Below are positions 1 through 64,000 of a DNA stretch of 64,000 nucleotides, in pieces. How positions within the stretch are numbered: the stretch's first letter is position 1; the number at the start of each line of letters is the position of its first letter. The DNA comes from Acidobacteriota bacterium (GTDB lineage: Bacteria; Acidobacteriota; Thermoanaerobaculia; Gp7-AA8; JAHWKK01): positions 1-64,000 of the forward strand of contig JAHWKK010000008.1 in the NCBI GenBank assembly GCA_019347945.1, given 5' to 3'. Made by a program: the position numbers and the translations under genes. The notes under the pieces were generated by a model. It had not been told where the DNA came from. It ran no database searches and saw only the letters and a program-made list of their open reading frames with translations.

Positions 1-293
1 CAGACACGACGACCTCACCGTGACAGCCTTCCGCACCTCGGACGCAGCGGACAACCCCGCCTATGCCGCCGAGACGAAGCTGCCCCCGGCTTCAGCCGGG
101 GGACAGATGGAGATTCCCAGGAAATGTCGAGCCCGCGCCTCGCGGGCGACAGAATCAGACAAGAGGACCTCACCGTGTCAGACTTGCGCAAATCGGACGC
201 AGCGGACAAAGCCGCCGAAGACGGCGACAGTTCTCAGCCCCCGGCTTCAGCCGGGGGACAGAGGCCGGGCCCCAGGAAATGTCTGAGCCCGCT
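1..293. repeat. REP-type palindromic repeat cluster, left edge of window
   Basis: No gene is seen here. The stretch carries two copies of palindrome family A (CCCCCGGC-TTCA-GCCGGGGG, at 83-102 and 238-257). It also has family B copies (GCCCGC-loop-GCGGGC followed by GACAGAAT, at about 131-148 and 287-302) and a family C stem (GCCGCCGAAGACGGC, about 211-226). The block with 'ACAGATGGAGATTCCCAGG' leading into family B recurs at about 1310-1367. The repeats flank a RAYT transposase gene, the usual REP/RAYT arrangement. Confidence 0.85.
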
Positions 294-758
294 TCAGCGG
301 GCGACAGAATCACGTTTCAGAAATTCAGCATTGAATTCGACGCCGTTTGCCTCGAGAAGAGCGGTCAGCTCTTCTTCGAAGGTTTTCCTCTTGTGATGTT
401 CCTTCTGCTGCCGAATGTATCGTTCGACCTCCGCAGTGCGGGACCGGCTCACGCTGAACGCAGCAAATCCACGCTGCCAGCCGGGCCACAGGCTTCCGCG
501 ATAGCGACGGAGCCATTTCGACGAGTTGCCCTTCAGCTTTTCGACGAGCTCTGCAGTCGCCAGGGTCGTCGGCAGGAGGACGAGCAAATGAACGTGATCG
601 CATCCTCCATTGACCGCGAGTAGCCTTGCGTCGAGTGTCCTGCAGATGCCCCCGAGGTAGGGAAACAGGCGCAGCTCGAGCTCGGGTTCGAGCGCAGCCT
701 GACGTCGTTTGGTGGAAAAAACGATGTGATGAAAGATCGCGCTGTAACTGTGCCTCAT
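294..758 (-). CDS. REP-associated tyrosine transposase (RAYT, Y1/IS200-like)
   Basis: The 154-residue protein belongs to the Y1 HUH single-strand transposase family. The HUH motif is visible as 'CDHVHLLVLLP' and the catalytic Tyr as 'YIRQQKEHH', in the expected order. The start chosen is the ATG at 758 (MRHSYSAIFHHIVFSTKRR), because the N-terminal beta strand of the family begins there; upstream in-frame codons lie in repeat DNA. RAYTs are domesticated transposases that cut and move REP hairpins, and this gene sits inside a dense REP cluster. The stop codon lies within the family B palindrome (287-302): the last codons D-S-V-A-R are read from the repeat itself. Function by family is secure; whether it is active now is not known. 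Confidence 0.9.
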   Translation of the reverse strand: MRHSYSAIFHHIVFSTKRRQAALEPELELRLFPYLGGICRTLDARLLAVNGGCDHVHLLVLLPTTLATAELVEKLKGNSSKWLRRYRGSLWPGWQRGFAAFSVSRSRTAEVERYIRQQKEHHKRKTFEEELTALLEANGVEFNAEFLKRDSVAR

Positions 759-839
759 GATTTGTCGCCGGACAAATCGCGCGGGTGGCGTGGACGTTCT
801 AAAGATACCTCGGATGGTGACTCGCGTAAATACCGACGT

Positions 840-1367
840 TCTGTCGCCCGCGAGGCGCGGGCTCGACATCCTCTGCGACGGCTCTCTGTCCCCCGGCTGA
901 AGCCGGGGGCTAAGACCTTTCACCCGCTTGCGCGGGCTGAACAGAGATCAAGATCTCGCTGCCTTCAACGCTGCTGGATTCTTTCGACGTTCTGTCGCCC
1001 GCCTAAGCGGGCTCGACATAGTCTGCGACGTCTCTCTGTCCCCCGGCTGAAGCCGGGGGCTAAGGTCTGTCGCCCGCTTGCGCGGGCTGAATGGAGATCG
1101 AGATCTCGCTGGCTTCAACGGCCGCTGGATTACTTCGGCGTTCTGTCGCCCGCAAACGCGGGCTTGAGAAAAATTCAGGGTTGATCTTTTGGAGCCCGCT
1201 TCAGCGGGCGCCAGAATCCGACAAGAGGACTTCACCGTTTCAGGCTCCTGCATCTCAGCCGCAGCTGACAGAGCCGCCGAAGGCGGCGACAAAGCCCCCG
1301 GCTTCAGCCGGGGGACAGATGGAGATTCCCAGGAAATGTCGAGCCCGCGCCTCGCGGGCGACAGAAT
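840..1367. repeat. REP-type palindromic repeat cluster, right of the RAYT gene
   Basis: Alternating family B (about 845-863, 918-932, 998-1013, 1070-1086, 1147-1162, 1195-1210, 1342-1359) and family A palindromes (890-909, 1040-1059, 1295-1314), plus a family C stem at about 1270-1290. Orientation flips around 1190: the left copies read GTCGCCCGC..., the right copies read ...GCGGGCGACAG. Two units, about 840-960 and 990-1110, look like tandem duplicates (family B, spacer, family A, then 'CGCTTGCGCGGGCTGAA'). No gene is seen between 759 and 1532 apart from the RAYT tail remnant listed separately. Confidence 0.85.
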
Positions 1368-1435
1368 TACGTTTCGGAAATTCAGCATTGAATTCGACGC
1401 CGTTTGCCTCGAGAAGAGCGATCAGCTCTTCTTCG
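1360..1435 (-). pseudogene. Remnant of a second RAYT gene (3' end only)
   Basis: These 76 bases match 303-378, the last 25 codons of the intact RAYT, with only a few substitutions, and keep the frame (reverse-strand reading 'ALLEANGVEFNAEFPKRNS'). Homology stops abruptly after CTTCTTCG. Beyond that point the sequence leads into the surA-like gene upstream region. As in the intact copy, the coding end abuts a family B palindrome (1342-1359). The fragment is best read as a truncated RAYT copy or as a RAYT end carried along during REP spread. Confidence 0.7.
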
Positions 1436-1520
1436 CGTCCGCTCGAATGAATGAGATTCTTGCCCGACGTGAATGGAGTCGACACCAAACCTCCAACCCC
1501 TGGTCCCGCGGCATTGCCGG

Positions 1521-1526
1521 TACAAT
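1521..1526 (+). promoter_or_regulatory. Candidate -10 box (TACAAT), predicts a leaderless surA-like mRNA
   Basis: TACAAT lies 6 nt before the ATG at 1533, so transcription would begin at or next to the start codon. No Shine-Dalgarno sequence is seen. The same geometry recurs at 46953, 50184 and 51503. No clear -35 is visible. Confidence 0.45.
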
Positions 1527-1532
1527 ATCCCC

Positions 1533-2171
1533 ATGAGACTCGCACGTTTGGCGATCGTTGCATGGGCGCTCGGTCTGACGGCCGTGCCGGCTTCCGGGGT
1601 GATCATCGACAGGATTGCCGCGACGGTCGACGATCAACCGATCACGACGAGCGAGATCGACCAGTTCGCCATCGTCCGGATCATCGAGCGGCGCGAAGGG
1701 GAAGGGGAAGACGAGTATCGCCGTCGGATCCTCGACTACATGATCGCCCAGATCCTGAGGGCTCGGGACGTCAACCGGTTCGGCTCCGCGGAGGTGTCGA
1801 CCGAGGACATCGCGAACGAGATCGCGGAGATCCGGAGCCGCTTTTCGAGTCCCGAAGGGCTGGAGGCTGCACTCGCCGAGGCAGAGATGACGATGCCGCA
1901 GCTCGAGGCGGTCGTCCGCCGGAATCTGCAGGTGGAGGCGTTCATCGCCGAGCGCTTTTCGCCGATGATCTTCGTTTCGCTCGAGGATATCGAGCGGTAC
2001 TATCAGGATGTCTGGATCGACGATCGGATCGAGCGCGGTGCCGAGATTCTTCCGCTGGGAACGGTTCGCGAGGAGATTCGAGCGATCCTCAAATCCACCA
2101 GACTCGACGAAGAGGTCGGTCGCTGGACCACGGAGCTCCGCGGGCGTGCCGATATCGACGTTTACCTCTAG
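1533..2171 (+). CDS. SurA N-terminal-domain periplasmic chaperone-like protein
   Basis: 212 residues. A signal peptide (MRLARLAIVAWALGLTAVPASG) is followed by 'IIDRIAATVDDQPITTSEID', which resembles the SurA/PpiD N-terminal hallmark (R-x-x-A-x-V-x-x-x-x-I-T-x-S-E). Helical segments follow. No parvulin rotamase domain is present, so this would be a chaperone-only relative that binds unfolded outer-membrane proteins. The ATG at 1533 was chosen over an upstream in-frame start at 1473 because it begins the signal peptide and fits the -10 box. It lies immediately upstream of hrcA in the same direction (66-bp gap). The assignment rests on the N-terminal motif; the rest of the protein is divergent. 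Confidence 0.7.
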   Translation: MRLARLAIVAWALGLTAVPASGVIIDRIAATVDDQPITTSEIDQFAIVRIIERREGEGEDEYRRRILDYMIAQILRARDVNRFGSAEVSTEDIANEIAEIRSRFSSPEGLEAALAEAEMTMPQLEAVVRRNLQVEAFIAERFSPMIFVSLEDIERYYQDVWIDDRIERGAEILPLGTVREEIRAILKSTRLDEEVGRWTTELRGRADIDVYL

Positions 2172-2237
2172 TTTTGCGACGGAATCGCAGGGCGAGCCGC
2201 GGTTGTTTTCCGAACGCGAGTCGAAGACAGCAGGAAA

Positions 2238-3305
2238 ATGGGAACCAGGCCAGACAGCAACCTCGATGACAGGCACCGGGAGGTCCTCCGGCAGCTGATC
2301 CTCACGCACGTGACCACCGGTGAGCCGGTCTCGTCGCGAGCGCTCGCCCGATCGGGACGGTTCGACCTTTCGGCTGCGACTCTGAGGAACGCGATGGCGG
2401 ATCTCGAGGAGCTCGGGTTTCTGGCACATCGGCACACCTCGGGAGGGAGGGTCCCCTCCGAGAGCGGATATCGCTACTTCATCGATCACCTGATGCGCTC
2501 CCGCGAGATCAGCGACCGGGACCGCCGTACGATCGAAGGGGAGCTCGAGGGCACGAGCGATCTCGATGAGATGCTTCGAGTGGTCTCGCGGCTTCTGACC
2601 CGCCTCACCGATCAGGTCGGCGTAGTGTTCATGCCGGGGTTGATGAAACTAGCGATCCGGTCGGTTGACCTGATCCCGGTCGGCCGCCAGAAGGTGATGT
2701 GCGTGATCGTAGGGCTCAATGGCCTGGTTCTTCATCGTGTCGTCGATGTTTCCTTCGACGGGAACAGGGATGAGCTCAGGAGAATCTCGAACCGGATCAC
2801 GCAGGAGTACAGTGGGTTCACACTCGCCGATGTCCGGACGAATCTCGAAAGGCTTCTCGAGCACGAGAAGACTCGATATGACTTCGAAGTCCGGCGGATG
2901 GCCGCGCTCGGGATCGAGGTCATCGAGGATGCCGCTCCGGCGGCCGACGCGCTCTGGATCGAGGGGACCGCGTCGATCGTGAACAAGCCGGAGTTCTCCG
3001 ATGCGGAATCGATGAGAAAGGCTCTCGGGGCCCTGGAGGAGAAGGAAAAACTCGTCGAGATTCTCAACGCGTTTCTCGATGAGGCCGACCGAAAGGCTGT
3101 TCTCGGGTCGGAAAGTTCGTACACTGGAGACCACAACTTCGGTCTGGTGGCGGCCCGGTACGGGTATGATCACGTTCCGATGGGGCTTCTGGGGGTCATC
3201 GGGCCTGTCAGAATGCCGTACGCGAAAGTCACGCCGCTGATCGAATACCTGGGCGAATCACTGAGTCGGAAGATGAAGGAACGAAGTGTGGAGGTGCTGG
3301 TTTGA
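2238..3305 (+). CDS. hrcA: Heat-inducible transcription repressor HrcA
   Basis: 355 residues, typical HrcA length. The N-terminal winged helix covers about residues 8-75 ('LDDRHREVLRQLILTHV', 'EPVSSRALA', 'LSAATLRNAMADLEELGFL', 'HTSGGRVPSESGYRYFID'). A GAF-like and dimerisation region ends in 'IGPVRMPYAKVTPLIEYL', the family C-terminal signature. HrcA represses dnaK/groE operons by binding CIRCE inverted repeats and needs GroEL to stay folded. It is first in the hrcA-grpE-dnaK-dnaJ cluster. I find no CIRCE-like TTAGCACTC-N9-GAGTGCTAA upstream of it or of the preceding gene, so its operator may be diverged or elsewhere. Confidence 0.96.
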   Translation: MGTRPDSNLDDRHREVLRQLILTHVTTGEPVSSRALARSGRFDLSAATLRNAMADLEELGFLAHRHTSGGRVPSESGYRYFIDHLMRSREISDRDRRTIEGELEGTSDLDEMLRVVSRLLTRLTDQVGVVFMPGLMKLAIRSVDLIPVGRQKVMCVIVGLNGLVLHRVVDVSFDGNRDELRRISNRITQEYSGFTLADVRTNLERLLEHEKTRYDFEVRRMAALGIEVIEDAAPAADALWIEGTASIVNKPEFSDAESMRKALGALEEKEKLVEILNAFLDEADRKAVLGSESSYTGDHNFGLVAARYGYDHVPMGLLGVIGPVRMPYAKVTPLIEYLGESLSRKMKERSVEVLV

Positions 3306-3973
3306 CGGATGACACTCGGCGTCCCGACGGCGATGATCCGGACGACGATGACGACGTCCACGTGCTCGAGGAGCCGGAGGGTACGAGCTACGACGACATT
3401 CTGCGAGAGCTCGAGGACCGTGGGGGAGAGGCCGAGTCGGAAGGCGAATCGGGAGTCCAGCCGATCGACGAGGCACCGAAGCCGCCGCTCGAAGTCGATC
3501 AGCTCGCCGCGGAACGAGCCGAGCTCCACGATCGTTGGCTCCGCACCCGCGCGGACTTCGACAATTACCGCAAGCGTGCCGAGCGCGACAAGCGGGATAG
3601 CTACGATCAGGCCGTGATCGCCACGGTCCGGACCTTTCTTCCGGTCGTGGACAATCTCGACCGCGCGCTCGACAGCGCCCGCCAGCACGATGCGGCTGGA
3701 GCCCTCCTGGAGGGGATCGAGATGATCCGGTTTCAGCTCGACGAGATTCTTCTCTCGCTCGGTGTCGAGTCCGTCGACCCGCTCGGAGAGAGTTTCGATC
3801 CGGAGCTTCATGAAGCGATTGCCAGGGAGGCGCGCGACGATGTTGCTCCACATCAGATCGTCGACGTCATTCAAAAGGGCTACAAGCTTCGTGGCAGACT
3901 CGTTCGTCCGGCGATGGTGAGGGTTGCGGTCGGAGCCGATCGCGATTCCGACGAAAGCAAGGATCAGCCCTAG
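3302..3973 (+). CDS. grpE: Nucleotide exchange factor GrpE
   Basis: 223 residues. A very acidic disordered N-terminus (DDPDDDDDVHVLEEPEG) precedes the long coiled-coil helix ('RTRADFDNYRKRAERDKRD'), a four-helix region and the beta domain ending 'GYKLRGRLVRPAMVRVAVG', the GrpE signature. It accelerates ADP release from DnaK. The start is a TTG at 3302 overlapping the hrcA stop (TTGA). This is the only start that keeps the full N-terminus and implies translational coupling to hrcA. dnaK follows 9 bp downstream. Confidence 0.96.
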   Translation: MTDDTRRPDGDDPDDDDDVHVLEEPEGTSYDDILRELEDRGGEAESEGESGVQPIDEAPKPPLEVDQLAAERAELHDRWLRTRADFDNYRKRAERDKRDSYDQAVIATVRTFLPVVDNLDRALDSARQHDAAGALLEGIEMIRFQLDEILLSLGVESVDPLGESFDPELHEAIAREARDDVAPHQIVDVIQKGYKLRGRLVRPAMVRVAVGADRDSDESKDQP

Positions 3974-3982
3974 GGCGCCGGG

Positions 3983-5830
3983 ATGGCGAAGATCATCGGA
4001 ATCGACCTCGGCACGACGAACTCGTGTGTGGCGACCATCAGCGTTACCGAGCCGCAGGTGATCGCGAACCGCGAGGGGAGCAGAACCACTCCGTCGGTCG
4101 TCGGCTTCATCGAAGACGGTGACCGGCTCGTGGGCCAGATCGCGAAGCGTCAGGCCATCACGAATCCGTTCAATACCGTCTTCGCGATCAAACGGCTGAT
4201 CGGCCGGAAGTTCGACTCCGACGAGACCAGGCACGCCATCGAGATGATGCCCTACCAGATCGTCAGCGCTCCCAACGGCGACGTCAAGGTGCGGATCAGG
4301 AACAGAGAGTACTCGGCCGAGGAAATCTCTTCGTTCGTTCTGAAGGAGATCAAGGATTCGGCGGAGGAGACCCTCGGTGAGGAGATCAGCGAGGCGATCA
4401 TCACCGTCCCCGCCTACTTCGACGACTCGCAGCGACAGGCCACTCGTGACGCCGGCCGCATCGCCGGTCTCGACGTCCTTCGAATCATCAACGAGCCGAC
4501 CGCCGCTGCGCTGGCCTACGGGCTGGAGAACCGCAGTGATCAGACCATCGCCGTTTACGACCTCGGAGGCGGCACCTTCGACATCTCGATTCTCCGGATC
4601 TCCGGCGGGCTCTTCGAGGTTCTTGCCACCTCGGGTGATACCTATCTCGGCGGCGAGGACTTCGACAGAGCAATCATCGACTGGCTCGTGGCCGGCTTCA
4701 AAGAGGAGACGGGAGTCGATCTGCGCGAAGATCGCATGGCACTTCAGCGCCTCAAGGAAGCTTCGGAGAAGGCGAAAGCCGAGCTCTCGTCGACGGAGGA
4801 GTCGAGGATCACCCTCCCGTTCATTTCCGCCGACGAGGGAGGTCCCAAGCATCTCAATCGGGTTCTCACACGGGAAACGCTCGAGGAGCTGGTCGAACCT
4901 CTCGTGCAGCGGACCGTCAAGCCGAGCGAGGACGCCCTCAAGCAGGCCGGCATCGATAAATCCGCGATCGACGAAGTGATTCTCGTCGGGGGTCAAACGC
5001 GGATGCCGCGCGTCATGCGACTCGTCGAGGAGGTATTCGGCCGCGAGCCGAACCGCTCGATCAACCCCGACGAGGTCGTCGCCATCGGAGCGGCCGTCCA
5101 GGGAGGCATTCTCGCCGGCGAAGTCACCGACATGGTGCTGCTCGACGTTACGCCGCTGTCGCTCGGCATCGAGACTCAGGGCGGGCTCTTCACGAGAATC
5201 ATCGAGAGAAACTCGACGATCCCCACGAAGAACTCACTCGTCTTCACGACCGTCAGCGACAACCAGAACAAGGTGCAGATCCACGTTCTTCAGGGCGAGC
5301 GTGAGTTCTCGAAGGAGAACAAGTCGCTCGGCAAGTTCGATCTGATCGGTGTCCCTCCGGCGCCGCGAGGAGTTCCGCAGATCGAAGTGACCTTCGCCAT
5401 CGACTCGAACGGCATGGTCAACGTCACCGCCAGAGACCAGGCCACCGGTCAGGAAACGGGTGTCCAGATCAATCCGGCCGGCGGACTCAGCGAGGACGAG
5501 ATCGAGAAAATCGTAGGCGAGGCGGAACAATACTCGCGCGATGATGCTTCTCGTCGTGAATTGAGGCAGTTGCAGAACAAACTCGAAGGAATGATCTACA
5601 CCAATGAGAAGGTCTTTCGCGAGTTCGGAAAGCTTCTCTCCAAGGAAGACCGGGAGAAGGTCGAGAAGGTCATCGCCGCGGCCAGGACGCGCGTCGCCAG
5701 CGAGTCGCGCCAGAAGATGAACGACGCGATGTTCGAACTGCAGAGTGCATCCCGAATCCTGACCGAGGTGATGCTCTACAACCCCTCGAAGGGCTTCACC
5801 GCTTCAGACACCAAAGAAGAAGAATCCTGA
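3983..5830 (+). CDS. dnaK: Molecular chaperone DnaK (Hsp70)
   Basis: 615 residues. The ATPase domain shows '[13 protein letters not shown]' (residues 5-17), '[13 protein letters not shown]' and '[13 protein letters not shown]'. The interdomain linker and start of the substrate domain are seen at '[17 protein letters not shown]', then the beta-sandwich '[19 protein letters not shown]' and the helical lid. The C-terminus is short (ASDTKEEES) and lacks the Gly/Gln-rich tail and EEVD-like end of many DnaKs, giving a slightly short protein. ATP-driven folding with GrpE and DnaJ encoded on either side; spacing to dnaJ is only 4 bp. Confidence 0.98.
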
Positions 5831-5834
5831 GACG

Positions 5835-6953
5835 ATGCCGACGACTGCAAAGAGAGATTATTACGAAGTCCTGAGGGTCACCCGCGACGCTTCGCAGGCG
5901 GAGATCAAGAAGGCCTACAGAAAGCTCGCGCTCGAGCTTCATCCCGACAAGAACCCTGATAACCCGCACGCGGAGGAGGCGTTCAAGGAAGCCTCCGAAG
6001 CGTACTCCGTCCTCTCGGATTCGGACAAACGATCCCGCTACGACCGCTTCGGACACCAGGGCGTCGATGGAGCGGGCGTCAACTTCGATCCCTCGCAGTT
6101 CACCGACTTCGCCGACATCCTCGGCGACCTGTTCGGCTTTGGCGACATCTTCGGCGGTGGCCGCGGCCGCGGAGGAAGAACACGGAAGGGAGCCGACCTT
6201 CGATTCGATCTCGAGATCTCGTTCGAGGAGGCGGTGTTCGGCAAGGAAGAATCGATCGACATCGTCCGAAGCGCGAACTGCGAAACCTGCGAAGGTTCCG
6301 GCTCGAGACCCGGAACCGATCCCATCGTGTGCCGTGGCTGTGGGGGATCGGGACAGATCCGCTATACCCAGGGGTTTTTCGCAATGGCCCGGCCATGCCC
6401 TAACTGCGGCGGCGCAGGGAGAGTCATCGAGGATCCGTGCAACGATTGCGACGGCGCGGGAAGAATCCGGCGAGCCGACACGATCTCGGTCCGAATCCCG
6501 GCAGGTGTCGACACCGGAACCCGGCTGCGCATCGCCGGCGCGGGCGATGCCGGGAGCTCCGGCGGACCTCCCGGCGATCTCTACGTCTTTCTCCACGTTC
6601 GCCCGCACGATTCGTTCATCCGGAAGGATTACGACATCCACTCCGAGGTCCGGCTTTCCTACACGCAGGCAGTTCTCGGGGCGGAGATCGTTGTTCCGAC
6701 GGTACACGGCGAGGAGAAGATCCGGATCCCTCCGGGGACGCAGCCCGGCAAACGCTTTCGCCTCCGCGACAAGGGCGTCCCGCACGTGAACGGCCGCAAC
6801 ACCGGGGATCACTGGGCTCACGTCCAGATCTACGTCCCGACGAATCTCAGCAGCGAGCAGCGGGCCGCTCTCGAAAGGCTCGCTTCGGTCGAAGGCGAAG
6901 TTCCTCCCCCGAGGGAAAGCTTTCTCGACCGCCTGCGCAATCTGCTTCTCTGA
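5835..6953 (+). CDS. dnaJ: Chaperone protein DnaJ (Hsp40)
   Basis: 372 residues in canonical order: J domain (residues 8-73) with HPD at 36-38; Gly/Phe region (about 75-120, [15 protein letters not shown]); zinc-binding domain with four CxxCxGxG repeats (C149/C152, C166/C169, C188/C191, C202/C205); and C-terminal substrate-binding beta domains ending near residue 360. It stimulates DnaK ATPase and delivers clients. All zinc ligands and the HPD are intact. The gene ends 11 bp before prmA in the same direction. Confidence 0.98.
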
Positions 6954-6964
6954 GCGGCGGCGCA

Positions 6965-7813
6965 ATGTTCGTCGCCCGGATCACCTACACTCCGGCACCT
7001 GGAAGCGATACCGCGGTGGAATCAGTCCTCTTTCTGAGCGAGTGCCGTGGCTCCTCGATCTCCGGATCGGAAACGACGACGATCGTTCGGATGTACTTCG
7101 ACACGGAAGCCGCGCGTTCGGAGGCGATCCGGCTTCTTCGGAAACGGAGCGAGCTGACGATCGAGAATCTCGAGGAAGCCGAGGTCGACTGGCTCGACCT
7201 CTACGAACAGTCGCTCGAGCCGATCGCGATCGGCCGCCGCTGGATCGTCGTGCCGCGCGCCGGCCTCGCCCCGCCGACCGATCGCGAGATCCTCGTCATT
7301 CCTCAGGAACGAGCCTTCGGAACCGGGTCCCATGCAACGACGGCGCTCTGCCTGCAGATGATCGAGGAGATCGACGTACGCGACAGGAACTGTCTCGACG
7401 TCGGAACGGGGAGCGCGATTCTGGCGATCGCGCTCGACCGGCTGCGCGCAGCCTGCGTCGTCGCCTTCGACCTCGATCCGGAAGCTCTCGGACCGATGAA
7501 GGGGAACATCGCGGTCAACGAAGCATCGAGAACGTTTCCGTTCGTCGGTGGACTCGACGCCCTTTCGCGAAGCACCCGATTCGACGTCGTGGTCATGAAC
7601 ATCCTGCCTCACGTCATCATCCCGATGCTTCCCGCGCTCGTCTCCCGCCTTCGACCGGGCGGCGCGGTCGTCCTTTCCGGGGTGATCGAGAGCGAGATCG
7701 CGGCGGTCACGACCGCGGCGACCGGGGCGGGTCTCCTGCTGATCGATCAGCGCCGCGAGGGGGAGTGGTGGGCGGGGCGGTACGGAGGGTGGCCGGCTAC
7801 CGGTAACCGGTGA
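6965..7813 (+). CDS. prmA: Ribosomal protein L11 methyltransferase PrmA
   Basis: 282 residues. PrmA trimethylates ribosomal protein L11 using SAM. Hallmarks: 'AFGTGSHATTALCL' (family AFGTGxHxTT), SAM motif I 'CLDVGTGSAILAIA', acidic loop 'VAFDLDPEA', and 'VVMNILPHVIIPML' corresponding to the PrmA N-I-L motif. The N-terminal substrate-recruitment domain is the first 100 or so residues and is divergent. The ATG at 6965 sits 11 bp after dnaJ, a common arrangement. The last residues (PATGNR) are read from a CCGGTAACCGG short repeat, so the exact C-terminus may have been changed by repeat insertion. Confidence 0.9.
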   Translation: MFVARITYTPAPGSDTAVESVLFLSECRGSSISGSETTTIVRMYFDTEAARSEAIRLLRKRSELTIENLEEAEVDWLDLYEQSLEPIAIGRRWIVVPRAGLAPPTDREILVIPQERAFGTGSHATTALCLQMIEEIDVRDRNCLDVGTGSAILAIALDRLRAACVVAFDLDPEALGPMKGNIAVNEASRTFPFVGGLDALSRSTRFDVVVMNILPHVIIPMLPALVSRLRPGGAVVLSGVIESEIAAVTTAATGAGLLLIDQRREGEWWAGRYGGWPATGNR

Positions 7814-7818
7814 TCATT

Positions 7819-8148
7819 CTGTCGCCCGCTGAAGCGGGCTTCACAGAGAAGGGCATCGCGTTTCTGTCCCCCGGCTGAAGCCGGGGGCCAAGGCCTGACG
7901 CCGTCTTCGGCGGCTTCATCAGCTTCGTCGGTTCCTTCGATCCTTGGGAAATCGCTCGGTCGCGTTTTTCCTGTCGCCCGCTGAAGCGGGCTTCACGGAG
8001 AAGGGCATCGCGTTTCTGTCCCCCGGCTGAAGCCGGGGGCTAAGGTCTGACGCCGCCTTCGGCGGCTTTGTCAGCTTCGTCGATTACTTCGATCCTGGCG
8101 AAATCGCTCGGTCGCGTTTTTTCTGTCGCCCGCTCGGCGGGCTTGAGA
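7819..8148. repeat. 152-bp tandem repeat built of REP palindromes
   Basis: Two near-identical 152-bp units (7819-7970 and 7971-8122) are followed by a partial third (8123-8148). Each unit holds family B (CTGTCGCCCGCTGAAGCGGG), a family A palindrome (7868-7887; 8020-8039), a family C stem (GACGCCGCCTTCGGCGGC) and the tail AAATCGCTCGGTCGCGTTTTT. Differences between units are scattered point changes. No gene is seen between 7814 and 8516. Confidence 0.9.
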
Positions 8149-8304
8149 AGAAAACTTAGCGACAGCCGGAGTCGGGAAGCATCGCGCGACGCTCTCCTCC
8201 AATTCAGAGCCTTTCGCGCGATGATCCCATTCGGGCAGCAACTCCAGAGGGCGACAGAATCTGAGCCATTTCAGACACGATATATCTAAGCGCGATGCTA
8301 TCTC

Positions 8305-8516
8305 GTCAGATCAGCCCGCGCGAGCGGGCGACAGGTCTTAGCCCCCGGCTTCAGCCGGGGGACAGAAGTAGCGCGAAAAGGATGTCGAGCCCGCTTCGGC
8401 GGGTGACAGACAGTCGGCGAGCTTCCTGGGCGTCGCAAGCTCGCCGCCGCCACGATGGGGCACGAGCATCGAACCTGCAACCGGCAACCGGCAACTGACA
8501 ACCGGCAACCCGCTTC
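8305..8516. repeat. REP palindromes followed by CCGGCAAC short-period repeat
   Basis: A family B copy at about 8312-8328, family A at 8342-8361 and family B again at about 8389-8404 (with a GCGGGT variant). A degenerate CCGGCAAC-type tandem run follows at about 8471-8513, abutting the 3' end of the minus-strand Spy-like gene. The stretch 8149-8304 shows no gene or repeat that I can identify. Confidence 0.75.
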
Positions 8517-8969
8517 TCAGTGCGGTCGTCGAGAGCGGCGCCGATGCCGGGGATCTTCCCGATGCTCCATTCGCTCGTGAATCGCGGTCCTGATCCGGCG
8601 CCACTGTTCCGTCGTGAGTACCGTGCGGAAGTCCACCAGCAGGGCCAGTTCCCGCTCGAAGAGAGCGGCGCGGGCCTCGCTGACCTCGGCCGCTGCCTCT
8701 AGAATCGCGCTCCGATCGAGATGATCGCTGTCGAGCAGACCACGCAAAACGACGGTGGCTTTTTCGAGATCCGCCTTCCGGTCGATCAGCTCTGCGGCCG
8801 AGCGATGAAAAATCCCGTCCAGCTCCTCCTGCTGTTCGGCAGAGAGGCCGAGCTTCGCGGCGGTACGAGGGTTGGACCACCATTTTCCGGGCGGAAGCCC
8901 GAACGACTGCGCGTAAAGCGATCCCGTCAGAATCAGCAGTGTGAAGGCGAGTAGTGCGTGTCGTTTCAT
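8517..8969 (-). CDS. Spy/CpxP-like periplasmic LTxxQ protein
   Basis: 150 residues. A cleavable signal peptide (MKRHALLAFTLLILTGSLYAQ) precedes a helical protein with the pattern 'LGLSAEQQEELDGIF' and a terminal 'LTTEQWRRIRTAIHERM', the LTxxQ motif of the Spy/CpxP/heavy-metal-resistance (CnrR/ZraP-like) family. These periplasmic proteins act as ATP-independent chaperones or metal sensors. The C-terminus is strongly basic (HRRRSRRPH). It overlaps the upstream anti-sigma gene by 4 bp (8966-8969) and is the third gene of a sigma/anti-sigma operon, so it is probably a regulator or target of that stress response. Confidence 0.75.
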   Translation of the reverse strand: MKRHALLAFTLLILTGSLYAQSFGLPPGKWWSNPRTAAKLGLSAEQQEELDGIFHRSAAELIDRKADLEKATVVLRGLLDSDHLDRSAILEAAAEVSEARAALFERELALLVDFRTVLTTEQWRRIRTAIHERMEHREDPRHRRRSRRPH

Positions 8970-9475
8970 GAGCCGTTTTCACCGGCCTCGACTTGTTCGT
9001 CGGTGAGCCAGTCCTCCCAGTCGACGACCTGATGAAACGCCTGAATGTTCTCCGAGCCCCAGGGGTCGTACAGCTGCAGATCCTCTTCGAAGAGGTTCGC
9101 TTCGGCGGGCGGTTTCGTCGTCGCCGTACCGCTCGCATCGATCGTGTCGGCGGGGCGGAGAAGAAGTGCTCCAGTGGCGAGGCTCATGACGAGAACGAGC
9201 GCGATCGCAAAACCGCGAACAAACGCCGAACGGGTACCCGGTCGCGAGCCGGAGAGCAGTCGTGCGTTGATCTCGGTGCGCTGCCGTTCCCAGAATGCGT
9301 CCGGTTTCGAGGCTGCGCGGGCAGACACGCTCTCCGCGTCGCCGGCCGCGCTCAGACGAAGGGCGGCAAAGCGAGCGGAGCACTCTTCGCACGACTCGAG
9401 ATGCTCGTCGTAAGTCGCTTCGTCGAGCCAGAAGGCTTCCATCAGATCGACGTCGTTCGGATGTGACTCGTTCAC
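8966..9475 (-). CDS. Zinc-finger anti-sigma factor (ZAS-like), membrane bound
   Basis: 169 residues. The N-terminal anti-sigma domain shows the zinc signature H25-x3-C29-x2-C32 ('HLESCEEC'). One transmembrane helix follows (about 86-107, FVRGFAIALVLVMSLATGALLL) and then a short acidic extracytoplasmic tail. Such proteins hold an ECF sigma factor at the membrane until a signal releases it. The gene overlaps the sigma gene by 4 bp (9472-9475), with the sigma gene first. The cognate pair is inferred from this arrangement. Confidence 0.85.
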   Translation of the reverse strand: MNESHPNDVDLMEAFWLDEATYDEHLESCEECSARFAALRLSAAGDAESVSARAASKPDAFWERQRTEINARLLSGSRPGTRSAFVRGFAIALVLVMSLATGALLLRPADTIDASGTATTKPPAEANLFEEDLQLYDPWGSENIQAFHQVVDWEDWLTDEQVEAGENGS

Positions 9476-10092
9476 GAGCGGGAGCCCTTTCGGTATGCGT
9501 CGAGTATCTCTCGAATCTTTCTGGTGGCGCGGTGAAGATGGACTCGCGTCGTCGAAGGCTCGATGCCGAGAATCGTGGCGATCTCGTCGAGGCGGCGCTG
9601 TTCGAAGTGGCGGAGAGCGAAGATCGTCCGCTGCTTCGGGGGAAGCGACACGAGAGCTTCCTCGACGAGTCTCGAAAGCTCGAGCGACAGAAGCTGGCGC
9701 TCAGCATCGGGACGCTCGTCGCGCAGCGCATCGAGCCGTGAAGTGTTGCCGTCCGGGTGTGACGATTTCGAGGCGAAGCGGCGCTGCCGGCGCAGTTCGT
9801 CTCGGGCCTTGTTGACCGCGATCCGCGTCAGCCAGGTTTCGAGCGAGGAGCGTCCTTCGAACCTGCTGATCTTCCGCCATGCCTGCACGAAGGTTTCCTG
9901 GGTGATCGTGTCGGCGTCGGTCTCGTTCCGCATGATCGCGAGCGCGGTCCGGTAAATGGCCTTCTGGTAGTCGGTGACGATCCTGTTGAACGCATCGGAA
10001 TCGCCCCGGGCGACGCGCCGGATCAGCTCGCGTTCCTCGTTGCGCTCCTGTTCTGGCGCAGCTGTGGTCATGACGGCAGCATTCACGTCCAT
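9472..10092 (-). CDS. ECF RNA polymerase sigma factor
   Basis: 206 residues. Sigma region 2 is seen at 'DAFNRIVTDYQKAIYRTAL' through 'ADTITQETFVQAWRKISRF', followed by 'SLETWLTRIAVNKARDELR'. Region 4 is seen at 'LPPKQRTIFALRHFEQRRL' and the helix-turn-helix 'EIATILGIEPSTTRVHLHR'. Either M1 (10092) or M8 (10071) may be the start. It is the first gene of sigma/anti-sigma/Spy-like, the layout of an envelope-stress regulon that usually autoregulates. I could not identify its own promoter motif. Confidence 0.93.
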   Translation of the reverse strand: MDVNAAVMTTAAPEQERNEERELIRRVARGDSDAFNRIVTDYQKAIYRTALAIMRNETDADTITQETFVQAWRKISRFEGRSSLETWLTRIAVNKARDELRRQRRFASKSSHPDGNTSRLDALRDERPDAERQLLSLELSRLVEEALVSLPPKQRTIFALRHFEQRRLDEIATILGIEPSTTRVHLHRATRKIREILDAYRKGSRS

Positions 10093-10116
10093 TGGACGGA
10101 GACCCCGGGGAATCGT

Positions 10117-13100
10117 TTACACGCCCTCGATCCAGAGCTCGTGATAGCGCACCGGAGGCGGAGCCATGTGGAGCCGGAGCCCTCGTACCTTGGGGCGGTG
10201 GAGCACGAAGAGCCGGTCGTGGAAAAGATAAGTGACGGGCGCTTCGACGACCGCTTTCCGATTCAGCAGCGCGTAGATCTGAGCGCGCCGCTCGGTGTCG
10301 AGCGTACGGCGCGCCTCCTCGATCGCTTCATCCATCCTCTCCGACTGATAGTTCAACCCCGGAATCGCCTTCGCGCTCGAGTGGAAGAACATGAAGAAGA
10401 AGTTGTCCGAGTCGGGGAAATCGGCGTACCAGTTCGCCACAAAGATCGTGTTGTGCCCGATGCCGGTGTGCTTGTCTCGCGCTTCTTCCCGGGATGTCAT
10501 CTTTTTGTTGACGCGGATGCCGATGTCCCCGAGATCTTCGATGATCAGGTCGAGGAGGCCGGAATTGTTGAACTCGTCCGTGTCGAATGCCCAGTAATCG
10601 ATCTCGAAGCCGTCGCCGTGGCCCGCCTTGCGCAGCAGCTCGCGCGCCCGCTCCACGTCGTAGCGCAGCTCTTCGATGTCGTCTTCGTAGCCGAGCAGCC
10701 CCGGCGGAAGGAGCGACTTCGCGACGACGCCGAGTCCGGAGAAGATGCGCTCGTTGAGACGATGCTTGTTAATCGCGTGCGCGACTGCCTGCCGGACCTC
10801 CACGCGGTTGAACGGCGGGCTGGCGTTGTCGTAGGCGAGGTACGAGGTGTGAAGCGTCGTCGCGGCCAGCAGGTAGGGGGCGAACTCGGGATCGTCACGA
10901 ATCTCCTTGACGATCTTCGCGGGGATGCCATGGGCGATGTCGAGCTCCCCCTTCATGAACGCATCGACGAGCTCCTGCGAGCTGCTGAGGTCGAGCCGGA
11001 TGAGCACTTCCTCCAGGTAGGGGATCTGCTTCTTCCAGTACTGGTCGAACCTCGAGAGACGGATGAACTCGCCCTCGACCGACTCGGCAACCGAGAACGG
11101 CCCGGCCCCGATCGGATTGAGCCGCACCTTCTCTTCGTCCAGATCGTCGATCGGAAGCGCGGCCGTCTCCGGCATCGACATCAGGTGAATGAAGAACGCG
11201 AGCGGCTCGGTGAGGTGAATCTCCAGCAGATAGGTGTCGAGTACCCGGATTCCGTGCGCGTCGTTCGACTTCCCGCTCATCACTTCGTCGGCTCCCTGAA
11301 TGGTCGCGGTGATCCACGCTCCGAGCGATTCACTCCGGGGATTCATCAGACGGAGCAGCGACTTCCGGAAATCTTCCGCTGTCACGGTACGGCCGTTGTG
11401 GAACCGCGCATCCTTCCGGAGCTGGAAACGATAGACGCGTCCCTGCTCCAGGATGTCCCAGCTTTCGGCGATGCCCGGAACGATCTCCGCCCCCTCGCCG
11501 AACATCACGAGCGTCTCGTGAATCGCCTTCTGCGGGTAGTTCAGCGCCATGAACTGGCAGCGGATCGGATCGAGGGTGAGGCGGTGCGGGAGAATCGAGG
11601 CCGTCGTGATTTTTCCGCCCGGCTCCGGCTCCGGCAGGATGAAGGCGCCCAGCTCGCCGCCGAGCAGATTCGCCTCGTGCCGAAGCGTGTTCGCGAGCCG
11701 GAAGAGGTCGCCGACCGCGAAGCTGTTCTCCCGGGCTCCCTCCTCAACGAAGCTCATCCCGTCGACGATCCGGGCGCTCTCGGTCGTCAGCGTCGTCGTC
11801 GCATCCCTCACGGACGACACCGCCGACATGATGCTCTCCATTGCTTCACCGATGGCCCGGCTTCCGCTCTCCTGCTCCACCAGCGCGCGCTGCAGATGCT
11901 TCATGTGATCGAGCACCACCGACGCCTGCTCGCCGACCTTCTGTGAAGTGTGGGCCTGCTGCTGGGTAGCGACGGCCGTCTGCTGGACCATCTTGGTGAC
12001 TTCCTCGATCGCTTCGGTCGTCGCCTGGCTTCCTCGTATCTGCTCTTCCGTCGCCTTCGCAATCGCCTGGATCGATGACGTCGATTCGGTCGTGAGCTCC
12101 TGAATCCTGGCCAGAACGCGCTCCGCCTGCTCGGTGAGCTTGACCCCACGGCTCACCCGATCGGAGCTTTGGGTCATCTGAGCCACCGCGCGCGTCACTC
12201 CCCGCTGCACGTTGTGAATGAGGTTTCGAATCTCGTCGGTCGAGCGGGAGGTCCTCTCCGAGAGGTCCCGGATCTCGTCCGCGACCACGGCGAATCCGCG
12301 TCCCTGATCGCCGGCCTGCGCAGCGATGATCGCAGCGTTGAGCGCGAGCAGATTCGTCTGGCGCGCGATCTCGTCGATCACCCGGACGATCTCGCCGATC
12401 TCCTCCGAGCGCGACCCGAGGTCTTCCAGCGCATCCTTCGCCTCGGTGACCGTTTTCTCAATCGCGCGCATCCCCTGGACCGTACCGTCTACCGCGTTGC
12501 TTCCTTCGCGCGCCGCCTTCATGACGCTCTCGGCGAGATCGGAGGACTGGCGAGCGGAGGTGGCGATCGATTCGGTCGTCGCGTTCATCTCGACCATGGA
12601 GCTCGCTGTCTGCGTGGCGAAAGAGGAGAACGTCTCGGTGTTGGTTGCCACGTTATCGATCGAAACCGCCATTTCATCGATCGCAGACGCCGTTTCGGAG
12701 ACGAAATCAGCCAACTTATCGGAGATCCGGCGGACCTCCTCAATGCTTGCCGACATCTCGAGCACCGAGGTCGAGGTTTCCTCCGCGGACTCCGCGAGGT
12801 TCTCCATGCTGTGCTGGACCGAGTTGATCGACTGGTCGATCTCGTTGACCGATTGTGCGGTCTCGCCGGTCGATTGGGTCTGAGCCTCGACGTTGCGCGA
12901 GAGGTATCGCGCCCGGTCGACGACCTGGGCGCTCACCCCCTGGACGTCGTCCGAGAGTCGGGTGAAGCGGTTGATCGTCCGTTCGAGCCGGAGGACGAGC
13001 GCGCGGATGGCCGCGGAGGTCTCGGTCGAGTCGGTTGCCTGGGCGATCTCGTCGCCGGTGATGTCGAGACGGCCGCGCGCGAGCTTCCCGAGAAGGGGCG

Positions 13101-13440
13101 TCAGTTTTTCTTTTCGTCCGAAACTGCGACGGATTGTCTCCCCGGGTGCCCCCTCGAGATCGATGTCGAGATTGACGTCGGTGGTCAGAATCAGCTCGTC
13201 GACGGCGGCCGATCGTCTGACGCTCTCGATAATCGAGATGACGATGGCGGAGCCGAACGAGGCGAGCGCCGCACAGCCAATCAGCAGGAGTCGGACGTCA
13301 CGAGGGAGGGGGATGAAAAGGGAGAAGAGGGCGAAAAAGATCACCGAGCAGGCTGCGAGAATCCAGGCCAGCCGGTTTGTCCGTTCCCATTCCATCGTAC
13401 CCGTTCCCCCTGACGCAGTATGAGCATCGGGTTCCTTCAA
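10117..13440 (-). CDS. Chemoreceptor (MCP) fused to an ABC-type peptide-binding (SBP_bac_5) domain
   Basis: 1107 residues in two halves. Residues 25-45 and 50-71 are two transmembrane helices separated by only a few residues, so there is essentially no periplasmic sensor. Residues 150-600 are a long methyl-accepting coiled coil with the hairpin tip '[20 protein letters not shown]' and '[19 protein letters not shown]' (about 355-398). From about residue 610 to the end is a family-5 solute-binding fold ('[20 protein letters not shown]', '[15 protein letters not shown]', '[14 protein letters not shown]'). No helix lies between the halves, so the binding domain should be on the same, cytoplasmic, side as the signalling tip. 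Start at 13440 or at the internal ATG at 13395. Single gene, divergent from the prenyl synthase. Confidence 0.88.
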
Positions 13441-13456
13441 ACCCGTCCGCCCGGCG

Positions 13457-14398
13457 GTGCGATGCTACCATAACGAACTCGTGGTCCGAGTTTCGAAAAG
13501 CGACGCAGGCGAGGTGGGGCTGGAGGACTATCTGATCAGCCGTAAGTCGCTGATCGACGGGCGACTCGAAGCCATTCTGGAGGGTGCGACGATTCCCTCC
13601 GTGATGAAGGAACCGATCGAGACGGCGCTTCGCTCCCCCGGAAAGCGAATTCGTGGACTGCTGACGATCGCGGCTGCGGAGGCGTCCCGAGCCGCACGAA
13701 CCGATCCGATCGTCACGGCGGCGGCAGCCGTCGAGATGATCCACACCTGCTCACTGATACTCGACGATCTTCCCGCGATGGACGATGCGGAGCTTCGCCG
13801 GGGCAACCCCGCATTCCATCGCAGCTTCGGCGAGGACCGGGCGATTCTGACGGCGGTGGCGCTTCTCAATCATGCCTATGCGCTGGTCGCCGAGGCGCAT
13901 GCCGCGGCTTCGCCTCGCCGGTATCCGGCGACGGAGTTGATCGAGCGGATCTCGAGCGCGGTCGGGTGGGACGGCTCGATCGGTGGAGAAGCGGTCGACC
14001 TCCACAGCAGCAGCCGTCCTCTCGACTTCGAGACCCTCGAGTACATCCACTCTCGAAAGACCGGCGCGCTCTTCGTCGCATCCGCCGCGATCGGGTGCAT
14101 GCTGGCGAACGGCTCCCGCCCATCGCTCGCCGCAGTCGAGAGCTATGCAAGGAACCTCGGGCTCGCCTTCCAGATCACCGACGACATCCTCGACGTCACC
14201 AGCACCGTGGACGAGCTCGGAAAGGACGTCGGCCAGGATGCCGAGCGGCTGACGTTCGTCAGGCTCGCTGGAATCGACGGCGCGAGGCAGCTGGCCGGCG
14301 AGCTGATCGAGACGGCGATCGAGGCGGTCACTCCGTTCGGCGCAGCGGGCAAGCGTCTGATTCAGCTCGCCTCGATGGTGCGGGATCGGTCGAGCTGA
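13457..14398 (+). CDS. Polyprenyl (farnesyl/geranylgeranyl-type) diphosphate synthase
   Basis: 313 residues from a GTG at 13457. A second GTG at 13481 is equally possible and lies 9 nt after a TACCAT box. Trans-prenyltransferase motifs are all present: '[11 protein letters not shown]' (61-70), the first Asp-rich motif D103-D-L-P-A-M-D-D110 with 'RRGNPAFH' after it, 'GGEAVDL', '[10 protein letters not shown]' and the second Asp-rich motif 'QITDDILD'. The enzyme condenses IPP with an allylic diphosphate. The DDxxxxD form is typical of bacterial FPP/GGPP synthases (IspA-like). Residues before the first motif do not settle the chain length. No isoprenoid gene is adjacent. Confidence 0.9.
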
Positions 14399-14695
14399 GC
14401 GTAGAGGCGGTTGCCGGTTGTCGGTTGCCAGTTGCCGGTTGCCGGTTGCCGGTGTGCAACTAGGTTGATGGTTACCACTCTTGTCTAGGTTGATTGTTAC
14501 CACCCTGAGGCGGCGGCAGGAGCTGTGGAAAGCAAAAGGCGGTCGCGGGCGCGAAAGGGGTCATCTTCCGATCAGTCCGCTTCAGCGGGCACAGATCTCA
14601 GCCCCCGGCTTCAGCCGGGGGAGAGAGACTGATCCTCAAAATTGTATCGAGCCCGCTTCAGCGGGCGACAGGGTCGATCGGGTCCCGGCCTGACC
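14399..14695. repeat. CCGGTTG short-period repeats and REP palindromes
   Basis: Degenerate GCCGGTTGCC-type tandem run at about 14409-14450. It is followed by an imperfect direct repeat of 'TAGGTTGATGGTTACCA' (about 14461-14503), then family B (about 14576-14591), family A (14602-14621) and family B (about 14650-14667) palindromes. No gene is seen. Confidence 0.75.
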
Positions 14696-15208
14696 CTATT
14701 CGAGCTCGCGGATGAGCTGATCGATCGCTTCGAAGTACTCATCGAGATTCGCCTGCGCCTGGTCGAGTCGCTGCTGGAGCTCGATCGTCCGCGCCTCTTC
14801 CTCGAGACGTTGCCGCGCCTGAATCTCGATTCGCGTCTGGAACATCTCGATCTCCCGCTCGATCTGTCTCCGCTCGTTGGGATCGGTCACGGTCCGGAGC
14901 CGCGCCTGCATCTCTTCCTCGAACTGTTCCTGATAGTTGAACGACTCCTCCTCCATCGCCTGATAGCGGCGCTGGTTTCGTCGATCCTCGAGCTCGCGCG
15001 AAAGATTCTGGACGATGGTCGACTGCATCCGGACTCGCTCCAGAAGCAGCTCGCTTCGGAGGTTCGAGGCGGCGATGCTCTGCAGCTCCTCCCGAAGCAG
15101 CCGGATCTCCTGGATCAGAACGCGCGTCAGCTCGTCGTCCTGCGCTGCCACGGTGAAAGCCGGGGTTGCCGCGATTGCCACGGCGATGATCATCGATCGT
15201 AGTCTCAT
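14696..15208 (-). CDS. Secreted coiled-coil protein of unknown function
   Basis: 170 residues. A signal peptide (MRLRSMIIAVAIAATPAFTVAAQ) is followed almost entirely by charged heptad-like helix rich in Glu, Arg and Gln ('LIQEIRLLREELQSIAASN', 'RRQIEREIEMFQTRIEIQAR'). That predicts a long periplasmic coiled coil. I recognise no family. It is flanked on both sides by repeat DNA and has no operon partner. The coding potential is convincing from the intact signal peptide and the regular heptads. A structural or scaffolding role would be a guess. Confidence 0.7.
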   Translation of the reverse strand: MRLRSMIIAVAIAATPAFTVAAQDDELTRVLIQEIRLLREELQSIAASNLRSELLLERVRMQSTIVQNLSRELEDRRNQRRYQAMEEESFNYQEQFEEEMQARLRTVTDPNERRQIEREIEMFQTRIEIQARQRLEEEARTIELQQRLDQAQANLDEYFEAIDQLIRELE

Positions 15209-15249
15209 CAGATCCCTCCGAACATCAGTCCTCCTGCGAAGGATACGCC

Positions 15250-15310
15250 TGGTGCCGGTTGGAGGTTGGAGGTTTGAAGTTGGAGGTTGCCGGTCTCCGG
15301 TTGCCGGAGG
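15250..15310. repeat. GCCGGTTG / GGTTGGAGGTTTGA short-period repeat
   Basis: Run of GGTTGGAGGTTTGAAGTTGG followed by GCCGGTCTCCGGTTGCCGG. It mixes two short-period families that occur separately elsewhere in the window (14409-14450; 22700-22727; 42796-42925; 46383-46412). Confidence 0.7.
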
Positions 15311-15378
15311 GAATGGCGAATCAACGTCTTACCTGCTCGGCCCATTCGCTCACGAGCCGGCCACCAGATCCTTCGCCG

Positions 15379-15574
15379 TCCTTCGGCGGCTCCTAAAATG
15401 AAACGACCATGAAATTGTTGGACTTCGACCCTTTGCAGCGCTTTGCTTGGTCTGATGTCCCAACCTGCGAGGTCCTTCGCCTGCCCGCCCGACCGCCCGC
15501 TCAGGATGACGTCGGTTTGAGTACGCGAGTGCGGTTGTTTCTGCACTCACGGGTGTCATTTCCGTTTCACCGGG
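15379..15574. repeat. Dispersed ~190-bp repeat, copy A
   Basis: Copy A of a long interspersed repeat. Its core includes 'TTGGTCTGATGTCCCAACC' and 'CGACCGCCCGCTCAGGATGA'. It is nearly identical to 22864-23050 (same orientation) and 46726-46898 (reverse complement). It ends with TGTCATTTCCGTTTCACCGG. Upstream is a family D palindrome (GCCGTCCTTCGGCGGC, about 15375-15390). It has no convincing ORF of its own; the few frames open across it differ between copies. Confidence 0.85.
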
Positions 15575-15848
15575 CGCAAGGCGCCGGTCACTTGCTCAGG
15601 ATGACGAGGAGGTGAGTTTCGCGAGAACAAACATTCGTCCATGATCGTCGCTTCGCGACAAACACAGCACTCGTCATCCTGAGCCGCCGAAGGACGGCGA
15701 AGGATCTGGGCGGCGGCTCGTGAATCACCGCTCCACGCACTCGCAATGCGACCTCGTCAATCCGGCTACCGACAACTGGCAACCGGCAACTGGCAACCGG
15801 CCCCCGGCCACCGGCAACCGGTTTTCTTTTCGCCGCATCTCGTGTCCA
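15575..15848. repeat. Intergenic repeats upstream of an ECF sigma gene
   Basis: Holds a family D unit ('GAGCCGCCGAAGGACGGCGA' at about 15681-15700, recurring at 46496-46515) and a CCGGCAACTGGCAACCGG short-period run (about 15765-15825). The repeat ends about 25 nt before the sigma-factor ATG at 15849, so the promoter must lie within or next to repeat DNA. No other gene is seen. Confidence 0.65.
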
Positions 15849-16454
15849 ATGGATGTGAATGTTCTTCACCAACGCTGGAGCCGCGTGCTGAAGCGCGACG
15901 AAGGATTCGTCGAGCCGGATGATGCCGAGCTCGTCCGCCTCGCGCAGCAGGGGGATCGCGACGCTGCAGAGCGCCTCGTCGAGATTACCTCGGAGCTCGT
16001 TTACGCATCGCTTTTCCGGTTGTGCGGCGGCGACGCTGATCTCGCGGCCGATCTGACCCAGGACACCTACCAGAGGGCCTGGCAGTCACTCCACGGCTTT
16101 CGAGGTGAGTCGAAGGTTGGCACCTGGCTGTATCGCATCGCATACACGACCTTCCTGAACCATGTGCGTCGCCCGAGAATCGTCGAGAGCCTCGATGAGG
16201 AGCGGGCGAGCGCAATCTCCGATCCCGGTCCGGGTACCGACGGGAGGGCGTTCGCAAACATCGAGGGAGAAAAGCTGAGGCTCGCCGTCCTCGCGCTTCC
16301 CGAAAAACTACAGTACCTCGTGACGGCCCATTACTGGGGAGAGGTGCCGATCGCAGACATCGCCCACGAGGAAGGGATCACGACTGTTGCCGTCCGGAAA
16401 AGGCTCGCCAAGGCGCTCCGGATGATCCAGGACGTAATCGAGGAGTCGACATGA
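15849..16454 (+). CDS. ECF RNA polymerase sigma factor
   Basis: 201 residues from the ATG at 15849. Upstream in-frame codons are translated repeat and were rejected. Region 2: 'LAADLTQDTYQRAWQSLHGF' and 'VGTWLYRIAYTTFLNHVRR'. Region 4: 'LPEKLQYLVTAHYWGEVPI' with helix-turn-helix 'IAHEEGITTVAVRKRLAKA'. It overlaps the next gene by 4 bp (16451-16454, ATGA), the usual sigma/anti-sigma coupling. Its targets are unknown. Confidence 0.92.
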   Translation: MDVNVLHQRWSRVLKRDEGFVEPDDAELVRLAQQGDRDAAERLVEITSELVYASLFRLCGGDADLAADLTQDTYQRAWQSLHGFRGESKVGTWLYRIAYTTFLNHVRRPRIVESLDEERASAISDPGPGTDGRAFANIEGEKLRLAVLALPEKLQYLVTAHYWGEVPIADIAHEEGITTVAVRKRLAKALRMIQDVIEEST

Positions 16455-17875
16455 AACCGTCTCGAGACGAGATCGAACGGGCACTGAAGGGGGAGGGGAG
16501 ACCAGAGATGCCGCCGGGACTCCTCGATCGCCTCAGGGACGAGATTCCCACGGAATTGCGCGGCTCCGCAGGCGAGCGCTCCCGCTTCCGGCTGCTTCCC
16601 GTGGCCGCGCTCGTCGTCACATTGATCGGGGCCGGCATCGTCTCGTGGCGGGTCATCGAAGAGAATCCTCCCGTTCCGATGGAAGCGCCGGTGGCCGTCG
16701 ATGCCGCTGCACGATCGAACGAAGCTGTTTCGCCTGCGGCCACCGAACGCGAGGATTCCGCCGAGGTCGTCGCCATCGAATCAGAGCCGGACCGGACGCA
16801 GGAAGTGGGTGCGGTCGGCGGAGCTGCGGATTCGCAGCAGACGACGCTCGACGCGGTGACCGACCGCCGTTCGCAGGCCCGCACGGCTCGCGAGCTCGCG
16901 GCTCCCGAACCGCAATCGGCCTTCGAGGAGGAAGCGGGCGGAGAGTCGAAGGTCCGATCGCGGACTGCAGATGAGATGCGCAGCGCCGCGACGGCGGCGG
17001 CGCCTCCGCCTCCTCAACCCGCCCCGGTGATTCCGCCCGCGCGCGAGGAGAGCGGCCGGATCGCGGCGCCGGGACAGCGACCCGTCGCTCTGGAGAGGCC
17101 CGAGGTTGCGCCGGCCGGTCGCTCCCGAGCTGAGGGAGGAGTCGAATCCCGATCCGCAGTCGAGCGGGCCATCCAATCGCTGCGCCGGGGCGCGATGCCG
17201 CACGAGCTCGACTCGCAGGCGCTGGCCGACGAGCTTCTTCGAAACGTACTGCCGGAGCCGCGTTCGGAGTTCCAGGCATTCACTCTGCCGGAACTCGCAG
17301 TTCGGAAGGATCGGCAGCTCGCTGTTCTCGTCGTGAAAGCGACCGAACTCTCGAACAAGGATTCCGACACCACTGACGCGCCTGCGAACGAGCTCGAGGA
17401 GGCGATCTCGGTCGCGGTCGCGGCTGGGGTGAGCAGCGTCGTGTTGGAAAACGAGAGCGGCCGCGAATCGGAGTTCACCGAGCTCGGAGAAACGCACTCG
17501 AAGAGAGGAGATTCATTCGAGGTTCGCTTCGGCCCCGAAACGAAGGCGAAGATCGTCGACGTCCGTTTCGAATCTCGCCCGCAGGCGATGCGATCGGCGG
17601 TTGCCGACCGGCGGACGGCGCAACTGGCGGCGAAATCGGAGGGGGAACGGATCGCGCTCGATCCGGCGCCCTCCTGGAGCGAAGCGGAGCGTCCGGCACG
17701 GATCGGTGCGGTCGTGCGCGAGGTCGTTGCGCTCCTGGCTGGCGGGGGGTCGCGCGATGAGGCATCGCTCGAGATTCTCCTTGCCCGGGCGAGCGACGTG
17801 GCGGCGGAAGCCGATGATCCTTCGGCCGACGATCTCCTCGAGCTCGTCCGCCTCGCCGTCGAGCAGGTCCGGTGA
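16451..17875 (+). CDS. Putative membrane anti-sigma factor with YfbK-like C-terminal region
   Basis: 474 residues. A short cytoplasmic N-terminus (1-45, 'EIERALKGEGRPEMPPGLL') precedes one transmembrane helix (about 48-66, LLPVAALVVTLIGAGIVSW) and a long low-complexity Pro/Ala/Glu extracytoplasmic stretch. A folded C-terminal third follows ('AIQSLRRGAMPHELDSQALA', 'EFQAFTLPELAVRKDRQLAV', 'SKRGDSFEVRFGPETKAKIV'). That last part recalls the regions flanking the vWA domain in YfbK-type proteins, but no vWA domain is present. Position and topology argue for control of the upstream sigma factor. The N-terminus lacks a zinc HxxxCxxC. The functional call is an inference from context. Confidence 0.55.
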   Translation: MKPSRDEIERALKGEGRPEMPPGLLDRLRDEIPTELRGSAGERSRFRLLPVAALVVTLIGAGIVSWRVIEENPPVPMEAPVAVDAAARSNEAVSPAATEREDSAEVVAIESEPDRTQEVGAVGGAADSQQTTLDAVTDRRSQARTARELAAPEPQSAFEEEAGGESKVRSRTADEMRSAATAAAPPPPQPAPVIPPAREESGRIAAPGQRPVALERPEVAPAGRSRAEGGVESRSAVERAIQSLRRGAMPHELDSQALADELLRNVLPEPRSEFQAFTLPELAVRKDRQLAVLVVKATELSNKDSDTTDAPANELEEAISVAVAAGVSSVVLENESGRESEFTELGETHSKRGDSFEVRFGPETKAKIVDVRFESRPQAMRSAVADRRTAQLAAKSEGERIALDPAPSWSEAERPARIGAVVREVVALLAGGGSRDEASLEILLARASDVAAEADDPSADDLLELVRLAVEQVR

Positions 17876-17944
17876 GGCAGGAGCCGCGCGGGTGATTCGC
17901 AAGCATACGATCCCGGAGCTTGCTAGAATCAGGCGAAGGCACTG

Positions 17945-20086
17945 ATGGCGGATCCCGAGAAAATAGGCAAATACGAGATCGTCTCGGTTCTCGGCAAGGG
18001 CGGGATGGGCGTCGTTTACAAGGCGCGGGACCCGTTCATCGACCGGATCGTCGCGATCAAGACCATCCGGCTGACCGAGGAGATGGAGGAAGAAGATCTC
18101 GGCGCGCGGCTCGCGATGGAGGCGAAATCCGCGGGCAAGCTCCATCATCCGAATATCTGCACGATCTTCGATTTCGGAAAGCAGGACAACCTCAGTTTCA
18201 TCGTTCTCGAGTACGCGGAAGGGGGCGACCTCTCACAGGTCATCGACAAGAAGCTTCCGCTGTCGCTCCCGCAGAAAATCGACGTCATCGTCCAGATTGC
18301 CAGCGGTCTCGATTACGCGCATCGGATGGGAGTCGTTCATCGCGACATGAAGCCGGCCAACGTCCGCCTGACGAAGGACGGAACCGCGAAGATCATCGAC
18401 TTCGGTCTCGCGCGGTTCGACACGACGCGGCTCACCAAGACCGGCTTCATGAGCGGAACGATTGCCTACATGTCGCCCGAGCGCATCAACGGGGAGTCGG
18501 GGGAGAGCGATGACATCTTCGCGCTCGGGACACTCTCGTGGGAGCTTCTCACCTACGAGCGCGCGTTCAGCGGTTCGGCACCACCCGAAGTGATGTTCAA
18601 GATTCTCTCGACGAGCCCGCCGCTCCCCTCGACGATCATCGAGGCGCCCGACGAGCTCGACGCAATCATCATGCGCTGCATGGCGCGGGAGAAGACGGAC
18701 CGGTACCAGACGGCCGGCGACTTCGCGCTCGACCTCGAGGCACTGGTGCGCAGTCCATCCTTCCAGGCATTTCTGCAATCGGACGATCGCAGTACGCAGT
18801 TCCGTCAGTCGCTGGAGGACTGGGAAGAAGCGATGTCCCACAGCGGCCGTAGCTCGGATTCGCGGGTCCGGCGAACCAGCGGCCGGACGCGTCGTCCTGG
18901 CTCCACGTCGGGCCTTACCTTCGACACCGATGCTAAGACCGCCCTCGGAGCGGTTCACGATGGCGAGACGGTCATCGGTCCGGACGACCCGACGAGGATC
19001 AGTGCCACCAACACCTCCGATGGCACCGTGGTGAATCCGGCCGCCGAAGCGACCGTCGTCAACCGCGACACGGAGCCGACACGCGCCAACCGTGACGTCG
19101 CCCCGACCGTAGTCGAATCGAGGCTGCCGGGAGTCGATCCGACGATTGCGAGCGGCTCCTCCTCTTCGCGAGCTCGTGCGATCGTGATCACGCTCGTGGT
19201 TGCCGTGCTGGCCGCGGCGGCCCTCGGAATCGGAATGTCGGTCTTTTCGGGCGAAGAGACCGGTGAGCCCGTGCCTGCGGTAGTCGACACTACGGGTCCC
19301 GACGCCGCTCCACCGGGGATGGAAGTCGACGAACTCGACCGCGCCGAGCCGCAGCAGGAGGATCTGAGCGAGCTGATCGCGTGGGAGACACAAAGAAATC
19401 TCGCGGAGACCTTCCGCAGCGAGATTTCCGAGGGCTCGCTCAACACCTCGGAGCGCGCTCGGTTCAACGAAGCGGAACGGCTGTCGCGGCTGGCGCTCGA
19501 GGAGTTCGATCAGGGGAACGCCAGAGCGGGGGTCACTTACATGGCGGAGGCCGCATCGGGTTTCGAGAGTGTGTCTCAGGCATATGGCGAACGGAAGGCG
19601 CGGGAGGAGGAGCGTGCTGCGGCGGCGAGGGAAGCGCGCGCCCGCCCCACGCCTCCGCGCGAGACGACGCCGACGCGGACCGAGCCGGTCGGGCGGCAGC
19701 CCGACCCGGAGCCCGTGCGTGAGGTCGTAAGGCCGGCCCCGCCTCCGGTCGCGCCGGCGGGACCGACTCCCGCGCAGCTCGAGGCCGAGGCGCGGTCATT
19801 CATCGGCGACATCGCCGGCGCGTACAGCAGTCGGGACGGATCGTTTTTCGAGCGACGCTACGATGGATACAACGAGACGATCGGGAGAGCGATCCGGAAC
19901 GCCCCGTCGACGAATGTGAGGATAGAGGTGCTTTCGATCGACCTTAAGGGGGCGGACCGGGCGACGGCGAGCGTGCGGAGAACCGATACGTTTTCGGACC
20001 GGAACATCCCGCCGGCGGTGCAGACGCTGACCTACGAGCTCCGGCGTGCGTCCGACGGGTGGCATCTCGTTTCGTTCTCGCGCTGA
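17945..20086 (+). CDS. PknB-type Ser/Thr protein kinase, single-pass membrane protein
   Basis: 713 residues. Kinase domain 9-270: G-loop 'LGKGGMGVVYKA', 'VAIKTI' lysine, catalytic 'VVHRDMKPANV', 'IIDFGLARF', 'GTIAYMSPERI'. A Thr-rich linker follows with repeated T-V-V-N/E units ('GTVVNPAAEATVVNRDTEPT'), likely autophosphorylation or FHA-docking sites. Next comes one transmembrane helix (about 408-430). The extracytoplasmic part has a Pro-rich stalk and an NTF2/SnoaL-like C-terminal domain (about 620-713, 'SFIGDIAGAYSSRDGSFFE', 'YELRRASDGWHLVSFSR') instead of PASTA repeats. A TAGAAT box lies at 17924-17929. The FHA protein encoded at 28694 is a plausible reader, but that link is inferred. Confidence 0.93.
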   Translation: MADPEKIGKYEIVSVLGKGGMGVVYKARDPFIDRIVAIKTIRLTEEMEEEDLGARLAMEAKSAGKLHHPNICTIFDFGKQDNLSFIVLEYAEGGDLSQVIDKKLPLSLPQKIDVIVQIASGLDYAHRMGVVHRDMKPANVRLTKDGTAKIIDFGLARFDTTRLTKTGFMSGTIAYMSPERINGESGESDDIFALGTLSWELLTYERAFSGSAPPEVMFKILSTSPPLPSTIIEAPDELDAIIMRCMAREKTDRYQTAGDFALDLEALVRSPSFQAFLQSDDRSTQFRQSLEDWEEAMSHSGRSSDSRVRRTSGRTRRPGSTSGLTFDTDAKTALGAVHDGETVIGPDDPTRISATNTSDGTVVNPAAEATVVNRDTEPTRANRDVAPTVVESRLPGVDPTIASGSSSSRARAIVITLVVAVLAAAALGIGMSVFSGEETGEPVPAVVDTTGPDAAPPGMEVDELDRAEPQQEDLSELIAWETQRNLAETFRSEISEGSLNTSERARFNEAERLSRLALEEFDQGNARAGVTYMAEAASGFESVSQAYGERKAREEERAAAAREARARPTPPRETTPTRTEPVGRQPDPEPVREVVRPAPPPVAPAGPTPAQLEAEARSFIGDIAGAYSSRDGSFFERRYDGYNETIGRAIRNAPSTNVRIEVLSIDLKGADRATASVRRTDTFSDRNIPPAVQTLTYELRRASDGWHLVSFSR

Positions 20087-20108
20087 GACGCCGTTCGGAT
20101 GGTGAGGA

Positions 20109-20183
20109 TGGTGAGCCGGGTAGGGATCGAACCTACGACCAATTGGTTAAAAGCCAACTGCTCTACCACTGAGCTACCGGCCC
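20109..20183 (-). tRNA. tRNA-Lys (UUU)
   Basis: On the reverse strand a full cloverleaf reads GGGCCGG (acceptor), a D arm GCTC-AGTGGTA-GAGC, anticodon stem-loop GTTGG-CTTTTAA-CCAAT (anticodon TTT), T arm GTAGG-TTCGATC-CCTAC and CCGGCTC, with discriminator A and an encoded CCA (20109-20111). Acceptor pairing is complete with one G-U. Confidence 0.95.
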
Positions 20184-20374
20184 GGGTTTCGGTGATGCGG
20201 AGCGCTCGCGCAGATTAGTCGTGTGCAAACGCGAGTGTCAACGCGAACTTTCGAGGCAACGCCTTGTTCGGTGAAGTCATTCCGTGGCTGAGGAATGCGG
20301 ACGGCCGGTTCGCAGTTTGGCAGTCACGGATCGCGGGAAGCGGCGGATCATCGATTCCCCCCCGTTGAGCTGAA

Positions 20375-20450
20375 GTCCCCATCGTCTAGAGGCCTAGGAC
20401 ACCGCCCTTTCACGGCGGCAACACGGGTTCGAATCCCGTTGGGGACGCCA
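20375..20450 (+). tRNA. tRNA-Glu (UUC)
   Basis: Cloverleaf: GTCCCCA acceptor pairing with TGGGGAC (20440-20446), anticodon stem-loop CCGCC-CTTTCAC-GGCGG (anticodon TTC), T arm ACGGG-TTCGAAT-CCCGT, discriminator G and an encoded CCA (20448-20450). It lies 18 bp before the next gene. tRNA 3' ends are common integration sites, but I saw no direct repeat of this end downstream. Confidence 0.96.
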
Positions 20451-20468
20451 CCTCCTTAGAAGATCGCC

Positions 20469-21155
20469 ATGATGACTGCATCGCCTGATGCCAGCTTCTT
20501 CCGATTCGGTGCCGCTGCCTCGCTGGCCGCTGTCGTCGGTATCGTTGTGGCGCAGGTAATCCTTGCTCCCGGCGCTCCGGAGCCCGGGATCGGCGGCATC
20601 ATCCGGGCCTACGCTGATCCGACATTCCAGGCGCAGTCCCTTACGATCCTCCTTCAGGTGCTGGCGATGTTCATTGCACTGGTGGTCCTTGCCGTAAAGG
20701 TTTTTCCGGTAGCGCCAGGCCTGACGATACTCGCCGGTGCTTGGCTGGTGATGTGGCAGGTGTTAGAGATCGTTCCGCGTTCGATCGACTATTTCACGTT
20801 CTCATTGGACTACGCGCGAAGCTATGTCGCCGGCGCGGAAGATGCGGCTTTCATTGAAGGAGAGTTTCGGCGCTTCTTCGCCTGGGAGCGCGGCTGGCGG
20901 AGTATGCGGCAGGTAGTGTGGGCTGCGGGCCTTCTCATCATCGGCCTTGCGGCCTGGCGCGGCAGGGGGCTGGCACGCTGGGTCGGCGCGATCTTCATGT
21001 TCAATGGGGTCCGGGTGGCGGCGCTGCTTATTGCCTCGATCATTGGGATTTCACTGCCGTTGGGCCGCTGGTCCTTCGTCGTCGTCAACCTCACCGCGTT
21101 TGGGCTTCTCGCCATCTGGCTTTGGACCTCGCCCGAGCTGGAGCGGCGCCAGTAA
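20469..21155 (+). CDS. Multi-pass membrane protein of unknown function
   Basis: 228 residues with about six hydrophobic segments ('AAASLAAVVGIVVAQVILA', 'LTILLQVLAMFIALVVLAV', 'GLTILAGAWLVMWQVLEIV', 'VVWAAGLLIIGLAAWRGRG', 'IFMFNGVRVAALLIASIIG', 'FVVVNLTAFGLLAIWLWTS'). It may belong to the DUF4386-like integral membrane proteins, but I cannot confirm that. The start is either of two adjacent ATGs (20469/20472). It lies alone between tRNA-Glu and a large inverted repeat and uses more AT-ending codons than its neighbours, so it could be a recent acquisition. Confidence 0.75.
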   Translation: MMTASPDASFFRFGAAASLAAVVGIVVAQVILAPGAPEPGIGGIIRAYADPTFQAQSLTILLQVLAMFIALVVLAVKVFPVAPGLTILAGAWLVMWQVLEIVPRSIDYFTFSLDYARSYVAGAEDAAFIEGEFRRFFAWERGWRSMRQVVWAAGLLIIGLAAWRGRGLARWVGAIFMFNGVRVAALLIASIIGISLPLGRWSFVVVNLTAFGLLAIWLWTSPELERRQ

Positions 21156-21180
21156 CTCGTGCGAAGACGAGCCGTTGTTG

Positions 21181-21272
21181 CGGGGTCGGGTCCGAACCTG
21201 GAACTTAACTCCGAGTTTGTCCGGGACGTGCCGCGATCTGGGAGTTAAGTTCCAAGTTCGGACCCGACCCCG
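21181..21272. repeat. 32-bp inverted repeat (large hairpin)
   Basis: Left arm 21181-21212 (starting CGGGGTCGGGTCCGAACCTG) and right arm 21241-21272 are reverse complements with one mismatch, around a 28-nt loop. It could fold into a 32-bp stem, be a small non-autonomous element, or terminate the upstream gene. No T-run follows. No other copy was noticed in the window. Confidence 0.9.
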
Positions 21273-21338
21273 GGTTTCTCGCTCCGGCGACTGAGCTGAC
21301 GACCCGAAAGCCGTCGTACAATTCACGGTGATCACACG

Positions 21339-22697
21339 ATGTCCCGTCCCGTCGTCATCCTTCACGGTTACTCCGACAAGGCGCGGTCGCTGCGGAAGTG
21401 GAAGGCCGCGCTCACCGAGGCCGGTCACAAGCCGGAAGTCATCCGTCTCGTCCACTACGAGACGCTCACCAACGAGATCTGGATCCGCGACCTCGGCGAG
21501 GCGTTCGAGCGCGCCCTGAAGAAGGAAGCCGGACTCGACGACGACGAGGAGTTCGACGCGATCGTTCACTCCACCGGCATGCTCGTCGTTCGTGCGTGGC
21601 TCGCGCAGTTCGCCTCGGCGCCGAAGCGGCTGCAGCATCTGATCGGTCTCGCGCCCGCTTCGTTCGGCTCGCCGCTCGCACACAAGGGGCGCAGTTTTCT
21701 CGGCGCACTCTTCAAGGGGAGAAAGGAGCTCGGCGCCGACTTTCTCGAAGCGGGAGACGGCGTCCTCTACGATCTCGAGCTGGCGAGCACGTTTCTCTGG
21801 GATCTCGCGCACGAGGATGCGCTCGCAAACCCGCCCGTCTTCGGCCCGAACGCGCGGACGCCCTGGGTCTTCACCTTCTGCGGCAACGAGACCTACAAGG
21901 GGATCCGCCAGCTGGTGAACGAGCCGGGCACCGACGGCACGGTGCTGTGGGCGGGATGCTCGCTCGACGCGCGGAAGATCACGATCGATCTCACGCGGCG
22001 CGATCGCGTGACGACCAGCGCGAAACGGATCGATGTCAGCGAGTGGGTGAACGCACGAATGGAGATGGTTCCGGTTGGGGGCGTGAACCACGGGACGATC
22101 CTCTCCGATCCACCCTCCGAGCTCGTCGAGATGGTCGTTGCCGCGCTCGAGGTCGACACGAAGGCGCAGTTCGAGGCGTGGTGGAAGCGACCCGACGTCG
22201 GCCATGCGATGGGGCTCCGGGAGGGGATGGAGCAGTTCCAGCAGTTCGTCGTCCGCCTCCTCGACGATCGCGGAGACCCGGTGACCGACTGGAACATGCA
22301 GCTCTATCGGCGAAAGACGGGAAGCGCCGAGCACCAGCTCGAAGAATTCGACACCGATGTGCACGTCTACTCGCGCGACGCGAGTTACCGGTCGTTCCAC
22401 GTCAATCTCAGCGATCTGCAGCCGGAACGCCTCGAGACGCTCTGGATGTCGATCGCCGCGTCGACCGGAACGGCGCTCGTGCAGTACGAGGCGTGGCGCG
22501 ACGAAGGTCTCGCCGTGCGGAAGGATCCGTGGATCGGCACGATCGACCTGACGCCGTATCTGCGAAGGCCGGGCAAACCGCGTCCCGACTTCACGCTGTT
22601 TCATCCGTTCACGACGACGCTCGTCGACATCCGTATCGACCGCGATCCGGTCTACAACGTACGCCGGAAGCGGTACGACATTCTCTGGTTCGGGTGA
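21339..22697 (+). CDS. Alpha/beta hydrolase (lipase/esterase-like) with C-terminal extension
   Basis: 452 residues. The N-terminal half has an alpha/beta-hydrolase layout: oxyanion 'VVILHGYSDKARSL' near the start, nucleophile elbow 'AIVHSTGMLVVRAWL' (a V-H-S-T-G variant of G-x-S-x-G), then 'HLIGLAPASFGSPLAHKGR' typical of PGAP1/lipase-like folds, and a candidate catalytic His in 'VPVGGVNHGTI' (about 245). Residues 285-452 form an additional beta-rich domain ('FVVRLLDDRGDPVTDWNMQL', 'FTLFHPFTTTLVDIRIDRD') I do not recognise. ATG at 21339, with a TACAAT box at 21317-21322. Substrate unknown. Confidence 0.8.
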   Translation: MSRPVVILHGYSDKARSLRKWKAALTEAGHKPEVIRLVHYETLTNEIWIRDLGEAFERALKKEAGLDDDEEFDAIVHSTGMLVVRAWLAQFASAPKRLQHLIGLAPASFGSPLAHKGRSFLGALFKGRKELGADFLEAGDGVLYDLELASTFLWDLAHEDALANPPVFGPNARTPWVFTFCGNETYKGIRQLVNEPGTDGTVLWAGCSLDARKITIDLTRRDRVTTSAKRIDVSEWVNARMEMVPVGGVNHGTILSDPPSELVEMVVAALEVDTKAQFEAWWKRPDVGHAMGLREGMEQFQQFVVRLLDDRGDPVTDWNMQLYRRKTGSAEHQLEEFDTDVHVYSRDASYRSFHVNLSDLQPERLETLWMSIAASTGTALVQYEAWRDEGLAVRKDPWIGTIDLTPYLRRPGKPRPDFTLFHPFTTTLVDIRIDRDPVYNVRRKRYDILWFG

Positions 22698-23252
22698 AGC
22701 GGGTTGGAGGTTGGAGGTTTGAGGTTGGCGTTGCTCTCCAGGGGCGAGGCGCCTGTCGAGCCGCACCCTGACGATCTGGCGTGATAGGCCCGATCGAAAG
22801 AAGCGCGGGTTGGCGCTGACATTCTGGCACGAGCCCACGCCCCGATTCTTCGCCCGTCCTTCGGCGGGCTCAGAATGAAACGACGACGAAACTGTTGGAC
22901 TTCGATCCTTTGCAGCGCTTCGCTTGGTCTGATGTCCCAACCTGCGAGGTCCTTCGCCTGCCCGCCCGACCGCCCGCTCAGGATGACGTCGGTTTGAGTA
23001 TGCGAGTGCGGTTGTTTCTGCACTCACAGGTGTCATTTCCGGTTCACCGGCGCATTGTGCCGTTCAAATGGCTCAGAATGACGAGTGATCAATTGCGCGA
23101 GGTCGTTACGGTGCGGCTCGGCAGGCGCCTCGCCCTCCCGGGATGGGAGGCATCGCGCGAGATCGTGGCGGCAGGCCATTTCACTCTTCACTCTTCACTC
23201 TTCACTCTTCCTCAGAAATGGTGTCCTTCCACCAGACGTTCCGTGAAACGGC
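22698..23252. repeat. Intergenic repeats including dispersed repeat copy B (22864-23050)
   Basis: A GGTTGGAGGTTTGAGGTTGG run at about 22704-22727. A family D palindrome (CGCCCGTCCTTCGGCGGGC) at about 22851-22869 leads into copy B of the dispersed repeat (22864-23050, same orientation as copy A at 15379). A perfect CACTCTT tandem run lies at about 23180-23210, just before uvrC. No gene is visible in these 555 bases. Confidence 0.85.
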
Positions 23253-25082
23253 ATGTCCACCGACGCCGAAAGATTCGAATCGCTCCGCCGCATAGTGCGT
23301 GAGCTCCCCGAACGGCCGGGCGTCTACATGCACAAGAGCCGCTCCGGCGAAGTGATCTACGTCGGGAAAGCGCGCAACCTGAGGAACCGGGTGAATTCGT
23401 ACCTGGTCGGCAAGGGCGCCCGCGACTCACGCACGATGGCGCTCGTCAACGAGATCGATTCGATCGACACGGTCACGACGAGCAACGAGCTCGAGGCGAT
23501 CCTCCTCGAGAACAACCTCATCAAGAACCACCAGCCCCGCTACAACGTCCTTCTCCGCGACGACAAGACATACCCTTACGTCAAGCTGACGATGTCGGAA
23601 GACTTTCCGCGCGCCGTCTTCACACGGAAAGTCGGCCGGACCAAGGGTGACCTCTACTTCGGACCGTTCTTCGCCGGCACCGCGCGGAAGATTCTCAAGC
23701 TCATCCAGGATCAGTTCCAGTTGCGAAGCTGCGATCTCGACATCACCGAAGGGGAGAGCGCTCTGCCGCGCCCCTGCCTCTATTACGACATGAAGCGTTG
23801 CCCCGGCCCGTGCGTCACCGGGCTCGTCAGCCGCGACGACTACCTCGCTCTCGCAGACGACGTCGCTCTCTTCCTCGGAGGACGGAGCCGCGAGCTCCTC
23901 GAACGGCTGAGGAACCGGATGTACACGGCGTCCGAAAGCCAGAATTTCGAGGTCGCCACGCACTACCGCGATCTGATCCGGACCGTCGAGAAGATCCAGT
24001 CGCAACAGAACGTCGCCTCGGCGGCGGGCGGATCGGTCGATGTCTGGGGATTCCACGAAGAGGGGGGCGACGTCGCCGTCCAGATCTTCATTCTTCGCGA
24101 TGGCAACCTCGTCGACCGGAGAGAGCTCTTCTGGGAGAAGGAGGGAGAGGTCGATGCTGCGCACTTTCTCTCCGAGGCGGTGCAGCGGTATTACAACGAC
24201 AACCTGTTCATTCCGCCGGAGGTTCTGGTGCCGGTGGATCCGGACGACCGGAAGCTCATCGAGGAATGGATGGCGGATCGTCGCGGAGCGAAAGTCTCGA
24301 TCCGTGTGCCGAAGCGTGGCGGCGGCGTCGAGCGGCTCGCGATGGCGCAGAAGAATGCCGTGCTCGCACATCACTCGCGATTCAGGAAGAGCACGAGCGA
24401 CCGGAGGCGCGAAGCCGCGTCGCGGCTCGCCGCCATCCTCGAGACCGAAAAGCCGATCGAGCGGATCGAATCGTTCGACATCTCCAACATACAGGGGAGT
24501 GACTCGGTCGCGGGGATGGTGGTTTTCGACGACGGGGCGCTCAGGAGGAAGGAGTACCGGCTGTTCAATATCCGGAGCGTCGAAGGTGCGGACGACTTCC
24601 GCTCGATCGGTGAAGCAGTGGCCCGACGGTACAAGCGGGTGCTCGCCGAGCAGCGGGACCTGCCGGATCTCATCCTGATCGACGGTGGAAAGGGCCAGCT
24701 CGCCGCGGCGGTGGCGGCGCTCTCAAGCCTCGAGATCGAGGACGTCTTCGTGATCGGCCTCGCAAAGAGAGAAGAGGAGCTCTTCCTCCCGGGCGCCGCG
24801 GAATCGATCCGGCTCGAGCGGCATGATCCGGCGCTTCAGCTCCTCCAGCTGATCCGCGACGAGACGCACCGATTCTCCGTTACTTCGCACCGGAGGCGGC
24901 GATCGAAACGAACGCTGAGAAGCGAGCTCGCGGAGCTTTCCGGCGTCGGAGTGAAGCGCCAGCGATTGCTGCTCGAGCACTTTGGCAGCCTCTCTGCTGT
25001 GAAGCAGGCTTCGAGACGTGATCTGACCAAGGTGCTCGGGCCGAAGGTCGGCGGGGCAGTGTACGATCAGCTTCACGGCTGA
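23253..25082 (+). CDS. uvrC: Excinuclease ABC subunit C (UvrC)
   Basis: 609 residues. GIY-YIG nuclease at 20-95 ('PGVYMHKSRSGEVIYVGKAR'), Cys-containing central part ('PCLYYDMKRCPGPCVTG'), UVR domain about 205-240 ('QNFEVATHYRDLIRTVEKIQ'), RNase-H-like 5' nuclease domain ('IESFDISNIQGSDSVAGMVV', 'PDLILIDGGKGQLAAAV') and tandem helix-hairpin-helix at the C-terminus ('LSGVGVKRQRLLLEHFGSL'). It makes both incisions in nucleotide excision repair with UvrAB. The ATG at 23253 gives the expected N-terminus. Alone after a repeat-filled gap; the DUF4388 gene follows after 21 bp. Confidence 0.97.
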   Translation: MSTDAERFESLRRIVRELPERPGVYMHKSRSGEVIYVGKARNLRNRVNSYLVGKGARDSRTMALVNEIDSIDTVTTSNELEAILLENNLIKNHQPRYNVLLRDDKTYPYVKLTMSEDFPRAVFTRKVGRTKGDLYFGPFFAGTARKILKLIQDQFQLRSCDLDITEGESALPRPCLYYDMKRCPGPCVTGLVSRDDYLALADDVALFLGGRSRELLERLRNRMYTASESQNFEVATHYRDLIRTVEKIQSQQNVASAAGGSVDVWGFHEEGGDVAVQIFILRDGNLVDRRELFWEKEGEVDAAHFLSEAVQRYYNDNLFIPPEVLVPVDPDDRKLIEEWMADRRGAKVSIRVPKRGGGVERLAMAQKNAVLAHHSRFRKSTSDRRREAASRLAAILETEKPIERIESFDISNIQGSDSVAGMVVFDDGALRRKEYRLFNIRSVEGADDFRSIGEAVARRYKRVLAEQRDLPDLILIDGGKGQLAAAVAALSSLEIEDVFVIGLAKREEELFLPGAAESIRLERHDPALQLLQLIRDETHRFSVTSHRRRRSKRTLRSELAELSGVGVKRQRLLLEHFGSLSAVKQASRRDLTKVLGPKVGGAVYDQLHG

Positions 25083-25103
25083 GAGTTTCACGAGAGGGGA
25101 GAG

Positions 25104-26720
25104 ATGACACGGTTCAAGACGGAAGGGGCGATCGAAGAGATCACGCTGCAGCCGGCCCTGATGTCGCTCGCCGATGACGAGTTCACGGGCGCTGTCCGGT
25201 TCGAGCGCGATGGCGAGCTACGGATCCTCTATTTTCAGGACGGAAACCTCCTCTCCGCCGGAACCAGCCGCGACGATCAGTCGATCGAGACTGTCCTGAT
25301 CGAGGCCGGCCGGATCTCACGGGATCACGTCGATCAGGCGTTCGCGAAGCGGCAGGGAACCGAATCGATCGGCGAGGCGCTTCTCCGGCTCGGCTTCGTA
25401 GCGCAGAAGGAGCTTCGGCAGGCGCGCCGTGCACAACTGGTCCGCGTGATCAACGAGCTCGAGGAGTGGAACGACGGATCCTATACGCTGATACCCGACT
25501 ACGTCTCGACGCGAAGCGAGGGGAGCGTATTCACCGTCCGGCAGATCATCCTCGAGGCAATTCTCGGAGTGCGCGACCGCGCCCGGTTCGAGAGCGAGAC
25601 CGGGGTCGGATCCCGCGTCTTCCGCCTTCCCTCCGATTTCGACGACCGCTACAAACTCCTCGGTTTGAACGACGCTGCCGACAGGATCGTCTCGCTGATC
25701 GACGGGAAGCGCTCGGGGGACGAGATCGCCGCGGAGTCAGGCTCTGACTCGTTTCTCGCGCTCAAACTTCTTCATGGCCTCGCCACCCTCGGTCTGGTCG
25801 TCCCGGTGGCGAAGGACCTCTCCGGCAGCGCGATCAGCCAGGCTCCGCTCTTTCCCTCGATTGACGACGATGTGCCGGATTCGACCTCGCCGGATGACTT
25901 CGGCACGCAGTCGCTGGTCGACTCCCCGGATCCGGCGCCGCTCGGTGACCCCGAGGGGGAAGCGCCGCCCGGATGGCACTATGGAGAGGGGGAGGAGCCG
26001 GAGTACGTTCCGATTCCCGGCTATGACGATGCACCAGCGCCGGATTATCTGGAGCCCGTGGAACCGCCGGTGAAAGGGACGCGTCGAAGCGCGAAGTGGC
26101 CGCTGATCGCGCTGCTGTTTCTGCTGGTCGTGCTCGCGGCCGGCTGGTGGTTCCTGCTGAGGCCTCGGATGGTGGGGGATGAGCGAGTCGTCGAGGCGAG
26201 GTCGCCAGCGGCCCCGATCGACAGGGACGAGTTGGCCGTTCCGGCGACCGGAACCGGAGGGATCGGGAGTCCAACGGATCCGGGGGAAGCTGGCGGGGGC
26301 GCTGCTGACCAACAAGAAGCCGCCCCTCCAGAACCTCAAGTAATACCTGAGGTTTCTGAGGCTGGCGATCCGACTCCGGTGGCGCCGCCGGCGGCTGCGG
26401 TTTCGGAGGAGGTCTCGGCGGATCGTGCGCGGCACGACCGGATGGCAGCGGAGTACCGGCGGGAGCTCGCGACGGTTCCGTACACGGTCCAGTTCGAGAT
26501 CGTGTGTCAGACAGCGTCGGTGAATCTCGCCGAGGAGGTGGGGGGGGCAATGGTGTGGTGGGTGCCGATCTCGTTTCGTGGGGAGCCCTGTTACAGGGTT
26601 TTCTGGGGGCGGTATGAGACGAGGGCGGAGGCGGAGGAGGGGAGCGGGGAAATTCCGGAGCGTCTTCGGGATGGGGGAACGCCGGTGGTGATCGACGTGG
26701 CGCGGGTGTTCGGAGAATAG
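25104..26720 (+). CDS. DUF4388 (PatA-N-like) membrane protein with SPOR-like C-terminus
   Basis: 538 residues. The N-terminal region resembles DUF4388/PatA-N ('FTGAVRFERDGELRILYFQ', 'DGNLLSAGTSRDDQSIETVL', then 'ISRDHVDQAFAKRQGTESI'), found in gliding, signalling and regulatory proteins of delta-proteobacteria and acidobacteria. A winged-helix-like segment at about 190-245 may follow. Then come an acidic disordered linker, one transmembrane helix (about 331-353, WPLIALLFLLVVLAAGWWF), a Pro/Ala stalk and a SPOR-like peptidoglycan-binding domain (about 455-520, 'YTVQFEIVCQTASVNLAEE', 'CYRVFWGRYETRAEAEE'). The topology (cytoplasmic DUF4388, periplasmic SPOR) suggests signalling at the cell wall. 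SPOR is a weak match. Confidence 0.75.
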   Translation: MTRFKTEGAIEEITLQPALMSLADDEFTGAVRFERDGELRILYFQDGNLLSAGTSRDDQSIETVLIEAGRISRDHVDQAFAKRQGTESIGEALLRLGFVAQKELRQARRAQLVRVINELEEWNDGSYTLIPDYVSTRSEGSVFTVRQIILEAILGVRDRARFESETGVGSRVFRLPSDFDDRYKLLGLNDAADRIVSLIDGKRSGDEIAAESGSDSFLALKLLHGLATLGLVVPVAKDLSGSAISQAPLFPSIDDDVPDSTSPDDFGTQSLVDSPDPAPLGDPEGEAPPGWHYGEGEEPEYVPIPGYDDAPAPDYLEPVEPPVKGTRRSAKWPLIALLFLLVVLAAGWWFLLRPRMVGDERVVEARSPAAPIDRDELAVPATGTGGIGSPTDPGEAGGGAADQQEAAPPEPQVIPEVSEAGDPTPVAPPAAAVSEEVSADRARHDRMAAEYRRELATVPYTVQFEIVCQTASVNLAEEVGGAMVWWVPISFRGEPCYRVFWGRYETRAEAEEGSGEIPERLRDGGTPVVIDVARVFGE

Positions 26721-26958
26721 GGATCAGGAGACAGGAATCAGGAGACAGGAGCCGGAATCCGAGACCTCGAGGCCCTGCCTGCCCGTCTCAGTGGGATAAA
26801 ACCATCGCTGGCGTTCCGCACGATTCTTCCGTCCGTTCGGCTCGTGGTGGCAGCCACGCTACTCTCGAATCCTCGGCCGCCGGACGGTGCTCCTGATTCC
26901 TGGATCCAGTCTCCTCTCTTCCGAGAATGCATCGAGTGCCGAATCGGTTCCTGTATCC
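26721..26958. repeat. Gap before rnpB with a short-period repeat
   Basis: A near-tandem 'ATCAGGAGACAGGA' run lies at about 26721-26752, directly after the DUF4388 stop codon. The rest (26753-26958) must contain the rnpB promoter. I see no strong -10/-35 pair, though CTGTAT at 26951-26956 is close to the RNA start. Confidence 0.6.
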
Positions 26959-27303
<345 letters not shown>

Positions 27304-27310
27304 TTTTTTT
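27304..27310 (+). terminator. T-run terminating rnpB
   Basis: Seven T residues directly follow the P1 3' strand of RNase P RNA; the nearby stems plus the T-run fit intrinsic termination. Confidence 0.65.
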
Positions 27311-27744
27311 AGGATATGAGGATATTAGGATCCAGGATTCAGGATTCAGGATCCAGAGTTCAGGAATGAGGCTGTGAGGTTGACCGACAAAGGCGCCAAA
27401 GGCGGCGTCAGAGATTAGCCCCGGCTTCAGCCGGGGGAAAGAAATGAGGCGACTCTCGAGGTCGAGCCCGCAACAGAATCGAATGCGACCAAATCGCCAT
27501 GTTCGATTGAACGGATGAAGCAAACAAAGCCGCCAGGCCTGGCGGCCGATTTGTCAACAATTCATGCGGATAACCTCTGATTTTCGTGCGATTTATCGTC
27601 AATGTCGGCATGCAGACATTTTTCAGAAGGATATGAGGATGTAAGGACATGGGGATTTCCTCAAATCCTCATATCCTCATCTCAAATCCTCAAATCCTCA
27701 GATCCTCATATCCTTTTCTCAAATCCTCAGATCCTTACATCCTC
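27311..27744. repeat. AGGATATGAGG / ATCCTCATATCC short-period repeats and REP
   Basis: A purine-rich run (AGGATATGAGGATATTAGGA..., about 27311-27375) and a downstream pyrimidine-rich run (CTCATATCCTCATCTCAAAT..., about 27658-27744) are near reverse complements, so they could form a long imperfect hairpin over about 430 bases. Between them are a family A palindrome (27419-27437) and a GCCGCCAGGCCTGGCGGC stem (about 27525-27545). No gene is seen. Confidence 0.75.
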
Positions 27745-27750
27745 TATACT
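27745..27750 (+). promoter_or_regulatory. Candidate -10 box (TATACT) for the LD-carboxypeptidase gene
   Basis: TATACT lies 8 nt before the TTG start at 27759, again predicting little or no 5' leader. It sits at the edge of the pyrimidine repeat. Confidence 0.4.
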
Positions 27751-27758
27751 TTCGCGGC

Positions 27759-28694
27759 TTGACACTCCGACCACCCAGACCGCTCCTCCCAGGAGGCCAC
27801 ATCGGTGTCGCCGCCCTCTCATCGACGGCGGGACGGGAGTCCACGGGAGCTGCAGTGCGGGCGCTGGAAACCCGAGGATTCCGTGTGACACTCGCGTCAA
27901 ATGCGTTCGAGCGGGAGCGGGACCGAACCTACCTCGCGGGCCCCGATTCGGAGAGGGTCGACCAGTTCAACGCTCTTCTCCGGGACGCATCGATCGATGC
28001 GATCTTCTTTACGCGGGGAGGCTACGGGGCGATGCGAATCCTCGATCAGATCGACTACGAGGCGTTTCGCAACGACCCCAGAGCGGTGGTCGGCTACAGC
28101 GACGTGACGGCGTTGCACATGGCGCTCGCACGCGAGACCGGCTTCGGTTCCTTTCATGGGCCGATGCTCGATTTCGATCTCTTCGAAGGGCTCAGCGAGC
28201 CGGTGGAGAAGTGGTTGTGGAAGATGCTTGCCGGCGCCTCCCCGATGAAGCTCGACTTCGAGCGGGAGGCGGTGCTCGCCGAGGGGGAGGCGGAGGGGAC
28301 GCTGTTCGGCGGATGCCTCTCGCTGATCGTCGCGATGGCAGGGACACCGTGGGACTTCTGGATCGACGACGGAATTCTCTTCTTCGAGGACGTCGGCGAA
28401 GATCTCTATCGCATCGATCGTATGTTGACCCACCTCCGTCTGTCTGGTAGATTGCGCTCACTCCGTGCCGTGCTGATCGGGCGTCTGAAAAATTGTGGAA
28501 GTGATGAGCGGGCCGCGCACAGTCTCCTTCGTGATTTCTTCATACCCCTGGGCATTCCGGTCGTCTGTGACCTCCCCTTCGGACATCACGGGAACAACGT
28601 CCTCATCCCGTTCGGAGCGAGGGTGACCGTGGATACCGAAAGCTGCTCGATCGTTTTTCCCGACCCCGCGACCGCCATCCCGGAGGCCCGGTGA
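27759..28694 (+). CDS. LD-carboxypeptidase (peptidase family S66, LdcA/MccF-like)
   Basis: 311 residues from a TTG. The S66 fold is visible: 'GGHIGVAALSS' near the N-terminus, 'IDAIFFTRGGYGAMRILDQI', nucleophile Ser114 in 'VVGYSDVTALH', Glu in 'ILFFEDVGEDLYRIDRML' and His in 'VVCDLPFGHHGNN'. All three catalytic positions (Ser, Glu, His) are present. LdcA recycles murein tetrapeptides in the cytoplasm; the related MccF branch cleaves microcin C. No signal peptide, consistent with a cytosolic recycling enzyme. The TGA stop overlaps the next gene's ATG by one base, so the genes are likely cotranscribed. Confidence 0.88.
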   Translation: MTLRPPRPLLPGGHIGVAALSSTAGRESTGAAVRALETRGFRVTLASNAFERERDRTYLAGPDSERVDQFNALLRDASIDAIFFTRGGYGAMRILDQIDYEAFRNDPRAVVGYSDVTALHMALARETGFGSFHGPMLDFDLFEGLSEPVEKWLWKMLAGASPMKLDFEREAVLAEGEAEGTLFGGCLSLIVAMAGTPWDFWIDDGILFFEDVGEDLYRIDRMLTHLRLSGRLRSLRAVLIGRLKNCGSDERAAHSLLRDFFIPLGIPVVCDLPFGHHGNNVLIPFGARVTVDTESCSIVFPDPATAIPEAR

Positions 28695-29482
28695 TGGCCG
28701 TCTTCAAGAGCACCGGCGCCGGGCAGAAGGATCCCCGCAAAGAGTACACCGTCAGTTTCGGCAAAGGGGACTCGATTTTCATCGAAGGGGAGCTCGGGAC
28801 CGAGATGTTCATCGTCCAGGAGGGGGAGGTCCACATCCGGAAGCGGCTCGGGGATGAGATGCGGACGCTTTCGGTTCTCGAGAAAGGCGACTTCTTCGGC
28901 GAAATGTCGGTCATCGAGAGCCAGCCTCGGAGTGCCGACGCCGTCGCCGCCACCGACGTGACCCTGCTCGTCATCAACGGCACCCGCTTCAACGAGATGC
29001 TGCGGAAGAACCCCGAGATCGCAATCCGCATCATCAGGAAGTATTCGCGACGGCTGAGGGAGGCAAACCGGCTTCTCGAGATGATGTCGCGAACGCATGT
29101 GCATCCGGAAAACGTCGACCTCGACACGACCCACACACCAGCGCCGGCGGGAAGCGTGACCCGGAGGCTCGTCGAGCTCGGGTCCGGGACGGCCTATGCG
29201 TTCGCCCAGGGGGCGGAGACCCTGATCGGACGGGCAGATCCCGTCACGGGAATCCGGCCCGACATCGACCTCACCGAGGTCGATGACGACCGCTCGGTAT
29301 CCCGGCGGCATGCCAAGATCATCCGGCACGACGACGGTTGGGCGATGCTGGAAGAGGTCGGTACCCTCAATGGGACCTTCGTCAATGACGAGAAAATTCA
29401 GACGGGAGTTCCCCATCCGATCAAGGGGGGCGACCGCGTCCGCATCGGACTCGTCCAGATGAAGGTCGTCTACGACGAGTGA
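28694..29482 (+). CDS. Cyclic-nucleotide-binding (CRP-like sensor) plus FHA domain protein
   Basis: 262 residues from the ATG at 28694 (TGATG overlap with the upstream stop). The cNMP-binding domain covers about 15-140 ('YTVSFGKGDSIFIEGELGTE', 'VLEKGDFFGEMSVIESQPR'; the last is the phosphate-binding cassette with G-E and R). A short linker leads to an FHA domain at about 165-258 ('AETLIGRADPVTGIRPDIDL', 'SVSRRHAKIIRHDDGWAML', 'LNGTFVNDEKI'), with the R, S, R-H and N of pThr binders. It has no DNA-binding helix-turn-helix, so it is not a CRP regulator. It probably links second-messenger binding to kinase signalling; the PknB-type kinase at 17945 is a possible partner (inference). Confidence 0.88.
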   Translation: MAVFKSTGAGQKDPRKEYTVSFGKGDSIFIEGELGTEMFIVQEGEVHIRKRLGDEMRTLSVLEKGDFFGEMSVIESQPRSADAVAATDVTLLVINGTRFNEMLRKNPEIAIRIIRKYSRRLREANRLLEMMSRTHVHPENVDLDTTHTPAPAGSVTRRLVELGSGTAYAFAQGAETLIGRADPVTGIRPDIDLTEVDDDRSVSRRHAKIIRHDDGWAMLEEVGTLNGTFVNDEKIQTGVPHPIKGGDRVRIGLVQMKVVYDE

Positions 29483-31557
29483 CGACCGCTCCGGCTCTCG
29501 ACAGCCCGGTCACGGTGATCCCCGGCGTCGCTGAGAAGCGCGCTTCGCTTCTCAACGCTGCAGGAGTCCGGACGCTCGGCGACCTCGTGCGCCACCTCCC
29601 CTCGAGATACGAGGACCGCCGCCTCCGCTCCGATGTCGCCGATCTCGCATCCTTCATCGGCACGCCGGTCAAGCTCACCGGAAAAATCGTCTCGGCCCAT
29701 GCGAAGCGGAGCCCCGTCCGGAGGCTCGGGATCTTCGAGGCGGTCCTCGACGATGGGACGGGGAGGGTCTCGGTGGTCTGGTTCAATCAGGCGTGGCTGA
29801 AGGAGAAGATCGCCCGCGACATGATCATCACCATCTGGGGACAGCCTCGCGTCAACTCGAAAAAGCGGCTCCAGATCGAAAATCCGGACTGGTCCCTCGC
29901 TTCCGCGGAAGACGCCGCGGAGGATTCCGTGATCCCGGTCTACCCGGTGCTGGCGGGGATGACGCCGGCCGCCACCCGGAAGCTGGTGCACGGCGCCTTC
30001 GAGGTTCTCGGAGCCCCTGAGGATCCTCTGACGCGGGAGCTCGCCGAAGCGCTCGGTGTGGGCTCGCTCGCGGAAACGCTCGTGCCGGTCCACTTCCCGG
30101 CGGAGATCGACGAGGCTCTCACGCAATGCGTGCGCAATGCCCGCACGAGACTCGCCGTCGAGGAGTTTTTCGCCTTTCAGCTCATGCTCGCGGTGTCGCG
30201 GATGGAGGAGGAAGCAGGGCGATCCCGCCCGCCGCTCGAGGTCGGGGAAGAGCTGAAGGGTCGGATCGGGAGGATGCTTCCGTTCAGACTCACCGGGGCA
30301 CAGAAGCGTGCGGTGCGGGAAATCGTCGCGGATCTCGAGTCCGACCGGCCGATGTACCGCCTGCTCCAGGGAGACGTCGCCAGCGGGAAAACGATCGTCG
30401 GGCTCATCGCCGCGGTCATCGTGATCCGCAATCGCCGCCAGGTCGCCTTCATGGTGCCGACCGAGATCCTCGCGGAGCAGCACTTCGAACGAATCCGGGG
30501 AATGCTCGACGCAGAGGGAGTCCGGACCGACATCCTCACGGCGTCGGTGAAGGGGGAGCAACGGAGGGCCGTCCTCAGGAGAATCGCTTCCGCAGAAACG
30601 GATCTCGTCGTCGGAACTCATGCGCTGATCCAGGAGGGAGTCGAGTTTGGTAACCTCGGGCTCGCGATCGTCGACGAGATGCACCGCTTCGGTGTGAAGC
30701 AGAGGCGTGACCTGATCCGCAAGGGAGTCGTGCCGGATGTTCTCGTCATGAGCGCGACGCCGATTCCCCGTTCGATGGCGATCGCGGCATTCGCCGACCT
30801 CGATCTTTCGGTCATCGACGAGCTCCCGCCGGGACGGCCCGGGATCAGAACCGTGACGCGGGGGAGCGCTCAGTTCGAAAAGATCTATCGGTTCGTACGG
30901 GAAGAAATCGAATCCGGGGCCCAGGCCTACTTCGTTTTCCCCCTCATCGACGAAAGCGAAGAGTCCGCTCATGCGGCGATCCGGAAAGAGATCGAAAATC
31001 TTCGGCGGAGATTTCCGGGCGTGCGGATGGAGCCGCTGCACGGCCAGATGAGCTCAGAGGAGAAGGACGCCGTGATGCGACGATTCGCGAGAGGGGAAAC
31101 GAAGATCCTCGTGGCGACGACGATCGTCGAGGTCGGGATCGACGTTGCCGATGCGACCGTCATGGTGATCCACGACGCCGACCGGTTCGGGCTGTCCCAG
31201 CTGCATCAGCTGCGCGGGCGCGTCGGACGCGGCTCCCGCCAGTCGTGGTGCGTCGCCGTCCGTGACGAGCGCGCATCGGAGGAGGGGAAGCGGCGACTCC
31301 GTCTGTTCGCCTCGACCCCGGATGGCTTCGAGCTCGCCCGGATCGATCTCGAGCAGCGCGGCTTCGGACATCTCTTCGGGGTGCGGCAATCGGGCGCGAA
31401 TCTTTTCCGGTACGGCGATCCGCTGGCGCAGCCGGAGCTGATGGAGCGAGCGCGCGCGGTCGCGCGGAAGGCGCTCGAAACGGAGGGACTCGCCAAAGCT
31501 AAGATGCTGTGTGAGGTATTGCGGCAGCAGGTGACGACAATTCATGGCAAAGATTGA
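29479..31557 (+). CDS. recG: ATP-dependent DNA helicase RecG
   Basis: 692 residues from a GTG overlapping the previous stop (GTGA). Wedge/OB domain in the N-terminal third ('TPVKLTGKIVSAHAKRSPVR', 'GRVSVVWFNQAWLKEKIARD'). Helicase motifs: 'MYRLLQGDVASGKTIVGLIA' (Walker A), 'LAIVDEMHRFGVKQRRDLI' (motif II), 'VMSATPIPRSMAIAAF' (III), 'VEVGIDVADATVMVIHDAD' and 'LHQLRGRVGRG' (V/VI). RecG regresses stalled forks and branch-migrates Holliday junctions. Walker A reads GDVASGKT where GDVGSGKT is usual, and motif II reads DEMH instead of DEQH. Both are conservative and the protein looks intact. Confidence 0.96.
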   Translation: MTTAPALDSPVTVIPGVAEKRASLLNAAGVRTLGDLVRHLPSRYEDRRLRSDVADLASFIGTPVKLTGKIVSAHAKRSPVRRLGIFEAVLDDGTGRVSVVWFNQAWLKEKIARDMIITIWGQPRVNSKKRLQIENPDWSLASAEDAAEDSVIPVYPVLAGMTPAATRKLVHGAFEVLGAPEDPLTRELAEALGVGSLAETLVPVHFPAEIDEALTQCVRNARTRLAVEEFFAFQLMLAVSRMEEEAGRSRPPLEVGEELKGRIGRMLPFRLTGAQKRAVREIVADLESDRPMYRLLQGDVASGKTIVGLIAAVIVIRNRRQVAFMVPTEILAEQHFERIRGMLDAEGVRTDILTASVKGEQRRAVLRRIASAETDLVVGTHALIQEGVEFGNLGLAIVDEMHRFGVKQRRDLIRKGVVPDVLVMSATPIPRSMAIAAFADLDLSVIDELPPGRPGIRTVTRGSAQFEKIYRFVREEIESGAQAYFVFPLIDESEESAHAAIRKEIENLRRRFPGVRMEPLHGQMSSEEKDAVMRRFARGETKILVATTIVEVGIDVADATVMVIHDADRFGLSQLHQLRGRVGRGSRQSWCVAVRDERASEEGKRRLRLFASTPDGFELARIDLEQRGFGHLFGVRQSGANLFRYGDPLAQPELMERARAVARKALETEGLAKAKMLCEVLRQQVTTIHGKD

Positions 31558-31893
31558 ACGGTTCGTTAGATGTAATGATCGCTTCATATCTTGAAAGTGG
31601 TGCTCTGAGCGACGAGAGGCGAGCGACGAGCGGCGAGGGGTGGTGCGCTCGCGTCGCTCGCGATCGGCTTAGAGAGACCGGAGGCGGGGCGAGGGGCGCG
31701 GGACGAGCGATGCTGCGCTCGCGCTGCTCGCGATTGCGAAGGAAGCTCTTGTTGAGATCCGTCACCGAAGTTCATAGGGGTTTCTCTTCCAATCATGGCG
31801 AGCGAAGTGAGCCTCCTTGCCCTCGCCCCTCGTCGCTCGTCGCTCGCTTCTCGTCCCTAATCCCTGTCTCTCTCCGTGTATGATTCCGCGGCC
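31558..31893. repeat. GACGAGCGGCGAG short-period repeat tract
   Basis: Degenerate purine-rich words (GACGAGAGGCGAGCGACGAG..., about 31610-31650) are echoed downstream by pyrimidine-rich complements (CCTCGTCGCTCGTCGCTCGC..., about 31826-31860), so the two ends could pair. TATGAT (31879-31884) next to the downstream ATG is a candidate -10. No gene is visible. Confidence 0.65.
31879..31884 (+). promoter_or_regulatory. Candidate -10 box (TATGAT), near-leaderless start
   Basis: TATGAT lies 9 nt before the ATG at 31894. No Shine-Dalgarno sequence is visible. Confidence 0.4.
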
Positions 31894-33030
31894 ATGAAAA
31901 TCACCGTTCTTGGTTGCGGGCTCGTCGGGGGGTTGATCGCAAAGGATCTGGCGGCCGGCCAGGGGGTGGAAGTGCTCGCGGTGGATGTCTCGGAGGAGCG
32001 GCTCGATTCGCTGAATGACATCCCGCGAATCACGACGGAGCGTGTGGATCTGAGCGACTCGTCGGAGATCGTGCGGGTGATCCGCGACAGCGACGCGGTT
32101 GTCGGTGCGGTGCCGGGGCACTTCGGCTACGAGATGCTTCGGACGGTCGTCGAAGCGGGCAAACCGATCTCCGACATTTCATTCGCGCCCGAGAATGCGC
32201 TCGATCTCGACGGGCAGGCGAAGCGGCGCGGTGTGGCGGCCGTGATCGACGCGGGCGTATCGCCTGGGCTTTCGAATCTCGCGGTGGGACGTGCGGCGGC
32301 GGGGATGGACGAGGTCGAAGAGGTCACGATTTACGTGGGCGGCCTGCCGCTGACCCGGTTCTGGCCATGGGAGTACCGGAGCGTTTTTTCGCCGACGGAC
32401 GTGATCGAGGAGTATCTCCGTCCGGCCCGGCTGGTCGAGAATGGGATCGTGGTCACGAAGCCGGCGCTGTCGGAAGTCGAGCTGATCGATTTTCCGCAGG
32501 TCGGAACGCTCGAGGCATTCAACACAGACGGGCTCCGGACGATCATGCACACGATCGAGGCGACGAACATGAAGGAAAAGACGCTTCGGTATCCGGGACA
32601 CGCCGAAAGGATGCGAATGCTGCGGGAGGCCGGTTTTTTCTCCGACGAAGCCGTCGAGATCGAAGGCGTTCGTGTTCGACCCAGGTCGCTGAGCGAACGG
32701 CTGTTGTTCGACGCGTGGGAGCGTCCTGACGGAGAGCGGGAGATGACCTATCTCCGTGTGGATGTGGCTGGAACCAGGGATGGCCATCGAAAAGAGCTGA
32801 GGTATGAGCTCTACGATGAGACCGACGATGCGACGGGCGACTCGTCGATGGCGAGGACGACCGGGTTTCCCTGCGCGATCATCGCCGGGATGCTGGGCCG
32901 GAAAGAGATCGAACTCGAGGGAGTTTTGCCCCTGGAAATGCTCGGTTCCGACCCGGAGTTGTGGGAGCGAATCATCAGCGGGCTTCATGCCCGGGGAGTG
33001 CTATTCGAAGAGCAGACGCTCGTCTGCTGA
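31894..33030 (+). CDS. Saccharopine dehydrogenase-family protein (lysine 6-dehydrogenase-like)
   Basis: 378 residues. The N-terminal Rossmann fold begins 'KITVLGCGLVGGLIAKDLA' (GxGxxG) and the second strand ends in an acidic residue ('EVLAVDVSE'), favouring NAD. The family motif 'DAGVSPGLSNLAVGRAAA' and the C-terminal substrate domain ('DGLRTIMHTIEATNMKEKTL', 'RYPGHAERM') fit saccharopine or lysine-6-dehydrogenases. The ATG at 31894 was preferred over 31876 because it starts the Rossmann strand. Oxidation of lysine or saccharopine is the family expectation. Nearby lysA and an amino-acid permease make a lysine-related role attractive but not proven. terC follows after 12 bp. Confidence 0.82.
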   Translation: MKITVLGCGLVGGLIAKDLAAGQGVEVLAVDVSEERLDSLNDIPRITTERVDLSDSSEIVRVIRDSDAVVGAVPGHFGYEMLRTVVEAGKPISDISFAPENALDLDGQAKRRGVAAVIDAGVSPGLSNLAVGRAAAGMDEVEEVTIYVGGLPLTRFWPWEYRSVFSPTDVIEEYLRPARLVENGIVVTKPALSEVELIDFPQVGTLEAFNTDGLRTIMHTIEATNMKEKTLRYPGHAERMRMLREAGFFSDEAVEIEGVRVRPRSLSERLLFDAWERPDGEREMTYLRVDVAGTRDGHRKELRYELYDETDDATGDSSMARTTGFPCAIIAGMLGRKEIELEGVLPLEMLGSDPELWERIISGLHARGVLFEEQTLVC

Positions 33031-33042
33031 GCGGAGGAACCG

Positions 33043-33864
33043 ATGGTCGAAATGCTGACTGATCCCCAGATCTGGCTTGCGCTCGTGACGCTGACGGCGC
33101 TCGAGATCGTTCTCGGAATCGACAACATCATCTTCATCTCGATCCTGGCGGGGAAACTCCCGCTGGAGCAGCAGGCCAAAGCGCGGCAGCTCGGCCTCGC
33201 CGCGGCGATGATCGCTCGAATTCTCCTCCTCTTTTCGATCGCGTGGGTCATCAAGCTCGAGAATCCGCTCTTCAGCGTCCTCGGGCAGGAGCTCTCGGGA
33301 CGAGACCTCATTCTGATGGGTGGCGGACTCTTTCTGCTGGCGAAGGCGACCTTCGAGATTCACGACAAGCTCGAGGGAAAAGAAGGGGAGGCGAGCAAGA
33401 AAACCGCCGCGACGTTCGGATCGGTCATCTTTCAGATCATGCTTCTCGACGTCGTCTTCTCGCTCGATTCAGTCATCACCGCTGTGGGGATGGCGGATCA
33501 CATTTCGGTCATGGTCGCCGCAGTCATGATTGCCGTGGGAGTCATGATGGTTTCGGCTACGGCAATTTCGAATTTCGTCGAACGGCATCCGACAGTCAAG
33601 ATTCTCGCGCTGAGCTTTCTCCTGCTCATCGGAATGGCGCTGGTCGCGGAGTCACTCGATCAACACATTCCGAAGGGTTACATTTACTTCGCCATGGGCT
33701 TCTCGGTATTGGTGGAGATGCTGAACATGAGGGTCCGGAAGGTTCACGATCCGGTCAATCTCCACGAGAGGTACGCTGAGGAAACTCAGGGAGCCGGATC
33801 GGCGGGGGGTGGCGCTGCGGGTGGAGCGCCGACACGACCTCCGGCGAGTACCGAAACTCCGTAG
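33043..33864 (+). CDS. TerC-family integral membrane protein (YgdQ/YoaE-like)
   Basis: 273 residues with 7-8 transmembrane helices. TerC hallmarks: 'ALEIVLGIDNIIFISILAG' in helix 1 and 'MLLDVVFSLDSVITAVGMA' in the middle, each carrying the family's conserved Asp in the membrane (G-I-D-N and S-L-D-S). Family members are linked to tellurite resistance, manganese export and metallation of exported enzymes. The C-terminus is a Gly/Ala/Pro tail translated from bases that also encode the end of the opposing permease (79-bp tail-to-tail overlap, 33786-33864). Confidence 0.9.
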   Translation: MVEMLTDPQIWLALVTLTALEIVLGIDNIIFISILAGKLPLEQQAKARQLGLAAAMIARILLLFSIAWVIKLENPLFSVLGQELSGRDLILMGGGLFLLAKATFEIHDKLEGKEGEASKKTAATFGSVIFQIMLLDVVFSLDSVITAVGMADHISVMVAAVMIAVGVMMVSATAISNFVERHPTVKILALSFLLLIGMALVAESLDQHIPKGYIYFAMGFSVLVEMLNMRVRKVHDPVNLHERYAEETQGAGSAGGGAAGGAPTRPPASTETP

Positions 33865-35108
33865 ACCGCCGCGCCCACCAGAAGCGCAATTCCGAGGGCG
33901 ATCAGCTGCTTCGTCTCGAGCCGCGTCATCAGATAGAGCGAGACGAGCACCCCGAGGATCGGGACGAGGAGTCCTCCCGGCGTGACGAAGCCTGTTCCGA
34001 GCCGCCTGAGGCGAGGCACCGCTGCCGCCGTAAAGAGATACGTCGTCAGCCGGGCGCCCGCGCTCAGCAGAGCGAGCGTTGCGAACGTTCCCGCGACTGC
34101 GACCGGGACGGCGAGGGCGACCAGAAGGAAAATCGACCAGACCGGCGTGTGCGTCGACGGATGAACGTATCCGAGAAAGCGAAACGGCTTCCGGTCGCGG
34201 GTCAGCGCGAAAATCATCCGGGAGGCCTCGAGCGTCGTTCCCATGTTCGTTCCGAGAATCGAGATGATTGCCCCGATCGTGATCAACGTCACCCCGACCG
34301 GCCCCATCACGACCGCAGCGGCATCCGCGATCGGGGTCGGTGAGGTCGACAGATCTCCCATGGCACTCATCGCCGCCAGCTGGACGAGCGAGTAGACGGC
34401 GGCGATTGCCAGCATTCCCATCAGGAGCGCGATCGGCAGATCTTTTTTCGGGTTGCGGTACTCACCCGCGGGGATGCCGACGTTCTCGAATCCGGCGTAG
34501 GCGAAGAGGAGAAACAGCGCCGCGTTCCCCCAGTTGACGTCGCCCTGGGGCAGCGAGAACGAGATCGGAATCGGATTGATGCGGAAGGCGGCAATCGCCA
34601 CGATCACAAAGATGATCAGGGGAATCAGCTTTCCCCAGGTAAAGAGATAGATTGTCCGAGCGCCGAGCCGGATGCCGATCGCGTGCAGAACGCCGAACAG
34701 GATCAGCGAGAACGCGATGAGCAGCGTTCTCGGTACGCCTTCGCCCGTCGCAGGGAAGAGGCGGGCGAGCGACAGCACGAATCCGTTGGCGAGCGATGCG
34801 AGTGATGTGACCCTGGCGATCGTGTTCATCCAGCCGGTCTCGAAACCGATGAAGTCGCCGAACGCCTCACGCGTGTAGAGATAGGCACCGCCCGGCTCGT
34901 CGAAGTGGCTCGCCGCCTCCGCGAAACAGAGGGCGAGGATGAACACCGGAATCGCGAAGAGGAGAGGAGCCCAGAGAGAGAAGGGGCCGAGCAGCCGGAA
35001 CGTCTCCCCCGGCAGCAGATAGACACCGCTTCCGACGACGGCGTTGATGCAGAACGCGACCAGACCCCAGACCCCGACCGCACGGATGAGCCCGACGCGC
35101 TCCTTCAC
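33786..35108 (-). CDS. APC-superfamily amino-acid permease
   Basis: 440 residues and about 12 transmembrane helices. It begins 'VKERVGLIRAVGVWGLVAF', then helix 1 'CINAVVGSGVYLLPGE' with the APC unwound G-S/A-G segment, and 'SHFDEPGGAYLYTREAFGDF', the APC consensus after helix 2. The GTG at 35108 overlaps the lysA stop (GTGA, 35105-35108); the ORF open further upstream is antisense to nothing useful and was rejected. Transport substrate unknown. Coupling to lysA suggests lysine or diaminopimelate-related traffic (inference). The Pro/Ala tail overlaps terC on the other strand. Confidence 0.88.
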   Translation of the reverse strand: MKERVGLIRAVGVWGLVAFCINAVVGSGVYLLPGETFRLLGPFSLWAPLLFAIPVFILALCFAEAASHFDEPGGAYLYTREAFGDFIGFETGWMNTIARVTSLASLANGFVLSLARLFPATGEGVPRTLLIAFSLILFGVLHAIGIRLGARTIYLFTWGKLIPLIIFVIVAIAAFRINPIPISFSLPQGDVNWGNAALFLLFAYAGFENVGIPAGEYRNPKKDLPIALLMGMLAIAAVYSLVQLAAMSAMGDLSTSPTPIADAAAVVMGPVGVTLITIGAIISILGTNMGTTLEASRMIFALTRDRKPFRFLGYVHPSTHTPVWSIFLLVALAVPVAVAGTFATLALLSAGARLTTYLFTAAAVPRLRRLGTGFVTPGGLLVPILGVLVSLYLMTRLETKQLIALGIALLVGAAVYGVSVLAGGRVGAPPAAPPPADPAP

Positions 35109-36391
35109 CGCTTCTCCTCGTGCGGCTGGTCTTCGAGAAGTGCTTCGAGCGGTTGCCTCGAACGGATCACCTCGGCCTTGCCGTCGTCGATCAGGATCTC
35201 GGCCGGCATCGGTCGCGAGTTGTAATGCGATCCCATCGAAAACCCGTAGGCGCCGGTATCGCAGAAGACCAGCAGATCGCCGACCGCGGTCTCGGGCATC
35301 GGTCGCGGGCGGAGCTCGTCGCCTTCGCGCGTGAAGAGATCGCCTGACTCGCAAAGATTGCCGGCCACGAGGACCCCGTGCCGCGGGTCCCATTCCTCGG
35401 AGACTTTCGTCCGGAGCCAGTCGTCCGATCCGCGTGAACCGTTGAGGATGTGGTGGTACGCGCCGTAGCGCGATGGCCTGACGAGGTGGTTGAATCCGGT
35501 GTCGCATCCGATCCAGGTGTATTCATGGCTGAGGCGGCGCGCCGTGACCCGCGTGATCAGCGAACCGCTGGCGGCCACGAGGTATCGTCCCGGCTCGATG
35601 ATTCCCGAGATTCCGCGGTCCCGGAGAACCTCGCGCATCAGACCGGTGAGTGCCGCCCCGTACTCGTCGATAGGGAACTCCTGTTCGCCGGGGCGATAGG
35701 GCACCGACAGACCGCCACCGAAGTTCAGCACTTCCAGATGGGGAAAGTCCCCCGAGAGCTCGATCAGGCGTCTGGCTGACTCGAGGAGCGGATCGATCGA
35801 CTCGATGCCGGAACCGATATGAGCGTGGAGCCCGGTGATCTTCAAGCCGGCATCCGCGGCCTCCCGTCGTGCGACGGGCAGGTCCTCGATCTCGAATCCG
35901 AACTTCACACCGAACCCGCCGGTCACGACGTCCTTGTGATGACCGGCTCCGACTTCCGTGTTGACGCGAAGCGAGATCTTGTTCCGGATGCCGAGACTCA
36001 CGACTCTCTCGAGCTCGGAGAACGAGTTGAGATTGATGATGACTCTCGGCTCGACGGCGACGAAGCGGAGGTCCTCGTCGGAGACGTTCGAGCAGGTGAA
36101 CCAGATGTCGGATCCTTCGAAACCGGCCGCCCGGGCGAGGAGAATCTCCCCCGGGGAGACGGCGTCACAACCGAAGCCGGCTTCGGCGAACATCGAGAGG
36201 ATGCTGACGTTGGAGTTGGCCTTCATCGCATAGAAGGGACGGATGGAGCGACCGGCGAATGCGCGTTCGACCCGGCGGATCTGCGCGCGGATGACGCTCG
36301 CGTCGTAGACGTACAGCGGCGTCCCGTGGCTCGCCGTGAGCTCTTCGATGGATACTCCGCCGATCGAAAGTACAGAACCGTGGTATTCCAT
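35105..36391 (-). CDS. lysA: Diaminopimelate decarboxylase
   Basis: 428 residues, fold-type III PLP enzyme. PLP Lys57 in 'RPFYAMKANSNVSIL'; 'GCDAVSPGEILLARAAGF'; HIGSG motif 'GLHAHIGSGIESIDPLLES'; Gly-rich 'LNFGGGLSVPY'; 'IIEPGRYLVAASGSLITRV'; and the active-site Cys loop 'AGNLCESGDLFTR'. It converts meso-diaminopimelate to lysine, the last step of lysine synthesis. It is the first gene of a two-gene operon with the permease. No close promoter box was recognised upstream. Confidence 0.95.
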   Translation of the reverse strand: MEYHGSVLSIGGVSIEELTASHGTPLYVYDASVIRAQIRRVERAFAGRSIRPFYAMKANSNVSILSMFAEAGFGCDAVSPGEILLARAAGFEGSDIWFTCSNVSDEDLRFVAVEPRVIINLNSFSELERVVSLGIRNKISLRVNTEVGAGHHKDVVTGGFGVKFGFEIEDLPVARREAADAGLKITGLHAHIGSGIESIDPLLESARRLIELSGDFPHLEVLNFGGGLSVPYRPGEQEFPIDEYGAALTGLMREVLRDRGISGIIEPGRYLVAASGSLITRVTARRLSHEYTWIGCDTGFNHLVRPSRYGAYHHILNGSRGSDDWLRTKVSEEWDPRHGVLVAGNLCESGDLFTREGDELRPRPMPETAVGDLLVFCDTGAYGFSMGSHYNSRPMPAEILIDDGKAEVIRSRQPLEALLEDQPHEEKR

Positions 36392-36743
36392 TGCCGCGGA
36401 ATCATACAGAACAAGGCGCTCGAGAGGGATCGAACCCTGGCGGACAGGTCGGACGGGTCGGACCGGCTCAATTCAGGCGTCGACATGATGGTCGAAGAAC
36501 GCATCGCCTGATTCCAGACGCCGTGATCAAACCTTTTCGCCAGTCTCCCGACCGCCCCGGTCATCCCGCCCGCTGATTACGCTGAAACGAAAGGACACCG
36601 CAAGCGCGCCGCCCGCTCGGGACGACCGGTGGGGAAAAGGGAATGGGACCGGCTCGATTCCGACGTGATCTTCGAATGAACGAGCCGCGGGTATCGCCAC
36701 CGGGTGAGGCCCTGATGGCAAAAGCGCGCCCGTCAGCGCCGGC
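36392..36743. other. Intergenic stretch with no recognised feature
   Basis: Both neighbours are on the minus strand. The sequence is GC-rich and contains no REP or short-period repeat. A 'GGGATCGAACCC' at 36416-36427 looks like a tRNA T-arm, but no cloverleaf can be built around it. Confidence 0.6.
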
Positions 36744-37046
36744 CTACTCCTCTTCGTTGGGCCGGTAGAGAATCGAGATCTTGCCGATGCTATCGACCAG
36801 CGCGGCTCCGCATCGTTCCGCCAGTTCCGCGGCGAGCGACCTACGGGTCTCCCGGTCATCCGAGTCGATTCGAATCTTGATCAACTCGTGTGCTTCCAGA
36901 GTGCGATTCGTTTCGTCGACCAGGCCCTCCGTGAGGACGTTCTTCCCGATGCGAACGACGGGCTCGAGATGATGGGCTTCGCTCTTGAGGCGCTTCCGGT
37001 CCTTCGCCGTGAGCAGCGGAGGCTGGTCGACCGGTTCGCCGGTCAC
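36744..37046 (-). CDS. yhbY: CRM-domain RNA-binding protein (YhbY family)
   Basis: 100 residues. After a short N-terminus comes the YhbY/CRM fold: 'LTAKDRKRLKSEAHHLEPVV', 'RIGKNVLTEGLVDETNRTLE', 'HELIKIRI' and 'LAERCGAALVDSIGKISILY', ending 'RPNEEE'. The G-x-x-G-like 'RIGKN' loop is where the family contacts RNA. YhbY associates with pre-50S ribosomes. The start is the GTG at 37046 overlapping the deacetylase stop (GTGA), which gives the expected length; longer readings overlap the upstream gene. Confidence 0.92.
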   Translation of the reverse strand: MTGEPVDQPPLLTAKDRKRLKSEAHHLEPVVRIGKNVLTEGLVDETNRTLEAHELIKIRIDSDDRETRRSLAAELAERCGAALVDSIGKISILYRPNEEE

Positions 37047-38173
37047 CGGCGTTTCGAGCCCTGACGCCCGGCAGCCGGGTTGACGGATCCTTTCCCCTCG
37101 GCGACGGCCGGACGTGTGGGGAAGCGGACCTGCCACGACGCTTCGAGCCGCTCGCCGGTTTCCTTCGAGGTCGCCCAGAGGACGACGTCGAGCGGCTTCC
37201 CCTCTCCGATCGGGTTGTTCAGGACGAGCGAGACCGAACCGTCGCGCTCGTCGTAAAAGAACGGGAGGTCGGCGTGGCCCATGACTGCCAGCCGGACGCT
37301 GTCGCTCTCGATCTGCTCCGGCTCGACGATTCGCGCACCAACGACCGGATACGAGGGATTGGCCCCACGCCCCTGCCGCGGCGTCACGTTTTCCACCGCG
37401 AGCTTACCGGCGCCGAGATACTGGCGGAACTGGTCGAAGGTCGTCGTCTGGTCGATCACGACCCGCCGCAGCCGGAATGGGTCAATTCCGCGTTCGTTCC
37501 GGCCGAAGTTGCAGGTAAGAGCGGCATCGTAACCAGCCCTCTCGGTCGCCCGCGTCACGGGGGTGTCGTACTCTCCGTAGGGGTAGGCGAGGAAGCGGAC
37601 CGGCTTGCCGGTTTTCTCTTCCAGAATCTTCTTACTCCGAAGCAGCTCGTCCTGAAGCCAGCGCCCGTAATCGTCCCGTTCCGTTTGCATCCTTCGGGTC
37701 AGGAAACCGTGCGAGAGCGTGTGGCTCTGAATATCGACTCCGTTGTCCGACATCTCCCGGATCTCTTCCCAGGTCAGCGCGAAACGGCTCCCGTTGATGA
37801 ACTTCGGGTAGATGAAGGCGGTGAACGGCATGCCCCGCCGCTGCATCTCCTGGTAGACGATGTCGTAGGTGCAGGCCCAGCCGTCGTCGAACGTGATGAC
37901 GACGGGGTTTTCCGGAAGAGATTCGCGCTTGCCGGAAAGGTAGTCGTAGAGATCTGCGAGATAGACGACGTTATAGCCGGCGTCGTCGAGATAGTCGAGA
38001 TGCTGGTTGAACGTCTCACGGGTGATTCCGAAGCGCGTGTCGGACGGAGATTCCACCACGTGATAGCAGAGAATAGTCGCCGCGGGCTCCCGGTTCTCAG
38101 CCTCGGCTTGCACCGGTACGGTCAGCAGGGGGACGACGAGCAGCAGGGCGGCGAAAAAGCCGCGTCGGTTCAT
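37043..38173 (-). CDS. Secreted polysaccharide deacetylase (NodB/CE4 family)
   Basis: 376 residues from the ATG at 38173, which begins a signal peptide (MNRRGFFAALLLVVPLLTVPVQA). The NodB domain is seen at 'TILCYHVVESPSDTRF', motif 1 'VVITFDDGWACTYDIVY' (Asp-Asp, metal and base), motif 2 'DIQSHTLSHGFLTR' (H-x3-H, written H-T-L-S-H) and motif 3 'FLAYPYGEYD'. A beta-rich C-terminal domain (about 290-376) follows. Likely removes N-acetyl groups from cell-wall or exopolysaccharide in the periplasm. Cotranscribed with yhbY; divergent from the YfgM-like gene. Confidence 0.9.
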   Translation of the reverse strand: MNRRGFFAALLLVVPLLTVPVQAEAENREPAATILCYHVVESPSDTRFGITRETFNQHLDYLDDAGYNVVYLADLYDYLSGKRESLPENPVVITFDDGWACTYDIVYQEMQRRGMPFTAFIYPKFINGSRFALTWEEIREMSDNGVDIQSHTLSHGFLTRRMQTERDDYGRWLQDELLRSKKILEEKTGKPVRFLAYPYGEYDTPVTRATERAGYDAALTCNFGRNERGIDPFRLRRVVIDQTTTFDQFRQYLGAGKLAVENVTPRQGRGANPSYPVVGARIVEPEQIESDSVRLAVMGHADLPFFYDERDGSVSLVLNNPIGEGKPLDVVLWATSKETGERLEASWQVRFPTRPAVAEGKGSVNPAAGRQGSKRR

Positions 38174-38318
38174 GTTCGAAAGCCTCCTCGTATGGAACGA
38201 TCGACTAATCATGCGGCACTTTTGCAATCTCAGTGCCGCTGACCGGCGCACTCCACCGACGGCTCGAGTATAAAAGGTCACACTCAGTAAGACAAAGTTC
38301 AACGGGAGACGATTTCCT

Positions 38319-39029
38319 ATGGATCGCCAGACGAGACACGACATCAAGCACGACAAGTTCCTCGATGAGATCAGCAACGCCTACACGTTTGCGGCGGAGA
38401 ACCGGTCGAAACTGATTCTCGCGACGGTTGTGATCGCCGTGATCGCCGCGGCGGCTGCGGGATTCGTCATGTACCGGAGCGCCCAGGAGGATGAGGCACA
38501 GACCAGGCTGGCCGACGGAATCCGGATCATGTCGGCATCGCCGGGGACGGCGCCCGCGAGCCCGGATGATCCCGCATACGAGACCATCGAGGAGCAGCAG
38601 GCGGCCGCGCGACCGATCTTCGAAGAAGTCGTTGAGCAATACGGCTACAGCGACGCCGCCGATGTCGCCCGCCTCTACCTCGCCGGGATGGACCTGCGCG
38701 AGGGACGGGAAGAGCAGGCTCGTGCCGAGCTTCAGCAGTTCGTCGACGAACATCGGGGAGAGTATCTTGCGGGAGCGGCGGCATGGTCGCTTTACAACAA
38801 CCGTCTCGCCAGCGGCGATGCGGAAGAGGTCATCGCGGAGCTTCAGTCGCAGCTCGATGATTCGGAGCCCGACGCGCTTCCGACGCCCGCTCTGCTCGCG
38901 CTTCTCGCGCGAGCTCATGAGATGCATGGCGACGACGATGCCGCGAAAGCCTACTGGAAGCGAATCGCCGAGGAGTACAACGATTCGCCGTACAGCCTCG
39001 AGGCGAACCGCAAGCTCGTCTCGAGCTGA
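38319..39029 (+). CDS. YfgM-like TPR membrane protein
   Basis: 236 residues. A cytoplasmic N-terminus (1-30) precedes one transmembrane helix (about 31-52, LILATVVIAVIAAAAAGFVM) and a periplasmic helical repeat region with TPR-like character ('VARLYLAGMDLREGREEQA', 'LARAHEMHGDDDAAKAYWKR', 'NDSPYSLEANRKL'). The architecture matches the TPR_21/YfgM family, which associates with SecYEG and periplasmic chaperones. A TATAAA box lies at 38269-38274. The glycosyltransferase gene begins directly after the stop codon with an SD-like GGAGGGGG. Confidence 0.75.
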   Translation: MDRQTRHDIKHDKFLDEISNAYTFAAENRSKLILATVVIAVIAAAAAGFVMYRSAQEDEAQTRLADGIRIMSASPGTAPASPDDPAYETIEEQQAAARPIFEEVVEQYGYSDAADVARLYLAGMDLREGREEQARAELQQFVDEHRGEYLAGAAAWSLYNNRLASGDAEEVIAELQSQLDDSEPDALPTPALLALLARAHEMHGDDDAAKAYWKRIAEEYNDSPYSLEANRKLVSS

Positions 39030-39041
39030 TCGGAGGGGGCC

Positions 39042-40199
39042 ACGCTCACTCTGGCGGTCCTGACGGCGGCTTTCTGGCTCGCTGCCTGCGGCAACCTGGC
39101 CGCGAATCTCCGGGCCTTTCGACGGATTGAAGTGCGTGCCATCGATTCCGTACCTCCGGTCTCGGTCATCATCCCCGCCCGCAACGAAGAGCGGGCGATC
39201 GAGGCGACCGTTCAGGGCTTTCTGAATCAGACGTGGCAGGATCTCGAGATCGTCGTGGTCGACGACCGCTCCAGCGACGCAACGCCGCGGATTCTGGCCG
39301 GCATCTCGTCGTCCCGACTGATCGTCGTCGAGGGGACGGCGACCCCCGAAGGCTGGCTGGGAAAGCCGTGGGCGCTTCAGCAGGGAGCGAGCCGGGCGCG
39401 CGGCGACGTCCTGATCTTTTGTGACGCCGACGTCCGATGGGAGCCTCAGGCTGTCGCGGCGGCGGTCACGACACTGCTATCGGAGAACCTCGACGGACTG
39501 ACGATTTTCCCGAGACTCGTCATGAAGGGGTTCTGGGAGCACGTCCTGATGGGGAATCTGCCGCTCGCTCTGGTCGCCTATCTGCCGCTGTGGCTCTTCA
39601 ACCGGAATCAATTCACCACGATGACCGTCGGCAGCGGCGTGGGGAACGTCGTGACCCGGGAAGCATGGATGCGTGCCGGGACACACGAGGCGTTGAAGAA
39701 CGCGGTCGTCGATGACGTCGGCCTGATGCGCCGGGTGCGGCTCAGCGGCGGGCGCGTGCAGATTTTCCGGGCGAGCCACCTCGCCTCGATCCGGATGTAC
39801 CACGGCCTCGGAGAGATCGTTCGCGGATTCACGAAAAACGCCTGGTACGCGTTCGGCGGGCGATGGTCGGTGTTCGCGCTCGCTTCCGCGAGCATGGTCT
39901 TTCACGTGCTTCCGTATGTCGCGGCGGTGGCGATGGTGTACGCGGTGTCGAACGGATTGGCGGTTCCGAGCTGGGTGAGTGCGGGATGCGCAGCACTCGT
40001 TCTCCTGACGGCCGTGCGAGTCGTGGCGTTTCGATCGCTCGGCTACCGGATGGACAACGCTCTGTTCGGCCATCCTTTGATGACCGTGGTCTTCGCCTGG
40101 ATCGCGCTCCGGTCAGCATGGATGAACGGCGTGCGCCGGAAGCTCGAGTGGCGTGGGCGGAGCTTCGACGCCGGAGCCGCCCGCTCAGGCCTCGGCTGA
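39042..40199 (+). CDS. Family 2 glycosyltransferase, membrane associated; probable non-ATG start
   Basis: The GT2 domain reads 'VSVIIPARNEERAIEATVQ', 'DLEIVVVDDRSSDATPRILA', 'LIFCDADVRWEP' (D-x-D) and a later acceptor loop, then 2-3 hydrophobic helices at the C-terminus ('VFHVLPYVAAVAMVYAVSNG'). The first conventional start (GTG 39132) would drop a preceding in-frame segment 'LAVLTAAFWLAACGNLAANL' that looks like the usual N-terminal membrane helix of CrtQ-like enzymes. That frame is open back to the yfgM-like stop, with GGAGGGGG (39032-39039) before an ACG at 39042 and a CTG at 39051. I annotate from 39042, start uncertain. The 3' end overlaps clpA tail-to-tail by 15 bp. Confidence 0.8.
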   Translation, partial: TLTLAVLTAAFWLAACGNLAANLRAFRRIEVRAIDSVPPVSVIIPARNEERAIEATVQGFLNQTWQDLEIVVVDDRSSDATPRILAGISSSRLIVVEGTATPEGWLGKPWALQQGASRARGDVLIFCDADVRWEPQAVAAAVTTLLSENLDGLTIFPRLVMKGFWEHVLMGNLPLALVAYLPLWLFNRNQFTTMTVGSGVGNVVTREAWMRAGTHEALKNAVVDDVGLMRRVRLSGGRVQIFRASHLASIRMYHGLGEIVRGFTKNAWYAFGGRWSVFALASASMVFHVLPYVAAVAMVYAVSNGLAVPSWVSAGCAALVLLTAVRVVAFRSLGYRMDNALFGHPLMTVVFAWIALRSAWMNGVRRKLEWRGRSFDAGAARSGLG

Positions 40200-42434
40200 A
40201 GTCCGGATGGCCAGCTCGTCGCCGTTGATGTCGACGATCACATGTCCTCCGGTGTCCTCGAACGGCCCGAACAGAATCTCGCCGACGAGCCTCTCCTTGA
40301 TCTGCTTCTGCATCAGCCGCCGCATGGGCCGCGCTCCCAGCAGCGAATCGAACCCACGTACGGCGAGCCATTCGCGGGCTTCGGGGGTGAGCGCGAGCGT
40401 GATGCCTTTCGGTGCGAGCTGCGATCGGATCTCGTCGGTGAACTTGTCGACGATCTTCAGGACGGCATCTTTTGCGAGCGGGGCGAAGGCGATCCAGGCG
40501 TCGAGGCGATTGCGAAACTCCGGACTGAACGTCCGCTCGATTGCGCCGTGCGCCGCGCCGCGGCCGCGCTCGTTGCCGAACCCAAGTGATCGCCCGCTGA
40601 TCTCGGCGGCGCCTGCGTTGGTCGTCATGATGAGGACCACGTTGCGGAAGTCCGCTTTCTTGCCGTTGTTGTCGGTCAGGGTCGCATGATCCATGACCTG
40701 GAGCAGCAGGTCGAACAGATTCGGGTGCGCCTTCTCGATCTCGTCGAGCACGACAACCGAGTGGGGTGTTCTGATGACCGCGTCGGTCAGAAGACCGCCC
40801 TGGTCGAAACCGACGTAGCCGGGGGGTGCGCCGATCAGTCGCGACACGGTGTGAGGCTCGGCGTACTCCGACATGTCGAACCGGATCAGCTCGACCCCGA
40901 GGAGCTCGGCGAGCTGTTTTGCGAGCTCGGTCTTGCCGACTCCCGTGGGACCGGAGAAGAGGAATGAGCCGACGGGCTTGTCCGGCAGACCGAGGCCGGC
41001 GCGGGAGAGGCGGATCATGGCGACGAGCCGGTCGATTGCTTCGCTCTGGCCGAAGATTCTGGTCTTCAGGTCGACATCGAGGCTGCGAAGCCTGTCTTTC
41101 TCGGAGCCGCTGACCGAGGCGGGAGGAACCTTCGCCATCCGCGCGACGACGTCCTCGATGACCGCGGCAGTGACCGGAGCCGGGTCGGTTTCGTGGTGGA
41201 GCAGATGGACGCGCGCCCCCGCCTCGTCGAGAACGTCGATCGCGCTGTCCGGAAGATGCCGGTCGCGGAGGAACTTCGCAGCGAGCTCGGCTGACAGCTG
41301 AATCGCGTCGTCGTCGAACCGGACGTGGTGATGTTCCTCGTAGGAGGAGCGCAATCCCTCGAGGATCTTCAGCGTGTCCTCCAGCGTCGGCGGAAGAATC
41401 TCGACCTTCTGAAACCGGCGGGCGAGCGCGCGGTCACGGTCGAACGCGGCTTTGTACTCGGCGAAAGTCGTCGAGCCGATACAGCGCAGCCTGCCGCTTG
41501 CGAGCGCCGGCTTGAGGATGTTCGAGGCGTCCATGGTGCCGCTGCTGGTCGCGCCGGCTCCGACGATCGTATGAATCTCGTCGATGAAGAGGATCGCGTG
41601 CTCGATATTCTGGAGCGCTGCAATGACGCCCTTGAGTCTCTGCTCGAACTGGCCCCGGTATTTGGTTCCGGCGAGAAGCGAACCGAGGTCCAGGCTGAAT
41701 ACGCGCGCATCCCGCATCGGCACAGGAACTCTCTCCTCGACGATAGCGCGCGCCAGCCCCTCGGCGATCGCGGTCTTTCCGACACCAGGCTCGCCGACGA
41801 GGATCGGATTGTTCTTGCGCCGGCGTGTCAGGATCTGGACCACGCGCTCGACCTCCGGCTCGCGGCCGATCAGGGGGTCGATGTCGCCGGCGACGGCACG
41901 GGCGTTGAGATCGGTCGCATAGAGCTGGAGGGGATCCCTGTTCGATTCGGTCTCGTCCTCGTCCTCGCTTCCGCTGAACAACTCGTCCGGGAGGGGCTCG
42001 TCCGGGGCATTCGAGATTCCGTGCGAGACGTAGTTCAGGACATCGATCTTTTCCACTCCCTCCTGGCGCAGGAACCAGGTCGCATGGGAGTCGGGCACCT
42101 CGTAGATCGCCGCGAGAAGATTTCCCTCGTCGACCCGCGTCTGACTCGATCCGTGAGCCTGTGCGATGACGTACTCCAGAAGCCGGCGAAGTGTGATCGT
42201 TTCGGTCACGGTGAGATCCGAACCGGATGCCGGCTCGATTCGCGTGTCGAGAAACACCCTGATCCGCTCCGAGAGCTTTGCGGGGTCACCGCCGGAGTTG
42301 AGGATGATCTCGGAGCCGCGTTTCGAGCTCGTGATGGCGAGCAGAACGTGCTCGAGCGTCACGTACTCGTGGCGTCGCGACTCGGCTTCGCGTCGCGCGG
42401 TCTGAAGGACGGCTTCGAGCTTCTCGAGGTTCAA
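40185..42434 (-). CDS. clpA: ATP-dependent Clp protease ATP-binding subunit ClpA
   Basis: 749 residues from a TTG at 42434, one base from the clpS stop. The ClpN domain is 1-145 ('LNLEKLEAVLQTARREAES', 'HEYVTLEHVLLAITSSKRG'). First AAA+ module: Walker A 'LVGEPGVGKTAIAEGLARA', Walker B 'AILFIDEIHTIVGAG'. Second module: Walker A 'FLFSGPTGVGKTELAKQLA', 'RFDMSEYAEPHTVSRLIGAP', Walker B 'SVVVLDEIEKAHP'. No long ClpB middle coiled coil is present, so it is ClpA, not ClpB. With ClpP it unfolds and degrades N-degron and SsrA-tagged proteins. clpP is not in the window. Confidence 0.97.
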   Translation of the reverse strand: MNLEKLEAVLQTARREAESRRHEYVTLEHVLLAITSSKRGSEIILNSGGDPAKLSERIRVFLDTRIEPASGSDLTVTETITLRRLLEYVIAQAHGSSQTRVDEGNLLAAIYEVPDSHATWFLRQEGVEKIDVLNYVSHGISNAPDEPLPDELFSGSEDEDETESNRDPLQLYATDLNARAVAGDIDPLIGREPEVERVVQILTRRRKNNPILVGEPGVGKTAIAEGLARAIVEERVPVPMRDARVFSLDLGSLLAGTKYRGQFEQRLKGVIAALQNIEHAILFIDEIHTIVGAGATSSGTMDASNILKPALASGRLRCIGSTTFAEYKAAFDRDRALARRFQKVEILPPTLEDTLKILEGLRSSYEEHHHVRFDDDAIQLSAELAAKFLRDRHLPDSAIDVLDEAGARVHLLHHETDPAPVTAAVIEDVVARMAKVPPASVSGSEKDRLRSLDVDLKTRIFGQSEAIDRLVAMIRLSRAGLGLPDKPVGSFLFSGPTGVGKTELAKQLAELLGVELIRFDMSEYAEPHTVSRLIGAPPGYVGFDQGGLLTDAVIRTPHSVVVLDEIEKAHPNLFDLLLQVMDHATLTDNNGKKADFRNVVLIMTTNAGAAEISGRSLGFGNERGRGAAHGAIERTFSPEFRNRLDAWIAFAPLAKDAVLKIVDKFTDEIRSQLAPKGITLALTPEAREWLAVRGFDSLLGARPMRRLMQKQIKERLVGEILFGPFEDTGGHVIVDINGDELAIRTSAEA

Positions 42435-42435
42435 C

Positions 42436-42750
42436 TCAGAGTCTCTCCATCGTGCAAAGTAAAGGGTACTCCCACTGGCGGGCAAGCTCGGACGTCTCGG
42501 CCACCTTCGTCGTCGCGATCTCCCGCGTGTATGTCCCGGCGACGCCGCTGCCCTGGTTGTGAACCTGGAGCATCACCCGGATGGCGACCTGCTCCGGGTG
42601 ACGAAAGATCTTCATGAGAACGTGAACCACGAACTCCATGGTCGTAAAGTCGTCGTTGTGGAGCACCACCCGGAACATGTCCGGTTCCTCGAGTTTTTCC
42701 TCGGTTTTTTCGAGCGTTTCGCTCTCTCGATCGTGAACTGGCGGCAGCAC
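42436..42750 (-). CDS. clpS: ATP-dependent Clp protease adaptor ClpS
   Basis: 104 residues. The adaptor core is clear: 'MFRVVLHNDDFTTMEFVVHV' (N-D-D, the N-degron pocket), 'VMLQVHNQGSGVAGTYTREI' and 'YPLLCTMERL'. It delivers N-end-rule substrates to ClpA, encoded immediately downstream in the same operon. A short acidic N-terminal extension is normal for the family. Confidence 0.96.
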   Translation of the reverse strand: MLPPVHDRESETLEKTEEKLEEPDMFRVVLHNDDFTTMEFVVHVLMKIFRHPEQVAIRVMLQVHNQGSGVAGTYTREIATTKVAETSELARQWEYPLLCTMERL

Positions 42751-42933
42751 GACGAATTCAACGATCGGAAGGCTGCCTCTGTTCCGGGGAGGGAATGCGT
42801 TGGAGGTTGGAGGTTCGAAGTTCGAGGTTGGTTGGGGGTTTGGGGTTCGAGGAACGATGCGGCTGACCGGGAGCGTGAACTATGCAGCCTCAAACCTCCA
42901 ACCCCAAACCTCAAACTTCCAACCTTCTTCCTC
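42751..42933. repeat. GGTTGGAGGTT / AACCTCCAACC inverted short-period repeats
   Basis: A purine-side run (GTTGGAGGTTGGAGGTTCGA..., about 42798-42850) is answered by a pyrimidine-side run (CCTCAAACCTCCAACCCCAA..., about 42889-42925). Together they could form a long imperfect hairpin between the 3' end of the EgtB-like gene and the clpS start. No gene is seen. Confidence 0.75.
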
Positions 42934-44241
42934 TCATTTCGCGACGCGGAAGCTCGCGTACATGTAGGGGTAGGTCGCGCGGAACCAGTTCCGAAAACTC
43001 CGCCGGATCAGGCGCTTCGACGTAGCCTGGGATGCGCCCTTGATCACGTAGTGCTTGTCGTCGAAGAAATCGCTCGAATAAGGGGGGTACGAGGGCATTT
43101 CGCGGAATCCGGGGAACGGCTCGAACTTCGACGAGGTCCACTCCCAGCCGTTGCCCACGAGATCATGGATTCCCCAGGCGCTCGCACCCTCGGGGAAGGA
43201 TCCTGCCGGCATCGGCTCGGTCGACTGGTGGTCGAAGTTGCCATGACGGTGTTCCGGTTCCTGATTGCCCCAGGGGTGCTCCCGCTCCTCTCCGTCAGGT
43301 GTCCCGTAGGCTGCCCGATGGAACTCCGCCTCGGTCGGAAGCCGGCACTCCTTCCACTTCGCATAGGCCTCGGCTTCCGCATGGGTGACGAATACCGGCC
43401 AGCTTTCCGGCAGCGGATACGCCTCGTGCATCCCGCGCCAGCTCCAGCCTCCGTCGGAAGGAATCCAGAAGTGGGGGTGCGCGATATTCTCGCGGCTCAC
43501 CCAGTCCCACCCTTCGTCGCTCCAGAGATCCCGGTTCTCGTACCCGCCTGCTTCCATGAACTCGAGGAAGTCGCGATTGGTCACGTTGTATCGGTCGATT
43601 CGAAATGCCGGAACGTCGACCCGGTGGAGCTCGAACTCGTTGTCCCAGCCGAATCCGCCCTCCCGATCCCTCCCGAGCGTTGCGTGTCCGGCGGGAATCG
43701 TGACCATTTCATGGTGGATCTCGGGACCTTCGAGGACGACTTTCCCCTCCGAGGGCTTCTTCCGGTCCCACGGGAGCTGGTGAAGCATGTACTTGAGCGT
43801 CTCGTGGTGCATCAACTCGTGCTCGAGGATCGTGTAGATCGCCTCGCATCGGGCGAGCAGCGGGTTGTCCGGCTCGCAGAACGCCTCCTCGGCGAGCGCG
43901 TGGCGAACCGCGGCATCCGCGCGGTTGGAGTAATCCTTCACGCTCTCCAGACGGGGCCAGTTCGCATCCGCCTCGAGCGCTTCCTCTTCGGTCTCAGGGT
44001 CGATCCCCCGCTCGAAGAGATCGTCGAGGTCCTCGTCGAGCGGACCGCGCCCGAGCGCCTTCTTCATCAGAGTGTTGTAGTTGAAGGCGGGGAGGTGACC
44101 TTCATAGAAGACGATGGGCTGCCTGAGTGCGATGGGACGGTCGTACCATGCATCGGAAATGACAGATTCGAAAAGCTTTTCCGAGAATTGACGACCCTCG
44201 TCGAACCGTTCGAGAATCCGATGGCGTTCGCGATGTTCCAT
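42934..44241 (-). CDS. EgtB-like formylglycine-generating-fold iron oxidoreductase
   Basis: 435 residues from the ATG at 44241. The N-terminal DinB-like half carries iron ligands: 'ILEHELMHHETLKYMLHQLP' (H-x3-H). The C-terminal FGE-sulfatase (SUMF1) fold begins 'HEMVTIPAGHATLGRDREGG' and includes 'WPVFVTHAEAEAYAKWKECR', 'RLPTEAEFHRAAYG' and 'DLVGNGWEWTSSKFEPFPGF', the family signature. EgtB makes the C-S bond in ergothioneine; relatives act in ovothiol and selenoneine synthesis. No EgtD methyltransferase or SenB is nearby, so the substrate is open. Divergent from ilvE. Confidence 0.85.
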   Translation of the reverse strand: MEHRERHRILERFDEGRQFSEKLFESVISDAWYDRPIALRQPIVFYEGHLPAFNYNTLMKKALGRGPLDEDLDDLFERGIDPETEEEALEADANWPRLESVKDYSNRADAAVRHALAEEAFCEPDNPLLARCEAIYTILEHELMHHETLKYMLHQLPWDRKKPSEGKVVLEGPEIHHEMVTIPAGHATLGRDREGGFGWDNEFELHRVDVPAFRIDRYNVTNRDFLEFMEAGGYENRDLWSDEGWDWVSRENIAHPHFWIPSDGGWSWRGMHEAYPLPESWPVFVTHAEAEAYAKWKECRLPTEAEFHRAAYGTPDGEEREHPWGNQEPEHRHGNFDHQSTEPMPAGSFPEGASAWGIHDLVGNGWEWTSSKFEPFPGFREMPSYPPYSSDFFDDKHYVIKGASQATSKRLIRRSFRNWFRATYPYMYASFRVAK

Positions 44242-44299
44242 GCGCGGCAGTGAAGCCGGATTCGTGCCGTTATTTGAGCGGCTTCTCGGAGCTATCCTA

Positions 44300-44305
44300 T
44301 ATACT
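44300..44305 (+). promoter_or_regulatory. -10 box (TATACT) for ilvE, with a strong Shine-Dalgarno downstream
   Basis: TATATACT spans 44298-44305, with a weak TTGAGC at 44274-44279. Unlike most genes here, ilvE also has a leader with AGGAGGT (44330-44336), 10 nt before the ATG. Confidence 0.55.
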
Positions 44306-44346
44306 CTTACTCTCTTTGCACCAGTTCTCAGGAGGTCGGACCGCGA

Positions 44347-45321
44347 ATGCCATTCGAAGGACTCTCGAAAATCTGGATGAACGGATCCTTCGTCGACTTC
44401 GAGGACGCGAAGGTTCACGTACTCAGCCACGTCGTCCACTATGGCTCCGGTGTCTTCGAGGGGATTCGGTGCTACAACACCGAGCGCGGACCCGAGATCT
44501 TCCGCCTCCACGATCACATTCGCCGGCTCTACGACAGTTGCCGCATTTACCGGATGCGGCCGGAACGTTCCATCGAGGATTTCGAGCAGGCCTGCATCGA
44601 CTCGATCGTCGAGAACGACCTGAAGGATTGCTACATCCGGCCACTGGTCTACCGCGGGTTCAACACCCTCGGCGTCGATCCGCGCAAATGCCCGATTGAA
44701 ATGATGATTGCCGTCTGGAAGTGGGGCAAATACCTCGGCGAGGATGGGATCGAGAAGGGCGTGGATGTCTGCGTCTCGTCCTGGAACCGAATGGCGCCCA
44801 ACACCTTCCCGGCGATGGCGAAGTCGACCGCCAACTACATGAACTCCCAGCTCATCCGGATGGAGGCGGGAGTCGATGGTTACGAGGAAGGAATCGCGCT
44901 GGCTACCGACGGCTACGTGTCGGAAGGCTCGGGCGAGAACATCTTCATCATACGGGACGGCCGGATCATCACGCCGCCGCTCGGAGCATCAGTGCTGCCG
45001 GGAATCACCCGGGATTCGCTGATGACGCTCGCGAAGGAGCGTGGCTACCAGGTCACCGAGTCGCGCGTCCCACGAGAAATGCTCTACATCGCGGACGAGA
45101 TGTTTTTCACCGGGACGGCTGCCGAGGTCACTCCGATCCGCAGTGTCGATCGAATCCCGGTCGGTAACGGAGCGAGAGGCCCGATCACCGAAGAGCTTCA
45201 GACGGCGTTTTTCGACTACCTCAACGGGCGCGTCGAGGACCGGTACGGCTGGATGACCTCCGTGTATGGCCGGAAAGACGCCGCGAAGGATGTCGTCGGC
45301 GCGGGTTCGGCCACCGCCTGA
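44347..45321 (+). CDS. ilvE: Branched-chain amino-acid aminotransferase
   Basis: 324 residues, fold-type IV PLP aminotransferase. It begins 'IWMNGSFVDFEDAKVHVLS' and 'HYGSGVFEGIRCYNTERGP'; catalytic Lys159 in 'NTFPAMAKSTANYMNSQLIR'; then 'YVSEGSGENIFIIRDGRII', 'TPPLGASVLPGITRDSLM' and 'DEMFFTGTAAEVTPIRSVD', all BCAT signatures. It interconverts Val, Leu and Ile with their keto acids. The SD is the strongest in this part of the window, and a TATACT box lies upstream. Confidence 0.95.
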   Translation: MPFEGLSKIWMNGSFVDFEDAKVHVLSHVVHYGSGVFEGIRCYNTERGPEIFRLHDHIRRLYDSCRIYRMRPERSIEDFEQACIDSIVENDLKDCYIRPLVYRGFNTLGVDPRKCPIEMMIAVWKWGKYLGEDGIEKGVDVCVSSWNRMAPNTFPAMAKSTANYMNSQLIRMEAGVDGYEEGIALATDGYVSEGSGENIFIIRDGRIITPPLGASVLPGITRDSLMTLAKERGYQVTESRVPREMLYIADEMFFTGTAAEVTPIRSVDRIPVGNGARGPITEELQTAFFDYLNGRVEDRYGWMTSVYGRKDAAKDVVGAGSATA

Positions 45322-45361
45322 CTCCCGAAACCAGGCGAAGATCTCGCACGTAAATCCAACA

Positions 45362-45850
45362 ATGAGAGCTTCCGCCGCCCTTGTGCTGTGCCTGACGCTC
45401 GCCGTGCCGGCTGCGGCCCAGGAGTCCGGTTCCGAGGATCCTGAGACGGGTGAGGTCGCGGCGGACGAAAGCGTCGCCGGCGAGGAAGCCGAAGGCGAGG
45501 ACGAAGAAGGGACGACCGGTGACTACTCTCGCGAAGCGCTCTCCCTGATCTTCCTCGAATCCGAGGAGGACGAAGACGGTCCGCCCGAAGAGCCGTTCAC
45601 CATGCGCTGGCAGGACTGGGCGATCCGGTGGATCCCGCTGATGATGCCGCTCGAGCTCAACGACGGCAGCGGGGGACCGACACTGAATCAGTGGCCGGAC
45701 GCGATGACGCTCCTTGGAATGGACTATCCGCCGGCGGGAGCCGCCGGGGACGAGTGGTCGCCGCAGGATCTTTCCTGGGGCGAACGACGTTGGCGCTGGC
45801 GGATGATCCGGGCGGCCAATCGCGCCAACGCCGCGCAAAACGCCAACTGA
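45362..45850 (+). CDS. Secreted acidic protein of unknown function
   Basis: 162 residues. A signal peptide (MRASAALVLCLTLAVPAAAQ) is followed by a very acidic, probably disordered stretch (about 21-70, rich in Glu, Asp and Gly). A Trp-rich C-terminus follows ('TMRWQDWAIRWIPLMMPLEL', 'SWGERRWRWRMIRAANR'). I recognise no family. The start at 45362 was chosen because it begins the signal peptide; upstream codons overlap ilvE. The combination looks like a periplasmic protein, but the role is unknown. Confidence 0.65.
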   Translation: MRASAALVLCLTLAVPAAAQESGSEDPETGEVAADESVAGEEAEGEDEEGTTGDYSREALSLIFLESEEDEDGPPEEPFTMRWQDWAIRWIPLMMPLELNDGSGGPTLNQWPDAMTLLGMDYPPAGAAGDEWSPQDLSWGERRWRWRMIRAANRANAAQNAN

Positions 45851-45945
45851 GCTTCAAGGAGTACCAGTATTGCGGAATCTGTCGCCCTACAGGGCTTGAG
45901 TAGGCGGTAGATCGTACCCGGTCGGAGCTTTTCACTCTTCGCTCT
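45851..45945. repeat. TTCACTC short-period repeat between convergent genes
   Basis: The (TTCACTCTTCG)-type run from about 45930 to 45960 continues into the last codons of the minus-strand gene that ends at 45946 (residues K-K-S-E-E). The same motif occurs before uvrC (23180-23210). Confidence 0.7.
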
Positions 45946-46125
45946 TCACTCTTCACTCTTCTTTCCAAGCATCGCGTTCTGCTCTTCGAGAAGCGAGATG
46001 ATCCGTTCATTCTGAGCGACGAGCCTCTCCTGCGCGGCACGTGAGCGCTTCATCCAGACCCAGCAGAGAAGACCGATCCCGATCGTGATGAATACGAGCA
46101 CGGCTCCGAGAATCAGCAGGTTCAA
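45946..46125 (-). CDS. Small single-pass membrane protein (59 aa)
   Basis: A short gene found by reading the reverse strand by eye. It starts at a TTG at 46125 that overlaps the upstream gene's stop (TTGA), and reads L-N-L-L-I-L-G-A-V-L-V-F-I-T-I-G-I-G-L-L as a membrane helix. A basic MKRSRAAQERL segment and a short coiled coil (RIISLLEEQNAML) follow. 59 residues to the TGA at 45946. The coupled start, hydrophobic helix and heptads argue that it is real. It probably works with the coiled-coil protein encoded just upstream. Its C-terminus is formed by a repeat. Confidence 0.65.
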   Translation of the reverse strand: MNLLILGAVLVFITIGIGLLCWVWMKRSRAAQERLVAQNERIISLLEEQNAMLGKKSEE

Positions 46126-46349
46126 GAGTTGCCGATCCGCTCGAGCTTCGTCTCGAGAGTGGCGATCTTGTGCTCGAGCGCCTCGATTTTCGTTCGCAAC
46201 GTCGAGATCTCATCGGCCACAGCATCGCGCGCAAGCTCGTGAAGCTTCCCCTCGACCCTCTTCACCTGGTCATCGCGGAAATGCTTCACCTTGTCGACCG
46301 ACTCACCGAAAACGTCCCTCATGAACTTCTCGAATTCCTTCGTATCCAT
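46122..46349 (-). CDS. Small coiled-coil protein (75 aa)
   Basis: 75 residues, almost wholly helical. An amphipathic N-terminus ('MDTKEFEKFMRDVFGESVDK') precedes a heptad coiled coil ('ISTLRTKIEALEHKIATLET'). Size and layout recall UbiK/BMFP-type membrane-fusogenic or phasin-like proteins, but I cannot assign it firmly. It is followed, with a 4-bp overlap, by the 59-residue membrane protein, so the two likely form a unit. Confidence 0.65.
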   Translation of the reverse strand: MDTKEFEKFMRDVFGESVDKVKHFRDDQVKRVEGKLHELARDAVADEISTLRTKIEALEHKIATLETKLERIGNS

Positions 46350-46725
46350 GGCACGGCTCGGAGCAACCGTCGTGCCTCGTCAGGTTGGAGGTTGGAGGTT
46401 TGAGGTTGGAGGAGAGAAGCGGACAAAGCGAAGCGCCGGGTCTGCGGTGGAGATACGAATGGGACATTCCCTCGCTTCCACCCCATCGTCATCCTGAGCC
46501 GCCGAAGGACGGCGAAGGATCTGGGCGGGGGCTCATCAAAGAAGTTGACAGTGACCGGCAACGGTGACTCACGACCCGCCTCCAGATTCTTCGCCCGCGC
46601 TGCGCCGGGCTCAGATTGACGAGTGTTGTGTTGCGCGACGCGATGGTCATGGACGAATGTTTGCTCTCGAGAACCCACTCCTTCGTCAGTCTGAGCAAGC
46701 GACCGACGCCTTGCGACGGTGATTT
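46350..46725. repeat. Intergenic repeats (GGTTGGAGG run and family D palindromes)
   Basis: A GTTGGAGGTTGGAGGTTTGA run at about 46384-46412. A family D unit ('GAGCCGCCGAAGGACGGCGA', 46496-46515) also found at 15681-15700. A related CCCGCGCTGCGCCGGG unit lies at about 46590-46606. No gene is visible. Confidence 0.7.
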
Positions 46726-46898
46726 GGAAATGACACCCGTGAGTGCAGAAAACAACCGAACTCGCGTACTCAAACCAACGTCATCCTGAGCGGGCGGTCG
46801 GGCGGGCAGGCGAAGGACCTCGCAGGTTGGGACATCAGACCAAGCGAAGCGCTGCAAAAGGTCGAAGTCCACGCAAATCGTCGTCGTTTCATTACCAG
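46726..46898. repeat. Dispersed ~175-bp repeat, copy C (reverse orientation)
   Basis: The reverse complement of this stretch matches 15379-15574 and 22864-23050 along its length, including 'TTGGTCTGATGTCCCAACC'. A family D palindrome follows (46899-46915). The next gene starts only 66 bp further on. Confidence 0.85.
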
Positions 46899-46952
46899 CC
46901 GCCGAAGGACGGCAACGGATCCGGGCGGCGGGCGAAGGAGTACCGTTCCGGA

Positions 46953-46958
46953 CATAAT
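46953..46958 (+). promoter_or_regulatory. Candidate -10 box (CATAAT), leaderless ECF42 gene
   Basis: CATAAT ends 6 nt before the GTG at 46965, so the transcript would begin at the start codon. Confidence 0.4.
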
Positions 46959-46964
46959 CACGCC

Positions 46965-48212
46965 GTGACTGCCAGCCACTCCCAAGCGATCCGGGAGATC
47001 GTCGATCGGATCTATCGTGAGGAATCGCGCCGGATTTTCGCCACGCTGATCCGCCTGATCGGCGACTTCGATCTCGCCGAGGAGGCACTTCACGAAGCCT
47101 TCGCAGCGGCGGTGGACAAGTGGTCGAAGGAGGGGGTTCCGGATAACCCGTTCGGCTGGCTCGTTTCGACGGGTCGTTTCAAGGGAATCGACATGCTTCG
47201 GCGGATGTCCCGCTTCGAGTCGTCTCCGGAAAAGCTCGAGGCCGCAATCGCTCTCGAAGCCGAGCCCGAAGATCTCGACGAGAAGGAGCTCCGGGATGAC
47301 CAGCTCCGGCTCATCTTCACCTGTTGTCATCCCGCGCTGCCACCCGCGACCCAGGTGGCGATGACGCTCCGGGAGATGTGCGGGTTGACCACCGAGGAAG
47401 TGGCGAGCGCATTTCTGACATCTCCGGCTACGATTGCCCAGCGGATCGTACGCGGCAAGGCGAAGATCCGCGATGCGGGGATCCCCTACCAGGTTCCGTC
47501 GCGGACCGACCTTCCGGACCGCCTCGACTCGGTGCTGTCGGTGATCTATCTCGTGTTCAACGAGGGGTACTCTGCGTCTTCCGGAAGCTCCGCGATTCGC
47601 CAGGATCTCTCCGCTGAGGCGATTCGACTCGGACGGGTGCTGGTCGAGTTGCTTCCGGATCCGGAGGTGATGGGGCTCCTTGCCCTGATGCTTCTCCATG
47701 ATGCTCGACGGGAAACCCGGGTCGATGCGGCAGGGGATCTGATTCTCCTCGAGGATCAGGACCGCTCTCGATGGGACCGCCGGAAGATTCTCGCGGGGAA
47801 CGAGCTGCTTCGTCGAGCGCTCGATTCGCGAAATTTCGGCGTCTACACGATTCAGGCGGCAATTTCGTCGGTCCACGCAGCCGCCGCAACTGCCAGCGAG
47901 ACCGACTGGAAACAGATCGTCGGGCTCTATGACCTCCTGCTGGAGATCGAGCCGACTCCGATCGGAGAGCTCAATCGTGCCGTGGCCGTGGCGATGCGGG
48001 ACTCACCCGAAGCCGGCCTCGAGCTGATCGACGCCATTCTCGCCCGGGGAGACCTCGACGACTACCATCTCGCGCACGCCGCACGCGCAGACCTCTTTCG
48101 GCGGCTCGGGCGGACGGAGAAGGCGAGGGTTGCCTACGAGCGTGCGCTCGCGCTGGCCGTCCAGGAACCGGAGCGCCGTTTTCTGGCAAAGCGGATTCGG
48201 GAGGTTCGCTGA
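46965..48212 (+). CDS. ECF42-type RNA polymerase sigma factor with C-terminal TPR-like extension
   Basis: 415 residues from a GTG. Sigma region 2 ('ATLIRLIGDFDLAEEALHEA', 'NPFGWLVSTGRFKGIDMLRR') and region 4 ('TQVAMTLREMCGLTTEEVAS', 'FLTSPATIAQRIVRGKAKIR') are followed by a roughly 220-residue extension ('VLSVIYLVFNEGYSASSGSS', 'IPYQVP' before it, and TPR-like helices to the end). This is the ECF42 group (DUF6596), which needs no anti-sigma factor; the C-terminal extension does the sensing. ECF42 genes characteristically sit next to DGPF/YCII genes, and three follow here. Upstream in-frame codons are repeat copy C and were excluded. Confidence 0.92.
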   Translation: MTASHSQAIREIVDRIYREESRRIFATLIRLIGDFDLAEEALHEAFAAAVDKWSKEGVPDNPFGWLVSTGRFKGIDMLRRMSRFESSPEKLEAAIALEAEPEDLDEKELRDDQLRLIFTCCHPALPPATQVAMTLREMCGLTTEEVASAFLTSPATIAQRIVRGKAKIRDAGIPYQVPSRTDLPDRLDSVLSVIYLVFNEGYSASSGSSAIRQDLSAEAIRLGRVLVELLPDPEVMGLLALMLLHDARRETRVDAAGDLILLEDQDRSRWDRRKILAGNELLRRALDSRNFGVYTIQAAISSVHAAAATASETDWKQIVGLYDLLLEIEPTPIGELNRAVAVAMRDSPEAGLELIDAILARGDLDDYHLAHAARADLFRRLGRTEKARVAYERALALAVQEPERRFLAKRIREVR

Positions 48213-48298
48213 AAAAAATTTTCAATCGATGTCGATTTCGTCCTGCACCGTTCGATTACAGGGTAGAAGCAGAGGAAATCAACTGAGGAGGAAAGCAA

Positions 48299-48712
48299 AT
48301 GAAGTTCATCTGCCTGGGATACGCGGACGAGTCGAAATGGAACGAGATGCCTGAAGAGGAAGCGAACGCGTTGATGGAGGAGTGTTTCGCATACGACGAT
48401 GAGCTGAGAAAGTCGGGGCATTTCCTCGGAGGAGAGGCCCTTCAGCCGGTCGGCAAGGGGGTCACACTGCGCTTCCGCAATCGGAAGGTCGACGTGACGG
48501 ATGGCCCGTACGCCGAGACGAAGGAGCAGCTCGGTGGCATCCTCCTGCTCGAGGCGCGGGACCTCAACCACGCGATCGCGCTGATGTCGAATCATCCGGG
48601 CGTGCGGTTCGGCCCGTTCGAGATCCGTCCGGCCGACGAGACGATCAATGCGCTCATCGCGGTCCGCGATGAGGCGATCCGTGCCTCACACGGGCAGCAA
48701 CCTCGAGGGTGA
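48299..48712 (+). CDS. YCII-related (DGPF) protein 1
   Basis: 137 residues with the DGPF signature '[20 protein letters not shown]' and a ferredoxin-like alpha/beta layout ('[20 protein letters not shown]', '[20 protein letters not shown]'). Well placed SD (GAGGAGGAA) before the ATG. YCII-like proteins are small enzymes or binding proteins of unclear chemistry, and DGPF members are regular targets of ECF42 sigma factors. First of three paralogues here; the enzymatic role is unknown. Confidence 0.9.
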
Positions 48713-48767
48713 CGCAGTGAAAGAGAGAACATCCGGAGAAGTATCGAACAAAGGAAGGAGAACTGAA

Positions 48768-49187
48768 ATGAGAGTGATGGTCATGGTCAAGGCAACGAGG
48801 AGCTCGGAAGCCGGCGAGATGCCGAGCGAGCAGCTCCTGACGGAGATGGGAAACTACAACGAAGAGCTCTCCAACGCCGGGATTCTACTTGCCGGTGAGG
48901 GGCTGCAGCCCAGCAGCAAAGGCGTTCGGGTTCGATTCTCGGGAAAGAACCGGACGGTGACCGACGGTCCGTTTCCGGAGACGAAGGAGCTCGTTGCGGG
49001 ATTCTGGCTCTGGAAGGTGAGCTCGATGGAGGAAGCGATCGAGTGGGTGAAGCGATGCCCGAATCCGATGATGGAAGACTCCGACATCGAGATTCGACCC
49101 CTCTTCGAGATGGAAGACTTCGGCGAGGAATTCACCCCGGAGCTCCGCGAACAGGAAGAAAAGCTGCGGATGCGGATCGACAAGTAA
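48768..49187 (+). CDS. YCII-related (DGPF) protein 2
   Basis: 139 residues from the ATG at 48768, preceded by an AGGAAGGAG Shine-Dalgarno; an earlier in-frame start at 48648 overlaps the previous gene and was rejected. DGPF motif 'RTVTDGPFPETKELVAGFWL'. The C-terminal tail ('FGEEFTPELREQEEKLRMR') is longer than in paralogue 1. It is part of the same ECF42-linked cluster. Confidence 0.88.
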   Translation: MRVMVMVKATRSSEAGEMPSEQLLTEMGNYNEELSNAGILLAGEGLQPSSKGVRVRFSGKNRTVTDGPFPETKELVAGFWLWKVSSMEEAIEWVKRCPNPMMEDSDIEIRPLFEMEDFGEEFTPELREQEEKLRMRIDK

Positions 49188-49238
49188 CGGAGGCGGATAC
49201 CCGACCCAGGAAAAAGAGAGATCGAGGAGAGAAAACCA

Positions 49239-49742
49239 ATGGGAGAAATCCGATCAATCACTCCGTGTCTCTGGTTCGATGACCAGGCGGAGGAAGCCGC
49301 AAATTTTTACACGGGTATTTTCGAGAATTCGAGAATCGTCAACGTCAGCAGATATACCGCGGCGGGGACCGAGATTCACGGCCGGCCGGAGGGGAGCGTG
49401 ATGGCGGTCGGGTTCGAGCTGAATGGCCAGCCTTTCAGCGCGATCAACGGTGGTCCTGTCTTCACGTTCAACGAGGCGATCTCGTTTCAGATCGAATGTG
49501 AAACGCAGGCAGAGATCGACTATTACTGGGAGAAGCTGTCGGCTGGAGGCGATGAGAATGCGCAACAGTGCGGGTGGCTCAAGGACCGATACGGCCTCTC
49601 CTGGCAGGTCTTTCCCCGGCTTCTCACCGAAATGCTCGATGATCCCGATCGTGAAAAGGCGGCTCGCGTCACCGATGTGATGCTTCGAATGAAGAAGATG
49701 GACCTCGAGGGTCTGAAGCGAGCCGGTGAAAGCGTATCCTGA
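49239..49742 (+). CDS. PhnB-like VOC (glyoxalase/dioxygenase-fold) protein
   Basis: 167 residues. It begins 'ITPCLWFDDQAEEAANFYTG' and contains 'VGFELNGQPFSAINGGPVF', 'AISFQIECETQAEIDYYWEK' and 'CGWLKDRYGLSWQVFPRLL', matching the PhnB/3-demethylubiquinone-like VOC family. An AGGAG-like SD lies before the ATG. The family binds small molecules; its activity is unknown. Such VOC proteins frequently accompany DGPF proteins. Confidence 0.88.
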   Translation: MGEIRSITPCLWFDDQAEEAANFYTGIFENSRIVNVSRYTAAGTEIHGRPEGSVMAVGFELNGQPFSAINGGPVFTFNEAISFQIECETQAEIDYYWEKLSAGGDENAQQCGWLKDRYGLSWQVFPRLLTEMLDDPDREKAARVTDVMLRMKKMDLEGLKRAGESVS

Positions 49743-49785
49743 AGCGAAGAAGCCGTGATCTGGCGGCCCCGGAGGTGAACCGATC

Positions 49786-50172
49786 GTGAAGTACATGCTG
49801 ATGGTGTACGGAGCCGAAGACGCGTGGACGGAAGAGGAGCGCGAACAATGCATGTCCGAGTCGAGAGATCTGTGCCATGAGCTCGACGCCGCGGGCCGAT
49901 TTCTCGCCGCGTCTCCGCTCCAGTCTGTGAGTACGGCCACGAGCGTGCGAATCCGGGAGGGAAGGCGTCTCGTCACCGACGGACCGTTCGCCGAGACGAC
50001 CGAGCAGCTCGGTGGCTTCTATCTGGTCGAAGCGGCAGACCTCGACGAGGCGATCGCCATCGCGGAACGGATCCCGGGCGCCTCGGTCGGAACGGTCGAG
50101 ATTCGTCCGCCCGTGGAACTGTCCGGGCTTCCGGGGATGCAACGGTCGCGCGATCGCCCGCCTGACGAATGA
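49786..50172 (+). CDS. YCII-related (DGPF) protein 3
   Basis: 128 residues with DGPF motif 'RLVTDGPFAETTEQLGGFYL' and N-terminus 'MKYMLMVYGAEDAWTEEERE'. Third paralogue of the cluster and the most compact. The MFS gene that follows has its own leaderless-type promoter, so the ECF42-linked unit probably ends here. Confidence 0.88.
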   Translation: MKYMLMVYGAEDAWTEEEREQCMSESRDLCHELDAAGRFLAASPLQSVSTATSVRIREGRRLVTDGPFAETTEQLGGFYLVEAADLDEAIAIAERIPGASVGTVEIRPPVELSGLPGMQRSRDRPPDE

Positions 50173-50183
50173 GGTCGATGGCT

Positions 50184-50189
50184 TAAAAT
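50184..50189 (+). promoter_or_regulatory. Candidate -10 box (TAAAAT) for the MFS gene
   Basis: TAAAAT ends 7 nt before the GTG at 50197, predicting a leaderless mRNA. A weak CTGACG lies 16 nt further upstream. Confidence 0.5.
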
Positions 50190-50196
50190 CTGCGGC

Positions 50197-51402
50197 GTGA
50201 CGGAGCACTCCGGACGCTGGCGCGCGCTTGCGCTGATCGCTTTCGTCGAGCTGGCGTGCATGTCGCTCTGGTTCGGCGTCTCCTCGGTGACTCCCGCACT
50301 TCGCGCGGAGCTCGGCTTCAGCGACGCCGTGGTGTCGTGGCTGACGATCGCCGTTCAGCTCGGATTCGTCGCGGGAACGCTCCTCAGCGCGATTCTCAGC
50401 CTTTCCGACGTCATCTCGACCCGACGCCTTCTCTGGTCTTCGGCCATCCTCGGGGCGGTCACGAATGCCTTGTTCGCGCTCGGGCCGGCGGAACCGTCGA
50501 TCGCGCTGACGCTTCGGTTTCTGACCGGGATGTTCCTTGCCGGAATCTATCCGCCGGGGATGAAGCTGATGGCGACTTGGTTCCGGAGCGGACGAGGTCT
50601 CGCGCTCGGTGTCCTCGTCGGCGCGCTGACGCTGGGAAAGGCTTCGCCCTATCTGGTGAATGCGATCGGTGCCGAGTGGCGCACCACGGTCATCGCGGCG
50701 TCGGTTTCGTCGGTCGTGGGGGCGCTCGTGATTCTGGGACTCGTTCGTGAAGGGCCGCTCTCGGTCGGTACGGCACCGTTCGATCCGAAACAGTTCGTCA
50801 CGATTCTCCGGAACAGGGGAGTGCGGCTCGCGAACTTCGGTTACTTCGGTCACATGTGGGAGCTCTACGCGATGTGGACGTGGCTGCCGGTGATGCTGCG
50901 GGAGAGCTTCGAGCGGAGCGGATCGCCGAGGTCGCTGGCCGAGATCGGATCGTTTCTCGTGATCGGCAGCGGTGCGGCCGGATGCGTTGTCGCGGGCCTG
51001 ATCGCCGACCGGGTGGGACGGACCGTCGTGACGTCGGTTGCGATGGTGATCAGCGGTGCGTGCTGTCTGATCGTCGGGTTCCTCTTCGGTGGCTCGCCGG
51101 TGCTTCTGCTCATCCTTGCGACGATCTGGGGAGCGACCATCGTCGCGGATTCGGCGCAGTTCTCGGCGTGCGTGACCGAGCTCGGAGACCCGCGTTACAT
51201 CGGAACCGCGCTGACGCTGCAGACGTGCATCGGGTTTCTCCTGACGACGATCTCGATTGCGCTGGTCCCGGTGCTGGTCGATCTCGTCGGGTGGCGATGG
51301 GCGTTCGCGTTCCTGATGCCGGGTCCGCTCCTCGGCACGATCTCGATGCTGCGGCTGCGACGCCTGCCGGAGGCCCGGCAACTCGCAGGTGGGCGGGGCT
51401 GA
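50197..51402 (+). CDS. Major facilitator superfamily transporter
   Basis: 401 residues with 12 predicted membrane helices, beginning 'WRALALIAFVELACMSLWFG'. The MFS loop between helices 2 and 3 is poorly kept ('LSDVISTRRLLW'); the equivalent after helix 8 is clearer ('GLIADRVGRTVVT'). The N-terminal 'WFGVSSVTPALRAELGFSDA' resembles the nitrate/nitrite or cyanate-type (NarK-like) branch, but the substrate is not certain. GTG start, with a -10 box just upstream. Confidence 0.88.
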   Translation: MTEHSGRWRALALIAFVELACMSLWFGVSSVTPALRAELGFSDAVVSWLTIAVQLGFVAGTLLSAILSLSDVISTRRLLWSSAILGAVTNALFALGPAEPSIALTLRFLTGMFLAGIYPPGMKLMATWFRSGRGLALGVLVGALTLGKASPYLVNAIGAEWRTTVIAASVSSVVGALVILGLVREGPLSVGTAPFDPKQFVTILRNRGVRLANFGYFGHMWELYAMWTWLPVMLRESFERSGSPRSLAEIGSFLVIGSGAAGCVVAGLIADRVGRTVVTSVAMVISGACCLIVGFLFGGSPVLLLILATIWGATIVADSAQFSACVTELGDPRYIGTALTLQTCIGFLLTTISIALVPVLVDLVGWRWAFAFLMPGPLLGTISMLRLRRLPEARQLAGGRG

Positions 51403-51502
51403 CGCTCATCTCGGTTAGCTCGATGAGTGGTGAAGCTACTCGCCGCCGCTCGCCGCGAGGAACTGGTCGAAGTGCGAGATCGTTCATGAAGAGGTGTTGC
51501 GG

Positions 51503-51508
51503 TAAAAT
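51503..51508 (+). promoter_or_regulatory. Candidate -10 box (TAAAAT), leaderless start
   Basis: TAAAAT ends 6 nt before the ATG at 51515. Confidence 0.5.
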
Positions 51509-51514
51509 CCAAGT

Positions 51515-51712
51515 ATGCAATCCGATTCGGTCTGGACACGTGTGATTCGCCCCGGCGACGATCCTCCGGCGGACGATTGGGCGGACAAGAGCATGTCGGA
51601 ACGCGTCAATGCCGTATGGCTGCTGACGCGCATCTGCTACGGCTGGGTGGAGGATGGCGATGAGCCGAGACTTCAGAGATCTGTTGTCAGCATTCAACGA
51701 CCGGAAAGTTGA
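51515..51712 (+). CDS. Small protein upstream of the nucleotidyltransferase (possible partner)
   Basis: 65 residues ('MQSDSVWTRVIRPGDDPPAD', then 'KSMSERVNAVWLLTRICYGW'). I do not recognise a family. It has its own -10 box and overlaps the next gene by 59 bp in a different frame. A short ORF overlapping a nucleotidyltransferase is a layout seen in HEPN/MNT-like or AbiE-type toxin/antitoxin modules, but no HEPN or AbiEi motif is visible here. Confidence 0.55.
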   Translation: MQSDSVWTRVIRPGDDPPADDWADKSMSERVNAVWLLTRICYGWVEDGDEPRLQRSVVSIQRPES

Positions 51713-52103
51713 GTATCTGGTCGTCGGTGCTCACGCTCTCGCCGCCTACGGGCACGTCAGGGCCACGAAGGATCTCGATATCTGGATCCGTGCCGAGTCT
51801 TCCAATGCAGCGAGAATCATCGATTCGCTGAGAGACTTCGGTGCCCCGCTTCAGGATCTTTCCGACGACGATCTCGTGACACCAGGCATCGTCTTTCAAA
51901 TCGGTGTCGATCCGATTCGAATCGATATCATCACCTCCATTGACGGTGTCGAGTTCGAGGCGGCCTGGCCGGCCAGGACCACCGTGAGCCTCTTCGGTCT
52001 CGAGGTGCCGATCATCTCCAGGACTGATCTGATTCGAAACAAGAAAGCATCGGGCCGGCTTCAGGATCTCGCCGATGTGGAGAAGCTCGAGAGCCGCCAG
52101 TGA
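51654..52103 (+). CDS. Nucleotidyltransferase-fold protein (AbiEii/DUF6036-like)
   Basis: 149 residues. Nucleotidyltransferase signature 'EYLVVGAHALAAYGHVRATK' followed by 'DLDIWI' (G-x-x-A-x9-R-x-T-x-D-x-D), then 'IRIDIITSIDGVEFEAAWPA' and 'LIRNKKASGRLQDLADVEKL'. It resembles the AbiEii/MNT-type proteins used in toxin-antitoxin or phage-abortive systems. Start at 51654 or 51660 (M-A-M-S). Possibly a two-gene unit with the preceding small protein. It lies convergent to pstB. Confidence 0.8.
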   Translation: MAMSRDFRDLLSAFNDRKVEYLVVGAHALAAYGHVRATKDLDIWIRAESSNAARIIDSLRDFGAPLQDLSDDDLVTPGIVFQIGVDPIRIDIITSIDGVEFEAAWPARTTVSLFGLEVPIISRTDLIRNKKASGRLQDLADVEKLESRQ

Positions 52104-52120
52104 ACCTGGACGGTTTCTGA

Positions 52121-52801
52121 TCAGGACAGCCGAAGAACGGCATCGGCGAGGCGGGATGCCTGCGCTTCGTCGTGTGTCACCAGAATGACCGTTCGTTTGC
52201 CACGACACGAGAGAATCGTGTTCTCGATGCGTTCGGTCGAGACGGCATCGAGCGCGGAGGTCGGTTCGTCCATCAGCAGAATCTCGGGCTGTCCGGCGAG
52301 CGTCCGGGCCACCGCGAGCCGTTGCTGCTGGCCAACCGAGAGCTCGGAGGCATCGGCTTTCAGGCGATCGTGCACCTCGTTCCACAGATGCGCGGCTCGG
52401 AGACAGTCCTCGACCGTTCCGGCGCCGTCGTGACGGGGAACGATTCCGAGGCGCTTCGCGGCGAAGACGACGTTCTTCGCGATCGATCCCGGAAAAGTGA
52501 CCGGCTGCTGGAAGACGATGCCGACTCGGCGGCGCAGATCGTCGACGTCGACGCCCCGGCCCCGCACGTTCTCGCCACAGACCCGGACCTCGCCCGAGAC
52601 GCGAAGATCCGGGGTCAGGTCGATCAGGCGATTGATGCAGCGGAGAAGCGTCGTCTTACCGACTCCGGAGGGACCGAGAACGCATGTGATCCGATGCTTC
52701 TCGAACGTCGCATCGAGGTCGGTCAGGATCGGTCGGCCGGTGCGGTCGCTGACCGACAGCCCGAGAATCTCCACCGATGCGTTCAGCCGCTCGTCAGCCA
52801 C
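52121..52801 (-). CDS. pstB: Phosphate-type ABC transporter ATP-binding protein PstB
   Basis: 226 residues. Walker A 'CVLGPSGVGKTTLLRCINRL', Q-loop 'GIVFQQPVTFPGSIAKNVVF', signature 'ELSVGQQQRLAVARTLAGQ' and Walker B 'ILLMDEPTSALDAVS', ending in the H-loop 'ILVTHDEAQAS'. The 'PxTFPGSIxxNV' pattern is PstB-specific. Slightly shorter than the usual ~250. Last gene of the operon, 8-bp overlap with pstA. phoU, usual in pst operons, is absent. Confidence 0.93.
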   Translation of the reverse strand: MADERLNASVEILGLSVSDRTGRPILTDLDATFEKHRITCVLGPSGVGKTTLLRCINRLIDLTPDLRVSGEVRVCGENVRGRGVDVDDLRRRVGIVFQQPVTFPGSIAKNVVFAAKRLGIVPRHDGAGTVEDCLRAAHLWNEVHDRLKADASELSVGQQQRLAVARTLAGQPEILLMDEPTSALDAVSTERIENTILSCRGKRTVILVTHDEAQASRLADAVLRLS

Positions 52802-53645
52802 GGCGGGCCTCCTCGTGAATCCGTACGCGAAGTGGAAGCGACATCAGTGATGCGGTCATGACCATCAGAAGCAGCACGCTCGCCGCACCCCACATGCTGA
52901 CCGAAGCGGCCTGGTCGAAGCTGTCCTGCGCGAGGACGAAAATGTGGTACGGGAGTGCGAGGACCGGACTCTCCCTGATGCCGTGGGGAATCGCGGGACC
53001 CGAAAAGATCGCGGCGGTGAACATGATCGGCGCGGTCTCCCCGGCTGCTCGCGCGAGTCCGAGAAGTGTGCCTGAGACGAGACCCCCCGCCGCACGCGGG
53101 ATCAGGACATCCCGGACGACTTCGCTCTTTCTCAGTCCGAGCCCGTGTGCGGCTTCGATCGTGGTCACGGAGATCGTCTTCAGCTTCTCGATGAACGCAA
53201 CGGTCAGGGTCGGGAGAATCATGACGGCCAGTACGATCCCGCCGGCGAGCCACGATTTTCCGAGCCCTCCCGCGCGAACGAGCAGGGCCAGCCCGACGAG
53301 CCCGAAGATGATCGAGGGAATCCCATTGAGGGACTGAAGAGCGACGTCGAGCAGATTCTTCGCCCTCTCCGACCGGATGTAGAAGACCGAGAGGATGCCC
53401 GTTCCCGCTGCGACTGGCACGGCAAGCGCGATCGCCGTTCCCACGAGAATCGCCGTTCCGAGGATGTGTCCCGCGACCCCGCCCGAACTGCCGCTGCCGG
53501 TGAGGACGGTCGTGAAGAAGTCGATCCCGAGCGCGCTCCAGCCGCGCACCGCGACGATGATGAGGATCGACGCGAGAGTCGAGACGGTCAGAAGAATTCC
53601 GATCGTGCAGACCACGGACAGCATCCGGTCGCGGAACTTTCTCAC
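52794..53645 (-). CDS. pstA: Phosphate-type ABC transporter permease PstA
   Basis: 283 residues and six membrane helices. Binding-protein-dependent permease signature 'EAAHGLGLRKSEVVRDVLIP' (EAA loop), with family context 'LNGIPSIIFGLVGLALLV' and 'ILPTLTVAFIEKLK'. Overlaps pstB by 8 bp and pstC by 4 bp (ATGA). Confidence 0.92.
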   Translation of the reverse strand: MRKFRDRMLSVVCTIGILLTVSTLASILIIVAVRGWSALGIDFFTTVLTGSGSSGGVAGHILGTAILVGTAIALAVPVAAGTGILSVFYIRSERAKNLLDVALQSLNGIPSIIFGLVGLALLVRAGGLGKSWLAGGIVLAVMILPTLTVAFIEKLKTISVTTIEAAHGLGLRKSEVVRDVLIPRAAGGLVSGTLLGLARAAGETAPIMFTAAIFSGPAIPHGIRESPVLALPYHIFVLAQDSFDQAASVSMWGAASVLLLMVMTASLMSLPLRVRIHEEARRG

Positions 53646-54547
53646 GCCGCCACCTTCTGGAAGAGCCAGCGACGAACACCGCCCGCGAGGAACGTCAGCG
53701 CGATCACCCCTGCGAACAGGATCAGCGCAAGCGCCATCAGCGCCGAGGTGTGCACCGGATCTCCGCTCGCAATGTTGACTTCCGAGCCTCCGAGCTTCGA
53801 GGTGATCGTCTGGCCGGGCTGCAGCAGCACGCTGAGATCGAACAGGGAAGAGGGGAGGCGATTGTCGGCACGACCGACCACGAGAAAAACCGCGATCGTC
53901 TCGCCCGCCGCCCGACCCAGCGCGAGAAGAACCGCCGCGATGATTCCCGGGAAGGCTCTCGGAAGAATCGCCGCGCCGATCGTCTCAGCGCGCGTCAGTC
54001 CGAGTCCCCTGGCAGCTTCCCTCGCCCTGCGGGGAACCGCCGCCAGCGCATCCTCGGAGAACGTCGTCACCGTCGGCAGAATCATGATCGACAGAAGAAT
54101 GCCGCCGGTCAGGATCGTGTCGCCCTGCGCGATGTTCAAACCGAGGCTCGCCCCGGAGTCGGCGACGAGAGGCCGGAGAAATGCGATTCCGAGGAGGCCA
54201 TAGACCACCGACGGTACGCCCGCGAGAAGCTCGACCAGAACCTTCAGATGGAGACGGACCCGGCCGTGCGCAATCTCGGAGATGAAAAGCGCGCTGGTCA
54301 GCCCGAGTGGAACCGCGATGATGATGGCGATGAGCGAGACGGCTGCAGTGCCGAAGATCATCGCGGCCGCACCCCAACTCTCCTGGCGATAGGCCCAGTC
54401 GGCTTCGGTAAGAAACGCGAAGCTTTCCCGTGCGAGGACCGGCCATCCGGTCACCAGGAGATAACCCCCAACAGTCAGCACCGCCGCCAGGGTGACCAGC
54501 CCCATGGCGATCGACCAGAGCCGGATCCAATCGAGGGGGCGTTTCAT
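53642..54547 (-). CDS. pstC: Phosphate-type ABC transporter permease PstC
   Basis: 301 residues and six membrane helices. 'SFAFLTEADWAYRQESWGAA' (PstC N-terminal region), 'LLAGVPSVVYGLLGIAFLRP', 'ILPTVTTFSEDALAAVPRRA' and the EAA loop 'REAARGLGLTRAETIGAAIL'. Overlaps pstS by 4 bp (ATGA). Likely forms the channel with PstA. Confidence 0.92.
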   Translation of the reverse strand: MKRPLDWIRLWSIAMGLVTLAAVLTVGGYLLVTGWPVLARESFAFLTEADWAYRQESWGAAAMIFGTAAVSLIAIIIAVPLGLTSALFISEIAHGRVRLHLKVLVELLAGVPSVVYGLLGIAFLRPLVADSGASLGLNIAQGDTILTGGILLSIMILPTVTTFSEDALAAVPRRAREAARGLGLTRAETIGAAILPRAFPGIIAAVLLALGRAAGETIAVFLVVGRADNRLPSSLFDLSVLLQPGQTITSKLGGSEVNIASGDPVHTSALMALALILFAGVIALTFLAGGVRRWLFQKVAA

Positions 54548-55467
54548 CGAGGGCCATCCGTCCCGGCCGGTTCTGACGGTGCCAGATACCCGTGTTTCGC
54601 GACGATCTCACGCCCTCGTTCGGAGAGGGCGAAATCGATCAGCTTCTGTTCCTCGGGATCGGGCGGTCCGTTCGTGATCAGCAGCAGTGGCCTTCGAATG
54701 GGGTAAGCGTCCCTTTGGATGGCTTCGTGAGTCGGTTCGACGATCTCGCCGTTCTCTGCAACGATGCCGAGCGCGTCGATGCCGGGAGAGTCCGCGACCC
54801 AGGATGCCGACAGTTGCGTGATCGCGCCACCCGTCGTCGCGGCTTTGGTCCGTCCCTCCTCGTTGCCTCCGACCTGGGAGTGCGAGATCGTCGGTGCATC
54901 CCCGTCGGGATAGAGCCAGTCGGCGAAGACTTCCCAGGTGCCACGCCCCGGTTCCTTGTCCAGAAACACGATCGGTGAGTCCGGTCCGCCGATCTCCTTC
55001 CAGTTGGTGATTTCCTTTTCGTAGATTTCGCGAACCTGCTCGCGTGTGACGTGGCGGACCCTACCGTTCCAGACGTTCTCGTTGACCGCGAGCGCCACGG
55101 CATCGATGCCGATGACGAATGCGTGAAAATCGGCATCCGGATATCGCTCACGGTCGGATCTCGAAAGCGGCTTGCTCGACATGCCGATCCCGGCCGAACC
55201 GTCGGCGACCCCGGAGATTCCACCCGAAGAACCCCCCTGTGTGTCGACGGTGATCATCATTTGGTTCTCGCGCGTGAGGATGTTCGCGATCTCGGTGACG
55301 ACCGGGTTGACCGTGGTCGAACCGTTGACGCGGAGAACGTTACGAGGGTTGTGGGCCGAGCCTTCCGGGCTCGAGTCGCCACCGCATGCCGCGACGATGA
55401 TCGCCGGGATGAATGCTCCGGCGATCCGGGCGACTTTGCGCGCTCGCTTTTTGCGCGCTTCCGACAT
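54544..55467 (-). CDS. pstS: Phosphate-type ABC transporter binding lipoprotein PstS
   Basis: 307 residues. Lipoprotein signal with lipobox 'VAACGGD' (Cys28). The oxyanion-binding layout is visible: 'NVLRVNGSTTVNPVVTEIAN' (the S-T-T-V loop that binds phosphate), 'VDTQGGSSGGISGVADGSAG', 'IGMSSKPLSRSDRERYPD' and 'FLDKEPGRGTWEVFADWL' (R-x-x-S/T-G/T-like, here G-R-G-T). This is the PstS subfamily that binds phosphate and can also bind arsenate. Its ATG starts immediately after the radical-SAM gene's stop, so the two are almost certainly cotranscribed. Confidence 0.92.
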   Translation of the reverse strand: MSEARKKRARKVARIAGAFIPAIIVAACGGDSSPEGSAHNPRNVLRVNGSTTVNPVVTEIANILTRENQMMITVDTQGGSSGGISGVADGSAGIGMSSKPLSRSDRERYPDADFHAFVIGIDAVALAVNENVWNGRVRHVTREQVREIYEKEITNWKEIGGPDSPIVFLDKEPGRGTWEVFADWLYPDGDAPTISHSQVGGNEEGRTKAATTGGAITQLSASWVADSPGIDALGIVAENGEIVEPTHEAIQRDAYPIRRPLLLITNGPPDPEEQKLIDFALSERGREIVAKHGYLAPSEPAGTDGPR

Positions 55468-57957
55468 TCAGCAGCACCCCGCTTCGTCTGTGCAGCAGGC
55501 ATATCCGACCCGGTCTTCCCCCGGCTCCAGAATCGCGAAAAAGTTCCGATAGGGAGGACGCGACAGCTTCGCGACGGTGTCGGTGCAGATCTCGTAGGGC
55601 TCATTGCGGGGAAACTGATGTCCTTCCTCGTCGATGAACGCCTTGCCGGGGCCGAGATAAACGGCGTGATGTCCCTTGAAAACGCAGCCTTCGGTCTTTT
55701 CGAACTTCCAGCCGCGTACGGTGATCGAGTAGAAGGGATAACCCTCGACATCCTTCCAGTAGACCTTCTTCAGCACCTCGAGTCCGTAGAAGCCGGCGCG
55801 CTCGAGCTCGGCGAGGAACTCCTCTTCGGTGAGCGCACCCACGAGACACTCTCCCCACAGCTGCGGGTTGGTCATCAGATGTGGCGGAACCTTTTTCTCG
55901 GAGACGATGTCGGAGATCAGAATCCGGCCGTGGTCCTTCAGAATCCTCCAGATGCCCTCGAAGACGCGTGGTTTGTCGGGGGAGAGATTGACAACGCAGT
56001 TGGATGTGACGAGATCGACGCTCCTGTCATCGACGGGGATGTCTTCCAGGAAGCCCTTCCGGAACTCGACTGAGTCGAACCCCAGCGCTTCGGCGACTCT
56101 CGGCTTGTTCTCGATCGCCACCGAGAGCATCTGGTCGGTCATGTCGACGCCGATCGCCTTCCCCGTGGCGCCGACGTACTTCGCTGCGATGAAGACGTCG
56201 ATTCCCGCACCCGACCCAAGGTCGACGACGGTCTCGCCCTCCTGAATGCCGGCAGAGGCCATCGGCGAGCCGCAGCCGTAGAAGCGGTCGAGGACATCCT
56301 GCGGAATGTGATCGGTCGAGGACGTATCGTATTTGGTCGGGCAGCAGAGATCAGCCTGAGGTGTCTCGGCCGCTTCGCCGTAGAACTCGCGAACCTTCGC
56401 TCGCGGTTTGTCGACGTCGAACGAGAGAACGCAATTCGAGTGGAGCGTCAGAACCGGCTCCTCCGCGAGGGCGCCATCGGCAGTCTCGCAGGAGATTGCG
56501 CCGGCGCCCATCGCATGGAGAACGAGAGGTGCGGAGTTTCCCGACTTCAGATTGCGCCGGGCGAGCTTCTCTTCCCCGAGATCGGTCATGACGCGTTCGA
56601 TCAGGCCGAGCGTGACCGGATAGTAGGGATCCTGCCCCATGAAGTTGCCGGTGAAGCACCACGCATGTTCGAGGTCCCCGCCGCCGGTGAAAAAGCGGAA
56701 CGGGTCGCTCGTGACGCTGGAGTTCCGTTGAAGAGTCGCGGCTCGCAGCGCGGTGACGATCGGGGAGGTCTCGATCACTTCGGCAAGCGACTGGGTGAGG
56801 ATGTCTCCGCAGGCGAGAGCCGATTCGTTTGCCAGCGCAGCGGATGGGTAGACCTTGCCGTCGGCGTAAACGCAGAGCGAGTCCCATCCGGCATTTCCGA
56901 GGTCGTATTTCACTCCGGGCACTCCATTGACGCGTCGCTTGACGGCTTCGAGGTTGTCGAGCACGGTGTTCTCGGCCCGGGACGCATCGACGACTTTCAT
57001 CACCGCGGAGAGGAGCGCTTCGTTTTCAGGGAAAAAGCCGTTGCCGGATTCGATGGCGCGTCCTCGTCGATGGCTCCACATCAGGTGCTGGCTGGCCGCC
57101 CCGGTATCGCGCACGATCGACGGGATTCTCGGAAGCTCGTCGAGATTCTCCTCGGTGGTCACGGTCGTCAGCGAGGTCTCGAAGCCGAGCTCGGTGAGGA
57201 TGCGGGCGCCTCGTAGCGCTTTCTCGAAGGTTCCTCTGCCGCGAATCGGGTCGTTGGTCTCGGCGCAGGCTCCGTCGATCGATACCTGGAACTTCACTTT
57301 TTCGCGGTCGAGAGTCTCGAGACCCTCCCGGATCGCGCCTGCAAAGAGCGTTGCGTTGGTGAGGATCACGACTTCGAGATCTCGGGTTTCCGTCGCGTGC
57401 CGGACGATCGTGGGGAGGTCGCGTCTCATGAATGGCTCGCCGCCCGTGATGAAGAGCCGTTCGAGTCCCATCGAGCACGCGTCATCGATGATTGAGATCA
57501 GCTTTTCCTGCGGCAGTCCGCCGATTCCTCGCGGCCCCGAATCGACGAGACAGTGGGCACAGGTGAGGTTGCAGTTGTTGTTGACCTGAAGCCAGAGCTC
57601 GCGAAGACCATCAGGCTGGATGAGCTGGTCACGTCCCGGATAGGGAGGGCGTGCAAAGGGCGCGTCCGAGAGCATCCCTGAGCGATCGAGCGCCGTGAGG
57701 AACGAGTGAACGTGCAGCCACGACTTCCCCGCCTCGAATCCGGTCTCGCTGGCATGCTTCGCGACGAGCCTCGAGAATGTCACCGGCTGATCGTTCTGCG
57801 ATCGCTCGATCTCATCGAGCAGGCTGGCACCCGCCGCCTCCACCGCGATCCAGTTCGGAGCTTCGTGATCGACGGCATAGTAAACGTCGCCCTTCGTGAA
57901 GCGGTGCAGATTGGGCAGGAACAGCGGCGTGCGTTCGTTGAGAACGGTCATAGACAA
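55468..57957 (-). CDS. Radical SAM/SPASM-like enzyme fused to an ArsM-type arsenite methyltransferase
   Basis: 829 residues. 1-110: PqqD/RRE-like winged region ('YYAVDHEAPNWIAVEAAGAS'). 120-330: radical SAM core with C129-x3-C133-x2-C136 ('NNCNLTCAHCLV') and 'RLFITGGEPFMRRDL'. 360-510: Cys-rich SPASM-like part (C362, C383, C434, C490, C509). 520-760: ArsM fold with SAM motif 'VVDLGSGAGIDVFIAAKYVG', 'AIGVDMTDQML', 'TSNCVVNLSPDKPRVFEG' and 'LWGECLVGALTEEEF'; the As(III)-binding cysteines map to C538/539, C562, C654 and C704, with C654-C704 spaced 50 as in ArsM. 760-829: extra tail ending CC(821-822) and GCC(827-829). Context: upstream DUF2064 transferase, downstream pst genes. Likely makes an arsenical beyond simple methylation; the product is unknown. 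Confidence 0.87.
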   Translation of the reverse strand: MSMTVLNERTPLFLPNLHRFTKGDVYYAVDHEAPNWIAVEAAGASLLDEIERSQNDQPVTFSRLVAKHASETGFEAGKSWLHVHSFLTALDRSGMLSDAPFARPPYPGRDQLIQPDGLRELWLQVNNNCNLTCAHCLVDSGPRGIGGLPQEKLISIIDDACSMGLERLFITGGEPFMRRDLPTIVRHATETRDLEVVILTNATLFAGAIREGLETLDREKVKFQVSIDGACAETNDPIRGRGTFEKALRGARILTELGFETSLTTVTTEENLDELPRIPSIVRDTGAASQHLMWSHRRGRAIESGNGFFPENEALLSAVMKVVDASRAENTVLDNLEAVKRRVNGVPGVKYDLGNAGWDSLCVYADGKVYPSAALANESALACGDILTQSLAEVIETSPIVTALRAATLQRNSSVTSDPFRFFTGGGDLEHAWCFTGNFMGQDPYYPVTLGLIERVMTDLGEEKLARRNLKSGNSAPLVLHAMGAGAISCETADGALAEEPVLTLHSNCVLSFDVDKPRAKVREFYGEAAETPQADLCCPTKYDTSSTDHIPQDVLDRFYGCGSPMASAGIQEGETVVDLGSGAGIDVFIAAKYVGATGKAIGVDMTDQMLSVAIENKPRVAEALGFDSVEFRKGFLEDIPVDDRSVDLVTSNCVVNLSPDKPRVFEGIWRILKDHGRILISDIVSEKKVPPHLMTNPQLWGECLVGALTEEEFLAELERAGFYGLEVLKKVYWKDVEGYPFYSITVRGWKFEKTEGCVFKGHHAVYLGPGKAFIDEEGHQFPRNEPYEICTDTVAKLSRPPYRNFFAILEPGEDRVGYACCTDEAGCC

Positions 57958-57999
57958 CCTCCGGATCTGGAATTGGACGACGGACGGGGGAGTGGAACT

Positions 58000-58731
58000 T
58001 CAGCGGCTGGGCGGGCCGCGCAGAACTACGCTGGAGAGGAAGGATTGAAGCGGGATCTGTTGCTGCCCGGTGAGAAAAACGACGGGTGCGAGCGCGGCGC
58101 GCAGCTCCGCTGCGAGCGCCCGGAGGGGTCCGGTCGCGTGGCGTATGAACAGATCGAGGGCGTCTGCCAGGCTGTCGATGTCGCTCAGCGGCTCGGTCTC
58201 GCGACAGGTTTGGCCGACGAGCTCGAGCTCGCGACGAAGCCAGTCGCCCGCCTCGCTCGTGAAGGTCGGCAGATTCTCCCATCGGACGGCGGTCGCTGAG
58301 GGGAAAGCGGCGAGATAGAAGCCACCGTCGGGTGAGCGGCCGAGGACCGCAGCGCTCTGGTTCGTCTCGACCAGATCGCGGGCGTCCTCGATGATCCGTC
58401 TGGTGATCTGGGGGACATCGCCGGCGAGAAGGACCACCCTGTCGAACCCTGCCTGTCGGGCGCAGCGGATGGTGAACGCGATCTGGTCCGGCAGCGACCG
58501 GCTGGCGGCCGAGAACAATGGGCCTGTCGACCCGGATGTGACGCGCGTGCCGTCGGGTGTGAGATCGGAGGTGAAAAGCTCAGTTCGCGCAATCGAGGCG
58601 GCACATCGCTCGACGGCTCGCGAGATCCGTCTGCTGAATCCGCGAGGCAGCGATTTCCGCCGCTCCTCCGAAGACTGGATGTCCCGGAAGAGAAGGATCG
58701 CTGTTCGCCTTCCTCGTCTGATCGCGCCCAC
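58000..58731 (-). CDS. DUF2064 (TIGR04282-like) nucleotidyl/glycosyl-transferase-like protein
   Basis: 243 residues. A GT-A-like fold of the CofC/TIGR04282 type: 'RTAILLFRDIQSSEERRKSL', 'RQAGFDRVVLLAGDVPQITR' (the D-x-P of the family) and 'AAVLGRSPDGGFYLAAF' (G-P-a-e-D-G-G-Y-Y-L-like). That family is named for association with rSAM/selenodomain proteins and occurs in arsenosugar-type clusters. The N-terminal nucleotide-binding part is divergent: the usual P-V-P-G-x-x-K-T-R is not recognisable. First gene of the operon, 42 bp before the radical-SAM fusion gene. Probable sugar or nucleotidyl transferase in the same pathway (inference). Confidence 0.75.
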   Translation of the reverse strand: MGAIRRGRRTAILLFRDIQSSEERRKSLPRGFSRRISRAVERCAASIARTELFTSDLTPDGTRVTSGSTGPLFSAASRSLPDQIAFTIRCARQAGFDRVVLLAGDVPQITRRIIEDARDLVETNQSAAVLGRSPDGGFYLAAFPSATAVRWENLPTFTSEAGDWLRRELELVGQTCRETEPLSDIDSLADALDLFIRHATGPLRALAAELRAALAPVVFLTGQQQIPLQSFLSSVVLRGPPSR

Positions 58732-58794
58732 TTTTTCTCGCCCGGAGTCTATACGATCCGGCGGACGGTGTGATTGCCCTCCTGCCCGGTCAGC

Positions 58795-59064
58795 TCACTC
58801 GGGGCGCTTCCGAGGCGGAATCGGCAGCGGGCCGGTCTCGGGATAACAGGAGAGGGTCTGATAGCTCCCACCCGCCCGGATGGTCAGAACTGCCCCGAGC
58901 CCCGGAAGCTCGAGGATCTCTCCGACCATCTCCGCCCTCTCCCGCTCGACCACGGCACGAAGAGCATCTGCGGCACTCTCCCCCTCCTCGCTCTGCGTGG
59001 TGATCCGGTTCGATTCGTCCTTCTCAGAAGATTTCAGCGGTACTCTTTCGATTCTGAATTGCAT
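58795..59064 (-). CDS. Small hypothetical protein (89 aa)
   Basis: A reading from the ATG at 59064 to the stop at 58795: 'MQFRIERVPLKSSEKDESNR', 'LRAVVERERAEMVGEILELP', then 'AVLTIRAGGSYQTLSCYPET'. The predicted beta-alpha-beta layout looks protein-like and codon use is normal, but no family is recognised. It lies between the DUF2064 gene (same strand, 63 bp away) and guaB (divergent), so it could be the true first gene of the arsenic-related operon. Confidence 0.5.
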   Translation of the reverse strand: MQFRIERVPLKSSEKDESNRITTQSEEGESAADALRAVVERERAEMVGEILELPGLGAVLTIRAGGSYQTLSCYPETGPLPIPPRKRPE

Positions 59065-59161
59065 TTGATGCTTCGCCAAACTCCCCCTGAGCGTGCAAGA
59101 ATCGGGTCTGGTGAATACCCTGCTGGCCGACGATGTTGCGTTTTCACAACTGGAGGATCTG

Positions 59162-60733
59162 ATGAGCCGAGACCCCGACAAGGTGACCGTGGCGAGATTC
59201 GAAGAGGAAGGCACGACCGGAGTCTCTCAGGGCGATCTCGGGATCTTTGCCCATCGGTTCGCGGAGGACACGAGCTTCGCGCTCACCTTCGACGACGTCC
59301 TGCTCGTGCCGGGCCGCTCTGAGCTTCATCCGAATTTCGTCGAGACAACAACCCGGCTGACCCGCGACATCCATCTGAACATTCCGGTGATCTCCGCCGC
59401 GATGGATACGGTAACCGAGGCGCGGCTCGCGATCGCGATGGCACAGCACGGCGGGCTCGGAGTGATTCACAAAAACATGTCGATCGAGCAGCAGGCCGAA
59501 GAGGTGGACAAGGTCAAGCGCTCGGAAGCCGGGATGATCGTCGATCCGGTGACGATGCGCCCCGGCCAGCGGATCTCGGAAGCTCTCGAGGTGATGGCGA
59601 AATACAAGATCTCCGGCGTACCCGTGACCGACGAGCAGGGCAAGCTCGTCGGAATCCTGACCAACCGGGACCTTCGGTTCGAGACCCGTTTCGATCTTCC
59701 GATCTCGGAGCGGATGACGCGAGAGAACCTCGTCACCGTTCCCGTCGGAACGACGCTCGAGCAGGCGCAGGACGTTCTCCATCAGCACCGGATCGAGAAG
59801 CTGCTCGTCGTCGACGACGGTGGGGACCTGAAGGGTCTGATCACGGTCAAGGACATCCAGAAGGCGCGGAAGTACCCGAGCGCGGCGAAGGACAGGCTCG
59901 GCCGGCTGATCTGTGGCGCCGCCGTCGGTGTCGGGAAGGACGGTCTCGAGCGCGCCGAGGCGCTGATCGCGGCCAAGGCGGACATCATCGTCATCGACTC
60001 GAGCCATGCCCACTCGAAGGGAGTCATCGATACCATCGTCGAGTTCCGCAAGCTCCATCCCGACGTTCAGCTGATCGGCGGGAACGTCGCGACCGGAGAG
60101 GGGACGCGGGCTCTGATCGAAGCGGGCGTCGACGCCGTCAAGGTCGGGATCGGGCCGGGCTCGATCTGCACCACCCGAGTCGTGGCCGGTGCAGGAGTTC
60201 CTCAGCTGACCGCTGTGATGCAGTGCGCACGGGTGGCTGACGAGTTCGACATTCCCGTGATCAGCGACGGCGGTGTGAAGTTTTCCGGCGACGTCGTCAA
60301 GGCGCTCGCCGCCGGAGCGAGCACCGTCATGATCGGATCGCTTTTCGCGGGCACGGATGAAGCGCCCGGGGAAACGATCCTCTTCCGGGGAAGAACCTTC
60401 AAGGCGTATCGGGGAATGGGTTCGATCGGAGCGATGCAGTCGGGCTCGCGCGACCGCTACTTCCAGGACGAGCAGGACGACGCCACGAAGCTGGTTCCGG
60501 AAGGAATCGAAGGGAAGGTTCCGTACAAGGGATCGCTCGGAGCGATGATCCCGCAGCTCATCGGCGGTCTGCGCTCCGGTATGGGACTGACCGGGTCGAA
60601 AAACATCGAAGACCTCCGAACGAAGTCGCGATTCGTCCGGATCACGACCGCCGGTCACCGGGAGAGCCACGCGCACGACGTCGTCATCACGAAGGAAGCG
60701 CCGAACTACCGGATCGAGAATCCCGATTCGTGA
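59162..60733 (+). CDS. guaB: Inosine-5'-monophosphate dehydrogenase
   Basis: 523 residues from the ATG at 59162, which has GGAGG (59152-59156) 5 nt before it; earlier in-frame starts lack one. Barrel start '[20 protein letters not shown]', tandem CBS domains (about residues 115-235, '[20 protein letters not shown]', '[20 protein letters not shown]'), catalytic Cys in '[20 protein letters not shown]', '[20 protein letters not shown]' and flap '[11 protein letters not shown]'. Oxidises IMP to XMP, the committed step to GMP. The N-terminus is about 30 residues longer than usual. Overlaps trmJ by 4 bp. Confidence 0.96.
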
Positions 60734-61482
60734 ACGGGCGGCGGGCCCGCTTCGTTCTGGTCGAGCCTCAGCACGGCGGCAATGTCGGCGCGGTTGCCCG
60801 CGTGATGTGGAATTTCGGGCTCGATGATCTCGCGATCGCCGGCGAAGTTCCGAGCCTCGAGGGAGAAGCGGAATGGTGGGCGACCGGTGGCGGTGAGGTT
60901 CTTCGAAACCTCAGGCGATTCGATTCGCTGGAGGACGCGGTCGCCGACTGCCACCTCGTCGTCGGAACGACGGCGGCCCGCGCCCGGGAGATGATGCCCG
61001 CGCTGGAGCCGGAAACGCTGGCCGAGGAGGTGCGCAGCCTCGGTGAAGGAGAGCGGGCCGCGATCGTTTTCGGACGGGAGGCGAACGGTCTCACGAGCTC
61101 CGAGCTCGCCCTCTGTGGCCGCACGGCGACCATCCCGGCGTCGGCAGAGTTTCCGACGCTCAACATCGCGCAGGCCGCCGGCATCTTCGCCTGGGAGATC
61201 TCGAAAAGCGGTGCGACCGAAAGCCGGAGGGAGGGTGAAAAGCGGGCGCCGCACGAGATGGTCGAGCGGCTTCACAGGCGAGGGAAGGAGCTGCTCGAGA
61301 GATCGGGATTTCTGAATCCGCAGAACCCGGATGAGATCCATGACGAGCTCCGGCGACTCCTCGCGCGCGCGGACCCGACCGAGCGCGAGGTGATGATCCT
61401 GATCGCCGCGGTTCGAAAGCTGTCCTGGTGGGTCGACGGGAGCGACGATTCACCAAATACATGCGGTCCCCTCGGCTCGTGA
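60730..61482 (+). CDS. trmJ: SPOUT tRNA methyltransferase, TrmJ-like
   Basis: 250 residues from a GTG overlapping guaB (GTGA). SPOUT knot motifs: '[19 protein letters not shown]' (motif 1), '[20 protein letters not shown]' (motif 2) and '[17 protein letters not shown]' (motif 3), in TrmJ order. It modifies the ribose of position 32 in tRNA anticodon loops. The C-terminal tail (about 190-250) is helical and basic. Distinguishing TrmJ from other TrmH-family members by motifs alone is good but not certain. Confidence 0.82.
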
Positions 61483-61630
61483 CCCGGGAGCCCAGGTGGA
61501 CGCGGGTTCCTTTTCTGCGATCGTGACTGGGCGTCGCGACGCGGAGCTCGCCTCGGGAGCCTTCGGGATCGTCAGCAAGCCTACCCATTCCTCGGACCTT
61601 GAAACGTTCGTCCCACTTCTCCATCAGGGG

Positions 61631-61636
61631 TAAAAT
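61631..61636 (+). promoter_or_regulatory. Candidate -10 box (TAAAAT) before the compositionally odd ORF
   Basis: The host-style box in GGGGTAAAATGATG lies 15 nt before the ATG at 61652 and has the same look as at 51503 and 50184. This suggests that at least the 5' end of the next gene belongs to the host. Confidence 0.4.
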
Positions 61637-61651
61637 GATGAGAGGCCCCAA

Positions 61652-63448
61652 ATGCGCGACGGACGGAACTCAAGTCTCAAGAAAGCACTCACATTGGCAG
61701 GGGCCATATTGCTCTCAGGAAGCGTAATGAGCGACGCATTCGCGGAACGCCGCCGAGCGGTACGTCGCCCTAGCCCGCCGACGAGTATTGATTATGTGCT
61801 TCCCGGCGTCAATGGTCAGAGCGATCTTGCATTCACGAACCACGGGGTAGAGGATGAGACAGTGAAGGCTTGTCTTGTTGCTGAGAACCGTTCTTACAGT
61901 TGCCGTTCTCTCACCATCAGTCCTGCGGCTACTGTCCGTACGACCGCGAACACTCTGTTCTTCGATCACGACGGTATGGTCACCCTCGACGCAAGCCCCT
62001 CCATCGAGGCGCGCGCTGACGGCACTGTGGCGAAGCGGCTTGAGGAGCTCTTGCAGAACAACGAGTTCGGCAACCTCGCAGGCATGAGCACCAGCACGAT
62101 CACCCTGGCGACTCTCGAGAAGCCGGTCACGTTCGAAGGAGTCCTGCGGGACGAATTCGGCAGCCCACTCAAACGACAGAACATCACACTCAACGCCTAC
62201 ACACACCAGACCAGCACCATCCAAGACCTCTTCGAGACACCCATCCCAGACCAACTCGTGAGCATCGAACTATTGCCACTAGGCCACAACGACCTCTGGG
62301 CACACCTCAACACCCCAGAAGGACGGGTGGAGATGCAAAGCGAGTTCATGGAAGGATGGATCCCAAACGTCAACCCACAGACCACCGCCATCCTAAAGAA
62401 CAGCACGCGCAAAAACGAGACCCTGGTGGTGCAGTACACGTCATTCCCAGAGAACCAAGATAATCAGGACGTGTTCATCCCGCACAACCAAGTCATCCCG
62501 CCACTCCAGACACACACGTTCAACCTACCATTCAGCAAGGGAAGCGCCTTCGTCCAACAGTTCCAACCAATCCACGCATACACCATCACCAATGGAACAA
62601 TCGTCCCAGCAATGACACCAGCGCAGGCAGCGAACGCAGACTGGGGACTACCCGGCGAGGGAAAAGTACGACACAACATCAGCATCAACGATGTGAACGC
62701 GGGAGACACCATCACACTCCTCAACATCATCAACATCCCAATCACCGGAACAGTGACCACAACCAACGACGAAGGAACAACAATACACACACAAGCAGTG
62801 AACCTGCCAGTATACGGCAACAACAGCTACACCGCACCAGCAAACGGCAGAATAACACTAGAACTCAACGACAACGACGAGCCGACCGACAGAGTACCAA
62901 CAGCACTACTCACCGCAACAAACACGCTCGGGACAAAACTACCGTTTAGGTACGAAGCGCCAGAGAAAATCGTAAAGGTGACTGGAGAGGAGTATGTGGC
63001 GAAGTGGTTGGACCCCTTGAAGGAACAGCATTTCTTCATCAGCTATGACGAGATGTCTGCCGCCATCAACGGCAGCAGCATCAACAGAAGTTACGTTAAT
63101 GACATCGTCGATGCCGTATGGGCGGATCCTAGGGTACAAAACGGCTTTGGGACAAAAGAAAACGTTAAACAGTGGTTCTTCAACAGAGTAGACCAGAATC
63201 CTGCAAACTCAGAATTCTGCAAATCGGAGAAAGCAACTCAGCAAGCAGGATTTGGCTTGCGAACTCGTGACGGCATCAACTGCGGACCTGTTGATTTCAA
63301 GCCTGACGCTCCAAACATTGAAGCGCTCTTTAATACGTGGCGCGAGTTCTACATTAGCGACGTAGAAGGAGACCCAACAAAATATGGTGGATCGCCCTCT
63401 GCAGGTCCGGATTTGAACACAAAACCCCCTTGGTATGTCGGACAATAA
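61652..63448 (+). CDS. Large secreted protein of unknown function with mosaic base composition
   Basis: 598 residues. Signal-peptide-like N-terminus ('LTLAGAILLSGSVMSDAFAE') followed by a basic R-R-R-A-V-R-R-P-S-P-P segment. The rest is beta-rich, with many Asn and Thr ('TFEGVLRDEFGSPLKRQNIT', 'TAILKNSTRKNETLVVQYTS', 'TITLLNIINIPITGTVTTTN'), resembling an extracellular or surface protein. The last 130 residues are different again ('YEAPEKIVKVTGEEYVAKWL', 'VNDIVDAVWADPRVQNGFGT'). The + strand of about 62200-62940 is extremely poor in T (8 to 13 percent in lines I counted), unlike the flanks. No family recognised. The reading frame is continuous, so it may be one real gene, a fusion, or an assembly join. 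Confidence 0.6.
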   Translation: MRDGRNSSLKKALTLAGAILLSGSVMSDAFAERRRAVRRPSPPTSIDYVLPGVNGQSDLAFTNHGVEDETVKACLVAENRSYSCRSLTISPAATVRTTANTLFFDHDGMVTLDASPSIEARADGTVAKRLEELLQNNEFGNLAGMSTSTITLATLEKPVTFEGVLRDEFGSPLKRQNITLNAYTHQTSTIQDLFETPIPDQLVSIELLPLGHNDLWAHLNTPEGRVEMQSEFMEGWIPNVNPQTTAILKNSTRKNETLVVQYTSFPENQDNQDVFIPHNQVIPPLQTHTFNLPFSKGSAFVQQFQPIHAYTITNGTIVPAMTPAQAANADWGLPGEGKVRHNISINDVNAGDTITLLNIINIPITGTVTTTNDEGTTIHTQAVNLPVYGNNSYTAPANGRITLELNDNDEPTDRVPTALLTATNTLGTKLPFRYEAPEKIVKVTGEEYVAKWLDPLKEQHFFISYDEMSAAINGSSINRSYVNDIVDAVWADPRVQNGFGTKENVKQWFFNRVDQNPANSEFCKSEKATQQAGFGLRTRDGINCGPVDFKPDAPNIEALFNTWREFYISDVEGDPTKYGGSPSAGPDLNTKPPWYVGQ

Positions 63449-63455
63449 ACCGTTT

Positions 63456-63466
63456 CTTTTTTAAAT
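63456..63466 (+). promoter_or_regulatory. Archaeal-type TATA box candidate
   Basis: TTTTTTAAATA is the only such AT-rich box in the window. It lies about 22-32 nt before the ATG at 63488, the distance at which archaeal leaderless genes are initiated. No bacterial -10/-35 pair or SD is seen. Confidence 0.4.
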
Positions 63467-63487
63467 AGCGTTTTCTATGACCTTTCG

Positions 63488-64000
63488 ATGGTGGGAAAGA
63501 GTTGGAGAATCCTAGTTAGTTCTGCGTTTCTCCTAGTGCTATTATTGTTTCAAGCTCAAGAAGTGAATGCTTGTGATGGAGATGGTATTTGCGAGCCGGG
63601 AGAAAGTCTTGACTTTTGCGGTGATTGCACCACTTCGTATTGCACCGATAGCACCTGCGATCCTGGAAAGGGAGAGGATATATGCGGCAGTAGCACACAC
63701 TGTCCAAGCGACTGTGGTCTCTGTCCTGGAGACACTTGTATCTCCTCAAGCCAGTGCCCACTCGGTTACTCCTGTTGCGGCAACACCTGTACATCTGCCG
63801 GCACCACGGAAGCCTGCACCAATGACATGCAGCGCGAGTGCACGGTTAATGGTTGGAGCGCATGCACCTGCATCGATGGCTCCACCCGTCAAGGCTCTTG
63901 CCAAACAGGGTTCATCCAGACGTGCACTGGCGGTCAGTGGGGAAGTTGCACATACAACTGCAACCAACAAAACGCATGCGCAAGAGAAAGCTGTCGGTAC
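63488..64000 (+). CDS. Cys-rich secreted protein, truncated by the window end
   Basis: The frame is open from the ATG at 63488 to the last base (171 codons, no stop reached). Signal peptide 'WRILVSSAFLLVLLLFQAQE' with cleavage near N-A-C. The mature part contains 'CDGDGICEPGESLDFCGDC', then many Cys in short motifs such as 'CSSTHCPSDCGLC'-like and 'CPLGYSCCGNTC' repeats. The C-D-G-D-G-I-C-x-P-G-E motif is familiar from DPANN archaeal and related surface proteins. No function can be assigned. Base composition (about 50 percent GC, AT-ending codons) is unlike the host. Confidence 0.75.
   Translation, partial: MVGKSWRILVSSAFLLVLLLFQAQEVNACDGDGICEPGESLDFCGDCTTSYCTDSTCDPGKGEDICGSSTHCPSDCGLCPGDTCISSSQCPLGYSCCGNTCTSAGTTEACTNDMQRECTVNGWSACTCIDGSTRQGSCQTGFIQTCTGGQWGSCTYNCNQQNACARESCRY

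Follow-up and report, generated by a model that had tools for sequence, protein, structure and literature searches.

A chemoreceptor with a C-terminal, probably cytoplasmic, family-5 solute-binding domain in Acidobacteriota

The window, by which we mean the whole 64,000-nucleotide stretch analysed here, is the start of contig JAHWKK010000008.1 from an Acidobacteriota bacterium of the class Thermoanaerobaculia. On its minus strand, positions 10117-13440 form an open reading frame of 1107 codons that begins with TTG, contains no internal stop and joins a chemoreceptor (MCP) coil to a family-5 solute-binding domain (SBP_bac_5, hereafter the SBP domain). A start at the ATG at position 13395 is more likely, giving a protein of 1092 residues; we prefer it because it is where homologs start and has a GGGGG stretch about 12 nt ahead of it. 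Residues of this MCP-SBP_bac_5 fusion are numbered from that ATG, and adding 15 gives the numbering of an earlier note on the same DNA. The features of the locus are listed below.

10117-13395, minus strand: MCP-SBP_bac_5 fusion gene, 1092 residues from the likely ATG; the longer alternative starts at the TTG at 13440
13306-13362, minus strand: transmembrane helix 1, core residues 12-30 (hydropathy; AlphaFold helix 2-26)
13228-13284, minus strand: transmembrane helix 2, core residues 38-56 (hydropathy; AlphaFold helix 35-71)
13066-13074, minus strand: conserved G-D-L turn, residues 108-110, GRL in this protein, at the coil base nearest the membrane (conservation)
11647-13026, minus strand: chemoreceptor coiled-coil hairpin, residues 124-583 (AlphaFold helices 124-221, 236-360, 362-487 and 498-583)
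11989-12543, minus strand: PF00015 MCPsignal domain, residues 285-469 (Pfam)
12307-12339, minus strand: hairpin tip, residues 353-363, with I and Q at the Tsr trimer-contact E/R positions
11614-11643, minus strand: short conserved linker from coil to SBP domain, residues 585-594 (conservation)
10120-11613, minus strand: complete family-5 solute-binding domain, residues 595-1092 (PF00496 at 10372-11487; structure matches)
10399-10431, minus strand: predicted ligand-site motif, residues 989-999 (conservation; 1dpp alignment)

Pfam assigns residues 285-469 to MCPsignal with E = 1.4e-46 (158.9 bits against a cut-off of 34.6) and residues 637-1008 to SBP_bac_5 with E = 6e-78 (263 bits), the latter match covering profile positions 1-365 of 368. 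HAMP, periplasmic sensor and HTH domains were all absent from the Pfam scan of the protein. DppA/OppA-like NCBIfam models match the C-terminal half and MCP models the middle, all far under their equivalog cut-offs. The earlier note had read the locus as one open reading frame with an MCP coil followed by a family-5 solute-binding domain, and the Pfam domains, the intact frame and the homologs confirm this. We ruled out an assembly chimera or frameshift artefact as the source of the fusion, because both halves are present in 43 of 43 aligned homologs and their divergence is correlated (Pearson r = 0.95, with none of 2000 permutations as high). The search for other MCP-SBP_bac_5 fusions that the earlier note had proposed gave these 43 aligned proteins with both domains, similar in length and with the same linker.

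Sampling covered Acidobacteriota genomes and a plasmid collection. Within the order, every one of the 18 other genomes sampled matches the fusion. It is intact in one frame in 13 of them, is interrupted in G003, G007, G011, G015 and G018 by contig ends or a change of frame, and is present in two copies in G017. In the G011 homolog (L042) the reading frame shifts where the coil ends, near 4700-4730; the split is natural or results from a sequencing error. On a wider scale, the fusion was detected in 29 of 149 genomes of the class Thermoanaerobaculia and in 31 of 396 genomes of an even sample of the phylum, where the matches span both halves. In a scan of named genomes, the relatives fell in Acidobacteriota; most carry the label Thermoanaerobaculia or Acidobacteria, and all are metagenome-assembled. 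Among the best 5000 records from the plasmid collection, none matched over more than 80% of the query. The fusion is old and conserved across Acidobacteriota.

Three further matches were rejected on inspection: a Massilia match (L070) is a stand-alone secreted SBP, a Rhizobium plasmid match (H1) has its MCP and SBP in separate genes, and a Leptolinea plasmid match (H17) is an unrelated SBP fusion. This last protein, encoded at L166:1928-5422 on the Leptolinea plasmid AP024711.1 (Chloroflexota), combines Peptidase_MA_2 and a C-terminal SBP_bac_5 domain with what looks like a signal peptide and with one membrane helix.

We scanned hydropathy with a 19-residue window at a level of 1.6. The fusion has hydrophobic helices only at residues 12-30 and 38-56, joined by a loop of about 7 residues, and nothing elsewhere in the protein reaches 1.6. 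The protein thus has neither a third membrane helix nor a signal peptide ahead of the SBP domain. In the 37 aligned homologs that have the hairpin, the loop is no longer than about 11 residues, too short to hold a sensor outside the membrane; after the second helix the net charge is positive in most. These results bear out the earlier note, which had described an N-terminal hairpin with no periplasmic sensor, and neither a membrane helix nor a separate signal peptide between the coil and the SBP domain; a third transmembrane helix between the halves, one of the points on which that note had staked its topology, was searched for by hydropathy and is not present. The hairpin is itself poorly conserved. 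Six homologs from three other families (L112, L113, L114, L115, L117 and L118) have no hydrophobic segment back to the preceding in-frame stop, so in these the receptor, including its SBP domain, must be cytoplasmic. The cytoplasmic location that the earlier note had assigned to the SBP domain of the fusion is well supported, the strongest evidence being the membrane-free homologs and the presence of related SBP domains on soluble kinase proteins.

The kinase proteins were found in two members of the order. L160:1916-7642 (G003) and L161:224-5809 (G002) encode a Ser/Thr kinase, an AAA ATPase and two SBP_bac_5 domains in soluble proteins of about 1860-1910 residues with no clear membrane helix. 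Kinase-SBP fusions are already known for another SBP family in Streptomyces (PMC1262709). A search of the phylum with one of the kinase-linked SBP domains ranked mostly long open frames first, then the MCP fusions and then stand-alone SBPs; many of the long frames span 1.8-2.1 thousand residues, and two were domain-scanned. Long open frames that resemble the kinase/AAA/SBP proteins are widespread in Acidobacteriota. In a phylogenetic tree, the MCP- and kinase-linked SBP domains stand apart from SBPs that these genomes secrete (SH-aLRT 99). In a tree with more periplasmic outgroups, a single clade of MCP- and kinase-linked domains was not rejected (p = 0.5), with moderate support and one long Leptolinea branch of unsure position; there the nearest outgroup consists of periplasmic peptide SBPs. 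We suggest tentatively that one peptide-binding lineage may have entered the cytoplasm early in Acidobacteriota and become an exchangeable internal sensor for MCPs, both membrane-tethered and soluble, and for soluble Ser/Thr-kinase/AAA proteins that carry SBP domains in pairs.

The structure closest in sequence to the SBP domain is 8upi, a periplasmic peptide-binding protein from Mesorhizobium (380 bits, E = 2e-112), and DppA comes next (E = 6e-83). Foldseek agrees in matching peptide-binding proteins, with TM-scores of up to 0.91 by target length, and the two-lobe SBP fold is complete in the predicted model. W989, D992, D997 and F999, which make up the motif WxxD....D.F, are invariant in 43 of 43 homologs. 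In DppA, Asp408 and Arg355 bind the two ends of the dipeptide, Asp408 at the amino end and Arg355 at the carboxylate. D992 aligns with Asp408 in the 1dpp alignment; the counterpart of Arg355 is E941 or a neighbour, and the family has no conserved arginine there. PDB entry 8z1z has in its title the mutants R383D and D436R, in precursor numbering, which correspond to Arg355 and Asp408. Because the Arg355 position is not arginine here and varies within the family, specificity must differ from that of DppA. These alignments suggest that the domain has kept a cleft able to take an amino-bearing ligand and that its specificity has changed.

An AlphaFold monomer model of the fusion, given the 43 aligned family members, has a mean pLDDT of 78 and a pTM of 0.61. 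Helices at 2-26 and 35-71 are followed by a long antiparallel coil, which turns at about residue 361 and runs up to 583, and by the SBP fold from 595. The SBP fold is predicted with a pLDDT of about 93, and confidence in the coil is modest (pLDDT 35-80); being a monomer model, it bears on the single chain and not on the dimer. The SBP domain is placed at the membrane-proximal end of the coil. At the tip, L350, L352, N353, I356 and F368 are invariant. The trimer-contact residues at the tip of E. coli Tsr are E385 and R388; in the fusion family these positions are I at 357 (72%) and Q at 360 (95%), and coupling to CheA may therefore be unusual. A scan for methylation sites found no strict consensus and one loose match, at residue 201.

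The join between coil and sensor is among the best preserved parts of the protein. Both the linker, F-x-L-P-x-P-x-x-G-G at 585-594 (F585 in 42 of 43 homologs, P588 in 40 of 43, G593 and G594 in 43 of 43), and the G-D-L turn at 108-110 (G108 in 43 of 43, L110 in 41 of 43) rank among the most conserved positions of the family. The model has isolated strand residues at 109 and 586, which perhaps form a bridge between turn and linker at the base of the coil. As a suggestion only, such a modelled bridge would link the SBP domain stiffly to both coil arms.

The genome, which is 99.65% complete, encodes two MCPs, one CheA, two CheW, two CheR matches, CheB and CheY-like proteins. In the neighbourhoods examined, neither che genes nor genes for a peptide transporter, ABC permease or ATPase adjoin the fusion. 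The earlier note had raised the question of nearby che genes, and for this fusion the answer is negative, its che genes lying elsewhere in the genome. A cluster with DUF4388, CheY, CheA, AAA and CheW (L080) sits at the end of contig C33 of this genome (G000), and a CheR/CheB/GAF/CheY/HEAT cluster (L128) at the start of contig C28; because both are at contig ends, they may be a single chemosensory locus split by assembly. FliG was absent from 19 of 19 genomes in a search that included positive controls, PilB/PilT-type ATPases are present in all 19, and in two relatives the second MCP lies beside CheW and a few kb from T2SSE and T2SSF genes (pilB/pilT/pilC-like). For these reasons a pilus-linked or otherwise non-flagellar output is likely, if unproven. 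In Pseudomonas, responses to peptides are mediated by PilJ, a receptor of the pilus system (PMC10896506).

Next to the fusion on its downstream side, window positions 8517-10092 (minus strand) hold genes for an ECF sigma factor, a putative anti-sigma factor and a Metal_resist protein (PF13801), with a gap of 28 bp between the fusion and the sigma-factor gene. Eleven relatives likewise have a sigma-factor homolog on the downstream side, at varying spacing, and in many members of the order the fusion is located upstream of an ECF sigma, anti-sigma and Metal_resist set. On the other side, a polyprenyl synthetase gene (13457-14398, plus strand) is divergent from the fusion and is kept in much of the class, not beyond it. 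We set operon logic aside as a guide to function, synteny with the polyprenyl synthetase and the sigma-factor set being lost elsewhere in the phylum. A repeated intergenic sequence around window positions 8340, 14450, 15330 and 15720 resembles a dispersed short repeat and appears in spurious open reading frames as runs like RLPVAGCRLPV or PATGNRPPATGNR.

We consider it probable that the fusion is an inward-facing chemoreceptor whose sensor, the C-terminal SBP_bac_5 domain, serves for internal peptide-like ligands; the earlier note was probably right to propose sensing of an intracellular ligand, which is the best inference that the sequence offers. We infer ligand binding, ligand identity, coupling and output along the following lines. 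The two-helix hairpin, which is absent from some relatives, would only tether the receptor to the inner membrane, and the SBP domain would act as a cytoplasmic sensor at the base of the signalling coil, on its membrane-proximal side. It would close on a peptide-like ligand from inside the cell; this ligand most likely has a free amino group, as do di- or oligopeptides that have been imported and peptides of the cell wall. The short linker and the GDL turn would transmit the closure to the two arms of the coil, and the signal would then reach CheW and CheA at the far tip. The output would probably be pilus behaviour or another non-flagellar response.

SBPs normally dock to transporters. Docking of this kind being normal for the family, the SBP domain could instead be a cytoplasmic module that binds no free ligand but docks to another cytoplasmic protein or to a transporter from the inside and tells the receptor what state its partner is in, or it could form a lid on the coil. 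AlphaFold places it at the membrane-proximal end of the coil, near where the nucleotide-binding domains of a transporter would be, and the DppA carboxylate-site arginine is not conserved. However, the invariant WxxD....D.F motif and the complete two-lobe fold are better explained by a ligand cleft that has been kept, and the membrane-free members are not anchored at the membrane at all. We regard docking or a lid as unlikely; the C-terminal lid, which the earlier note had offered as its alternative, is the less likely reading because the domain keeps its complete fold and the invariant ligand-site aspartate. Nor do we give much credence to the idea that the SBP domain is a structural remnant, with a receptor that is constitutive or signals through the hairpin, for example in response to membrane state. 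A receptor with nothing but a hairpin might in principle respond to the membrane, but the SBP half is conserved like the MCP half (mean pairwise identity 0.38 each) and has at least 20 invariant residues, whereas the hairpin is poorly conserved and missing in six members; this makes a vestigial domain very improbable. A periplasmic SBP domain that reaches external peptides through an unpredicted topology, as in a normal SBP-linked receptor, would agree with the description of SBPs as extracytosolic (PMC9602780) and with the periplasmic outgroup in the tree, but it is largely refuted and scarcely credible given two helices that are both N-terminal, six homologs with none, an MCP coil that must be cytoplasmic to meet CheA, and related SBP domains on soluble kinases.

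The inward-facing receptor that we favour resembles cytoplasmic or C-terminally sensing MCPs in its MCP hairpin with a conserved tip, in the CheA, CheW, CheR and CheB of its genome, and in sensing from inside the cell through a domain added C-terminal to the coil. Helicobacter TlpD is an example of such a receptor. The fusion differs from these MCPs in adding a 500-residue SBP_bac_5 domain and not a small zinc-binding or PAS-type domain, in lacking HAMP, in the change from E/R to I/Q at the tip and, in most members, in its bare membrane hairpin. The nearest precedent is found in SgrR and DsvR, HTH transcription factors with a C-terminal SBP_bac_5 domain (PMC13060122). These are likewise cytoplasmic regulatory proteins, but their output is DNA binding in place of an MCP coil, and the NCBIfam SgrR model matches the fusion weakly (35 bits against a cut-off of 476). 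DppA, OppA and 8upi share the fold, supply the best sequence match and have the aspartate that is kept in the fusion at the Asp408-aligned position; unlike them, the fusion is cytoplasmic, lacks a signal peptide, is joined to a receptor, has no conserved Arg355 and has no permease genes alongside. BvgS Venus-flytrap kinases also have an SBP fold covalently joined to a signalling protein (PMC5829827), but there the fold is periplasmic, whereas in the fusion it is C-terminal and cytoplasmic. In the excerpt of an archaeal receptor survey available to us (PMC9680633), SBP_bac is among the sensor domains, as an extracytoplasmic sensor covalently joined to an MCP, and C-terminal cytoplasmic sensors are noted; that excerpt does not mention an MCPsignal-SBP_bac_5 fusion. 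Our literature search found no paper naming MCPsignal together with SBP_bac_5.

By domain, then, the fusion is an MCP, and its SBP_bac_5 domain lies outside the location of ordinary SBPs: hydropathy and the comparison of homologs reveal neither the signal peptide nor the extracytoplasmic position usual for SBP_bac_5 proteins. A survey describes SBPs as extracytosolic and predicts that SBP_bac_5 proteins bind almost exclusively peptides (PMC9602780). A chemoreceptor family across Acidobacteriota with an internal SBP domain, some of whose members have no membrane anchor at all, is a clear exception to the extracytosolic rule. It makes testable the question of whether the closing of an SBP domain at the C-terminal end of an MCP coil can drive that coil. 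It also offers a tractable way to study how metabolites are sensed internally in bacteria that are mostly uncultured and, in this order, lack the flagellar switch gene fliG; with only two MCPs encoded in a genome that is 99.65% complete, the fusion should play a role big enough to be detected. Its conservation in the phylum suggests that Acidobacteriota monitor peptide-like compounds inside the cell with the fusion. If the tentative history of a shared cytoplasmic SBP lineage is true, these cells would judge their internal peptide pool, not the concentration outside, in steering pilus-based or other non-flagellar responses.

Follow-up and report, generated by a model that had tools for sequence, protein, structure and literature searches.

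A radical-SAM/ArsM fusion gene and an adjoining anion importer in an acidobacterial operon

Six genes on one strand

The 64,000-nucleotide stretch of DNA analysed here (the window) comes from a soil-type acidobacterium and carries on its minus strand six closely spaced genes in the order DUF2064, radical-SAM/ArsM fusion, pstS, pstC, pstA and pstB. An earlier note on this DNA had proposed a six-gene operon, and all of the genes are confirmed where it placed them, with family matches for each (PF09837; PF04055 plus ArsM; PstS, PstC, PstA and PstB). The pstS gene (54544..55467), coding for a lipoprotein-type oxyanion-binding protein, starts on the base after the TGA of the fusion gene, a gap of 0 bp, and successive overlaps of 4, 4 and 8 bp then join it to the permease genes pstC (53642..54547; TIGR02138, 244.6 bits, above the cut-off of 196.45) and pstA (52794..53645; TIGR00974, 182.4 bits, slightly below the cut-off of 193.45) and to the gene for a short, 226-residue PstB ATPase (52121..52801; TIGR00972, 230 bits, cut-off 343.2). 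The Pst S-C-A-B set is complete and the operon has no pho genes. Of the spacing claimed earlier (-8 to +42 bp), the overlaps and the fusion-pstS junction hold, but the gap between DUF2064 and the fusion is 48 bp when counted to a likelier ATG start. Promoter and terminator scans of the locus gave no signal above chance, and an Rfam search of it returned sub-threshold matches only.

This ATG, at 57951, lies 6 bases past the TTG originally proposed and is the more likely start because a GGAGG ribosome site is found just upstream and relatives also begin MTVL. The fusion gene (55468..57951) would then encode 827 amino acids and not the 829 counted from the TTG, although TTG numbering is kept below. 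Profiles, AlphaFold2 modelling (pLDDT 86.9, pTM 0.85) and Foldseek divide the protein into a possibly PqqD/RRE-like N-terminus, a radical-SAM domain (PF04055; 57130..57585) and an ArsM domain (residues 522-829; 55471..56394). Both sets of cysteines reported in the earlier note are present. Cysteines 129, 133 and 136, the [4Fe-4S] triad, form the CX3CX2C motif of the segment CNLTCAHC (57550..57573), and none of the 81 fusion rows counted departs from this triad. In the ArsM domain, alignment matches Cys 538 with CrArsM (5evj) and Cys 562, 654 and 704 with both CrArsM and CmArsM, and these four arsenic-site positions are conserved in clades A and B. The best ArsM model, NF008823, scores 232.5 bits, under its cut-off of 263, and NF038099 scores 158.6 against 400; Foldseek matches for the C-terminal part are headed entirely by ArsM structures, with E values down to 2e-22. 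By sequence the fusion is ruled out as an ArsS, since it reaches 66.1 bits against the TIGR04167 cut-off of 300 and aligns over residues 115-262 alone. No viral contig encoding the fusion was found, and no plasmid record covered 80% of it.

The radical-SAM half looks more like the radical-SAM proteins that mature peptides. Its best models are of the Rv1681, StsB and mycofactocin types, and the nearest Foldseek matches to the N-terminal half are CteB (5wgg) and SkfB. In the window protein, residues 1-100 have no Pfam match, but one relative has a weak PqqD match (E 0.063) and the CteB fold match spans this part. The fusion might accordingly be read as a RiPP-type peptide maturase with the ArsM half as a methyltransferase partner outside organoarsenical synthesis. 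We consider this very unlikely: the operon contains no precursor peptide gene, nor space for one, its genes lying 48 or 0 bp apart or overlapping by 4-8 bp; the complete SPASM cysteine set is not conserved; and the ArsM cysteines, together with the arsenosugar-type neighbours described below, indicate arsenic.

The first gene of the operon (58000..58731) encodes a DUF2064 (CofC-like) transferase. Its assignment to a family associated with arsenosugars stands for PF09837 (41.5 bits, cut-off 25.8) but is weaker for TIGR04282, of which it appears to be a diverged member (49 bits, cut-off 134). The N-terminal PGxVKTRL motif, seen in Omnitrophota relatives (L035, L037), is absent, whereas a second DUF2064 protein of the same genome (contig C7) has it as KGSVKSRF.

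Neighbours of the fusion across phyla

Radical-SAM/ArsM fusions occur in Acidobacteriota, Gemmatimonadota, Omnitrophota, Nitrospirota and other phyla, where they often adjoin TIGR04282 and TIGR04283 genes, families curated as arsenosugar biosynthesis (glycosyltransferases). Relatives' loci contain members of both families above cut-off, as well as genes for purine-nucleoside phosphorylase (PNP; directly beside the fusion in L036 and L038), FAD oxidoreductases, and VTT-domain and DUF547 proteins; a DUF2064 gene also adjoins the fusion in L013, L018 and L006. This set overlaps the neighbours of ArsS clusters in the same phylum, ArsM included. Of 297 genomes of the phylum, 45 have an ArsS above cut-off; the four tested genomes that carry the fusion have none. 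Gene content supports the placing of the fusion in an arsenosugar-type neighbourhood across phyla. We found no description of the fusion, or of its pairing with an importer, in the open-access papers searched, a scope outside which much arsenosugar work lies.

The exact arrangement of fusion and pst is rare, being confined to the window and one Acidobacteria contig (L018) that ends inside pstC. The position behind the fusion is nevertheless occupied by an oxyanion importer in 11 of the 16 close relatives with sequence there, that is, by Pst in two (the window and L018) and by a PiT permease in nine (G045, L019, L021, L022, L024-L027 and L064). PiT is also encoded near the fusion in L030, L033, L039 and L043. 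No importer adjoins the fusion in five close relatives (L013, L023, L028, L029 and L031). Some PiT matches were left out as artefacts in which the seed ORF overran the fusion in another frame (e.g., L013 at 2596, L018 at 2551 and L020 at -426). Counted within 1.5 kb, an importer is present in 12 of 17 close relatives and in 3 of the 36 ArsS loci (p 7e-6 by Fisher's test, uncorrected for kinship). Pst and PiT are unrelated transporter families filling one slot, and the recurrence of that slot in several phyla rules out chance adjacency of importer and fusion. The fusion-linked and ArsS-linked PiT proteins group together, separate from the sampled housekeeping PiT proteins (100/100).

The search for such fusions and the tabulation of their neighbours, both proposed in the earlier note, therefore returned a multi-phylum family with arsenosugar-type neighbours and a recurrent importer. 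Conservation of the neighbourhood, on which that note had staked its reading, is partial: the six-gene order is limited to the window and, up to its contig end, L018, while the slot itself is kept with another transporter. These comparisons support an oxyanion importer as a recurrent partner of the fusion, Pst in two loci and PiT in nine or more.

The rest of the genome bears on what the operon might do. A second, ordinary pstSCAB-phoU set, accompanied by genes for a response regulator and a kinase (pst-phoU-phoBR), lies on contig C19, which rules out the operon pst as the housekeeping system. The genome has no PiT genes and no other clear ArsM, and a TIGR04283 transferase is encoded elsewhere in it. 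The lack of ars efflux observed earlier in the window extends to the genome as tested, with no ArsB and no Acr3 above cut-off, so methylation could be its sole arsenic defence. Together with the intact ArsM cysteines this might suggest plain detoxification by methylation, the radical-SAM half being inactive and the transporter adjacent by accident. Such an explanation is highly improbable, however, given that the radical-SAM motif is invariant across the fusion family and importer adjacency recurs in several phyla, and it leaves the importer in the operon without a role.

The altered pocket and the transported ion

The two fusion-linked PstS proteins, from the window and L018, are 51% identical overall and share the same changes at three ligand positions, numbered here as in the window protein. 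Position 99 (codon 55171..55173) corresponds to the ligand Arg of the 'SR' motif, which all 30 comparison proteins keep and both linked proteins replace by Lys. Positions 171 and 175, each with the usual residue (Arg and Ser respectively) in 27 of the 30, are Lys and Arg in both, the window protein having KEPGR (54943..54957) for the usual RxxxS ahead of GT. The positions were placed by alignment with solved PstS structures and by E. coli numbering, the two-sequence structure model having reached a pLDDT of 33 only. With Lys/Lys/Arg in place of Arg/Arg/Ser, the linked PstS is no simple duplicate of its housekeeping counterpart.

The importer may still supply phosphate, either for phosphate-consuming steps (phosphorolysis by PNP, phosphate-bearing arsenosugars or arsenolipids) or through a selective Pst that admits phosphate and excludes arsenate. 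The PNP genes beside some fusions fit this, and a Pst adjoining arsenite-oxidase genes is known that prefers phosphate over arsenate at least thousandfold (PMC3954881). We nonetheless judge it unlikely, as the genome already has its ordinary pst-phoU set, the linked PstS departs from residues that phosphate-type PstS proteins keep, and in relatives the slot holds PiT; PitA of E. coli transports both phosphate and arsenate with low affinity (PMC8552651), and PiT is therefore not known for arsenate exclusion. Less probable again is some other anion, such as sulfate or a salvaged methylated or sugar-bound arsenical. The altered pocket would suit a ligand other than orthophosphate, and the PiT family includes carriers of phosphate and of sulfate, the linked proteins scoring equally low against the models for PitA and the sulfate permease CysP. 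However, the linked PstS belongs to a fold family that is phosphate-type overall, and if PstS and PiT share a ligand, phosphate or arsenate is the simplest candidate.

A candidate pathway and its known counterparts

Arsenate is usually viewed as a poison that leaks into cells by way of their phosphate transporters. Here, a pump with an altered pocket, and an unrelated pump in the same place in relatives, suggest that these bacteria import arsenate purposely, to make an organic arsenic compound. The reading we favour, by a little more than an even chance, is that the operon encodes a variant pathway to an arsenosugar-type organoarsenical, together with a dedicated importer for an anion that is probably arsenate. 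The altered PstS and PstCAB would most likely import arsenate (or another arsenic oxyanion), which an enzyme not among the operon genes would reduce to As(III). The ArsM half of the fusion may methylate As(III) and the radical-SAM half may then add another group taken from SAM. This would most likely be 5'-deoxyadenosyl, the group that ArsS transfers to dimethylarsenite. The outcome we infer is a dimethylarsinoyl nucleoside, with the toxic trivalent intermediate never released, and the transferases (the linked DUF2064 protein and the TIGR04283 protein encoded elsewhere) would process it further. The earlier proposal tying arsenate uptake to organoarsenical synthesis thus gains from the arsenosugar-type neighbourhood, the recurrent importer and the altered pocket, and loses from the rarity of the exact Pst arrangement; its variant, in which phosphate starvation gates arsenate entry, gains no support. 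A stronger form, in which arsenic is an imported raw material that a pocket-changed Pst, derived from a phosphate importer, feeds as arsenate to an enzyme that performs C-As assembly within one protein, with a dedicated PiT in other lineages, is conceivable, though we would not count on it.

An altered phosphate-type importer and an arsenic-to-carbon enzyme in one operon would be evidence for purposeful arsenic uptake, and would indicate that organoarsenicals in soils and groundwater have a source other than algae and cyanobacteria. The gene set would be short and testable, and the fusion family would offer a natural single-chain ArsM/radical-SAM enzyme, handy for studying the handover of toxic trivalent intermediates.

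Radical-SAM enzymes are known to adenosylate arsenic in arsenosugar biosynthesis (PMC12159101), and the closest counterpart is the ArsM-ArsS pathway, in which Synechocystis ArsS acts together with ArsM (PMC8552651) and TIGR04167 is found with TIGR04282 and TIGR04283. Both systems pair ArsM with a radical-SAM enzyme, and ArsM-ArsS clusters of the same phylum share TIGR04282, TIGR04283, FAD oxidoreductase, VTT-domain and DUF547 genes and sometimes a nearby PiT. The fusion differs in joining both enzymes in one protein, in having a radical-SAM half of a different subgroup (66 bits, cut-off 300) and in often directly adjoining an importer. Burkholderia gladioli likewise makes an organoarsenical, arsinothricin, with ArsM and a radical-SAM enzyme of its arsQML cluster, and the arsenic island includes pitA, but the enzymes are separate, the group that ArsL transfers is 3-amino-3-carboxypropyl, an exporter (ArsQ) is part of the operon and pitA is divergently oriented (PMC8552651). 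Arsenic islands with pst/pho genes by aioBA resemble the window in keeping a second pst set for the arsenic locus besides the housekeeping one; they serve arsenite oxidation with phoB/phoR regulation (PMC7533571, PMC3954881), whereas the window pst follows an ArsM/radical-SAM fusion, lacks pho genes and has changed PstS pocket residues.

The fusion and its operon

The minus strand carries six genes between 58731 and 52121, in the order DUF2064, fusion, pstS, pstC, pstA and pstB, with overlaps of 4, 4 and 8 bp and with pstS starting immediately after the fusion stop codon, in agreement with the tightly spaced, one-directional operon of the earlier note. The operon is flanked by an IMP-dehydrogenase-like gene in divergent orientation (plus-strand ORF 59093-60733) and by a convergent DUF6036-like gene whose end is at 52103, and its G+C content (61-65%) is similar to that of the adjoining sequence. 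Between 61000 and 64000, G+C drops from ~63% to 52% and AT skew rises toward the window end; this stretch is possibly a foreign segment. The genome spans 3.72 Mb, with a completeness rating of 99.65%.

The fusion (55468..57951) likely starts at the ATG at 57951, judging from a GGAGG site ahead of it, as in relatives. Its radical-SAM domain covers residues 125-276 (numbered from a TTG start), and a complete ArsM, including the C-terminal part, extends from residue ~515 onward. The cysteines claimed to be kept in both halves are indeed present: 81 fusion rows all carry the radical-SAM triad, and each of the four arsenic-site cysteines lines up with its counterpart in solved ArsM structures, for Cys 538 in CrArsM only. 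The structure predicted from an alignment of 32 relatives is confident (pLDDT 86.9, pTM 0.85); for the C-terminal half the matches are ArsM structures, and for the N-terminal half the closest is the peptide maturase CteB, PqqD/RRE-like start included. By score, the radical-SAM half is not ArsS, the known arsenosugar radical-SAM enzyme (66 vs a cut-off of 300).

One scan of GTDB genomes gave 189 stretches encoding fusion relatives, 80 of which were kept. The window clade (15 rows, support 100) comprises Acidobacteriota, Gemmatimonadota and one MAG labelled Chloroflexi, followed by Omnitrophota and Nitrospirota and, outermost, by a large distant group, mostly Desulfobacterota. The 39 loci of this group (L058-L063, L065-L097) encode longer fusions of ~1000-1100 aa (e.g., L075:9683-12901) without the first ArsM cysteine pair, and the single member scanned carries DUF5714 at its C-terminus. 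TIGR04282/TIGR04283-type genes adjoin some of these fusions.

An importer slot with a changed PstS pocket

The claimed link to an oxyanion importer stands, since an importer is the next gene behind the fusion in 11/16 close relatives with sequence there, but Pst occupies this slot only in the window and L018, whereas the unrelated PiT (PF01384) fills it in nine cases (G045, L019, L021, L022, L024, L025, L026, L027, L064). PiT lies upstream of the fusion and divergent in L030, and five close relatives (L013, L023, L028, L029, L031) have no importer beside it. In L013 (G030:C82, ~7908-7981), PiT is cut to 22 in-frame codons, the gene's first and last, followed as in relatives by an intact PP2C gene; this remnant may reflect a recent loss of the gene or an error in the assembly. 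Among Omnitrophota and one Vicinamibacteria MAG, PiT is close to the fusion in L033, L039 and L043, and 4.7 kb off in L034. An importer lies within 1.5 kb in 12/17 close relatives vs 3/36 ArsS loci (Fisher p 7e-6), or in 15/27 vs 3/36 with the next clades added (p 5e-5), both p values being too good because the rows share kinship. PiT adjoins true ArsS (TIGR04167) directly in 3/36 loci (L172, L174, L183). In the PiT tree, fusion-linked and ArsS-linked proteins form one branch apart from three housekeeping PiT proteins (100/100), which suggests, on this small housekeeping sample, a dedicated subfamily.

In both the window and L018, PstS (51% identity between the two) has Lys, Lys and Arg (K99, K171, R175 in the window) at three positions that we assign to the oxyanion site by alignment with solved PstS structures and by reference to E. 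coli PstS; 30 comparison proteins have Arg (30/30), Arg (27/30) and Ser (27/30). The ion taken up is probably arsenate, the main rivals being that the importer supplies phosphate or takes up another anion. Elsewhere, the genome has an independent pstSCAB-phoU set with response-regulator and kinase genes after it, and it has no PiT. The lack of ars efflux noted for the window extends genome-wide, with no ArsB and no Acr3 over cut-off. Two weak Acr3-like genes 9 kb apart (G000:C31:10225-11016 and 19542-20330; 34-36 bits, far below cut-off) are probably other transporters of the Acr3 superfamily.

Relation to arsenosugar pathways

Tabulating neighbours, as the earlier note had proposed, showed that transferases that exceed the curated cut-offs of TIGR04282 and TIGR04283, two families named for arsenosugar biosynthesis, recur around fusion relatives, together with FAD oxidoreductase, VTT-domain, DUF547 and AhpD-type genes. 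In the same phylum, ArsS clusters have an overlapping neighbour set, with ArsM as a separate gene. ArsS exceeds its cut-off in 45/297 genomes of the phylum and in 0/4 fusion-bearing genomes checked. The window genome also encodes, unlinked to the operon, a TIGR04283 protein that exceeds its cut-off and another DUF2064 protein, with a KGSVKSRF form of the PGxVKTRL motif; this genome has no second clear ArsM, the next match to the model scoring 79 bits. The arsenosugar-type neighbours, the lack of ArsS over cut-off in the genomes checked and the unlinked TIGR04283 and DUF2064 genes together suggest that the fusion most likely takes the place of an ArsM-ArsS pair.

From the gene content and residues observed we infer a route in which the altered Pst would bring in arsenate, a further enzyme would reduce it, the ArsM half would methylate the reduced arsenic and the radical-SAM half would add an adenosyl group. 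In two Omnitrophota (L036:4585-5313, L038:12148-12996), the gene immediately after the fusion encodes a purine-nucleoside phosphorylase (PNP). PNP cousins strip adenine from methylthioadenosine, and by analogy these enzymes could remove it from an arsenic nucleoside. Alternatively, they could act as arsenate reductases, an activity reported for PNP in vitro (PMC12608789).

It is already known that Pst can adjoin arsenite oxidase genes (PMC7533571, PMC3954881) and pitA arsinothricin genes (PMC8552651), and that ArsS makes arsenosugars with ArsM (PMC8552651, PMC12159101). The literature searched yielded no description of a single-chain fusion with an importer slot and a changed PstS pocket. In contrast to those systems, ArsM and radical-SAM here form one chain, with an importer slot behind it and a changed pocket in its PstS.
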